Assembly: GCF_000711695.1 (NCBI RefSeq)
Contig: NW_013546904.1
Location: forward strand, 1-54,394
From: Tilletiaria anomala UBC 951
Lineage: Eukaryota > Basidiomycota > Exobasidiomycetes > Georgefischeriales > Tilletiariaceae
DNA: 54,394 nt
Direction: 5' to 3'
The position numbers were made by a program, and so were the translations under genes. Positions within the stretch are counted from its first letter, which is position 1. Every line of letters starts with the position of its first letter. Positions 1-54,394 of this stretch are shown here, in pieces. The notes beneath the pieces were generated by a model. The model was given only the letters and a program-made list of their open reading frames with translations, did not search any database and had not been told where the DNA came from.

Positions 1-22
1 TCCAGCAGAGCCTTGCATTTGC

Positions 23-1560
23 ATGGAAGCCTTCAGAAGTGACGATGCTGACAAGTGGAAGACAGCAATGAAATGCGACGTCGACAGCCCCAAGACCAAA
101 AACCCTTGGGTTGAGGCAAAACTGCCACCGGGTAGACGAGCTGTGGGCACGAAATGGGGATTTAAGGTCAAACATGAAGGTGGACAGCAGCAGGATAAAG
201 TGAGACTAGTGTCCAGGGCTCTTCGCAGATCGAGCGGGAAATCATCACGCGATGTATGTGCTGGTCTCTTGACTGATCACCCTCCGTTCCGTAATCGCTT
301 TGGCCACCTTGAACAATCTGCACCTCCGCATCGTCTATACATCGAGGCCGCCTACCTTGACGGCGAGTGCGAGGATAGAGTTTACCTCGAACCACCCGCC
401 GGAGAGTAATACTCAGCCAGCAAGCACTTGGGTTTGCGCAAGAGCGTTTACGGAGTACGTCAAGTGGGTCGGAACTGACACATTAAGCTCGATGGAATCC
501 TACTGTAAAGCGGCCTCACTAATGGCAAAGGAGAGCAATTTCTATACACGCGTGTGCGATCAATGTTAATTCCATGGCCTTGGTGACTTACGTTGACGGC
601 AGCATCATCGCAACCGAGTATCAGGAGTTGTCCCCTCGACTTCGGGACCTGCTGCTCAAGCTCTTCCGCATCAAGGGCCTCAGACCCCCTCAACACTGCC
701 TCAATCTCAGATTCTGATACACAACATACACTGGCAATAGCATTGTCGACCAGGCGACCAACGCAAACTCGATACTTCGAATGTTTGACATGGAAGAGTG
801 CAAGGCTGTCGCAACTCCCGCTGCCAATGCGTAGAGGGAAGTGAATACTAGCGAGACGATCGAGCCCAAGCATTTCTACCCTGCACCTCGGAAATTTGCT
901 CTATTTCGCACTCGGGGCACGGCTTGACACGGTTTATTCGGTCGCCAGGGCCAGGTAGGACAGATCGGAACCAAGGGCAGCAGTTCGACATGCTGCCAAG
1001 AATACCATGGGGTACATCCGAGGGACCTGCAATATCAGGGTCGAGTATAAGCGCACCAACAGGACGAACCTAATCGGCTTGTGTGATTCAGACTGAGCAA
1101 GCGGAAAGGACAGGAAGTCTATGACGGGCTTTGTGTTCTCCATCCCATCGGACACCATCAGCTAGTTATCGCGAAGGCAGAGCAAGGCCATAGTTTCTTC
1201 GCAGGAGGAAGGACTGACGGCAGCAAGTGAGGCGATTTGCAAGGCAGCTTGACTGCAGAAGGTTTTTTAGGCGTTGTGTACTCCGATGATGACAGTTATC
1301 AAAATCAACCACAATGGCGCACTGCACCACATCCTCAGTAATCCAAAGCATACAAGAAGCAAGCACAATGATGTCGACTCAAGTATGCTCGGGAAGTACA
1401 CAAGAGCAGCACTGTCGCGTTCGAGAAGGTCGACAGCAATGCCAATATCGCTGACCCATTTACCAAGCCGCGCTGCAGAGTACGCAGTTGAAATCGCATC
1501 GGGCGGTACCCGGTGTCATTGCCTGTACCAGACCAGCTCTGGCTGCCAAGGAGGAGCGAC
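23..1560 (+). mobile_element. Fossil Ty1/copia retrotransposon, 3' half of pol
   Basis: This is a decayed copy of a Ty1/copia (Pseudoviridae-type) LTR retrotransposon. The left part translates to the start of a copia reverse transcriptase, with the family pattern of a Trp-rich opening, a KW-x-FKVK block and an AYLDGE / VYLEPP block. The part near 1270-1500 matches the copia RNase H tail, with an NPKHTRSKH-like block followed by an ADPFTK-like block. The copy is broken at several places (roughly half a dozen) and cannot be active. The 5' half (gag, protease, integrase) would lie outside the window. The age looks old because the frames are heavily scrambled. Confidence 0.75.
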
Positions 1561-2046
1561 GCAGGAGCAGCGGTAGCGCGGATGTCCGAGCCAACGGGGC
1601 CAAGCACGTGAAAGCAGCACAGCCCATAGAGAACCATCGAACGTGATGGAAAGTTCAAGAGCAAAGAACAAGCTACAGTAGCTGCACTTGAAAGCCACCA
1701 TCTTGAGGTTACATATGGAGCTGTGCGCAGCTCCCAGAGTTCGTGTAACATAGAGACCAAATACGAGGCCAGAGCATCTTATCTTGGTCATAATGGGCCA
1801 CCCCTTCAATAGTAACAAGGCGCTCGCATGCCAGGTGAGAGTATCCACAACGTCAACAATCCATCCTCATCCCAGGGGAAATACGACAAATGCCGCTATC
1901 GCTTGCTTTCAGTTATACAGACTCAGCGTATGAAAGTCAACTGCGCGGTTGTGAATGGCACCAAGAACGCTTGACATAGGTACATCTTGCTCGCCGGACA
2001 AAACATCAATGGTCTTCTAGCGATGATGGATAAATGATTTCCATGT

Positions 2047-2459
2047 AATGTTGCAACCCCCCAACGCCAGGGCCATCCTTCATAAGACCGGGTTATATGG
2101 AGGGCACATTTTTGCATTCGGCTACCTACTAGCCAGTTCATCTGTGCGCACTATCTCTTTGCAACCAGTGGCAAAGAGGCTGCCAAGGAGTCTACACTTT
2201 ATTCTTGAATTATGTGGACTCGACATTAACAAGATCCAGGCTTCTCTTGCATTGTTCTTTAGAGCACTAGGCCAGCGAGCATACTCTGGCCCTCGATAGA
2301 CATGTTCGCACCATACTCTCGCATTCACCCCTACCAAGTTTCAATCAAGGGTAACCAGTCATCGCAGAACCTATTTATCGTATAAATACACGCATCAACT
2401 TCATTCTTCATGTCTCTGTCTGTTTCCTAAAGAAATATACTTCGTTTGTCTACTTCACA
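2047..2459 (+). repeat. Possible LTR remnant of the copia fossil
   Basis: This stretch lies downstream of the RNase H remnant. It begins TGTTG, contains a TATAAATA box near 2380 followed by a pyrimidine-rich leader, and ends in CA. That layout resembles a copia LTR. No second copy is present in the window to compare it with, so both ends are guesses. Confidence 0.2.
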
Positions 2460-2802
2460 TCTAGAATTGTTGTCCCCTTGATTGGTGTGAAGTCCGGGAG
2501 ATGCTCTACCTCTTGAAATCTACACGAAGGGCCCCCGCCTCACGGTTCTCCCGCTACACACTCAGGTTGAACGTCAGCCTCGCCGCTTCCATCTCATAAT
2601 TCGGCCAAGAGGGCCTCACTTCACTACTGGTCTCAGCCGAGTGATGCAGTAAATAAATAAGCTGAGTTTAGTTTCTGCCAGCGAAAATGCCATGTCTAGG
2701 GTCCAACAGCGGTAGAAAAGGAAAATCCAAGTTTGCTTAAGCTACCGCACATAGTATCACCAATTCTCCTGATACCCATATCATCGCCCTTTCAAGGCTA
2801 GG

Positions 2803-3060
2803 ATGCGGTGGGGAGGTTGGTTAGCGCACTCTCAGCTACCCGACAGAGGTTCAGCCAAATTTATCATAGATTCTGGGGAAATCCCTCATGTCGCCAAGGA
2901 GACGCACGCCATCTCCGACTTGTGCGCACCCGGTCTCTCAAAACCGCACTTCGTGCTAATCACTGATAAGCGGCAGAGACTCAAAGTCGAAGGTGTTGGC
3001 AGAAGCCAGCTTAGTGAGTCTCGAAACGTAGTGTCTAGATCCCAGTCATACGTCTCCTAG
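2803..3060 (+). mobile_element. Fossil copia fragment, protease region
   Basis: The translation carries a DSG-x4-H arrangement followed by a VEGVG-like block. This resembles the aspartic protease (GAG-pre-integrase side) of copia polyproteins. It sits downstream of a reverse transcriptase/RNase H remnant, so it is out of normal copia order and probably belongs to a second, separate fossil insertion. It is short and broken. Confidence 0.4.
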
Positions 3061-3742
3061 TCCTACTTGTTGATGCAAACAGGTTCATCAAACTCTTCAC
3101 GCGCCTGTTTCCTGCCACCGAGGATCACTTGCGCTCTGGGGATGGGCACAAGTTCGTTCACGAGTCGGCAGTGGTAAGGATGAAAGCTGCTGCGGCGCTG
3201 ATGCAGCTTGAGGCCTTTGTCCCACTTCTGGACTATCTCCAGGACCTTTGCCAGTCGCTTCAGTTGCCTGTCACGCCTGTAAACGACGCCAATAACGTTG
3301 ATGAGGCCGAGTGAAGTCAGATAGTCCCTTTCCGTCCTTGCAAAAGGTGGACGATCCAAGCGGCATTCTGGAACGATGGAGTCTCTCCGGTTATCGTCCG
3401 TAGTGGCTCTGGTGTGGCAGCGAGCTGCACGGTTGCCTGGCGGAGGGTGAAAGCCGGCGTGTATGACACTTTCTGAGGGACAGGAAGGAAGTGCTCAGCC
3501 TAGATATGCTGAATAAACTGTAAGCAATGGTGGTGCGCCATCTATAGTAAGAGAAAGAAAAGCAAGTGTGGTTACAACCAGATGGCGTTGCATGTGCCGA
3601 TGCAGCAGTTCTGCTCTCTGAACAAGCGACACTTGCGGAGATCGTGTTGTAATCGGAATGATGCAAATGTAGATTGACTGATATCATTGGCAAAAGAAGC
3701 TGTGCACAGGAGTCTCTTCGTCCTGGCTTGCACCCCATACCT
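3061..3742. other. Gene-free stretch, probably decayed repeat
   Basis: Only short open frames with no recognisable family are present. The composition is similar to the copia fossils to the left, so it may be more decayed transposon. I see no other feature before the verprolin stop codon. Confidence 0.4.
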
Positions 3743-5149
3743 TTAACGGACCATGCTCAACAGAGAAGTTGGCGTTCCCGTCTTGGCGCCGCTGGGATAC
3801 TTGTGCCTCGAGGCAAGGGCAGCGTCGAAGGCGCGGGGCGGCGGAAAGTCGCTGGATACGTGAAAAGTGAGTGTGCCAGACTTTGCTGGTGGCTCTGCAA
3901 GGGAAAGAAAGATATGAATACCGAGAATTACGATGGCGGAAAGCGCTTTCCTGGTTTCATGTGCGTTCGCGAGGGACTCACCATTTGCATCAACAGAAAC
4001 GGTAGCACCGCTTGCAGCACTGGTTATGTGACTTGGAGGAGCGGACCGAGGCGCGGCTGGGGCATATGCTGTCGGTGCGGCTGGAGGGGTGGGTGGAGGT
4101 GCGCTCCGTGACGGCGGTGGCAGGGGTGGGAGTGCGGCTGCACGCAAGGGAGGCGGTGGGACGCGGTTAGGCGTTTGGGATGTAGGACGCGTGGGGATCT
4201 GAGGGTGAGCTGGAGGGGCACGATCTACTGTTGCTGCAGGCGTGGTTAGCCTACTGGGTGGAGGAGGAGGCTGGGAGGGAGCCGCAGGTGGCGCTGCAGA
4301 CGGCCGCGAAGGGGCGGCACTGCCAGGTGCTGGTGGTGGTGGTACGCGAGCTGGACGAGCAGGGCTGACAGCGGCTACCGGTGGTGGCAGCACGCGAGCC
4401 GGAGGCGCTCTTGGTGCAGAGGCCTTTGGAGGCGCAGGGACGGTGCGTGGCGGCTGCGGGGGCGCAACCGGCGGGGGCGGCACACGTGCAGGAGCGGATG
4501 GTGCGCCTGCGGTTGATGGCGGTGCGGGCGGTGCTGATGGTGGTGGTGGTGGTGGTGGAGCTGGCGGGGCCGGTACCGATCGAGGTGGTGGAGGTACGGC
4601 GCGAGGTGGTGGAGGTGCGGTAGCAGATGGTACAGCTGAAGTTTTCATGGGTGGTGGGATTCTGGGTGCTGGACCAGTCGGCGGGCGTGCTGCCCGAACA
4701 GAAACAGTGACTCGTCAGCACATGCACGAATTTGCATGAATGAGTACCATCAATTTCTCACGTGGAGCTGTTGAGGCCGAAGCACTTTTCAGCTTTGGCA
4801 TACCACCAGCGAATAACCCACCCAACCCAAGGGGGGCGGCCGGAGCAGCAGAAGTAGCTACGGCGCCGTCCGTAGCGGCACGGCCAGCTCCTGTGGGGCG
4901 CGGGATTGGAGCAGAGGGATGGCTCGGCGCCACCAGTGATGCTTGCCCTGCAGGTCTCCCCGTAACTGCAGGGCCTGACCGATCATTTGTCTGGGCTTCT
5001 AAATAAAAGAAACAATAGTTATGATGGTTAGCATCGCACGGTATCATCACGACCAGACAGACATCGCTCTGGCACTCCATGGTCGCATGATGATACTCAC
5101 TTTTGAGAGCTTTGCCTCGTTTGATGGCTTCTTGCAAACTGCTATCCAT
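3743..5149 (-). CDS. VRP1: Verprolin / WIP homologue (actin regulator)
   Basis: Verprolin links actin, WASP and type I myosin at endocytic patches. Modelled exons (minus): 5149-5101, 4998-4762, 4689-3982 and 3894-3743, giving 381 residues. Splicing of exons 1 and 2 joins a WH2 actin-binding motif (LQEAIKRGKALKK then TNDRS), which is the verprolin signature. The middle is a long Pro/Ala-rich tract with many PPPP profilin/SH3-type sites. The last exon carries the WASP-binding tail (TLTFHVSSDFPPP, then KYPSG). All three introns have GTGAGT or GTGAGA donors and AG acceptors with matching phase. The start is the first ATG before the WH2. Many verprolins have a poly-Pro stretch ahead of the WH2, and none is visible here, so a further 5' exon is possible. 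Confidence 0.85.
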
Positions 5150-5894
5150 GATTCTCCACTTGTCTGTTTGTGGAAGATGCTCCTGTTCTATGGGTGGATG
5201 TGACGATTGAAGCGCGCAGCAGGGCTACAATCCTTGGATGATGAGGGGGTGCAAGTAGATACTTTGCAGTCGTATCCAGTCAACCCTTTGGATGGCCTAG
5301 TCGTCGGTGATGCAGGCGAGGCGATTATAGTCGAGCATGTGCCGCACAGAATCAGACTTAACTCGGAAGCAGTGAGTGAGAGGAGCTTGTGGTCGCAGGT
5401 ACAAATGGATGATGCCATGGCCTGATATATGATCGATGGTCCCTACAACGCCGTATACTAGCTATTATTATATAATGCGGTGCGTTCCGCACCGCCCACT
5501 GCACGACATCGTGACCAAAGAAGCCGTCCAGTCTTGACTCATTCACCTGGGTCACTTCTGACTTCTATGACGAGTGTCACAATAACCCTTCTCACCTTTT
5601 CTCAGTGCCGAAAGCTGCAGAAAAGAAATGCAAGAATATGGCAGCCGATAGACTTGGCAGTGCTGTCATGCTGCTGACGCCGGTGCGCCCAGGCTAAGCT
5701 GCTGGATACAGTCGGCGACCCACATCTCACAGCTTTGCACTATGAGCAGTGGCCAGTACATACATGATCGAGTATTGTGTCCATTCAATGCGTAAAATAC
5801 AGTGTGTCCAATGCTGGAACGTAGGCGAGAGGAGTGAGGATGGATCTGAGCAAGTATGAGATCGTAATCACTCCGTAAAAAAACCATGCATGCA
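5150..5894. other. Intergenic, VRP1 upstream region
   Basis: This lies between the VRP1 start and the PSF1 stop, both minus strand. It contains an AT-rich patch near 5455-5475. Open frames are short and match nothing I recognise. It presumably holds the VRP1 promoter and the PSF1 3' end. Confidence 0.5.
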
Positions 5895-6623
5895 TCAGTC
5901 GAGAATAGCAACCCAGCCACGGAGCAGCAGAGGCTCGATCTCGCTCCGCCGAACGCGCATCGGCTCGCCTTTGCGCAGGTTAAGCGTTCCGCCTTCCGTC
6001 ATAACGTCTGCTGCATCGACCTGGGCCACGACGGTGACCATAAGTTCCTTTGGTGGGCCAGGCCCTGCCGCATCTGAGCTGAGAGATGCACAAATATCCA
6101 TCACATCCAGGTATTCCCCCTTGAAGGAGGTGACAAGTGCGGCGTATGATCGAAGCGAGGAAAGCTCCGCTGGAGAGAGCTTGTGTCGCAGGCCTTGCGA
6201 GCCGCCTTGGTCATCGTTCAGCACGAGATCTAGTGTTCCGCCGGTACTCCACAGACGCCTCTGCAGCCACTGCATGCGAAAGCGATGGTAGGCAAGAAGA
6301 CATCGCTTGTTGCGCAAGGCGGAAAGGTGATGGGTGACGAGTTGTGCCGCCAAAGCTGGGTTGCGATCTGCCTCGTCTGCGCCTCCGGGCACGTTGGACA
6401 GGAGCGTGTTGATGATCTCTTGCAGCTGCCGCGTCTCTAGCATGACCATTCGCACCAGCTCATCGCTGCAGGAGAGTAGAGTGACCCGAGTCAGTCTTCT
6501 TCGCGCTCGGGCTGTGCTGCTGCGGAAGGCAACGCGACGTGCTCACTTGTAGGGCCGGATGGTGCCTGTCGCCTCGCTGGATCTGCATTCTGCAACGAGA
6601 GAGAGTCCGAGGTCGCCAAACAT
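5895..6623 (-). CDS. PSF1: GINS complex subunit Psf1
   Basis: Psf1 is part of GINS (Sld5-Psf1-Psf2-Psf3), which joins Cdc45 and Mcm2-7 to form the replicative CMG helicase in the nucleus. Exons are 6623-6547 and 6465-5895 (215 residues, usual Psf1 length about 200). The N-terminus MFGDLGLSLVAE then TIRPYNDELV is typical of Psf1. The central helical block has RNKRCLLAYHRFR, and the C-terminal B domain ends in an LRKGEPMRVRR-like segment. The intron has a GTGAGC donor and a CTGCAG acceptor and joins cleanly in the TIRPY-NDELV region. The gene is divergent from SSD1. Confidence 0.9.
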
Positions 6624-7318
6624 TTCAGCGATCCATGTCTGCACTTTGCAGTCGCCCTGTCCTATTTTAAGATACGGCGGGTGTAGGCGTCTGTCTGAAT
6701 GTCTTTGGTCGGTATGACAATTGTTTGGCTGATGAAGGGCTCAGCTGCATGAACCTATAAATGCCAGCAGAGGTAAAGCAGTCGGTAAAGAAGCAGTGCT
6801 GTATGATGCGCGAATAAGAGAAACGCGTTGTGGCGCGTGTGAGCTTCTGTGGCACACAAAAAACGAAAACGCGTCGCGGTAACGTTTAGAGCTCGTGACG
6901 AACTAGGGTTGCCACCCCCTCACCCATGATGCAAATCAACGATCAAGGTGGCTTAAGCGCAGCATAGAGACAGAGTGAGAGACCCTTTAGGCAAACGGCT
7001 GACGGCTGGGCTGATCAGTTGAGAGACTCCACAGCGCCGTTCTCGCTTTTGGTGGTGCTGCAGGCTCAACTGCGCATTGTAAAACACGAACAGAGAAAGC
7101 TCTCGTGCAGCGCGGGTAGACCGGCCCTTCAGCGTGCTCGCTGCCGTCCAACCTGCGCTCGTCTCGGTCAAGTACAACCCATATCTAGCTTATATATGCA
7201 CCATCAGGATCGTACTTGGAGTCGTGGTGCAGCCTTTGCTTCGGAACTACACCCTCATTGCCTCCCGCTCGACAACCCGAAAATAGACCTGTCCCGACTT
7301 GCCTGTCCTCCGACGACA
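6624..7318. other. Divergent PSF1/SSD1 promoter region
   Basis: This spacer lies between two divergent start codons. A TATATA box at 7191-7196 sits about 125 bases before the SSD1 ATG. An open frame extends upstream in frame with SSD1 but has no ATG and no conserved content, so I treat it as 5' leader. Confidence 0.5.
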
Positions 7319-10300
7319 ATGGCAGGCAATCCTGCTGACTTGGCCAACATCCGAGAGGAAGGTCAAGATGCTGTTGGCGCAGCGCAGCAGCAGCAACGCT
7401 CCTCGAATGGTGCCCCTCCCCGAGGCACCAGGAGAGGCTTTACTGGAACAGCAGCTTTCCAATCAGCCATGGCAAGAAAGCAAGGCGAGGCTGCGCAACA
7501 GCAACCCACTGCGGTACAAAGGCATGGCCACACCCGCCGCATCAGCCTCCAGAGGGGGGCAGGCGCCAGTGCCGTCTCCGAGGCAGGCATGAACAGCTTT
7601 GATCATGAGGACGCCTTCTCTACCGATGATGGGGCAAGCATCGCCTCCTTCAATACCGACGCTGCATTTGATCCTACGAGGCGACTCCGACAAGAAGACA
7701 CACAGGGAGCGCATCATGCCAACCGACAGCAGCACCATCTTCGGATTGGCAGCGAGTTTCCAGCTGCTCAAGGTGGCCGTCAACAGCAATCTGCTGGTGC
7801 CCATGGCAGGACGGTCAGCCTTGGCCAGCACCAGCTCAACATGTCGTTTGGAGCATACGTCACTCCTCAGCAGGCCGTCTTGCAACAGCAAATTGACGTG
7901 AGTGTCGCTTCCCTTCTAATCTGTGCAAACACGGTAGCTGGTTCTTACCCGAAGCTTTCCGTACAGCTGTTGCAATTGCGACAAAAGCAGCTGCAACAGC
8001 AACAACAGCAACAGCAGCAACAGATGATGCAAAATGCCGTCATGCCTCAGCCTACATTCGGCGGACGTGCAGGCAACATTCACCGCAGGGTGCAGAGCTA
8101 CGCCCCGCAGGCAATGCAGGGTGCCAGTTCGTATCATATGGGTGGCATGCAAATGCCCAGCGAGCAAGGCTTCGCTCAACCTGGCGGCTTTGCGTTCAAC
8201 CACCAGCCGCCTGCCAATGGTCACGGCCGCCGGCACTCGGTCAATGTTACGAATCGGCAACAACAGCAACAGCAAAACCCGCCGCAGCAAGATCAGCATC
8301 CAATCAGCTCCTCTCATCCTACAGATGAGGTGGTAAATAATCCCGCAGCAGTCGCAGGAGTTCGAGTGCAACAGCTCGGCGCTCCCTTCTCAATGGCTCC
8401 CTTTGCCCAGGCCTCCCTGCAGCTCCAGACTCTGAGCCCCGAGTATCTCATGGCTGGTGGAGGCCTGCTCAACGTCGGCACCCTCGGGGTAGCGGGCATG
8501 AACGATCTTGCTGACGGCTTCACTGGAAATTCAGGACCTCCACGTCGTGGAACCCATGGCAGGACCAACAGCACTACCATGCGCATCAATGGCGTTCCGG
8601 GACAGAACGTTGTCGACTTGGCGCAAGCTCAGGCCCAGCTCGCTTCTTTGCATCAGTCCAGAGCTCAAATCTCGGGTGCTCCCGGTGGGCACAACCGCAT
8701 AACTTCCTTCGGTGGTGGGTTCGACCCTGCTCTCATTGGCCTCGGAAACAGCGGCTCGCCAGCCGGGGCTCTCCAGCGCAAAGCTTTGTTTGGCAGCTAC
8801 CTACCACAGTCCAGTTTGCCTCCGCTGCTCGCCGCGGGAAAGCTTGTCGTTGGTGTCTTGCGTGTCAATAAGCGTAATCGCAGTGATGCATACGTCTCGA
8901 CAGAGGTTCTGGACTCGGATATTTTCATCAGCGGCTCCAAGGATCGCAACCGTGCGCTAGAGGGAGATGTCGTGGCTGTCGAATTGCTTGATCCCAATGA
9001 AGTATGGAGCATCAAGAGGGAAAAAGAGGACAAGAAGAAGCGTAAAGAAGAGCAAGGCAATGTCACCCGACGCCCAGATACCAAGACACAAGACGACGTC
9101 GAAGTCGAGGGTGCTCAACTCAGGCTTGTGGAGGATGAAGAAGACAACGAGCAGTCGCCACCAGCGCTTGCAGGCCACGTAGTGGCCATCGTAGAGCGTG
9201 CGCCTGGGCAGCTTTTCTCGGGCATTCTTGGATTGCTCCGTCCCTCTTCGGCAGCCACAAAGGAGAAGCAACAGGCAGAGCGAGCCGCGCGCGGTCAGAT
9301 CGACACTTCCTTCGCACAGCCGAGCCAAAGACCTCGCATCGTGTGGTTCCGGCCAACGGACAAGCGTGTTCCTCTGATCGCTATTCCTGCAGATCAAGCA
9401 CCCGCCGACTTTTGGTCTGAAGGAGGTCAAGATGCTTACAGTTCACGGCTCTTCGTGGCATGCATCAAGAGGTGGCCCATCACTTCGCTGCATCCATTCG
9501 GTGCCCTGGTAGAGGAGGTCGGAGCCATCGGTAACGTGGAAGCGGAGACGCAGGCTCTGCTGAAGGATTCTCTAAGCACTGCAACCGAGGAATTCAGCGA
9601 GGCCGGTCTTAAGTGCCTGCCGCCTTTGCCTTGGTCCGTCCCTGCACGCGAATTTGAGACTCGGCGCGACTTTCGCGACGTTCGGGTCTTTAGCATCGAC
9701 CCGCCAACTGCAAAGGACTTGGACGATGCCCTTAGCGTCAAGCAGCTGGAAGATAGTTTGATCGAGGTTGGCGTGCACATCGCAGACGTGTCGTACTGTG
9801 AGTGAAGAACTTTTAGCATGCGGCGTGCTGAAGAGGGGCTCAATCCTCTATCTTGCCTTTCTCCCACAGTCGTCAAGATTGGTAGCGCTCTAGACCGAGA
9901 TGCGCGCAAGAGAGGCACTTCGGTCTACTTGGTGCAGCGAGCAGTCCCGATGCTTCCGCCCACGCTGTGTGAGGAGCTGTGCTCCCTCGTCCCCAACGTG
10001 GAGCGGCTCGCATTCTCTGCCGTGTTCAAGATGACGCAAGAAGGGCACGTTGTCGATTCCTGGTACGGCCGTACAGTCATCAAATCTTGCGCAAAGCTGG
10101 CCTATTCCGATGCGCAAGCAGTGATTGAGGGCGGCAAAATTAGCGAAGAGAAGGTGGCAAAGGACCTGGTACCTGCTGTGACCGAAGATATCAAGGTTTT
10201 GCATGGGCTTGCCGCGCAGATGCGGAAACGCCGCTTCGACCGCGGTGCTCTGCATATGGAAAATGTCAAGCTCGCATTCACCCTCGACGAGAATGGCCTG

Positions 10301-11565
10301 CCCTCGGACGCTTACGCATACAAGACCTACCAAGCTCACCAGCTGGTCGAGGAATTCATGCTCCTTGCGAACATGTCTGTCGGAAGTCGGATCGCCGCTG
10401 GACTTCCAGAGACAGCCTTGCTCAGACGACATGAGAAGCCCATGCTGCGTCGCCTGGATGGCTTCGTCGAGATAGCAAAGAAGCTGGGGTACGACATGGA
10501 TATCACTTCGAGTGGAGCCCTTTACCGAAGCATGGAGAAAGTTAAGGAGCCAAACCATCGGCAGGCACTCGAGACGCTGGCATCCAGGGCTATGCCCCGC
10601 GCCAAGTACTTCTGCACCGGCATGGTAGACATCGCCAAATATGAGCATTACGCACTGAATGTCCCTCTGTACACCCACTTCACTTCGCCCATTCGAAGGT
10701 ATGCTGATCTGATGGTGCACCGTCAACTCGAGATGGTGCTGCAGACTTCGGACAAGTTCCCTGTCGACAAGGAGTCCATGGCCAAGATAGCCCAACAGTG
10801 CAATGTGAAGCGTAACGCCGCCAAGCTTGCTCAAGAGCAAAGTCAGCACCTTTTCCTATGCCTACTTATTCACGACCTTACTATGCGCTACGGTCCTGTC
10901 GTTCGGTGAGTTCTGCAATCAAGTTTGTTTGAGTACTACTGACAAGTCTCGTCCCCCAGGAATGCGACTGTCATCGGCGTGCTCGACTCGGCCTTCGATG
11001 TATTGATTCAGGAGTTTGGAGTCGAGAAGCGAGTCCATGTTGACCAGATGCCCGTCGAGGTGAATGCGACCAGAGGTACCAGATTTACCCTTTTCCGCTT
11101 TTCTGACACGCATTTGTTTTGTTCTAGCATCATTCGCATGATGAAGCCAGCAACACCCTAACCCTTTATTGGAGAAAAGGCGTAGACGTTCTTACGTGGC
11201 TCGCAGAAAATTCAGGTGATGCTCACATGCAAAGACTGAAGGAAGTGACAATCCAACATACTATGATGGAAATGACCTCGCAGTCCCACACCGATGAAGA
11301 GGCCCTCTTTGACGATGATCATCAAACCAACCCATCTGCCGCGTACGCTGCGATGCTGAGCGGCGAAGACGCCAAGGGCAGCGAGCAAAGGATGAAGAGC
11401 TTCACAAAAGCGCCTGTGAACTTCAATAATGCCAAGACATCTTCAGACGGCCACTGTCTACAGGAGATCCAAGAGATAGACGAATTGCCTGTCATCCTCA
11501 CCGCCGACTTGACCAGGAGCCCACCTGTCATCCGCGTTTGTGCTGTCAACCCCTTTGCCAACTGA
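7319..11565 (+). CDS. SSD1: SSD1/Dis3L2-family RNB-domain RNA-binding protein
   Basis: SSD1 binds mRNAs for cell-wall and growth proteins in the cytoplasm and is controlled by the NDR kinase Cbk1. Exons are 7319-7897, 7967-9797, 9870-10905, 10960-11059 and 11128-11565, giving 1327 residues. The N-terminal third is disordered, with a polyQ run (about 202-212) and six HxRxxS motifs, the Cbk1 consensus, at about 71, 162, 232, 279, 390 and 435. Cold-shock domains follow from about 465 (SYLPQSSLPPLLAAGKLVVG, GSKDRNRALEGDVVAVELL). The RNB domain holds SIDPPTAKDLDDAL with Asp at 771, 777, 779 and 780, and ends with TSPIRRYADLMVHRQL. All four metal-binding Asp of active RNase II enzymes are kept. Intron 1 is 69 bases and also open in frame, so retention would not break the protein. 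Confidence 0.92.
7988..8023 (+). repeat. CAG/CAA polyglutamine tract in SSD1
   Basis: Mixed CAA and CAG codons encode a run of about eleven glutamines just after the first SSD1 intron. Codon mixing suggests selection for the peptide or slow repeat slippage. Confidence 0.85.
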
Positions 11566-12020
11566 AGCAGCTCAGCGCCGTCCTGCAGCAACCGTGTGCG
11601 CCGCGTCAGTTCAGTGGCCAAGCGCAGCGGAGTTACACCAGGAATGAATGAGCTGCAATGCTCGCCGAAGTGGTAACAGCAGAGCGATGACGACAAGGTC
11701 GTGAGGCTTTGTAATGATGGCGCATCTCAGTGATCCCAGGCATCCGTCACGCCTGACACGGGTGTGGCTGTAGCATAGAAACCACTTAAACCAGTCCCCC
11801 GCGCCGATCTGGAATCTAGATGCAGGGACCTGGGATGACCGATACGGCAATTCTAATATGTAACGATGTGGCACTGTGATTTGATTGTACTTAGCATCGT
11901 ACGGTCACCCATAACGACAGCAAGCCTAGAAGTGGTGACCATTGTGACCTTAAGCAACCTGCTTGTGCTGCTGTAAGGCGCCTCGTGGCGTCAGCAGCAC
12001 TCACCGGTTCGTCGCCAACA
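11566..12020. other. Intergenic, SSD1 3' end to exchanger start
   Basis: No gene is recognised here. An open frame runs from about 11985 into the exchanger, but the first in-frame ATG is at 12021. Confidence 0.5.
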
Positions 12021-14835
12021 ATGGTTCAGCGTTCGTCCTCCCGATATGGTTGGCCATGGACCGATCGAGTTCGCCCAACGCCTGCATCAGTCCCTGCGAG
12101 GCAACTCTCTGTCAAAGCCTGCTCCCGTCTGGAGCGAGGAGACAATAGGCAAGCGGCAACACTCTCGCCAAGAGCAAGGTCAAGGGCAGGCCTGTTGTCC
12201 TTCATTGGATTTGTGGTCTTCTCTGCAGCGTTGCACCTACACCTCTTCCAGTCGCAAGCATACCCAATGCCCGACAGCCACTACTACAAAGTCAAAACGA
12301 TTTCCCCAGGAAGCGAATTACAACGACGAGGCCTTAGCGCAACAGATTTTGCACTTCCATGTGAACCTATACCCAGTGGCCTATCTCCATCAAGAGCATG
12401 TCACCACGTACGTGATCACTGTCAAGACACGCCTGACCTTGCCAAGTACTTGCAATTTTATTACTGTTCTGGCGAAGAGTCGAACCATCACAATGACAAG
12501 CAGCCGCATCAAGGCACCTCAACAGCTCGAAGGACAGTACTAAGAGGAGCCAAACTCCTAGCCATCCTCGCGTGGCTAGCTTTCCTGTTTAGCTGGGTCG
12601 GCATTGTCGCTAGTGACTTTTTTTGTCCGAATCTTGCGACTTTGTCCTCTCGCCTTGGCTTGAGCGAGAGCACGGCCGGAGTCACCCTTCTCAGCTTTGG
12701 CAACAGCTCGCCGGACATCTTCTCCACGTATGGCGCAATGCGAAAGGGCAGCGGCTCTCTCGCAATCGGCGAGCTCATCGGAGCAGCATCGTTCATCGTC
12801 TCAGTCGTCGCAGGCTCAGTCATGCTTGTCGCAGACTTTCAAGTCAGACCCTTTCCGTTCTGCCGAGACGTTGGGTTCTTTGCTGTCGCCCTGGCTCTCA
12901 TGCTTTCGGTCTTGTTCGACGGTGTGCTCCACTTGCACGAGTGCATTATGCTCGTCAGTTTGTACGTGGCTTACTCGGCGACAATCATCATCAGCAGCTG
13001 GTGGATGGGCGATGGGCAAGGTGCCCGTGTCGCGCTGCCAGAGGATGAGGCGGCAGGATCACGAGACTTAAGAGCCAATCCAGCGGGAGTCAGGTCATAC
13101 CTCGGGCCTCTCACGGTACCCGCCGCAATTGAAGCTGGCGGCATCTCCAACGAAGCTGAGGGCGTTTCCGATGAAGGTGCCCCACATGGCTTAACAGTGC
13201 ATCCCCATGCCTCGCAGTCGCATCAGCGACACAATCTGCGCTCTGGGATCCTACCGCGTCACTCAATCCTCGGTGCAATCGAGTTCCGTGACGTTCTGCT
13301 GAACCTCCGGAAGGAGTCCAGCGCGGACAGGAGTGTTGAGCTCTTCCAGAGTCATGACCCGGAGATGTTTCTATCGCCGCACTATCCAAGTAGTATGCAC
13401 TCCCGACATTCATTGAATTTTTCCTCAGTACGCCCCTTTCCTCGGTCCGCAAGCCCGACGACTAATCCGAAGGACACTGTGACGTCGACTGCGCAAGATA
13501 GAGGCAGCACCTCCCTTCATGGTCAAGATGACTACTTTTCCCTGGAAAGAGGCGTACAGGATCTCGAACCGGGAGTAGCCTACGATGCCTGGCGATCAGA
13601 ACATAGCAGCGAAGCATCCGCCGCACAGTCCGCGACCTCGCGTCACCTGGACGATTTGCATTCTTCTCAAACTGGGACACTGCTGAACCAGCGGACTGGA
13701 AAGAGGCAAGACAGACATCCAGTGCGAGCTATCCTGCGGGCTTTGTTCCCTTCGCTGCAGAATTTCCAGGCCAAGTCATATCTTGGGATGTTCGTGAGCT
13801 TCGCCACGGCGCCGGCGATGGTCTGCCTCAATCTCACACTTCCAGTAGTGGACGATGAGCTGGAGGGCAAGATCGCGCAGCTTGAAAAAGACGGTAGCGC
13901 GCTGCAGGAAATTCACCTTCCCGGGGACGAGCGTACACTCCTGGCCCGGGAAGGGGATGAGATGGCAGACGAGCTGGCCGAGGACGCATCTGTTTTGCAC
14001 AGCCGGCAAGCACAGCTGCCAGAAGAGTCGTCGGACCCGCTCGAGGCCATGATCGAGCTTTCGAAGGCAAGAAAGGTCCTCACTGTGGTGCAGTGCGCGC
14101 TTGCACCATCCTTCTGCACTTGGGCCGTCACAGACGAGGATGATAGTCGCCGCGTGCTCAAGGTGATCATCGCGGCCATTGTCGGCTGCGTTCTCGGCTG
14201 CCTTGCCGCCTTCGTCGTCTGGCAGATGAGCGGCCGAAAAGTTCACCCGCACCTTGCTGCAACGAGTGCGATCTTCAGATGCATGGTCGGCTTTGTCGTC
14301 TCCGTCATGTGGATCATGACCATCGTGGATGAAGTTGTGCTCATCCTGCAAGCCATCGGCGCCATTGCCGGCGTCAGCCATGCAAGTGAGTGTTGCTGGA
14401 TACAAAGTACTCTTGCCTCAGCCGACGTACCTCTTCTTTCCTGCTTGCATAGTCCTCGGTCTTACCATCTTTGCTGCGGGCAACAGCCTTGGCGATTTTG
14501 TTGCCAACACATCACTCGCGCCCCTCCATCCCGTCATGGCCATCTCAGCCTGCTTCTCTGCTCCCATGACAGCACTCCTCCTTGCTTGTGGAGGGTCAGG
14601 TCTGGTGATCCTCTCCCAATCCGCGGACCAGAGCTACGAAATCGACCTGTCACCGACATTACTTGTCAGTGGAATCGCCTCGTTTCTGATCCTCATTTCG
14701 TTGCTGGTCGTCGTGCCCCTCAATAATTTCCACCTGACGCGCAAGATGGGAGCATGCCTCGCCACGTCGTACGTCGCCGTCATGCTCGTCAATGTGGGCG
14801 TCGAATTTTACAGGCGTCAGCCTCATGTAGCATAG
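12021..14835 (+). CDS. Na+/Ca2+ exchanger-family (CCX/NCKX6-type) membrane protein
   Basis: This is a cation/Ca2+ exchanger of the group that includes yeast YDL206W and animal NCKX6/NCLX, likely in an internal membrane. Exons are 12021-14385 and 14453-14835 (915 residues). An N-terminal hydrophobic segment (near residue 60-80) precedes a luminal Cys-rich stretch ending in LQFYYC, typical of the group. The first alpha repeat reads STAGVTLLSFGNSSPDIFST and the second reads LTIFAAGNSLGDFVAN, each with the ion-binding GNxSPD or GNSLGD core. Membrane helices cluster around both, separated by a hydrophilic loop of roughly 300 residues (about 12990-14060) rich in Ser and acidic residues. The intron joins phase 1 to make IL before GLTIF. 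The start is the first in-frame ATG, and the N-terminus is unverified. Confidence 0.88.
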
Positions 14836-15381
14836 ACAATGTGTACCAACTGCTGAGTGGACAGAGAGGTGCAATCGGTGGGTCTCGATTACTACTCAGC
14901 AGCCCGTAGCTTAGCCTGAGCGCTGCACGGGACGGTCACTCGCACAAGCCGCATAAGCGGGTCCGTCACTTAAACGTCTCTTAATTCAAAAGCATGTGGA
15001 GAAGTTCTGAGCGCCGAGTACCAGTGACAGCAGTCCCGCATCGGCCCCTCCAGGAGCGGTGGTGCAATGGTGCGGCTTTGATTACACCGACGTGACGCAC
15101 AGTCAGAATGTGAACGATACAGAGGCTCTCACGTGCTGAACGGCTCAGCGTCCACCTAGATAGTATTCGGGTGGAGCGACATGCTGAAACCCTTTTCGAA
15201 TGGAAAGCAAAATTAAGCAGCAGAGCACTAGCTGAGTCCGGCCGTGAGAGCAGCGAGTCTTGGGCCAAAGCGATACGATCACTTTTGGGCGCACTGGGAG
15301 GGCCGAAGGACGATTACATGATAGGCCCTCATGAAACGGTGTGAGAACGAAAAGATACCCCCCTGTTTCGCTCGGTCACAT
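14836..15381. other. Convergent intergenic region
   Basis: This is the 3' spacer between the exchanger (plus) and EFB1 (minus). I see nothing gene-like in it. Confidence 0.5.
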
Positions 15382-16497
15382 TTACAGCTTTTGCATCGCT
15401 GCAATGTCAGAACTCTGTACCAGCTCTTCAAATTCGGCGACTCGTTCCTGGAGATCGTCAAGCGAGACCTTCTCGTCCTCGACGACGATGGTGATCTGCA
15501 GTTTGCTGACACCGTATCCGACGGCGACGAGCTTGCTGGCACCCCAGACGAGGCCATCCATTTCGATGGAGCGGACAGACTCCTCAAGCGCCTTCATGTC
15601 CGTCTCATCGTCCCATGGCTTGACTTCGAAAGTGACGACAGACTTGGCCGCTGCACGGGGACCCTTGGCGGCCTTCTTTTTCTCGTACTCGGCGACGCGC
15701 TCGGCCTTGATGCGTTCAGCCTCCTCGTCCACTTCGTCATCTGAGCCGAAAAGGTCGATGTCGTCGTCATCGTCAGCTGCGGCAGCACTGCTCTGAGCGC
15801 CGGCGTTTGCAATGTTGCTGTGTGCATTTGAAGATGAGAGAATATAGGAGTTAGATAGGGGGTGAGCATCTCCCGACGAAGAAAGGCACACTCACCTGAG
15901 AATGTTGGCAGCCTGTTTCTTGTCACCCTGCAGACTGGGGTGCTCTGCCTCCCAGGAAGCGATGTGGGTGTACCAGCGTGCTACATGAGGGTACTTGTCG
16001 GCGTTGGGGGACTTGATGACCTCGAAGACGGCAACGTCGGCCTGCGAAGGTGCGTGCCTGACGGCAAGGCAAGGGGTGTGTCATGTCAGCTTGACGGCCC
16101 ATGTATGGAGGACACCACGATCGAGTGAAAGGGCCCATCTTTAGTGTCGAGCATTTCCTTCCTTCGTCCTGCCAAACCCCTCCGCCCCCTGTGGCAGAGG
16201 GTTTTCATGCAACGATAAATCAGATAGCTTGGAAAAAGGTTGGTTTCGTCAAAGCGAGAAGAGTCGCGGGGTCTTACGCCGCTGGAGCTCGGAAACACGG
16301 ACCAAAGCAAAGTATTCATCATTTTGTCCCTTCATTCCTAATTTCCTTCCCATGTCCATCGGCCGGGCGAATGAGAGAGGAAGACAATGCCATGAACTTG
16401 TGCGTAGGCAAACTCACCCATCGACGTAGGATTTGTCGACAAGGTACTTGTCGAAGGCACCGAGGGTGCTGTCCTGGGTGAAGTCTGGGAGCGACAT
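15382..16497 (-). CDS. EFB1: Translation elongation factor 1-beta (eEF1B alpha)
   Basis: EFB1 is the guanine-nucleotide exchange factor for eEF1A in the cytoplasm. Exons are 16497-16418, 16057-15896 and 15817-15382 (225 residues, normal length). The N-terminal helical domain has [13 protein letters not shown] and [12 protein letters not shown]. An acidic hinge follows ([18 protein letters not shown]), then the exchange domain with [31 protein letters not shown] and a C-terminal MQKL. The first intron is 360 bases, much longer than others here, and holds a C/D snoRNA (16327-16215). The gene is divergent from the ING gene. Confidence 0.95.
16215..16327 (-). ncRNA. SNR18: Box C/D snoRNA snR18 (U18), in EFB1 intron 1
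   Basis: Read on the minus strand, the intron holds a box C ATGATGA (16322-16316) and a box D CTGA (16223-16220) about 93 bases apart, flanked by AAA and TTT that can begin a terminal stem. Starting 7 bases after box C is TTGGTCCGTGTTTC. This is the reverse complement of GAAACACGGACCAA, a highly conserved segment of large-subunit rRNA. In budding yeast, snR18 guides 2'-O-methylation in this same segment (25S A649 and C650) and is also encoded in the EFB1 intron. A weak D' box (CGAG) follows the guide at the right distance. Exact ends are estimates. Confidence 0.88.
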
Positions 16498-17066
16498 GTT
16501 GGGTAGAGCTGAGCTGTGTATGCAGAGGCCTACGTGACTATCCCGTTTGCAGTGAGCGGCGAATGCTGTGAGCCAAGGGATATACCTCAAGGTGAGGATG
16601 GGAGAAAGGTGTCGTTGAGAAGGAATGAGAAGGTGTAGCGTATGTGGGCGATGCTGCGTGGGCGGGGCGCTCACGTAAAGGTTTTTTTTTCCTCTCTCCT
16701 TCCACTTGTGATGTGGGCCGCCGCTCGAGCCACCAGAGTAGACTTCTCACGTGTCCATACTCGGAATGCGGAATGCGGAACCCGGAGTAGGACGAGGCCC
16801 CGATCAATGACGGCCATCGCGCGCTCCTCGTCGTCGTCCTAGCTTATTTACACTGGGAGTTGTCGTCGGGCGTTGTCGCAGACACATGTAGCATAGATCA
16901 ACCATCAGCGTTTCACCGGCTCACCGCACCTACCTTCTCCCACCGCGCGACGGCTCAGACATGCTTGGTGTGTCAGTGGAACACAGCACGGCGTACAGCA
17001 CCAGCACTAGCACAAGCAGATTACCGTACCGACTGAAAGGCGAAGCAGAGAAGCCTCCGCAACACC
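16498..17066. promoter_or_regulatory. Divergent EFB1/ING promoter region
   Basis: This spacer lies between two divergent start codons. It contains a CACGTG E-box at 16748-16753, about 250 bases from the EFB1 ATG, and a T-run at about 16682-16690. No coding sequence was recognised. Confidence 0.45.
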
Positions 17067-18958
17067 ATGCCTCGCCAGTCTTCTGCCAACAACGCTCCCG
17101 CAGCCACCACGGCTTCCTCCTCCCACATGCAGCCCCCCACGCCAGCCGGCTACATGATACAGAAACGCCAGGCCGCTTCCTCCTCGTCGGCAGCGGCCGC
17201 GCCCTATGCACATCTGCAGCACCCTCCGCCCTCGGCACAGGATCTGACCCTCTTCACATCCCTCGCCGCCTATGCTGACGCACTCGATGCTCTGCCCCTC
17301 GACCTAACACGCAGCTTCTCCGATCTCCGAGAGCTGGATGCTGTACTAGGAGGTGAGAGCAGAGTCCACCCTTCGCGCCAAAAAATTGCCCGTGTTATGC
17401 CTGACAGGTCCATGACGCCACCCCCTTGCAGCACACATCTCTTCTCTTACCGCAAGACTCGCCTACCTCACATCCCTCATAGAAGACCCAAACATTACCC
17501 CCGGCGAGCGTCTCGTCGCACTCAAAGAAGTCGCAGAAGAGGCCAGAGCATACAAAATGGGAGGCGAAGACAAGATCCGCGTAGCAGTCAACACAGCAGA
17601 GATCGTGAGTGTGAACACAGTTTCACCGGCGTGTGCTTCTTTTCTGAAGCGTACTTGTTCCACATCCATTTCTCTTGATCAGATAGTGTCCCACACAGAT
17701 TACATCGACTCGCTCCTCGACAACCTCAACTCGGTTCACTCCCTGTCGCCATACCTGGACCCAGTGGCATATCTACGCGGAAAAGGCATCATCCCAAGCA
17801 CTTTGAATCCCGATGGGCTCGTCACTGCGCTCGGCGGAACTTCTAGCTACCGCGGAGGTGGCGTGGCAGGCGGTTCCGGTGCTGGCAGCATGTCCGGCTA
17901 CTACAATGGAGCAGCATCAGAGTCTCTCACAGCAGTAAATAGCGGGAAGAAGAGCCGCAAGACCGCGTCTGGAGCGACTGTCGCTGGTGGTGGATCTGCA
18001 GTAGCACAGGGTGGGGCCTCGGCTAGCGACAGAAGGTCCTATCAGAGCGCCGCTACCGCTCGCGATGTCTCGCTCTCTGCGGCCGTGCCTGCGTTGAGTG
18101 CAAGCGCAGGCACATCCGTGGCGAGCAAGAAACGAAAAGCACCAGGCGGAGCTGCATCGTCTTCCTCCGCCGCTAAAACCGCTCGTGCTGATCAAGATGA
18201 TGCTGTCCTGCGAACCGACAAGCGCATGGCAAAATCGAACAGCAGAACCGCCCACTCTTCTGGTGTCCGGTCAGCAGAGTACGGCGATGCGCTGGATCAC
18301 CAGGACGGAGTTTCCGCTGCTGCTTCCCGCCTGTCCGGACGGGGTCGCAATGCACGCGCTTCGTCCAAACTCGACACGACCGAGGATGAGGGGGAAGGGA
18401 ATGGCCATGCGATGCCTTTGGGCGGCTACGGCAACGAGGTCGCGACATTCAGTCGACGCGGGAGCCGTCCACCTGCTGCTGGCTCGTCAGGTGGCGGTGT
18501 TGGTTTGCCTGGTGCTAGTGCCTCGGATGGACTGCTCGACGGTTTACCGCGCGGCCATCGCATTTCAGCCGGAGGTCCAACCGGGCCGGACGGGCTGCTG
18601 CCTCCTGTAGGCGGTCACACCGACGGCAGTACCGTGCCGCCGCCCGGCTTTGTGCCCGAGGAACGGCGGTACTGCTACTGCAACCAGTTCAGCTTTGGCG
18701 AGATGATCGGATGCGACGACGATGATTGCGAACGGGAATGGTTTCACATCGATTGCGTCGGCTTGGAGAAGCCTCCGTCGGGAACGTGGTACTGCGAAGA
18801 GTGCTCGCAGCGGAGGGTGAGTTACAAGTTGCGCCGCGCCCAAGTCGCTGTTTCCGCACTGTTCTGACCATTTGCTTGCCATCCCTCGTTTGAAGCAACG
18901 GAAAGCCAAGAAAGGGAAGAACGGGACCGGCGGCTCGGGCCGCTCCGGGCGCAAATGA
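17067..18958 (+). CDS. ING-family PHD-finger protein (histone acetylation/deacetylation complex subunit)
   Basis: ING proteins read H3K4me3 through a C-terminal PHD finger and tether HAT or HDAC complexes (yeast Yng1, Yng2, Pho23). Exons are 17067-17352, 17432-17604, 17683-18816 and 18896-18958 (551 residues). The N-terminal ING helical region spans the first three exons (ALPLDLTRSFSDLRELDAVL, then LVALKEVAEEARAYKMGGED, HTDYIDSLLDNLNSVH). A long Ser/Ala/Gly-rich linker follows. The PHD reads CYCNQFSFGEMIGCDDDDC, then WFHIDCVGL and GTWYCEEC, with all Cys4-His-Cys3 ligands present. The short last exon is a basic tail (QRKAKKGKNG) of the kind that binds phosphoinositides in INGs. Which paralogue it is cannot be decided by eye. 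Confidence 0.9.
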
Positions 18959-19293
18959 CCTCATCCTTCAACGTTGTACCCCCGCATGCATTGCATCACA
19001 ACTTATTCGTTTTCTTCCCATAGCCCCGCGTGTTTCATATTCCGCAGACCCGTTTTTAGAGTACTTCGGGTTGGCACTCTGATGTGAATAGACTGTTCCG
19101 CGCCTTCTGCCCTTTTCCCGATCATCCACTTCGTCCGAATGATTGAAGACACTCCGCTAGAAGAATCAGTCGCATAATGCAATTGTCAGAGGCCGCCGTG
19201 CACGAGCCGACCATCTACGAAGGACGTGCGATTGTCCTCTGCCGACTGAAGATCCAGCCTTGGATCTGTAAGGTCATTGGAAGGCAAGCGACC
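18959..19293. other. Intergenic, ING 3' end to MSY1
   Basis: No gene was recognised. An ATG at 19177 is in frame with MSY1 and would add 39 residues. Confidence 0.4.
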
Positions 19294-21230
19294 ATGCTCC
19301 GGCCAAGCGCAGACGCGCTGGCAGTGGCCCTGGGCCAAAACAGACGTCGGGCGACGCAAGCGGTCTTGACGTCGCTGGGACTTGAACGAGCGCTATGTAT
19401 GACCTGTAACCTTCGCAAAGTACCACGTCTTTTTGAGAGAAGCGACAACTGGACGCAAGTGCGAGTTAGGCGGGCCGATGTTTTCCTTTCACGGACTTCT
19501 TTGCCTGGGAACGTACGGCTCGCCTCACACTTTGCGAAAGAAAGCAACAAGTCGAAAGGCGAGGCAAGCATTGAACCAAATGCATTGCTCCAACAATTGC
19601 AAGCGCGCGGTTTGCTGCAAGACCTAACGTCTCGAGCGGTACATCAACACTTATCCTCAGCAAAGCGAACCATCTATCTCGGCGTAGATCCATCGGCATC
19701 AAGTTTGCACGTCGGCAATTTGTTGCCTCTGCTGGCCCTCGTTCATTTTACTCTCGCTGGGCATTCTGCTTTGCTGCTGGTGAGCTATGTTGAGATACGG
19801 TCGACACATTGGTGAAAGTACAATTGCTTACGTCGATGACCTTTGTTTCCTGATCATGGTGTCATGCCGCCAGGTCGGCGGCGCCACCGGTTCGATTGGC
19901 GACCCATCTGGACGGTCGAAAGAGCGCAATGCGCTTGATCCCGAGACGTTGAACGATAATATCAAGAGCATAGAAACTCAAGTCAACAATATTCTTCACA
20001 ATGTTCAAGGCTATCTCGAGCGCAGAAGAGTCTCGTATTCCAGAGACACGAAGCCAACAACGTTGGAGAGAGCGTCCGAAACAATTAGCACTGGCGGAGA
20101 CACGGCTATTGAGCTTGGCCCAAGTAGTGTTGCATCTGCTGATATGCCATCTGCGCGCCTTCGAATAGAAGTGATCAATAATGCTGAATGGTACCAAGGC
20201 GTAGGGGTCTTGCGATTCTTGACCGACGTGGGCCGCTACGCAAGGATGTCCGATATGCTGGCTCGTGAGAGCGTTGCTTCGCGGCTTGGCGCACGGAACA
20301 GCTCCGACGACCAAAGTAGCGAGCCCATCGGAATGAGCTTCACAGAATTCTCATACCAGCTTCTGCAAGCGTACGACTTCAGCGTGCTTCATGATGGACC
20401 ATATCAATGCACTCTTCAGCTCGGCGGCTCGGATCAGCTAGGTAACATCATGGCAGGTGTCCAGCTCATCCTACGTAAACACAATTCGACTCAGCCTTCT
20501 CGCAGCGAGCAAAAGGATGATATTCTTCCTGCATATGGAATTACGGTACCCCTGCTGACAACTTCCAACGGAGCCAAATTTGGCAAGTCGGCCGGCAATG
20601 CCATCTGGCTCGATCCAAAGCTACTCTCTGACTACGACCTTTATCAGTACTTCTGGCGTTCTACTGACGCAGATGTGCACAAGTTCCTCAATGCTTTGAC
20701 CCTTCTGCCGCTCGAGGAAGTAGAACGAATCATGCAACGCCATCGCCAAGATCCAAGCAAGCGCATTGCTCAGGAAGCACTTGCTTTGGAGATTCTCGAA
20801 CTCGTGAGAGGCCCAAAAGCAGTGCAGCGGGCTCGTGATGCGCAAAAAGTTCTCTTTGGCTCGGGTCTCGAATCTTTGAAAGTGCAGGATATCAAAGCCG
20901 CCTTCGACAATGACCCTAAAATGGTCCGCCTGACGCGAGAGGCATTCGAAGGGGTTGATATTCTCGCGATATGCGTCACGGCACAGGCAACAAAGTCGAG
21001 AGGTCAGTTGGACATACTCCTTGCTGTAAGACCTAAGACTGAATTGTGCCTCCCAACTCCCATATGCTGCAGGCGAAGCGCGACGGCTCGTCCACAATGG
21101 AGGAGTATACCTGAATAATGTGGCGGTCAAGGATACCGCATTCAAGTTGTCGCAGGACTCACTCCTGAAGGGCGTCTTTTGCGTGCTTCGCATCGGTAAG
21201 TCGGATCATCGTATTTTAGTCGTAGAATGA
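19294..21230 (+). CDS. MSY1: Mitochondrial tyrosyl-tRNA synthetase
   Basis: This class I aminoacyl-tRNA synthetase charges mitochondrial tRNA-Tyr. Exons are 19294-19779, 19874-21002 and 21073-21230 (590 residues). The HIGH-type motif is in LGVDPSASSLHVGNLLPL (about residue 130-145), followed after splicing by VGGATGSIGDPSGR. The Tyr-binding region has YDFSVLHDGPYQCTLQLGGS and DQLGNIMAGVQLI, and the KMSKS-type loop is KFGKS (about 396). The C-terminal exon supplies the S4-like RNA-binding end (GEARRLVHNGGVYLNN, LLKGVFCVLRIGK). The start at 19294 gives an N-terminus rich in Arg, Ala and Ser that fits a mitochondrial presequence. An upstream in-frame ATG at 19177 is the alternative. The gene is convergent with its neighbour, with only 106 bases between stops. 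Confidence 0.9.
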
Positions 21231-21336
21231 GAACGCATAGCACGTGCTTTCAGTTTGAATGTGCATTGTTCTTTTGGGTGCTACTTGCAAGGTACGCTGG
21301 ATGATTGATGAGAATGAGTTTGTGAATTGAGTGATG

Positions 21337-24247
21337 CTATTTTTGCTTTAACGATGCTGGAGATAACGGAGCTGATAGAGTAATCCCCTCGTGGCCACGG
21401 CCATCATTGCGAACGATATCGACGTAGCCTTTCTGAGCTGCCAGAGTGGCATATTCCCAGAAGCCGCTCACATTATGGGCTTGGTACCATGCTCCCGTCG
21501 AACCCGATGCTCCTCTCTGCAGCGGGAAACGCTTGGGCACTTCGCCGGATAAGCGGCTACGCGAAACCACCACTGCGCCTTCCTTTTCATAAATTTGGGC
21601 CAACGTGCCGGCCAGTGGCCAGAATCGAACATCATCTTCTGACGACACCTGAGCACTCCACAAGACCTTTACTTGTGCCTCGAAAGTGGGGTCCTCGCTC
21701 CGCGCGGAGCTCGAGTGGCTCGAAGTGTCGCAATTGTGACCGTTGAAACGGTTACCTGTTTGTTCACTGATGGCGACATTTTTGTCCTCGTTGGACTTGT
21801 GCTCGAAGGATCTGTCACTCTGCTTAGATGCCGCAGAAAAACAGCTATGCAGGCGTATGTGCTTGGTGCTTGCACTGAAGCCAGGTTGTATTTCAATCAC
21901 TTTTGCGTCTTCTGCGCGCTTGAGGAAGGCGTTAAACTCGTCCACCTTCTTGATGTCCTTTTGCCCGAGCCTGTAAAGCAGCTTGTGCAAAAAAGCATCC
22001 ACGCTGTAGAAGCGACCTTCTTCACGCTGGTCGAGCAGCGCGATGACGAGAAGCGTGAACTCCTCCGGGAACGTGTGTCCATTGTATATATTCTGACCCT
22101 TGGCTTTGGGGTCGTACGATGCGGTGCGAATGTTCCGATACTTCTTTGCGGTGCCATCTGGTGCCGGCAAAGACGGGTTGTTCGCTGCAGATTGCTTGCT
22201 TGACTTAGCAGCCGCGGCTGCGTTCGGCTTCAGAGCATTATCGTTGCGGCCCACTGTAGTGTCGACGATGCGCGCTGCGCTCGCAGTGACTTGAGACGTG
22301 TAAAGCTCAGAATACCTCGGGTGAATTTGGACGGTGGATGCTGTCAAGCCGGTGTCCGGCTCGCGCAATCGGGCAACACCCGTTTGCTCGGCCAACGCAA
22401 TGTACTCTTCCCAATTAGAGACACCGGCTTGACGGTACACGTCAGCAATTCCTTGGCGTTCCATAATCATGAGCTGCGTCGCTATTTCTGTGGCAAGCGG
22501 CTTGGACGTCCCAGACGTCTTGATGGACCGATGTACTTCGATGAGGGGGAAAAAGACCTCGATTGGCCGATCCCCTTTTGGAAGCTTGATGGTTGCTGCG
22601 TCCAGTTTCGAAGCAGATGAAATGGAGCGAGCTCGGGCTGCGCCGTTAGCATCATTTGTGGGTTTGCCAGGGTCCGAGCCGGTATGCGTAATTGTTGATG
22701 ACGTCAGAGACGGCAAGCCTCCTGGCAATTGCATTTGTTGTTGCGGATGATGCTGCTGCGGAAGGGGCTTGCTTGTGTCAACCTTCGATACTGTGGATGG
22801 GGTGGGGGTTGGCTTTGGCTCGGCAAGAGCGGTAAGTGCTATCCATTCGCTGCCTGGGAATCCATCTGAGCCAAGCACCACGAGCCCGTTTGCCTACCGA
22901 TGGGAAAGACGGTATCGTCAGCCTGGTGGCCTAGACGCCGAAAGCTTGGAGGGAGAACTCACCTCTGCAACTGCTGCATATTCTGCCCACCTTGTTGCAC
23001 CAGCCCGTTCGTACACTTTCGGATAGCTGGTGACCAAGCGAACCGCAGTGGCGGAGCGCAGCGGCTTCTTGTTCCCTTCTTTCGCATAGAAGTGAAGTAC
23101 TTCTATCAGGGGTGTGAACACCTCGTCGATCTGTTGTTGCGAGTTGTCCTCTTCTCGAACCAAATCGTTATGCTTCGAAGGTGGTGACTTGTTGATTACA
23201 GATATGTTTGAAGTCACAAATGAGCCTAATGTCGAACTTGGCAGCGGAGGGGTAGTTTTCGGCCGGGAGGAAGATGGAACGATACTGGAGACTGCATTTG
23301 TTTGCGACGCATCAGGAGCATTGCTGGGGGGGTCTGATGCTGGCGCCTTGACTGTGGAATCTTTGGCTGTGGTGTAAGAGCGACCTGATGCATCTGTGGG
23401 TACTTTGAGTACGTCTTGACGCCAGCGAAGTACCTTGTTCGCACTAGCTTGCAGGATCGGAGTGGCACCGACAGGGGGAACGATCAGTACGACCTCGTAG
23501 CCCCTATTGCGGAGCGTCCCTAGCGAGTATGCAAAGTCGCGGTCCCCAGAGACGAGAAAGATGCGAGCTGGAGGCAGGACATCGAGTGCAAACGTGAGCA
23601 TATCGGCAGCCAGCATGAAGTCGCTTGCATTCTTCCTGCCACTTTTGGGGGTATCGATGAGCGACACCCCGGATCCCTGCAGTTCGCTTCGAAGTTGTAC
23701 GACGCTAGCGTTGGGCGTAAATTCGGCGGTGGACAGCTCCAAATATGCTTTGAATGAGACGATTGTACCACCACGAGACTGGCCCCCAGCTTCGTCTTCA
23801 ATGACAGTTTCTTGGACCGCCTTTCGGATGGCTTGCGCGACTTCTCGCCCTGTGAATCCTGATGGTGGCGAGCAATTCTAGCGATGGAAAGGCATTCGAA
23901 GTTAGAGAGAATGCCACATATTCAAGATGGCACGAACTACCCACATCGACATCCCAGAAAATTGAGCAGACCATTTGTTTGTTCTCTTGCTTCCCGCCGC
24001 CAGACTTCCTGCCATTCTGTCTCCGCTGTACGGATTTTTCAACTCCAGAGGAATTTGACTTTGATGTTGAAGGAGAGGAAGAAATCGAGCCTAAATTGCC
24101 AGTCGAATACAGGAGTGTGCCGACCGCGAGAGTGCCTACACCAGCCGCGAGCGCATACTTGGCTGCAGGCAGCGAAAGGACGCTATGTAGGAAGCCTCCG
24201 CCACCGCTGCTACCGGCGCCAGCAGTTCCTGTCATCTTTGCCAACAT
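21337..24247 (-). CDS. Membrane-anchored NYN-domain protein with repeated OST-HTH/LOTUS-like modules
   Basis: Exons are 24247-23945, 23877-22963 and 22893-21337 (924 residues). A hydrophobic segment at about 29-48 (YALAAGVGTLAVGTLLY) suggests an N-terminal membrane anchor. The NYN (PIN-like RNase) domain at about 94-250 begins FWDVDNCSPPSGFTG, created by splicing exons 1 and 2. Its acidic residues are Asp99/101, Asp187 (ASDFML), Asp193 and Asp213 (SGDRDFA). The C-terminal two thirds hold at least two and perhaps four related helical units, each with an FxPLIEV or similar start, a Tyr-x-x-AG-x-x-x-W-x-EY centre and an AAxxGxV end. They resemble OST-HTH/LOTUS modules such as those of MARF1-type proteins. 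Role inferred: membrane-tethered RNA binding or cleavage. The exact family name is uncertain. Confidence 0.78.
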
Positions 24248-24570
24248 GAGAAAGGCGATCGCCGTTGCTGTCCTCTACACCCCTGGCTTTGGCCTCGCGT
24301 TGGCCTGTGAAGTAGCGGTATGGCTGTCTGAGAGAAGGGTATCGCCGTCAAAACGCCGCTGCTGACGACAACCTCATTATCGTCGGTGTCTTCATCATCC
24401 ATATCCTTATTTCGGCCGAGAACGCGTTCCGCCAAAATTTCAACTTGTCGACAAGCCCTTGATCCACTCCATCGTCTTTTCCTACTTCCTTTGGAGCGTC
24501 CATGGGTAGGGCTTTGTACATCGCAAGAACAAGAGCTTGGCGCAGTGAAGCAGATACGCTGGTGGCAAGG
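24248..24570. other. Divergent spacer, NYN gene to FCF1
   Basis: This is the promoter spacer of two divergent genes. An upstream ATG at about 24502 is in frame with FCF1, but I prefer 24571, where homology starts. Confidence 0.4.
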
Positions 24571-25511
24571 ATGACGAAGAGGAAGCAGGTCAAGAAGTTC
24601 GCCGCCGTGAAGCGGATGATCAATCCCAAGGATCCAAGACTGTGAGTAGCTAAGGAGCCACGGGGATGAGTCGTTAGCTCGGTACGATCGTTGGTGACTT
24701 TGCGAGCTACCATTGTGCGGATTGATGAAGAGGTCTGAGCGGGAGCGCTTCCGTGATAATCCTTTTCGACAAATCCTGGGGCTAATGTTGCTTGCGCTTT
24801 GCTTATCGATGTGCAGACAAAAGACAGCACAGGATGCAAAGAAGGCAGCGTTAAAGGGCAAAGATGGCGTTGGCAGTAGCGGTGGCGGCGGCGGCAAGCA
24901 GCAGCCCATACGACATCTCCCAGCGCAGGCATCATCACTCTTTTTTGCGCATAACACAGCCCTAGGACCTCCGTATCGAGTCATCGTAGATACCAACTTC
25001 ATCAACTTTAGCCTGCAAAACAAGATTGAGCTCGTGCAAGGCATGATGGACTGTCTCTACGCCGAGAGTGAGTTGCTTATGCAAGTATCCTGCGCCAACC
25101 CCAAGACTCCTGACAATCTTCTTTCTCGCATAGGTATTCCGTGCATCACTAGCTGCGTCCTGGCCGAACTGGAAAAGCTCGGGCCCAAGTACCGCGTCGC
25201 TCTGCGCGTCGCGCGAGACCCGCGCTTCGAGCGGCTGCCCTGCTCGCATAAAGGCACCTACGCGGATGACTGCATAATCCAGCGCATCGAAACGCACAAG
25301 TGCTACATTGTTGCCACGTGCGATCGCGAGCTCAGGAGGAGAGTGCGAAAAGTTCCGGTGAGTCTGCGCGTACGTGTACGTTAGTCATTGCAGAGAGTGT
25401 TGGGCTTACCCCCCTCCATTTCTTCTTCTCTCTTAGGGCATTCCTCTCATGTACATTCAGCAGAGGCAATACAGGATCGAGCGCCTGCCTGACCAGGGCA
25501 TGCCCTCGTAG
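24571..25511 (+). CDS. FCF1: rRNA-processing PIN-domain protein Fcf1
   Basis: Fcf1 is a component of the small-subunit processome needed for early pre-18S rRNA cleavages in the nucleolus. Exons are 24571-24641, 24817-25067, 25134-25357 and 25437-25511 (206 residues, yeast 189). The start MTKRKQVKKFAAVKRMINPK matches the basic Fcf1 N-terminus. The PIN core has RVIVDTNFINFSLQNKIELV, IPCITSCVLAELEKLG, YADDCIIQRIETHKCYIVAT and CDRELRRRVRKVPG. The C-terminus IPLMYIQQRQYRIERLPDQG is canonical. An insertion of Gly and Gln (SSGGGGGKQQ) between the basic N-terminus and the PIN core accounts for the extra length. All introns have GTGAGT donors. Confidence 0.93.
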
Positions 25512-27990
25512 GGATTCGCCCTCCGTCGCCAGATCTTCAAGTTCACATCTTGTCCGCATTGCATCAGCAGCCTCAGCATCCCACTTGTAGTCTACTTTCG
25601 AACAAGCATCTTCAGCGTTTCGCGTATGGGAAAGTACACACAACACAGTGGATTTTTAATCAGAGATATGCTCTCTCTCTTCCATTGCAGAGTCCTCGGA
25701 ACTCGAGGACAGAATGACGCAAAGGACGAATACATGCCACGACGAGGACGGCGACGAACCATCGTCTTGTGCCTGTGTGGCGCAATGCTCGACCTATGAA
25801 CGTGCTACGATCTCGCACGACGCTCCTTACATTACCGCTGCACGCCTCGGAAACCCGCCAGCATGCTCTGCGCCGCTTCCTGCATCGACACATTCCGCGC
25901 GACGGCAATGGCGCCGGTGATGCGGAGCAGCAGCTCGGCTTTCGCGTGGCGCGCGCCCCCAGTGGTCCAGTCTGCGCTCAGGCGTTGTGCAGTGGATGTA
26001 GGGGAGAGGTAAGGCGCAGTTGTAGGATCACATGGAAAGGGTCCGCGTCTTCGTCGTAGTCGAGGTCGTCGCCGTCGTCCTTTGTGATGTTAGTTGCGTC
26101 GCGCATCCGCAAGGCCATGTAAGACAGATCCCATAACACTACGGTGAAAACTTAAAGCATACGACGAGCGCCTGTATGCTGCTGGTCTTGCTGCTGCTGC
26201 TGCTGCCACGGCGGCGGCGGCGTAGTGATCCGACGCGAGCCGACTCGAATCTTCATCTTCCGAGTAAACTCGACGCGGGAAGGCGTAAAGACCGTCCCGC
26301 AGCAACTGAGATGGGAATGCACGGCGAATGGTATCGCGCAGTCTCTACAGCGGGTCACTGTAAACTGGAAAGCATCAGCGGCAAATCTTACGTTCCAAAG
26401 TAGATGAAGACATCGGTTAGGCAACAGCGGGAAGTGTTGCTCTTGCGGTTGGCACAGTTGTGGCTGCCATTGCCCTTGCCGTTGCCGTTACTGACCAATA
26501 CTGCTGGTGATGGCACTTGTGCTTGTGCTAGTGCTAGTGCAGGTGCTGATGCGGATGCTAGTGTTAGCGTCACCGGCAGAAGCACCGGTGCTGTTGCTGG
26601 CGTGCGTGACAGTTCCCCGCTGCTGCGGCATGATTCCCGCTGAGAGCCTAGCTTTGGAGGTGATAGTGGAAGACGCCTTGCGAGTGAGGGTAGATTGGGA
26701 GGCCATGATTCTTCTCTTCCGGCGACTCGTATCCGCCGGCGATTACAGAGCGCTACCGCTGCGAAAGTCTGTGTGATCTCAAGGTGGCTGTGATGAATTG
26801 GCAGCGTCCTGCGATGTTTCGGCTGATGTATACTGGGAAGGTGAGGCTGGAGCTGCGGAGAGGTTTCCCGTCGGATCGATCGGGACAGGCTGTTCTCATA
26901 CCCGGCAGTCATTACTGCCCTCGCTAGGGTGACTCATGGCGTCGGCTGTTCTGAAAGAGCCTTGGTGCATCTGCTGCTGCTTTTCGTCTTGTTGTGGTTG
27001 CTGCTGTTGCTGCGGCTGGGCGTGCCGTTCTCCTGGTGCTCATGCTAGGCCTATGCTTGTACTGTTGGTGCGACTGGTGCTGATGCTCCATGGAAGCGCA
27101 TCCATCCTCCTTTTCCTCCGCCGTCTTCGACTTGCTGCTGCGCCTTATCCACGCTTGAGTTTGCCCCCGTTGTAGCGGCTGCATTACCCTGATCGCTAAC
27201 CGTGTATGATCCGCTCCTGGGATGGCCTGACCAGCTCTGGAAGAACTTGTGCCGCTCCAGACGTTCCCAGTCCTATTCCCCCTGCTCGTTTCTACTGGTC
27301 GGCCGCGAGCTTCCCTCATTCGTACTCGCTGGAATCTGAGGATTGCATGCACCGTGCTCGCGTCCGATAGAACGAGATGCTGCAGTTGCGTTGAAAGGGG
27401 GAGGAGACGGTGGACGGTGCGATGGTTGATAAGGGGAGGGGTTGGCTACGCTCGAAGCGCGAAGTTTGCGGGAATAAGAGCAACAACGGAGGCGCATTGG
27501 GTTGGAGGTTCCAGTGCGAGGTCAACCGAACCGTCAGCCATTAATTAATTCACGGTATCGGGTACGCTGATTGAAGGATCGAACCCAGATGAAGCTAAGC
27601 TTGAGCTCTAACGTTTGATCCCAACGGAGCTCCGAGCTCTGCTTGTGGTCACCCTTTCATTGCTGCTGACCAATACTTTGAGCCTCGTGAGTGAAGCTCG
27701 GCGCTCAGGGCTTCGTTGGAAGTGGAGCTCGCTGGGCGCCAACTTCGATGGCGACGGGACGGGACGGGACAAGCCTCTGGGATCTTTGCAAATACACTGA
27801 CTCGTCTTCCAGCGTCTCATGAATTGCCCCTGCACCGCCTGTAGCTTGCGTGTTTATAGGACACGTGGTTATCATCACTTGATACATAGGCTCAGCAGGC
27901 GGAGGAGATCTGTCGTTGCCGCTTCAAAAGCAACTTGGGGATCCTCTTCTTCGGGGACCCCCTGTAGAGCGACATGTTAGCCTGTAATGA
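25512..27990 (-). other. Unresolved region with coding-like fragments
   Basis: No gene could be assembled with confidence. On the minus strand several stretches look coding. A Ser/Thr-rich frame starts with ATG at 26706 (MASQSTLTRKASSTITSKAR). A Cys-bearing stretch lies near 26290-26380 (TRCRDCAIPFAVHSHLSCCG). An acidic stretch near 25995-26120 reads TNITKDDGDDLDYDEDADPF, and a stretch ending at 25832 contains HAKAELLLRITGAIAVARNV. They are in different frames, and I could not link them all by valid GT-AG introns. This could be one or two lineage-specific multi-exon genes, or decayed sequence. Confidence 0.35.
26506..26570. repeat. Imperfect GTGCTN hexanucleotide repeat
   Basis: About ten imperfect copies of a GTGCTA/GTGCTG-type unit are present. 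On the minus strand they would encode a Ser/Thr-rich run (TSTSTSTS). Confidence 0.7.
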
Positions 27991-29399
27991 ATCTGGAGCG
28001 AGAGCGAGCCGCAAGTAGTTGTCATCGGTCGAAAGAAAAGGGGAAAGGAATCACATCTCCTGGGCGGACTCAGGAAGAATGGGCTAGAAGATGAACAAGC
28101 AAGCTTGACGGTAATGCGGCTGAGAAAGCAAATGCGTCATACATATCTTCTCAAGCCTAAACCCTTTTCGCAGCTCTCGAAGAGCAGCCAGCCTGCAGCC
28201 GGATGGGGTAGGGTGGGGTAGATGCTGCGGTTTAGTCATCAAGGAGAAAAAAACCAGCTCGCTCTGACCACAGTGTGCGCATGTGAACCGGCAGTGGCTG
28301 TCGACCAGCGCGAGATCATTTGCCAACCCCAATTACACGAAGGTGCATGGAGGCTGCAATCTCTCTGATAACTGTGCAATCCCCTGGGGGAGGGAGAATA
28401 ACGCTAGAGGCGAGAACCCTGCCACGGAGTTCCTCTGGCGATGTCTGAGCGTGGTTTGGGTGTGGAAGAGCAAGTCTATGCTCGCCCACATGGACAGACA
28501 CAGTGGTAGAGACGTGATGACCCAAGCTAGAGATGCACGTGAGCAGACTGGCACAGAGCCCAACAGACGCCGGTCCCAGTGCAGGTTCTTTAGAAGTGAA
28601 CCTCATTGCCTGACATGTGTTCCAGCCTCATCTCCTTCGTAACTACCATTCAGGTCCGTCACTGTGCTCATACCCCCACGTGACGCAGTTCCAGGAATAC
28701 GCACCACTAGACTGCACACTGCTGTGTGGCTCTCACGGGCTGTGACTGCGTGCTGATACTGTCCGTCTCCATCCTTTCTCATCACAAATCGCGTGCCCTT
28801 TTCGAGTACTGCAGACTCTCCTTATCTCGTTGTGTCGAGGGTTTGGGCCTGCAGGACCCTGTAGGGTTATTGAAATCTGGTCTCTTCATTTTCAGGCTCT
28901 GGAAGAAACACGCTAGACAGATTCCCGTATGGAGGAGACCGCGGTGGACATGATGGGTGTTGTTGCTGCCTGTTGAGCTACTGGAGGATAGGTTTGAAAT
29001 GTTGCGATTGTCGAAAGCATAAGGTGCTTTTGATAGGCGTTTGGAATTGTGCATTATTAAAAAACCCCATGATCATTTGGTAGGGTTGGGCTTGGGTTAC
29101 CATTTTGAAAGAATTTGCACCGAATGAAGCCATCTGCTCCTGACGTCATGCGGCATGTCTGCCTCAAAATCTCCACTAGCCTCTCATCTCATCCTGTGCA
29201 TCCCTGTCCACATATCGACAGCTTCAAGATACAAGTTTCAAGCAAAAGAGTATCCGCTGTGAGTCTCGCACTTGACAGATTGTGAGGCTAGCCGAATTGG
29301 AAGAAGTATTTCGAACGCACGATACGTCTTTTCTCGGTTGTCATTTCAAAAAAGCTGCAGCCTTGCCGGCCCATTCCAACCGAACCAAACTCGCAACAG
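27991..29399. other. Gene-free stretch, nothing recognised
   Basis: Only short open frames lie here, none resembling a known family. A CACGTG site lies at 28677-28682. A frame starting with ATG near 29156 and ending in a GTGAGT donor near 29260 might be a 5' exon of the redoxin gene, but its phase does not fit the next exon. Confidence 0.4.
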
Positions 29400-30104
29400 T
29401 CACTGTGACCATTTACCTCGCAACGATCCAATCGGTCCTTCCGACGTTCTCCACCCCGGCCTTCTCACTCGCGTCAGGGGTTAGAGCGCTGGCTCCCATT
29501 TCTTCCGCTGTCGGCGCGGCAAACGGCATGAAGGTGCATTTGGAGAAGGGGGGCGCCGACACTTGTCGCATTCGTGCGCCACTGCGTATGTCCTTTCGCA
29601 GAGAAGGTGGTTAAGATGCCGGATGAAATCACGCAGAAGCACTCGCAACTCAAAGTCGTCATCGTACAGCACATCGCAGAGAAAGAGACGCAAGAGTGGT
29701 TCGCGCGGACCGGGTAGGTTTTATCGGTCGCGTTCGTATTCGGAAGCGCCTGCATAGGCTGACTCGGAACCCTTCGACACTGCCATCAGCGGTCCACAAA
29801 CATTTTCAACCGGCACATCGTCCTACATCTTCATCTCCGACCCTACCTTCGCGCTCTATAGTCAGCAGGGCATTGGTCACATCGGTTGGGGCGGCATAGT
29901 AAACTCGCGCGTCGTGCCTTCGCTGAAGCAGCTCAAGGGGCAGGAGAACATCGACTTCAGGCTGACGGGCAAAAGGGATTCTGCCAATGGCAGACCTTCG
30001 GAAGGTTCGCAGTCGATCGCGAGGGCATCGTACGTTGGATACAGGTGGCCAAGGACAGTGCGGATATGTGCGAGTTCTACGACGCTATCAGGACAGCCCT
30101 TTGA
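29400..30104 (+). pseudogene. Redoxin-like (AhpC/TSA_2, PRXL2-type) gene with frame conflicts
   Basis: This is a thioredoxin-fold antioxidant-type protein. Recognisable parts are LVAFVRHCVCPFAEKVVKMP (about 29566-29625), a strand/helix block ending in WFARTG, an intron at 29714-29789 (GTAGGT donor, CATCAG acceptor), then YIFISDPTFALYSQQGIGHI and a C-terminal FGRFAVDREGIVRWIQVAKD that ends at 30104. Two frame conflicts exist. One is at a run of six G (29548-29553), where removing one base would keep the frame. The other is near 29985, where one base seems missing. The second could instead be avoided by a 62-base GT-AG intron at 29899-29960, but that would delete a segment the family keeps. It is either a decaying gene or assembly indels. 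The start codon was not found. Confidence 0.6.
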
Positions 30105-30232
30105 GCCGTGTCTAGTCGAAAGGGATAGTCGTTTGCTTATCTTTAAGGCACGCGTATATGGATGGTTATCATTGATATTCCCCCAATTTTAGATGCGCAC
30201 ATGCGCTTCTGACTATTTCCATATTGTAGGGA

Positions 30233-31353
30233 TCATGGTGCAAGCCGCTCGACGGTCCATTGGTCCTCATCGGCAGCTTTGTCCATATTTGCGCGGGTGT
30301 ATCTGTGAGAGAGCAAGCGAGAGAGAGAGAGAGAGCGTAAACTAACCCCATCCCCTCATCTCATGCGACTGACGCCTGCGACACTGACCTAAACCGATCA
30401 TGCAGTCTGTTGTTCCGGCCACACCAGAATTCTACTTCATCGGGAATGATTCGGTAACCGCCCCAGTAGTGAGGCACCTCGATCTTTGCATCCGGTGCGT
30501 TGACTTCTTCCCCGTTCAGCCCCGCTGCACCAGGAACGCTGCATTTTTGCTCCTCTTCCCGGACCAGCGCTTCGAGCTGCTCCCTGTCTTTGATCACTCG
30601 GCTCTGCGGACTGGCGCGCGCCCCGATGCGGCTGCCAATCGGCCTCGAATGAAAATAAGCCTGGCTTTCCGCCTTGGTGACGCGCTCGGCCTTGCCGCAG
30701 ATGCGCACGCTGCGGTGCAGCGCGCGCCAGTAGAATGTGGCGCTGATCCACGGGTTGCGTGCCAGTTCCTCGCCTTTGCGCGAGGTGTAGTTCGAGTAAA
30801 AGACGAAGCCGGAAGGGTCGACGCCCTTGAGCAGGACGACGCGCGCCGAGGGACGCGGCGCCGCATTCGTCTCTGCCCCGCGCCAGGACGAGTGCGCCGA
30901 TGCGAAGTCGGACGATGACGATGGAGGAAGGCTGACTGTACAGATCGTCATGGCTTCCGGCTCTTGAACATCGGTGCGGTCGAGCGCTTCCTTAAACCAC
31001 TTGTTGAATTGGGCGATCGGCGAAGGCAAGAGTGACGAGGTATCGATGCCGTCCGAATGATACTGATTGTGCGTGGCGATCTGCGTTACGGATGGTGCGC
31101 CAGCATCGGAGCGGGTGGAGTACTGCGCCATCTTGCAGACGGAAAGCAGGGCGCAGAAGGGCGCCTGCGGTCGTGCCTGTCGCCTATCTCGGGCCCCTAC
31201 CGCGCTTGCGTGCCGGTAGCTTGGCAATCGCTTGAGCGGCGTGCGAGCCGTGCGGAAAGCTTGCGAGGCAGCGGAGCAAGGCACACTGGCCAACCTTGGC
31301 TGGCGGAGAGGGGCGCTGGCGTGTAGCGTGAGCGAGGCGGACCAGGCGGCCAT
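30233..31353 (-). CDS. PDX3: Pyridoxamine 5'-phosphate oxidase
   Basis: PDX3 is an FMN enzyme that oxidises pyridoxine or pyridoxamine 5'-phosphate to pyridoxal 5'-phosphate (vitamin B6). Exons are 31353-30389 and 30302-30233 (344 residues). The core shows PIAQFNKWFKEALD, ARVVLLKGVDPSGFVFYSNY, SRKGEELARNPWISATFYW, SVRICGKAERV and SRIGARASPQSRVI, then HYWGGYRIIPDEVEFW and RLHDRFR. The second exon completes the invariant end with YTR, then WTVERLAP. About 75 residues before MAQYSTRSDAG are Arg/Ala/Ser-rich and could be a mitochondrial presequence, and translation could also start at that internal Met. The intron holds a TC-rich tract next to its acceptor. The gene is convergent with the redoxin, with about 130 bases between. 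Confidence 0.93.
30319..30335. repeat. GA/TC dinucleotide repeat in the PDX3 intron
   Basis: A short (GA)n run in the PDX3 intron reads as (TC)n on the coding strand, just upstream of the CACAG acceptor, and serves as its polypyrimidine tract. Confidence 0.85.
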
Positions 31354-31751
31354 ATACGATATTTATCCGCGAGGGTAGGGCGGGGGCAACCGTGGCCTCC
31401 TTCGACTCCAGTGCGGGGCACAATGACCAATGCCTCTCAGAGCTGTCTGCTGCGCCGCCTTTGCTTCCATCTGAACGAGGTCTCCATTCCCGAGTGGCTG
31501 ACTCTCCGTGACAGCCACACTAATCCATACGCAATAGTATCCAATCGCAATCCCAATGCTTACTGCTGGGTGTACGTAAACGCAGTAGGAAAAGCAACTC
31601 GCGGTTGTGATTCCGCGCCACGGTAGTGAACACCTATATTTTCTCTACGAAGAGAGCGCGTCGAGTCGAATCCATTGCGTATGATCATCGACTGAATTGG
31701 CAAAAGAGAATCATAGTCTCACCGCCATCGACAACAGCGATCATCGAGCGC
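31354..31751. other. Divergent PDX3/FUN30 spacer
   Basis: An open frame from about 31626 leads into FUN30 but has no conserved content before the ATG at 31752. No other feature was seen. Confidence 0.4.
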
Positions 31752-34700
31752 ATGTCCCCAGAGCCGCCTTCTATCGCAGCCCAAGCGACGCCCTGCAGCG
31801 CATCTCACACCATGACGCCCGGCCCTGGTGCCGAAGGTCACAATGCCGCCTACAAGTCGGCTGGGTTCCGCAGCAGCCTCGCAGCCCAGATCATGTCAGG
31901 CAACTTTAAGGCAGATGTCGTGTCCGCTGGCGGTAATCGGATGGCGAGGTCGATGGCCGCAGGCTCCACGAAAAACGCGAATGGCGACGCGTCTTCGTCG
32001 CTAGGCTCGGATGAGGCGCGAAACGCAACGCTGGCTCACATGATCAACGGTGGGTCTTCCAACATGATGGGCGGTTCGCGATCGCACGATCGAGACGAGG
32101 ACGGCGAACACAGTGACGTTATTGCGCCGTCTTCTCGACCGACTAAACGCGCAAGACGAGCAGATGAAGAAAAGGAGGTCCTACTACAGTCGAATGAAGT
32201 GCCTCAACTCAGGCTAGATCTAGACCGCTACAAATATGCCCCAGGCAATCGTGGCCCAGCAAGTGGCCCCTCCAGCACAGGGCCATCTGCAAGGCGATCG
32301 CGCAAGACATCCAATTTCAACTCGGACGACGACTCCATGTCCGAGGGCGATGCACCCGCGAACGGAGGCGGCGCACCGGGACGAAAGCGTCGCTTCAGGC
32401 TCGGGAACAGCGCCCCTTCAATACGTGCAATGGCTTCCAGCGACGACTCGCAGTCACGACCCCGACCACAGCCGCCGTCCAAGTCGCCGGCACCTCAAGC
32501 GCAGAAAGCCACCAAAGCGCAGCGCCTCAATACACTCTATCCGGGATTTACGTTGCCCTTTGTCACCTCCCTTCTTGCATCTCACTCCGAGTCCGTAACG
32601 AAGACGATGGACGCGCTCAACGAGCTGGTGCAAGCTAGTCCACTGCCAGCAATCGATACGCTGTCCGCAGACCACCAAAAGCTCCTCATGAAGTACATGA
32701 GCATCTTCCCTGAAATCAAGAGCGATGGCGTGCAGAGGGCGCTTGAAAATTTCGATTGGGATGAGGAAAGAGTGGGAGAGCACCTGGATATGATGTGTCA
32801 GATCCGGACAATGGGTACATACGCGCCACGAGTCAAGGTGCAACCCAAGCCGCTGAACAGCATAGAAGAAGGCTCGAATGGTACGACAAAGCTCGAGTCA
32901 CCGAGTCACCCACTCTCGTCAATCGAGTCGAGCTCGCGGTCGCTTGTGCTATCGAGCTCGCAGCAAGGCGCTTATGGCGCAAGCAGTACAGGAGCACGGT
33001 CTCCAGCGCCTGCGGTGGCTCGAGCGTCATTAAAGGAGGAACGCTCGCCTGCACCCGTTTTCAATCTCAACGGCGCTACTCAGGGCAAGCCTCAGGGGAG
33101 CACAGATGCGGATGTCATCGTCATCGAATCTTCTCCGCCCCAGCAACAGCAGAAAAGCCGACGGCCCGTTGAGGACGACGAAACAGACCTAAGCGACGCG
33201 GCCTCGGAAGCTGCATCGCAAGATCGCGAGGACATGCAGGCCGCAGCTGCGCTCAAGTGGTTCAACACGTCCGACATGCCCGCGTTGATGGACACGATCA
33301 ACTGCTCTGAGGCGCAGGCCAAGATGTTGATTATCATGCGCCCTTTTGCAAGTGTCGACGACGTAAACGAGCGCCTAGGTGACAAGAAGGTGAAGGGCGT
33401 CACGCCAAAGCTGTTCAATAACTGCGTGGAGCTCATGGCAGGGTACAGCGAGGTGGATGAGGTGCTGGAGCGCTGCGAGCGGATCGGGAAGAAGCTTATG
33501 AGCGAGATGAGCGCCTGGAACCTCGATGGCGCGCACACGGCCGGCAGCACGCGAGAGAACACGCCTTCGTCAGACGCTGGTGATGGAGATGCCGCGACAG
33601 CCGCGGGCTCAGGTGCGACCAGCGGCCCTTCGACAAAGGGCCAAGGCCTCCGCGTTGTGGCCCTCACTAGGGAGACAGCGCGTGCGGCAGGCTACCTCGA
33701 GCGGCAGCCAGAGAACATGGCGACGAGCTTCGAGCTGAAAGACTACCAGCTGGTTGGAGTCAATTGGCTCACAATGCTCTTCAGCAACAAGCTCTCCGCC
33801 ATCCTCGCCGACGAGATGGGCCTCGGCAAGACAGTTCAAGTCATTGCCTTCCTCGCCAATTTGAAGCTCCGCGACGTCCCTGGGCCGCACCTGATTGTCG
33901 TGCCGAGCTCGGTGCTGGAGAACTGGAAGCGCGAGTTCAAGGCATTCGCCCCATGCGTCCGGCTCTTCTCATACTGGGGCTCGATGAAGGAGCGCGAGGC
34001 GCTGCGGTATGACTACGAGGACCAGGTACAGGACGAGGGCGTGGACGTCGTCCTCACCACGTACGACATGGCGGCTGGGGGCGGCTCCTCCGGTTATCTC
34101 GACGCTAAGTTTTTCAAGAAGAGAGGCTTCAATGTGGGTATCAAACTTGTGCGCGAGCCAGCACGGCGACGCGGAGATTGCTCACTCTTTCTGGCGTTGC
34201 GTACAGGCCTGCGTATTTGACGAGGGTCACTTGCTCAAGAACCGCAAGTCAGAGCGTTACCAGAAGCTAATGAAGATTCCGGCGAAATGGCGCCTGCTTC
34301 TCACCGGCACTCCTCTGCAGAACAATCTCGGCGAACTTGTTTCACTGCTCAATTTCATCATGCCAAGCTACTTCCGAGATGCGGACGAGGCATTAAAGGC
34401 TATCTTCAAGGTCAGTCTTCGCCTGTCGCTCCCCGTACTGCTTGATGGGCGATGCTGAATGCGTGCATCTCTTCCCTCCTGCCGGATACGGCCTTATTTG
34501 ACGCAGATCAAACCAGGCCAGTCACACAAGAATATGCTGTCTCAGCAGCGCGTCATACGTGCCAAGAAGATGATGCAGCCATTCGTCCTACGGCGCAAGA
34601 AGGACAAGGTCCTGCGCGACTTGTCCAACAAGCACGAGATTGTAGAGTGGTGCGACATGACGCCTGACCAGGAGAGGGTGTACAAGCAGGTGTGGGCGAG

Positions 34701-35775
34701 CACCAAGGCTGCCGTCCAGGAGGGGGAAGAGCAGAATGCCAGCAAGGCCAAATCCAAGACGGGCAGGACACTCAGCAAGAAGCCGGCGTCTAGCAACGTG
34801 CTGATGGATCTGCGAAAGGCCGCGAACCACCCTCTGCTTTTCCGGAATATCTATGACGAGAAGAAAATAGAGAGATTGGCCAAAGATTACGTCAAAGAGC
34901 CAGATCATGCTGATGAGAACCTCGAGCATGTCAAGGAGGACTTTGCCATCAATTCGGATGCGCAGCTTTCCATGGTCGCTAATTCATACCCTGTAAGTTT
35001 CTTTCCGTGGAAAGGCGGCGAATCAACCTTTTTTGATGCGCTCGGTTCATTGTCTTTGCAGTTCACGCGGAAACACGTATTACCGGACGAAGCCTGGCTG
35101 AATGCAGGCAAGATTCAGGCGCTCCAACGTCTTATCCCCAAGATCAAAGAGCGTGGTGATCGATTGCTCATATTTTCACAATTCACCACGGTGCTTGATA
35201 TTTTGACAATCGCACTGGACGTGATGAAGGTCTCCTGGGTTGGATTCACCGGCCAAACTCGCGTAGAGGATCGACAGATCCTCGTCGATCAATTCAGCAA
35301 CGATCCGAGCATTACTTGCTTCCTGCTCTCGACCAAAGCAGGCGGCTTGGGCATCAATCTTACAGCGGCGAATTGGGTTGTGCTGTTCGACCAGGACTTC
35401 AACCCGCAGAACGACAAGCAAGCCATGGATCGGTGTTACCGTATGGGTCAGAAGAAGGACGTCACTGTCGTCAGGTTGATCTCGCGTGGCACAATCGACC
35501 AGAGCATCTGGGAGCTCGGCACCCGCAAGTTGGAGCTCGCGAATCGCGTCTCGGACGACACGGCTGGAGGCGAGCAGCGAGGAAAAGCAGCAGGCTCAGC
35601 TGGCGCAGGCGACGACGACCGCGACAGCGCGGCGGAGGACTGGGAGGAAGAAGCGGATGATATGGTGCAGCAGCAGATTACGCATTCGCTCATGGCTGAG
35701 CTCCGAGACAAGGATGCCAAGAAAGAGCTGGAGCAGCTACAAGGAGCTTCAGAAGCCAAGAAGATTGCTACATAG
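31752..35775 (+). CDS. FUN30: Fun30/SMARCAD1-type SNF2 chromatin remodeller
   Basis: This is an ATP-dependent nucleosome remodeller acting in silent chromatin and DNA-end resection. Exons are 31752-34133, 34207-34410, 34507-34992 and 35062-35775 (1261 residues). The N-terminal half is Ser-rich with a basic patch ([13 protein letters not shown]), then two CUE-like helical units near 260-350 ([37 protein letters not shown]). A helical block follows ([19 protein letters not shown]) of the type found before the SMARCAD1 ATPase. The ATPase has [18 protein letters not shown] (Walker A, about 687), a DEGH box made by splicing, [11 protein letters not shown], and the C-terminal lobe with [28 protein letters not shown] and [10 protein letters not shown]. 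Intron 3 is also open in frame. The gene is convergent with TRM112. Confidence 0.92.
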
Positions 35776-35948
35776 AGGAGCCTTCGAAGTTGGAGAACCG
35801 TTCACCGCCTCGATCCTGACAGCAAGGTCTGCCGCAGGTAGATCATGGTTTAGAAATACAGTGCATGCTGCTCAGCTTCTCCAGTGTGGATAAATACAGG
35901 TACAATGATATGCTGCGCCGTGGTGCCGCGCGGCATCTGCGGCGTCGT

Positions 35949-36618
35949 TCACTTTTGAATCTCGTGGTCGGCAAGGAGCTGTTGAGACGTAAGAAGGGAA
36001 GGCCACGTGTTAGCAACGCAGACCCTCATTGCCATATAGAGGCTTGAGCAAGACAGTGTGTAATTAAAGAACGATATCGATCGGAAGGATTTGAAAGCTT
36101 ACCATATTCGGTATCCCATTCTTTATCCGGAAGAGGTGGTCGCAATTTGGACATCGCATTTCGCCTTCCATGACGTGGATCTTGAACAGAGCAAATGGGT
36201 ATTTTCAGCCTCGTCCTGAAGTGATGCAAGTACATGCGAACGAGTGATTCGGGGCGCTTACCTCTAGCAGCACATGATGCAGCGCCTTGAGTATGCCTTC
36301 GTCCAGCATGGGATCGTCGAAATCAGGCTGCTGATCTGGTAAAGATGTGTCTCCGAGCTGATGACCAATGTCGTCAGTACCGGTCCGCGCGCGCGCCACG
36401 CACCTGCCTGACATGATGCGATCGATTCTCACCTCTCTCGAAGCGCTGACGAGTGCATTCCACTCGATCTTGGGAACAAATCCGCGAATAAAGTCCTCAT
36501 TCCAGTCCGCCTCGATCAACTCCAGCGAGACATTGCTGAATTTAAGCGGAAAATTGTTGGACGTGGTGATGCACGTCTTCGCATTGCACGCCAACAGGTT
36601 GTGCGTTAGAAGACGCAT
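35949..36618 (-). CDS. TRM112: Trm112, activator subunit of methyltransferases
   Basis: Trm112 is a small zinc protein that stabilises and activates Bud23 (18S rRNA m7G), Trm9, Trm11 and Mtq2. Exons are 36618-36433, 36357-36262, 36180-36103 and 35978-35949 (129 residues, yeast 135). The N-terminus MRLLTHNLLACNAKTC matches Trm112. The middle has FIRGFVPKIEWNALVSASRE, then a helix ending in ALHHVLLE. Exon 3 gives IHVMEGEMRCPNCDHLFRI and NGIPNM, and the 30-base last exon adds LLADHEIQK, the standard ending. Zinc ligands Cys (two in the N-terminal part, two in CPNC) are present. The gene is divergent from GCN5. Confidence 0.94.
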
Positions 36619-37151
36619 TTCGAGTTTACGCTAGGTGCACTTTGGTGCCGATGCTGCTGCTACGAATGCTTGACTTTTGCGGCCTTGCTAGACAGACGTT
36701 CATGTACGTCAGGCGGGGTCCGCTGAAGATGCACGGTAGTCGAAGAAAGATGCGGATCCGAAAAGTTCGCGAGCTGCGATGGAGAGAGCCAGAGATGGGA
36801 GGGTTGCATAAGGTGGAGAGTTTTGTTTAAAAAAAGGACAAACAAGCCCAGGCAAGTCACGTGACAACAACACTTCAGTTGTTGGTTCACGCCGGCGGTA
36901 AGTCCAACTCACCAAGCCGCACTTCCAAATCCAACCTAGCTTCGATGGAGGGGACGTGCAGAAACGCACACATAAGGCAGCCCCGAAGACACAGCACTCA
37001 CGAGCAAGTCTTCGGTCCACAGGGCTCAATGTCCCCATGGTTCGAGACTTCGCTCGTTGCTTGAAGACCCGCAACGAGCATTCATCGATTGATCAATGGC
37101 CATGCATTGGTAGAAGCACGGGTACACCGCGCTCAATTCACATACTCCAAG
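36619..37151. other. Divergent TRM112/GCN5 promoter region
   Basis: This spacer separates two divergent start codons and contains a perfect E-box palindrome, listed separately. No coding sequence was recognised. Confidence 0.5.
36856..36865. promoter_or_regulatory. GTCACGTGAC E-box palindrome
   Basis: This is a perfect 10-base palindrome with a CACGTG core, the type bound by bHLH factors such as Cbf1 (TCACGTGA core). It sits about 240 bases from the TRM112 ATG and 290 from the GCN5 ATG and could serve both. Confidence 0.45.
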
Positions 37152-39638
37152 ATGGCGCCAGCCCCGACACGCTCTAAGAAAGGACGCGCTGGGCCCTTGG
37201 GGTCTGCCACTGCAACACCGTCCGCCTCGCCAGTGAAGCCGACCGCACCTCCCCGGTTGTTCTATCCAGCAGGAGCAGACAGGCCAGAGGATCTGACAAC
37301 TTCCCAACAGGAGCTCAAGGTCGCAAGGCACTCGCTCTGTCTTGCAGGTCAGGACGATGACGTTGACTCGGCCGATGTTACGCCCGCTGCTACTTGCAGT
37401 TGCACAGGTTTTAGGCCACCGAAAGGCAAAGGGGTCCATGCGTTTCCAGTCAAGAAAAAGAAGCGAAAGAAGGTCAGCAAAGCCCTTGACGAAGATGCAG
37501 AGGATGACGAGGGGACTGAGGACGAGAGATCTCCTGCTGGAACACCAGCTGACAGCGACGATGAGAACAGCACCTCTGCGCAGATAGATGGGATGCCGTG
37601 GTCCACGTGTGCTTGCGGACATGACATATCAGAACATGGCAGGCTTTCGGAAGAGGGTAACGAAGAGCGAAGAAGGAGGATCAAGGTGGCCGTTCGAATA
37701 GACGAGCTGCTCGAAGATGAGGACAAGCTACTTGATTTCGAATATACCAACGAGGACATCATATCCCTCAAGAGGTAGGTCTGTGGGTTCATCTTGTCGA
37801 CTGCCTATTGTCCCTGAGCACTTCTCATGGCTTCACGCTTCTCGTTGCAGACAAATGCTCCCGCCTGGATCAGACACATCCCTTTTGCGCGCGGCAATCG
37901 AGAGTCATGTGAATGGTTCATCTGCAGTGAACAGCAGGAAGCGGAAGTCGCGGTCCAACTCGCCCGCTACTTCATCAGCACTGACATCTCCGACACAGTC
38001 GATGACGTCGCTGGCAAGCCCGGATGCCAAGCGAAGAAGGCTCGAATCAGCACAAGAAGCTGTTGACCCATCTTTAGTCAAAGGGCAATCAAAGGGCGGA
38101 CCATCCACCGGCCTAGGAATCGCGGTCAATGATGAGAATAGTGATCAAGGTGCAGGCAAATGGAAACATCCTACGCAGAGAACACGTGAGTTTGCGGATC
38201 AGAGGGCCACAGAACCGCCAGAAGGAGCTGCTGACGTGTCAGAAGGGGAATATAGATGGGGCAGAAGCTGTCCCAGCGAATGAAGCGTCAGCAGTGGATC
38301 TTGTGACAAAGGGCATATCCATCGACGCTGTCGTTGAGGAGGGCAACGAAAAGGAGGCTGCCGTCTCCACCCTAGCTCCAAAGACATCTGCGGCGGGAAC
38401 TGTGGATCCGGGAGCAGCGCCAAAGCGTGAGCGACCGGCCGTCATCGAAGAGCGTGCCGGCCTGATCCAATTTCGCGTTGTGCGCAATGATGACAAGCCA
38501 GAAAGCATGATCCTGCTCACTGGGCTCAAGAACATCTTTCAGCGGCAGCTGCCAAAGATGCCTCGCGAATACATCACGCGACTGGTCCTTGATCGCAATC
38601 ATATGAGCATGGCCATCGTGAAACGTGGGCTCCACGTTGTTGGTGGCATCACCTACCGGCCTTTCAACCATCGGTGTTTCGCAGAAATAGTCTTTTGTGC
38701 CATCACCAGCACGGAGCAGGTCAAAGGATACGGGTCTCATCTGATGAACCATCTCAAAGACCACGTGCGCGCCACGTCGCCTGTGATGCATTTTCTGACG
38801 TACGCCGACAATTACGCGATCGGATACTTCAAAAAGCAAGGCTTCACGAAGGACATTACCCTCGATCGCTCCACATGGGTTGGCTACATCAAGGACTACG
38901 AGGGAGGCACACTGATGCAGTGCACGATGGTACCACGCGTTAAGTACCTCAAGGTGGAGGACATGCTTGCAGCGCAGAAGGAAGCCGTGCTCACCAAAAT
39001 TCGTGAGGTTTCTCGCAGCCACATCGTCCATCCTGGCTTGGAAATCTTCAAGAGGAGGAAAGAAGGCGAAACGATCGAGCTGGATGCCAGTCAGGTGCCA
39101 GGATTGAAGGAAAGCGGATGGACACCGGCTATGGATGAGCTGTCGCGCAGGCCGAAGAGAGGGCCGCATCACAGTGTCATGCGGCAGATCCTCGTTGAGC
39201 TCGGGAACCACGCGAGCTCCTGGCCTTTCCAGAATCCGGTCAATGGCGACGAGGTAACAGACTACTACGATGTCATAAAGGAACCGATGGGTGGGTTTGA
39301 ACACAATTAATACCCGAATCTTGATACGCTAGTACTGATGATGATGTCGTCTGACTGATTTCAAAGATCTTTCGACGATGGAAACAAAGCTTGAGAACAA
39401 CAAGTATGACACACTTGATGATTTCCTAAAGGATGCTCAACTTAGTGAGCCCAGCTGATGGGAAGCCTCAGGGGCAGCTTCGAAAATCTACTGATCGAAG
39501 CATCTTGTCATATTTGCAGTCTTCGACAATTGTCGCATCTACAACCCTCCCTCGTCGCCTTACGCTAAGTCGGCCACAAAGCTCGAGAAATTTCTCAAGG
39601 ACAATCTGCAAGCATGGAGACAAGCAGGAGGTTTGTAA
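37152..39638 (+). CDS. GCN5: Histone acetyltransferase Gcn5 (SAGA/ADA) with bromodomain
   Basis: Gcn5 is the catalytic subunit acetylating H3 tails in SAGA. Exons are 37152-37774, 37851-38185, 38265-39290, 39367-39444 and 39520-39638 (726 residues). The N-terminal part carries CSCTGF (Cys82, Cys84) and [10 protein letters not shown] (Cys153, Cys155, His157, His162), with an acidic linker between. This resembles the Cys/His part of the PCAF-N domain of animal GCN5/PCAF. The GNAT domain has [12 protein letters not shown] with the catalytic Glu, [15 protein letters not shown] for acetyl-CoA, and [15 protein letters not shown]. The bromodomain is split over the last three exons ([42 protein letters not shown]). 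The second intron (38186-38264) is the only one consistent with the phase there. The gene is convergent with KRE33. Confidence 0.93.
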
Positions 39639-39714
39639 AAGGATGCACGCCGCGCAATGTAAAGTACAACAATCATCAACAGCAGCACATGTACATTTGT
39701 ATCTGCAGTTGTAG

Positions 39715-42700
39715 TCACGTTTTCTGCTTCTTGTTGTGCTTGCCTGACGCGCTCCGCTCGCCCTTGCGCTTGGGCTGAGCTGCCTTTTTATCATCCTCCG
39801 CCAGGATATCCCTAGCGGGGCCTTTGACGCTCATTGTCGTGTTCAAGCCAGGAGCGGATCCGCCCGCAGTAAGAGCTTGAACCTGTTTCTCTGCGGCGCT
39901 CCAGTCACGCTCTTGATTGTTGTTGATGCGATACTTGGCGAGGTCGACCGAAGAGAGCAGCTCCTGCTGAAGCTGCTTGCGCTCCCGCTCGGCCTCAGTC
40001 TCCACCATGTCTGCTGCGTCCTTAAGCTCCTCGTGAAGATCCTTTGCAAGCGGCTGCCAGCCATCGCCCGACTTGTTGGCTCCGTTGGCGAGGAAACCCT
40101 TGCGTGTCGGAGCACCGGCAGATGCGCTCGGCATGTCTTGCTCGATTTCTTTACGCTGCACGCTGCGCAGACTCTTGACGATCCGTCGCACCGCTTTGTT
40201 GAATAGCGCAAGCAATTGGGAAGATGGCAAATTCAGCTCCGCCTCGGCGTCGTTGATGTCTTTACGCTGTAGGCCAACAGCGAGCAGAATCGCGGCTTGC
40301 ACAGTCGACAACTTGAGAGGTGCCTTTTCGCTTCCGTCGTTTGCTGATCCTGACGCGTTTTCATCGGCGGATAGTAGACGCCTTTGGAAATAAAGTGTAG
40401 CCAGAATGGGGAAAAGATCGTGCACGATGTGTACGTCGATCATGTTATTGCCGTATGCTTCCAAACGCTTCATGTCGAAAGGGGAGAGAAGCATATCCAC
40501 TTCTTGCAACGACAGCACATTGCTGTGGGTGTTGCCACCAAGATCGGCTTCGGCGCCATTGGAAGCTTCCTCGAGCATGCTGAGCGCAAGCACAACGGAG
40601 AATTCGCGGAAGCGGTAGCCCAAAAGCGAGATGAAGCGCTTGCGGAAATCGGCAGCGAAAGCTGCGAGCCACGACGGTGCTCCCTCGGCTGTGTCCATCT
40701 CGTCCTCATTGAGCGCTTTCAATTGGATGCAAGTGTACTCGCCTGTCGTGTCGTTGGGCGACTGGCGCACGTACAGCGGCGTGTATCCAAGCTTGGACCA
40801 GAACTTGAAGAGCACTTGGGTCAGGCCATAGCTGACGCCCAGCCAGTCGACCTGTTCGGGTCGCTGTTCTGGCAAGCGCTGAAGCAGCGCCGGCATGCGC
40901 CTCGCATCGCGCAGTGCGATTCTGTCTTCTTGCAAGCCCTTCTTGCTCTCCTTCTGGCTCTGTTTAGCCAAGCTGATGAAAGTGTCTAGCTCACCTTCCC
41001 CAGTCAGCTGTCGCTCACGGTCATCCTTTGCGGCCACCGCGTCGGCATCCATGAGCTTCTCCTCGTAGAACAGCCTCAGCAGCTCGACCGCACGCGTGCC
41101 GTAGCCCATACGCGCATAGTCTGGATGCACCGCAACGCGAACAATGCGTGCACCGCTGAGCTCACTCGCAAAATCGGTGTCTTGGAAGTAGTTCGAGAGC
41201 AGCCAAGGGATCAGGTCACCCGCCTCGCGCACACCACGCGAAAGCGAATTGAGGACGGTCTGACGTGAAATGTTGCCCTCCAGCGAGACTTGCAGCACGG
41301 CGAGTGGCTCGGGTATGGCGTCTGCCGATGAGGCAGATGGAGGTTTGAGAAGGACAAAGAGACGCTGACCGGGGGCGTCTGACATGAGCTGCAAGTCGTT
41401 CGGGCTGTTCTTGTAGTGGCTCGCCACGTAGAGGGCCATCATTTTCTGCAGGAAAGCCTCACTTGCTGGGTGATAGCTGAACAATGCATCGCGATTAACC
41501 AGGTAAAGGTCACACTGCGATGGGTGCGGCGCTGAGTTAATGGCCTTTGCTTTGCCTTTGCTTCCGAGAGGAGCGATCGTCGCGTCGAGGCACAGGAGCT
41601 CGTGCAGCCATCTCTCAACGTGATCGCCGGTAGTGTATCGAATTGGCTCCTGCAACTGTATTTCCTTGAGGGACCGGTTGTGTAGGGTCACATTTGTGGA
41701 ACCCGGCGCTGCAGCTGATGCAGCTTTGCTAGCAACCGAAGGCGCATTCTTTTTCTTAACCACTGTCCCACTCTCCTGATCCAAGCCAAGCCCCGCAATG
41801 CCGCCTTCCACACCTGCGGCAGGTATTGTTGCTGCATACCCACTCCCTGCCGCGCCAGCACCTGCTCCTGCGCTTCTGAGCTGCTGCAGTAGCTTGAGAC
41901 TGAGACTGCGGCCAGTCCCTTCGTAACCATTGATCGTGCTGCTGAGAAAGACGAGGTATTGCCCCTGGCCCATCAGCTCCCTGACAGTCGGCAAGGGAAT
42001 GGCGGCAGCTTCGTCGATCACGACGAGCTCTGCATTGCTGCCCAGAATGTGCGAGTCCTCAGGTGAGATGTACTGCACCATCTGCCTTCCTTGGCCGACT
42101 CCGCCAGAGCCACTACCACTAGTGTTTCGGAAAATGTTAACACGCAAAATGGTATTTTGCAAATCGGTACCTGGAGCGCCTCGCACCAGATCCCAATCCT
42201 GCACCTCTTGGTAGCTCAGGGCGTCGAGACCTTTCAGCAAAAATTGGAAGAGTGTCTTGAGGTTCTCCGGACTTGGTGATGTGACGAAGATGTTGCTGTA
42301 CCCATACGCGATGGCTGCAGCGATCGCTAGACCTAGCGCTGCGGATTTACCGCGTCCTCGGCCTGCCGTGAGTGCCACCGTCGTGCTGAGCTCAGATGAA
42401 GTGGAAGAGGCGGAGAGGACGTCAAGGATGGAGAGCACGGCAAGCGCTTGGTCCCGGGTCTTGGCTTCTCGAATCAGCTGGGAGACTACCTTCGTGTTCT
42501 TCACTTCTTCTCTCAAGACTTGCAGCTCCTCTTCTGCGGATGTTCGCGATTTGCCCTTGCCCTTTCTGTTTTCCTCGATTGGAGTGATGTCTTTGCCTTT
42601 CGAGAGGGGCAGGACATTGAGCTCGTCATCGAGCAATAGGCATGTGGGTGAGGAGCCGAGAGAAAGCAGAAACCGTTCATTGAAACGTGCTACTGGGTCG

Positions 42701-43298
42701 TCATCCGTTGTCGACGAGCGATATTTTGAATGTGCGTCCTGAATGTCCCCAAAGTTTTGTCAGCCGCCTGCATGGGCAGCGCCCGGGAGAAGCTACTCAC
42801 CATCCCTACGCTGTATAGCTGCTGTAGGCTGGTCATGGTCTTGAGCAGGAGTACTACAATCCCTCCTCCTTCTACCGTCTCGATCGTCCGAGCGAGGAGA
42901 TTCGGGGTGATGGCTTCGAAGTCTTGCAAAACGAGCATACCAAAGGTTTGACCAAGGATCTTGTTGGTCTCCTTGTAGTAGCAGTATCGGATGTCGGTAA
43001 CACCAATAAAGAGGTCGAAAGGGTCATTGGCAATGCTCTCCTTGTTCTTGACACCCTTCTTGAGATCACTTTTGAGCTTGGCCTCCCTCTTCTTTCGATG
43101 GGTCGTGAAGCCGAGGTCCTTCTTGTAGCACCATAATACATTAGGGCGAGACGAGACACGAGACTGGGAGAGAAGGAAGTGAAGATTCACGATTTGGTCT
43201 CGCGAGTGGTCACCGACAAGGACAAAGAAAGAGCGGTGATTGGTGATAACATTGTTGCGAATCAGCGTTGGGATCCGTGAGTCAAGTTGCTTGCGCAT
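39715..43298 (-). CDS. KRE33: RNA cytidine acetyltransferase (Kre33/NAT10)
   Basis: Kre33 is a nucleolar enzyme that makes N4-acetylcytidine in 18S rRNA and, with Tan1, in tRNA. It is essential for small-subunit assembly. Exons are 43298-42801 and 42738-39715 (1173 residues, yeast 1056). The start MRKQLDSRIPTLIRNN is canonical. The N-terminal TmcA-type domain is followed by a helicase module with Walker A GRGRGKSAALG (about 292) and a VVIDEAAAIPLP box. The GNAT module has VAVHPDYARMGYGTRAVELL, followed by the tRNA-binding region (SLLGYRFREF). The Lys-rich tail (KRKGERSASGKHNKKQKT) fits nucleolar targeting. A Gly/Ala-rich insert after RSLSLKLLQQLRS and other low-complexity inserts explain the greater length. 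Only 76 bases separate its stop from that of GCN5. Confidence 0.94.
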
Positions 43299-44085
43299 GG
43301 TGGCTGGGAGCCCGGAGCCGGGCGGTTACGATGCAGCTGAGCGATGCGGCCGAGGAGAAGCGAGCGGAAGACTCTGCGTCAGAAATGATCGGACCGAGCA
43401 CGCTCTTTCCAATTCGTCGACGTGGTATCAAGAAGCCTACAACGTACAGCTATACTTCCGAAGATGTGTGCGAGATGCTCTCTCCCTCTGGAAACCGGTT
43501 GTCAAAATTTTGTACTCATCGGCGACTTTCCAAAATTAAAAATGCCGAGATGATGCGGATCGACTCTTCATTTCGTTGTCTCCCATGGAGTTTGGAGAGA
43601 GGTCAGGATCGAGAGGACAACAAAAAACAAAATCAATTTGTTGCTTGCTGCGAAATCCGCTTGATGATCTCGATATCACTTGCGGACGTTGGGAACATGT
43701 TGATGTGCAGACATGAACCGGAGATCGACTCGACCTGCCGATGTCTCATGGCCCCTGCATTCTTCAGGACGATTGAGCTTCAGCTTCCGTGCTTCCACTC
43801 ACAGGGTTCAGTACTGTCAGAGCAAGGTCTCGACCACGCGTGACAACCCACGCGCAATGCCGCTACCAAGCACGAGCGCAACACGGAATGACTAATTCGA
43901 TGCATGCGAAATGAGCTTAGGCTGCTCGAGACCCGATCCATCAACACAAGAGCTGGTCTCCGTCTTACCAAAAGTGGCAAAGCTTTAACTTCTTTTCAAG
44001 CTGATCACGACAACACTTGCATTAGGTTCTGTGTCTCTACTGATACCACCTTCAATCGCCACACGCTTCGTGGAACTTGAACAAA
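43299..44085. other. Divergent KRE33/MDM34 spacer
   Basis: This is a promoter spacer of 787 bases. A plus-strand frame of about 190 codons (43268-43843) has no recognisable content, and its 5' end overlaps KRE33. I judge it a chance frame. Confidence 0.4.
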
Positions 44086-47000
44086 ATGTCCTTCAACTTC
44101 CGTTGGCCAGAATTCTCGGAGGGATTCCATAACGATGCGAAAACGATGCTCGATAGTGCGCTCAACAAAGGTGCGAAGCCCAAGGTCATCGCTGATGACA
44201 TCAAGGTTGAGGAGTTAGGTATGGGCACGATAGTGAGTCTACCTCCTATCAAGCGCCTTGATGCCCAGCAGATCTAACTTCTCATGCATGTCTTTCCTTC
44301 GTCGTACTACAGGCGCCGGAACTTGACATCCTCGAAATAGGCGACCTCTCGATGGACCGATTTCGGGGCATCTTTCGCCTCACGTATGCAGGCGACGCGC
44401 ACTTGGTGTTATCGACGAAAGTACAGGCCAACCCACTCAGCGCAGCGCGTGGCTCACCAGCAAGCACCCCTGCCGGTGATGAGAGTGTAGATAAAGCAGG
44501 GTCGATGGGGGGCGACTCTGCAGCGGCTGCCACGCCCGACCTCGAAGAGACGCCTTCGTCTCCATTTGGCTACGGCCGCCAAGACGACTCGATCTGGTTC
44601 GGCGCTGCGTCTCCCTCTTCGAATCCCTTAACCGCATCTCTCTTCCCCGCCGCTGCCAATCGCCGTGGAGGCATACTGTTCGCAGCTACACCGCTCATCG
44701 TGCCGATGAAGCTGCGTCTCTCCCACCTGCGCCTTCGCGCCATTATCGTCCTGATCGTCAGCAAGGCCAAGGGCATCACACTTGTCTTCAAGAATGACCC
44801 ACTGGAAAGTGTCAATGTGTCTTCGACATTCGATTCGGTCGGCGTCATCGCCAAGTACCTTCAACAAGAGATCGAAGGCCAGCTAAGGGAGATGTTCAGG
44901 GAGGATCTGCCGAGCATTATTCATCGGCTCAGTCAGAAATGGCTGCTTGCTGGCTCCATGACATCTGCTGCTGCTGGTGATGCCGGAGGCGGGCTATCCC
45001 CTGCTGCCAAGGCGGATGGGGCTTCGCAAAAGGAAAAGGAACAGCCGCCAGCACGTTCTGCTTCCGATACTGCTCTCAAGCTTCAGGAGCCGCTGCGAAA
45101 GCCTCTGTCGCGTGCTCAGTCCGCATCGGCATCTGCGCATCCAAAGGGTGGGAAGGCAGCTTCAAATGCAGGACCATCGCAGTGTAGGGGGCCGACAGGT
45201 AGCATGGGAAGAGCACAGACGGCGGCTTCGACATCAGGGATAGAGAAAGGGCACAGAGGCAAGGCTGCTTCTGTCTCTGGAACATCCGTGCTCAGCCAAG
45301 CACGTAAGCGCGATATGGGTGGCAAGTCTTCCTCTCAAGCCTCCATGAGCTCAATTCTGGGCTCAAGCTCGACGCTTGGAGGCTTGTCCTCTTCATCCAG
45401 CACAGCGCGCACGACCCCATCGCCTGGCCCAGCTCCAGGATCCCAGGCAGTTGGAAAGTCGCCTTCGTCCCCCTTCACTTCATCTTACCTTGCTTCAATG
45501 CTGGGCGACTACGACGGCAGCGAGCAGGACTTGTACGATCCCACCTACGGCTTCAAAGCGGATGATCCACTCACTCCTGCACCAGGTGCTGGGGGTGGCC
45601 CACCAGGGTTCAGCGGGCTTGGGAGTCTAGTGAAATCCAAAAAGCCAGGTATGGGATTGAAAGAGCTTGTTCCGCTGTCTCCGCCATCTTCACAGACTGC
45701 GACCCTGACCGAAGGCCATGCGCACTGCGAAGCTATGGGCGTCATGGATGGCGATGCTGAAAGCGTCGATCCGATCGAAAGTGACTTTGAAGGCGCGGAA
45801 GAGGACGCGCTCAATTTCTACTTTCCTAGTGTCGATCGTGACAATAGCGAGCAAGACGATGAAATTGATCATCTCGACAGGCTTAGGGAGGGCCGCGACG
45901 AAGAGGAAGAGGATGAAAGTAGCGATGATGATAACGAAGAAGAGACAGATGACAGCGAGGCAGCGGATGAAAGCCAGCGCAATGCAAGGGCTGACTATGG
46001 GGATGATGTTGAAGACGACCCAAACCCCGGCGACTTTTCGCGCTTTGGCTATCCACCGCCTACGGCTGCGTATTCTGAAACAGGCGTAGGTGATGACGGT
46101 CTTGCAGCTGCATTTGGCAGCAACTCCCCTCGGCAAGACAGCGCGCATCGTCACCACAAGAGGACGAGCAGTAAAGGTGCTCGCTCCACTTCTTCGCGTG
46201 GACCATCGCGGTCACTCGCGGCTGCTGACGGGCGCAGCAACCGGTCAACCCCACTGCAGTCACCGGAAGTTGAGTACGAGACGGTCCCTGCGGTCGGCGG
46301 CGGTGTAATCACGCGCCCACGAACGTTTCACTTCGTCAGCTATGCACAGGCGCCGGAGCTCTCGCCTGATGAGATGGATGGCAGCTTTTGCGCCGACTCT
46401 TTGAACCGAATGGGTGACGATACTGTTCGCGGCCTCGGCAGTGGCCGTGCATCATCAACACATGCCGCAAGCAGCACATTTGGAGGAAAGAGCAGTAGAA
46501 CAGCTACCATAATGGGCCTAGACTCTCCAAGGCAAGGGTATGGGAGGCGCAGGGCTCCAACGGAATGTGCTTCCTCGCCTAAGCGAGACCGGTGGACCAA
46601 TTGGGTCAAGGAGGAAAGTGATGATGAAGAGGATCAAGGTTCTCAGATCGAAGGGCATACTCTCCGTGATTCGCGTCGCTGCGCTTCGCATGCGAGCGAG
46701 CTAAGCGCCGACGAGAAGCGCTCACTGGACTCTCTCCCACCCGAGCCGGTCGATACCTCGTCGTATGAGTTCAGAACAAGAGAGTACCGACAACGATATG
46801 GCGTCGCAGTGGAACCACACTGGCAGCGCAGCAAAGCAGCAAGCCGGCCAGAGCTTACGCAACGCCATTCGAACACAAAGCCGACTCCATCTGGGCTGTT
46901 GCAGCCACTGCCTCTGCGCGACACGAACTCTGTACTGCCCTCTACGTCCATGACGCTCGATGCCTCGGCTCATTTCACAGACCTTGTGTATTCACATCAG

Positions 47001-47684
47001 ACGCTGAGCCCTTTCACCCGGCCGGTAGAGCATTGCACTGTTCGCTCTGCGCCTCTGACGCCTGGCTTCGAGCCGACTATGTCAGGGCACGCTTCGTCAC
47101 GCACTATCGCAGCGGCCGCTGGACTCCTGACACCTACCGGCGCAGCCGATGCTCTCACGGGGGCTCATTACGCAGTCGCTCCATCGCAGCTTCACTCGCG
47201 CTTGCGCGCGGCCATGGCTGATTCATCGACACCACCGCCCGGTGCTGCTGGCCTGAAGCACTTGAGCGCCCTACCCAAGGCTTATGGTGAGCGATGGTCG
47301 GCTCACAGCCAGGCCGTCCCAATCGAAGCGAAGCAGGAGCAGCAGCCTAAGGGGCGCAGACGACGAACATTCAAATTGGGAAGGGGGAGCGGAGACACCA
47401 CGCACCAAAACAATGGGGACGATGAAAGGGCAGCCGCCTCGACATCCTCTCGACTGACGAAACGGGCAGACTCGTTGCCAGTCTCGGCTCCCGCTTCTCA
47501 TACCAACTCGTCTCGCTCGAGCAGCCAGAGCCCGAAAGAATCGCTTCTCGGCTCTGCTCGGTATCGACGTGGTACCACTGTCGGCTACAGCACGCACGGG
47601 CATGCTTCTTCCCACCATCACCATTTCGCCAGCAACGCCACGACCAGAGTCAGCGCGGGGCGCTGGGATGCGATTCGAGAATAA
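44086..47684 (+). CDS. MDM34: ERMES subunit Mdm34, with very long C-terminal extension
   Basis: Mdm34 is a mitochondrial outer-membrane subunit of the ER-mitochondria encounter structure, and its SMP domain carries lipids. Exons are 44086-44232 and 44313-47684 (1172 residues). The first about 230 residues are typical: MSFNFRWPEFS, LNKGAKPKVIADDIKVEEL, then IAPELDILEIGDLSMDRFRG, VLIVSKAKGITLVFKNDPLE, SVNVSSTFDSVGVIAKYLQQ and EIEGQLREMF. Family members are usually 400-700 residues. Here some 850 further residues follow, Ser-rich, with a strongly acidic block (EEEEDESSDDDNEEETDDSE) and basic Ser patches. The SMP domain is also split by a Ser/Ala insert between VQANPL and SPFGYGRQ. The intron joins GTI to APELD in phase 0. 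Confidence 0.9.
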
Positions 47685-47898
47685 GAGAGAAAATACCCCA
47701 TTTGGTTCGAAACAATTGCATTTTGCATTGATTGAAGGACCACATGCTACGACTATTTTGTTGTATTGCTAAAACAGAAAGGCAAAAGCGCCCACTGTAG
47801 CGAGCAGCGGTCGCCGACAGACCCTACGCAAATTCATCACGAGTTTTGTTCCTTGCCTGTACCTCTACAGAGGGGTGGTGGCGATAGCCTTCGCTCTC

Positions 47899-49663
47899 TT
47901 AAGCCTCCGTCTTTGTCTCCGCCTTGGTCGGGTAAGTAGCTGTTGCAGGGCTCTCGTCGCTCTTCTGCTCTGCCGTGACCCCCACAGAGCTACCAGCTTT
48001 CTCTTCGGCGCTGACTTTAGCCTTTGCGAGCATCTTTTCGACACGCTCGATATTCTCGCGTGTCTGGCGCTGCTGGTTGCTCAGGAAGTACTCGCGCTTG
48101 AGCTTAAGGTTGTCAACCACGCGCGGCACGTCCGCGGTGTTCGCTGGCGGGGGGATGGACAGGGAGAGCAGTGCAGTTAGGTGGCCGAGCGGGATGTTGA
48201 GCGCTGTTGCTGAGGCGGATGATGAGGGTGCTGTTACTGCTGATTGTGGCAAGTTCGGGTCAATCCCTGCTGCTGCCACCGCTGATGATGATGACGATGC
48301 ATCGTCTTCGGCGAGAGAAATCGGCGTTGTGCCGCGCTTGTTGCCCTTCTTCTTGCCGGCCTTGGATGCAGGGATGAAGAAGCCATCCTGGTCATCTTCC
48401 TTTCCTTTCTTGCGCGCGACACGAGCACCGTGCGGTGGCGTGATGTCGCCGGTGACGCTCCTGAGCTCCAGCTTTTTCCCTAGGGTGGTAGCAGTAGAAG
48501 TGCTGCCGTTTGCGTACAGAGAAGTTGACCCTGCCTTGCTGGCACTGCTGCCGCTGCTAATACTGCTGCCTCCGCTAAAGTAGTTAATGAGGACGTTGCA
48601 CTCCTCGATCTCCTGCACAAAGGCGGGCAGCGCGGCGTCCTCCCTGAGCTGCGCCTCGTGCGCCTTGCGCTTCTGCTCCTCGATGGCTCTGCGCTCCTGT
48701 CTGTACTTTTCGTCGCGCTTGGCACGCTCCTCAGCGACCTTCTTGTCGTACTTCTCGCGCTCCTCCTTGAAAGCCATGTACCAGGCCTGCTTCTCGGCGA
48801 AAAGCGCATTGATCTGCGCGTTGGCCGCGGTCTGCTGGTCTAGCAGCTTAGCGCGCGAGCCAGCCTGCTGGGAGAACTCTTGCTGGATCGTGTCGAGCTC
48901 GGCCTTGATGTCATCGTAGCGCTTGGCGAGCTCCCGCGACTGCGGGCTGTCGAGCGTCTTGCGCAACTCGTCGATGCGTGTGCGGTCCGCGTCAATCAGC
49001 TTCTGCTGTGCATCGGTCGCTTCGACGGCCTTGCGCGTCTTTCGCAGTGTCGAGATCTCCGCGAGAGCTTTGCGCTCCTCGACGATCTTCATGCTACCCG
49101 ATTCTACCTGCTTCTCGAGGCTCTGAATCTGCGCGTCGACCTCGACACTGGACGAGAAGCGCAGCTTGGCCTTGTTCGCCTTGAGCTCAGCGGTCTTCTT
49201 CGAGACGCTCTCCTGCAGCGTCTTGATCTCGTCGAGCACCTTAATGCGGTTGCCTTTGCTGCCGGCCTGGTCACCGCGCAGCTCCTCCAGCTGCGCACGC
49301 AGCTCAGCACGCCGCTTACCGGCAGGCGTGTTAGCCGCTGGACCTGAACCAGAGAGGAGAGCGCGAACATTGTTCTAGCAAGAGGAAATGATAAGCATCG
49401 CAGAGTGTGAAGGGAAAGAAGAGGGTGGGCATGGGTTGCCTCTTCCCAAGCGCATCGCCATGCGCCGCACTCACCAGCTCAGCCTGTGCCTTGGTGATAT
49501 CCGACTGGATCTGGTCCATCTTGGCCTTGTACGCATCTCCGTCTGGCCGGCCGCCAGGAGCCTTGGGAATCTCGATGGCCGCGGTGTCCGCAGCCGTCAC
49601 AGCGGGTGCTGCGTCGGTGCCATTGGCGGCGGCCTGCTTGCTGGTGGGCTTTTCGGCTGTCAT
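47899..49663 (-). CDS. BFR1: Bfr1-family coiled-coil mRNP protein
   Basis: Bfr1 associates with polysomes and mRNPs at the ER and affects secretion and ploidy in yeast. Exons are 49663-49475 and 49374-47899 (554 residues, yeast 470). After a Lys/Ala-rich start and a first helix (YKAKMDQIQSDITKAQAEL), a long coiled coil runs to about residue 330 with heptads such as IKTLQESVSKKTAELKANK and RYDDIKAELDTIQQEF. Then follow AEERAKRDEKYRQERRAIEE and FVQEIEECNVLINYF, typical of Bfr1. The C-terminal third is Ser/Ala-rich linker with a last helical piece (VVDNLKLKREYFLS) and a tail of Ala, Glu and Thr. The gene is convergent with MDM34 and divergent from the HExxH gene. Confidence 0.85.
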
Positions 49664-50079
49664 GGTGTCGAGGCAAAGTTCAAGTAGACCTTGCAATGCA
49701 CTTCGCAAGGTATGCTGCTGCTGGCGGGAGACACAGGGCTTTGGCTTGTATGCACACCTTGTGTCTCTGTCGAGAGCGCCTGGGATGGGCTTGTGGTGGG
49801 GAGGGTTGGAAGAAAAGGATGCGTGGGTCGGTTGTGGTCGCTAGTGTTGGTTGATGGAAGAAACGACGAGCCGCCCTCTGGCAAAAGCACACTGTTCCAG
49901 TGCCTACCTGTCATTCCCCATCCCTCCCAGTGGGGAAGCCCACCACCGCATACTTGGGACCAATCCTCTGCGTCTGATTCATATATGCACCAGCAACAGC
50001 TGCTTTAGATGAGCTCCAACCGAGCGACGCCGACGCTAGAGGGGGGGTTTTGGACACACGGGGGAATGACTCGGCGCGA
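49664..50079. other. Divergent spacer, BFR1 to HExxH gene
   Basis: No gene was recognised. A seven-G run lies near 50041. The frame of the downstream gene is open from 50050, but its first ATG is at 50080. Confidence 0.4.
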
Positions 50080-51288
50080 ATGAGGGGGAAAGCGGGCCGC
50101 CGCCAGCAGCAGCAGAAGCAACATGGTGATGGCAAGGCCACGTCCAGCGGCAAGAATGGCGAGCATGTGCAGCCGGTCCTCCGATCTTCGGCCGACGCCG
50201 TGACGCCCCGCATCTTGATCCTGCGCTTCGATAAGGCAGCACAGCAGCACACTGCGCTCGCACGTATCGAGGCATTTTACGAAGCGCAAGCGCAGGTGCA
50301 CCGGCACCTGCACGATACTAGTGGCACCGGCGACGCGCGACGGTACCTCACGCTCAAGCAGGCCGCCGATGCCAAGGTGTGCAAGAATTACGATGGGTTC
50401 AACTTCCCCGTGGCGGCCGTGACTCAGTGGTTAGAAGCCATGCGCGAGGCAACGACTGGTACTGCATCAAACGACGAGGGCGAACAGGACAAGGACAGGT
50501 TGTATGAAGACGGGTCGAACAGTCGCTTCTGGGAGGTGGAGTGCAATGCGTGGGAGATCGCCCTGCTGCACCATCTTGCATCCAAAGGTGTCCGCGTACC
50601 AGGAATTCCAGAAACTAGTTGCAACCAGCAAGATGATGTTCCCTGCCCTAGCACAGTAGAGGTAGCAGTAGCAGCAGCCATTTCAGTCGACGGCCCGGCC
50701 ACGGACCCAAGTACAGAGAGTAGCAGCCGCTGCACGAGAGACAGTCTTGGTGAAGGCACCGGCGCGAAGTCGATGCTAGGGATCATTGCACGACTGAAGC
50801 ATCTCGATCTGGCACCGGACCAACCCTCGGTCGATGTGGAAACTGAATCAAGGGAGAGTCTTCCAGCCCCGACGTACATCATCTCGACGCTTGCCTCGCC
50901 CATTGGTCTGTCGACGGTGCTCGCGCACGAGCGGCAGCACGCACTGTTTTACCTGCATGCGCGTTACGCGGCTGCTTGCCGTGACTACTTCCCCGCCGCT
51001 GAGAGCAAGGTCCGCACAGCGGAAGCGGCGCGCAAGCCGCTGCACACGGCTGCGATCCAGCGAGCGATCGAGTACGAGCTGGCGCTGCGGCGCTACCCGC
51101 GTGTCGTGTGGGTCGACGAGTGGCAAGCCTACCTCTCTGTCCCGCTGCGGCACCTGGACGTGAAAGAGTTCGGCAACAAGTGCGCCGGGGAAGTGCAGGA
51201 TGTCGCTGGCTTCATGCGCGGGGAGAGCGAGCGCGCTTGGGCGGAGCTTGCGGCCGAAGAGGATGGAGTGCTGCCAAGGAGCCGGTGA
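50080..51288 (+). CDS. Uncharacterised protein with an HExxH (gluzincin-like) motif
   Basis: This is a single open frame of 402 residues with no recognised family. The start is Lys/Arg/Gln-rich. A predicted fold begins with RILILRFDKA and an amphipathic helix (ARIEAFYEAQAQVHRHLH). The middle (about 180-260) is Ser/Thr/Ala-rich. The C-terminal third is well ordered: YIISTLASPIGLSTVLAHER then QHALFYLHARYAAACRDYF. It gives HExxH at His283-Glu284-His287, and later RYPRVVWVDEWQAYLSVPLR, whose Asp-Glu could supply a third zinc ligand as in gluzincins. This is inference from motif spacing. No signal peptide or membrane segment was seen, so it is probably cytosolic or nuclear. The motif could also occur by chance in a helix. 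Confidence 0.7.
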   Translation: MRGKAGRRQQQQKQHGDGKATSSGKNGEHVQPVLRSSADAVTPRILILRFDKAAQQHTALARIEAFYEAQAQVHRHLHDTSGTGDARRYLTLKQAADAKVCKNYDGFNFPVAAVTQWLEAMREATTGTASNDEGEQDKDRLYEDGSNSRFWEVECNAWEIALLHHLASKGVRVPGIPETSCNQQDDVPCPSTVEVAVAAAISVDGPATDPSTESSSRCTRDSLGEGTGAKSMLGIIARLKHLDLAPDQPSVDVETESRESLPAPTYIISTLASPIGLSTVLAHERQHALFYLHARYAAACRDYFPAAESKVRTAEAARKPLHTAAIQRAIEYELALRRYPRVVWVDEWQAYLSVPLRHLDVKEFGNKCAGEVQDVAGFMRGESERAWAELAAEEDGVLPRSR

Positions 51289-51429
51289 TGAAGTGTGTGC
51301 GTTGGGACTATCTTTCTAGAGGCAATTGATGTGCACCGCGCAAAAGCAACATCATTTTGTTCAAGTCATTCTTTTCCTCTTAAAAGTACAAAAGTCTCTG
51401 TTGGGCGTTGCTGTTTATTCGGCTTTTGC

Positions 51430-52884
51430 TCACTTGCGCTGGCCATACGCCTTGGTGGCGTACTGGCCATTCTCGACGATGACGTTGGCGGGTGTCTGCG
51501 GCTTGCCGTGGAAGAAGTTGTCGAGGATCTCCTTCGTGCCGGCGGCGTAGCGTGCCTGGGCATCGAGCGACGTGCCGGACATGTGCGGTGTCATGTTGTT
51601 CCCGCGGCCGCGGGGCCCCTGCATATCGCGCCACGGATGGTCCTTGGGCGCCGGCTGGACGTTCCAGACGTCGCCGCCATACCCGCTTATCTGGCCGCTT
51701 TGGACGGCCGCGGCGATGTCCTCGGCGTTGCAGATGGCGCCACGCGCCGTGTTGACGATCCATGCACCTTTCTTGACGTGCTTCAGCGTGTCCTTGTTGA
51801 TCAGGTTACGCGTGCCCTCGTGCAGGGGCGCGTTGACTGTGATGACATCGCACTGCGACAGGAACTCGTTCAGGTCCTCCACGCGCCGCGCGCCGACCGC
51901 CTTGTTCGCCTCCGCGGGGAGCTCGGCATAGTCGTAGTATAACAGCTCCTTGCAGTCGAACGGCTTCAAGCGCTGCAGCACGCGGTAGCCGATGCGGCCC
52001 GCGCCGATTGTGCCGACGACCTTGCCCTCGAGGTCGAAGCAGTCGCGCGCGACGTTCGACACTTGCCAGTTACCACTCGTGATCATCTCGTGTGAGGGTT
52101 GGTAGTTGCGAACGAGCGTAAGGATTGTCATGACCTACCAGATGGAGTTGGTAGAAAAGTTCAAGAGGTCTTTCTGCAAATGACAGCATCACAATGTCAA
52201 AACTTACGACGTGCTCAGCGACCGAGACAACGTTCGACCCGGTAACTTCGGCTACGGTGATTTTGCGCTCGTTCGCAGCATTGAGATCGACGTGGTCCGA
52301 GCCAACACCGGCAGTGACTGCGATCTTGAGGTTCTTAGCCGTGTCCATGATCTCCTTGGTCAAGTAAGCTGCAAAGGTAAAGGGAGCACATGATTTCGGT
52401 CTTTAGTCGTACATGTCCCTGTTTTCGCCGGCCCGCAACACCAACACACACTTGGGTGGAAGGGCGTGCTGATGAGGACATCTGCATCCTTGATGTGTTT
52501 CTGAAATTCCGAGCTGGGGCCCTCCTTGTCATCGGTGACCTGTACAGGACAAAGAAGGTATGGAGAACTGAATTTCAGACAAGCCGGCGGTGGGCACGTG
52601 GAATGCCGGTTGCATAAAGGCATATACCAACAATGTACTCATGACCAAGGCTTTTGAGCCAATCACGCATGCCGAGGGCGTTCTCGACAGTGCCGAGCAG
52701 GCGAGGCTCCTCCTCTGCATCCTTTCCACCCTTGTAAAGAACGGCGAGGACCTGGGATGGGAGAACGTGAAAGAGGTCAGAGATGCATACAAGCAATGGC
52801 CAGCGCGTTTCTCGAGCCGCGCAGTTTGGCTGTGCAGCGCGGGAGAGTAGGAGGGTGCAAGAGTGGAGTGGAAGGCACCTTCAT
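51430..52884 (-). CDS. FDH1: NAD-dependent formate dehydrogenase
   Basis: FDH1 oxidises formate to CO2 with NAD+, in the cytosol. Exons are 52884-52879, 52751-52632, 52539-52452, 52368-52208 and 52134-51430 (359 residues, family about 360-376). The first exon codes only for Met-Lys. Splicing gives [11 protein letters not shown], then [67 protein letters not shown] and [12 protein letters not shown]. The Rossmann motif is [20 protein letters not shown] with DYAELP after it, and the catalytic residues sit in NTARGA (Arg) and TPHMSGTS (His). The C-terminus GQRK carries no peroxisomal SKL signal. Introns are 75-127 bases, and one donor (GTTGGT) is weak. A TATAAA lies about 140 bases upstream. Confidence 0.93.
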
Positions 52885-53020
52885 CTTGTTGGAGCGAGGA
52901 GAGCTAAAAGTGGGAGCTGTGCGAATGGATCCTGTCGAGATAGATGGAGTAAACGTGTTTTTGTGATATGTGGTAGCGCGGTGCGGAGGAGATGCTTGCG
53001 AATACGGTTTGCGTGTGGGG

Positions 53021-53030
53021 CCTTTATACA
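53021..53030 (-). promoter_or_regulatory. TATA box of FDH1
   Basis: The minus strand reads TGTATAAAGG, about 140 bases upstream of the FDH1 ATG, which is a plausible distance given a short leader. Confidence 0.5.
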
Positions 53031-53864
53031 TGCCGCTTTGCTAGTTCGTCTGTTTGCCTCGTCCGAGTGTGCATTACAGAATAGTATGCACCTGTATCTG
53101 CATATTTATTTCTACTCGGGGGCAGAGGGCGCTGTGAGAGCCTCTTTCGAGCACTGACGCGCACGAGAGGAAGAGGCTTGGTGAAGAAGATGGCAATAAC
53201 GCGACGCCGATCAATCCTATGCCGTTCTCTTCATCTTTATGCCCCCAGTTCGCTTGCTGGCCTGCCCTCTCTGGGGTCGGCTTGCAGCTGCTGTGTAACT
53301 GTCATTCATTATACATGCGCGTTTGCAATATCCATCTATTACCCCCCTCTTTTCTCCCGGCCCGAAAGTTATTGGCTTTGGGGTGCTTACTCTCCTGGGG
53401 TCCGTTGTTTTTTTGGCGGTGTTAACACGATTTATGCTCTGTATGACGTCAATATTGCGGCTGTTCCATGGGCCCCACCCTCGGTTTGCAGTCGCCACCA
53501 CCGCTGACCGGCCGGGCGTGGAACTGTGCACAACGGAAGGCCATGCATGATCTGGAGAGCTAGGCACCTAGATGCTGTGCAGGGCTCTTCTTTGACGGTA
53601 TGTTTGAGTGAGCGAGTACATCAAGCTTGACTCTTTTCTGACCAGCGCAAGGTTTCTTTCAGAGCCGCCCCGCAACGCCATCGACTCGACTCTGCACCGA
53701 AAAAATGTGTGAATGGGGTTAGTGTGAGACTGGAGTGGCTCAAGCGCAGCGTCAAAGTGGCGCCGTTCTGCATCTCTATCCTTGCGGGATTGGATTGGCG
53801 CAAGCATCCGCCGCGGCGTTAAACAGGCAGATTACCCCCCTCCCCGCTGCCCTGACTGGTCCTG

Positions 53865-53874
53865 ATCACGTGAT
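53865..53874. promoter_or_regulatory. ATCACGTGAT E-box palindrome
   Basis: This is a perfect palindrome with a CACGTG core, followed about 14 bases later by a half-like ATCACGTAAC. It lies about 215 bases before the SWS1-like ATG. Confidence 0.4.
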
Positions 53875-54087
53875 GCGGATTCTCCTCAAGATCACGTAAC
53901 CAAACTGAGCTGGAGGAAGCTGCAACGATCAAGAGCCTTGCGCTCACCAACAAAGTCACCCCCGGACAACAGGCGCACACAAGTGGACAGCGAACCACCC
54001 GGCACAGGCGAGCCGCGCCTCCATTTGCTCGCATGTGACCATCCAGTCAATCTCACCAGCACGGCGGCACCGATCGGGACGGAGCGA

Positions 54088-54394
54088 ATGCTGCCGCCGT
54101 CTTCGAGCGGCGCGTTTCCGCAGCATCACGCAGACGAGGACGCGATCACAGAGAGCCTCTTCGCGTCCATCGAGCACGACTGTGAGCAGCTCACGCATTC
54201 CCCTCTCTCCTTCTGCTGCGGCCAGACTGCTAAATTTGCTTGAATTTGGACGGGACGGGGTCGCGCGCAGTGACAGACCATCAGATCTTGGCGCTGTCCA
54301 GCATCTTCGACAAGTTGCTCATCCCCGCGCTCGACTTGGTCGATCGCGGTAAAGGTGAGGGCTGCACCAGCGCTCCTCTGCATCTCTCTCTCTC
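54088..54394 (+). CDS. ZSWIM7/SWS1-like protein, 5' part (cut by window end)
   Basis: SWS1/ZSWIM7 proteins form Shu-type complexes with Rad51 paralogues in homologous recombination. Exons are 54088-54181 and 54271-54354, with an intron running off the window. Spliced, the protein begins MLPPSSSGAF and then reads ESLFASIEHDLTDHQILALS, IFDKLLIPALDLVDRGK. The LALxxIFxxxxxxALDLVDR pattern is that of the segment before the SWIM zinc finger in ZSWIM7. The finger itself would lie beyond the window, so the call rests on this short stretch. The donor after GGTAAAG is GTGAGG. Confidence 0.6.

Follow-up and report, generated by a model that had tools for sequence, protein, structure and literature searches.

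A U18-like box C/D snoRNA in the first EFB1 intron of Tilletiaria anomala and its address in common with budding yeast

The EFB1 homologue and its first intron

The sequence analyzed in this work (the window) is a stretch of 54,394 nucleotides from the basidiomycete Tilletiaria anomala UBC 951, and the gene that concerns us lies on its minus strand. As read from the sequence, this gene comprises three exons and its spliced product spans 225 amino acids. Exon 1 (16418..16497, 80 nt) ends in KSYVD-GG, in phase 2, and the reading frame continues from this GG into exon 2 (15896..16057), followed by an exon 3 (15382..15817) that encodes an acidic region and the exchange-factor domain. The first intron (16058..16417) is exactly 360 nt long, runs from GTGAGT to CAG and contains a likely branch point, CUGAC (16085..16089), which was located by motif scanning and starts 32 nt before the intron end. 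The second intron (15818..15895, 78 nt) yields no Rfam match, either at gathering cut-offs or with relaxed E-values.

The identity of the gene is established by its product. The exon 3 frame matches the Pfam families EF1_GNE (4.9e-32) and EF-1_beta_acid (7.9e-13), and the exon 2 frame, taken alone, matches no Pfam family. When compared with structure chains, the spliced product matches those of eEF1B: 1f60_B, which we take to be the yeast eEF1B chain, over residues 134-225 (5.9e-32), and 5dqs_D over residues 5-75 (1.1e-16). The host gene is EFB1/TEF5, coding for the nucleotide-exchange subunit of eEF1B. Within the window, intron lengths were compared across EFB1 and the next gene, and the 360 nt of EFB1 intron 1 stand against 78 nt for its intron 2 and 79 and 78 nt for the two introns of the plus-strand neighbour (17067-18867). 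The C-terminal part of this neighbour resembles, as judged by eye, an ING-type PHD finger.

All the elements of a box C/D snoRNA announced in a preliminary description of this DNA (box C, box D and a 14-base guide within the 360-base first intron of EFB1) are present. On the minus strand, the predicted RNA extends over 16214..16328, with ends that were placed by reading the sequence together with a SNORD18 match at 16249-16327, and is approximately 113-115 nt in length; taken as 16327-16215, it is flanked by 90 nt of intron on the donor side and 157 nt on the acceptor side. A motif scan places box C, AUGAUGA (ATGATGA in the DNA, 16316..16322), ahead of box D, CUGA (CTGA in the DNA, 16220..16223), in agreement with the RUGAUGA and CUGA consensus. 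The two boxes are enclosed by a short and weak terminal stem of five pairs with one C.A mismatch, in which G16328 pairs with C16214, A16327 with U16215, and AAA (16325-16323) with UUU (16219-16217). The guide predicted to pair with rRNA, TTGGTCCGTGTTTC (RNA UUGGUCCGUGUUUC), occupies 16292..16305, and its core UGGUCCGUGUUU lies directly 5' of box D', CCGA (16289..16292; consensus CUGA), whose first base is also the final C of the guide. A C' candidate, UUGACGA, is found at 16246..16252, and between D' and C' there is a possible accessory guide, UAAGAC (16271..16276), for which a six-base pairing with the large-subunit (LSU) rRNA just upstream of the target may be possible. Both D' and C' deviate from consensus; judged by k-turn pairing geometry, they would keep the C-G pair and the two sheared G.A pairs, with a C.C pair replacing the usual U.U.

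Chance, decay and the U18 family

Box-like words are easily found in DNA, and it must be asked whether an intron containing them might also carry an accidental complement to rRNA. Eight box C and box D frames are found in the window under the criteria set here, the EFB1-intron frame being one of those that satisfy them, and a frame of this type is by itself weak evidence. Loose matches to the guide are not much more telling: with up to two mismatches the guide has a single match in the window, yet at least one such match appears in 24 of 100 shuffled windows, and hence only a near-exact match counts as evidence. The match observed is an exact 14-mer, of which 1.6e-6 copies are expected by chance in the intron, and the complement of the guide has one exact copy in the 18,410,546-base assembly (1 forward, 0 reverse), where the reversed-pattern control returned 0 and 0. 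The arrangement of box C followed by the guide was sought in 20000 Markov introns and recovered in none of them with zero or one mismatch, in one with up to two, in two with up to three and in 11 with up to four, and it has no exact match in collections of viral, bacterial and archaeal contigs, which attests to the rarity of the combination but has no bearing on its conservation among fungi; an LSU pattern, for its part, has no match in the viral contig collection. Given an exact guide and boxes in the correct order and spacing, all within the intron that hosts snR18 in yeast, we regard a chance resemblance as hardly credible.

Assignment to a family rests on both the covariance model and the individual elements. 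An Rfam search of a 701-nt region (E<=10, 4227 families) returned two matches, the best of which was SNORD18 (RF00093), with 25.1 bits and an E-value of 0.027. The same locus is matched at an E-value of 2.1 when the whole window is searched, and in a search of the 18.4-Mb assembly at E<=10, which scored 59 of 1351 first-look candidates, it was the one SNORD18 match to be reported (E 0.169). The covariance search suggested by the preliminary description thus singles out SNORD18 in this region, but with a score of 25.1 bits that falls short of the RF00093 gathering cut-off (41 bits), a detection threshold rather than a biological definition, so that automatic annotation as RF00093 does not follow; at gathering cut-offs, Rfam gives no match over the whole window. 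Of the 14 control genomes from prokaryotes, 10 also contain SNORD18 matches below the cut-off, which, together with the low score, means that the score alone is no proof of a SNORD18 RNA. The low score can be attributed to the greater length of the fungal RNA, since the match stops roughly 26 nt short of the actual box D. The only two further Rfam matches, nse_sRNA in the 701-nt region and Vax2os1_2 in the window with relaxed E-values, fall far below their cut-offs and were taken as chance.

In the alignment to SNORD18, neither box C (AUGAUGA) nor the guide core UGGUCCGUGUUUC departs from the RF00093 consensus, which the last 13 of the 14 guide letters reproduce, whereas D' reads CCGA instead of the CUGA of the model, and the model is 71 nt long. 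The vertebrate SNORD18 also differs in its host, which is RPL4 rather than an eEF1B gene. A non-consensus D' and C', combined with a score below the cut-off, is what might be expected of a decayed U18 copy, in which boxes persist after particle formation or guiding have been lost and either a working copy operates elsewhere or the site is left unmethylated. Boxes C and D, together with the core of the guide, are nonetheless intact in the EFB1 intron, and the assembly provides neither a second exact copy of the guide nor a second reported SNORD18 match among the candidates scored. Moreover, the C' and D' boxes of yeast U18 are described as similarly non-consensus in an RNA that is active (PMC5389607). 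Decay is hence, in our judgement, very improbable, and we proceed on the reading of the intron as host to a U18 homologue.

Predicted processing and methylation target

Expression of this RNA is presumed, and its processing route is the one that we infer from yeast and Fusarium. Following transcription and splicing of the eEF1B pre-mRNA, the intron lariat would be debranched, and exonucleases would then trim it back to the particle bound at the C/D boxes. Release from the intron is presumably dependent on debranching, as in Fusarium graminearum, where putative intronic U18 and U24 are reported to drop upon deletion of FgDBR1 (PMC9606315).

Once in its particle, the guide adjoining D' would pair with GAAACACGGACCAA, which we take to be the conserved target segment of the LSU rRNA, and fibrillarin/Nop1 would methylate the 2'-OH of the A located five pairs from D'. 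The D-plus-five rule assigns U16297 to the A of GAAACA, the predicted equivalent of yeast A649, human A1313 and Neurospora A635. The targets given for RF00093 members are human Am1313 and, in the numbering of that paper, yeast Am647 (Hoeppner and Poole, PMC3511168). The rRNA itself was also sought in the assembly. Searching the 18.4 Mb for the complement of the guide, and thereby for the LSU target segment, returned only the snoRNA, and a 5.8S search, in which 39 of its 771 candidates were scored, was negative at E<=0.001. A further rRNA-like pattern was discarded, as its 7 scattered matches with one or two mismatches compare with 8 for the reversed control. U6 was found in the assembly with 78.3 bits, which indicates that small-RNA searches of this assembly do work.

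The preliminary description had envisaged methylation at the equivalents of both A649 and C650, and here our analysis leads to a different expectation. Yeast U18 is reported to methylate two neighbouring nucleotides by virtue of a D' box, AUGA, that lacks the first C and a C' box, AUGAGUGA, with an extra base; with position 1 of D' changed to C, modification drops at the second site but not at the first, and deletion of the extra C' base alone has little effect (PMC5389607). In T. anomala, by contrast, D' starts with C and is preceded by U (CCGA), and the C' candidate (UUGACGA) is free of any insertion. Since the features linked to the yeast doublet are absent from D' and C', one main methylated A is predicted, and a single site appears more likely than the pair seen in yeast. 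This difference provides a natural comparison for the mechanism of two-site methylation worked out in yeast U18.

Host-guest pairs in common with yeast

The genomic address of the RNA also bears on its origin. The yeast EFB1 intron is about 366 nt long and its snR18 about 102 nt, close to the 360 nt and approximately 113 nt of the locus described here, and exon 1 of yeast EFB1 has 80 nt, the same length as its T. anomala counterpart. The two introns also interrupt the gene at the same junction, KSYVD-GG|G-HAPSQA in T. anomala versus KSYIE-GG|T-AVSQA in yeast, the yeast joint having been deduced by translating intron-removal primers (PMC2705663) and being fixed to within one nucleotide. That yeast snR18 is hosted by EFB1, as given in the preliminary description, is stated in the same source, which places snR18 in the TEF5/EFB1 intron and snR38 in that of TEF4 (PMC2705663). 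Guide family, host gene and intron junction are therefore shared with S. cerevisiae. EFB1 has likewise been described as the snR18 host in Candida albicans (PMC2926782). Neurospora crassa resembles T. anomala in having intronic U18 (CD46A and CD46B) with a D' guide and a listed target at 26S Am635, but has two 89-nt copies (PMC2780460), as opposed to the one copy reported here. We found no statement on U18 in a basidiomycete EFB1 in a literature search conducted mostly without subscription papers. As far as their available text goes, a Pleurotus ostreatus survey lists SNORD24 among seven snoRNAs and makes no mention of SNORD18 (PMC5040776), and PMC8522698, PMC5482813 and PMC6171561 contain nothing on snoRNA host position.

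A shared address might nonetheless be a coincidence, and we examined four yeast hosts (EFB1, ASC1, TEF4 and RPL7), three of which carry the expected guest in T. anomala, the snR38-like one with a score below cut-off. The first of the additional cases is U24. A SNORD24 match at C11:4555-4645 (L010:1501-1591) reaches 41.8 bits over a cut-off of 41 (E 4.5e-5), while a second genome match remains below it, at 22.2 bits; among the 14 prokaryote controls, 11 have matches below the cut-off and none above it. An intron of 245 nt houses the U24 match, and the exons on either side identify the gene as the RACK1/ASC1 homologue by their matches to RACK1/Asc1 chains. On 3frx, presumably yeast Asc1, the alignment of the upstream part ends at residue 179 and that of the downstream exon starts with its second residue, at 181; exon 1 of yeast ASC1 consists of 179 codons. 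In the exon searches, 4d6v, which we assume to be Gib2 from Cryptococcus, ranks first among RACK1-type chains, in one search behind repeat WD40 chains, a weak hint in keeping with a basidiomycete. In yeast, ASC1 is reported as the host of snR24 (PMC4848094).

The RACK1 homologue bears too on the length of the EFB1 intron, which the preliminary description had explained by the snoRNA within it. Intron 1 of EFB1 is indeed far longer than the other introns compared, but the first intron of RACK1 (L010:675-1038) reaches 364 nt and neither Rfam nor a looser C/D scan detected a snoRNA in it; some other element may reside there. Hence, snoRNAs alone do not account for intron length, and length by itself is no snoRNA signature.

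The third pair involves the eEF1B-gamma gene (PF00647), of which a 266-nt intron carries a snoR38 match (L014:735-823, on C107) with 34.5 bits and an E-value of 0.0085, below the 45-bit cut-off, overlapped by a snoR26 match of 26 bits (cut-off 47). The joint, AIARY(G|TT)AS, falls in the same codon as that of yeast TEF4, AIQFY|VANQ, again as deduced from primers. Elsewhere in this gene, at approximately L014:1702-1824 and flanked by two of its exons, lies a second box C/D-like frame (GTGATGA, with CTGA 81 and 119 nt on) that has no Rfam match and may be due to chance or represent an unlisted snoRNA.

RPL7 is the host in which the expected guest was not found. Its homologue (L016) matches PF08079 with 70.2 bits, a second match to this family (L017) being weaker and below cut-off. 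The locus shows no Rfam match at E<=1 and no strict C/D frame on the plus strand, nor does a looser scan reveal one in intron 1. This first intron (L016:954-1509) measures about 556 nt, with boundaries set by eye. The position of the RPL7 intron is conserved in all eight intron-poor fungi compared by Lim et al., a set that includes Ustilago maydis and Pseudozyma hubeiensis, and according to a figure legend in that work those introns carry box C/D snoRNAs (PMC8476143). Some Candida relatives are also reported to lack snR39 and snR59 (PMC5033589).

The main alternative to common descent is that a true U18 entered an old EFB1 intron independently in this lineage, the shared address being a product of convergence. 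Genes for eEF1B are highly expressed and hence good snoRNA hosts. Furthermore, snoRNA mobility is described as ongoing, and non-orthologous snoRNAs have been noted in equivalent ancient introns across all eukaryotes (Hoeppner and Poole, PMC3511168), while loss and re-insertion of snoRNA-bearing introns is reported for three fungal snoRNA clusters, with some Basidiomycota involved as well (PMC3596301). On the other hand, such a move would have to be reconciled with three yeast guest-host pairs coinciding in orthologous hosts, and with EFB1 and TEF4 introns that both sit at the yeast joint, and we consider it distinctly unlikely. The intron very probably encodes a U18 (SNORD18/snR18) homologue that was inherited, together with the intron, from an ancestor common with budding yeast. 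The earlier proposal that the association of U18 with EFB1 predates the split between Ascomycota and Basidiomycota is, on these sequence comparisons, well supported, because the guide agrees with SNORD18 in 13 of 14 letters and occurs once in the assembly, and because the junction is shared with yeast EFB1 and accompanied by the U24 and snR38-like pairs.

By itself, the U18-EFB1 locus is ordinary, and its interest lies in the depth and repetition of host-guest conservation and in the prediction of a single methylated site. Mobility across eukaryotes is a trait often ascribed to snoRNAs. The three pairs that this fungus shares with yeast, two of which (EFB1 and TEF4) lie at a joint documented in yeast, speak for certain addresses having stayed in place since before the split. 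It is tempting, though rather unlikely to be right, to suppose that the addresses in eEF1B genes and RACK1 are held not by inertia but by selection coupling the output of these genes to LSU methylation, with a U18 C'/D' motif that has shifted to a C.C core and serves a single site. Fixed addresses of this kind make the role of co-expression with eEF1B and RACK1 testable.
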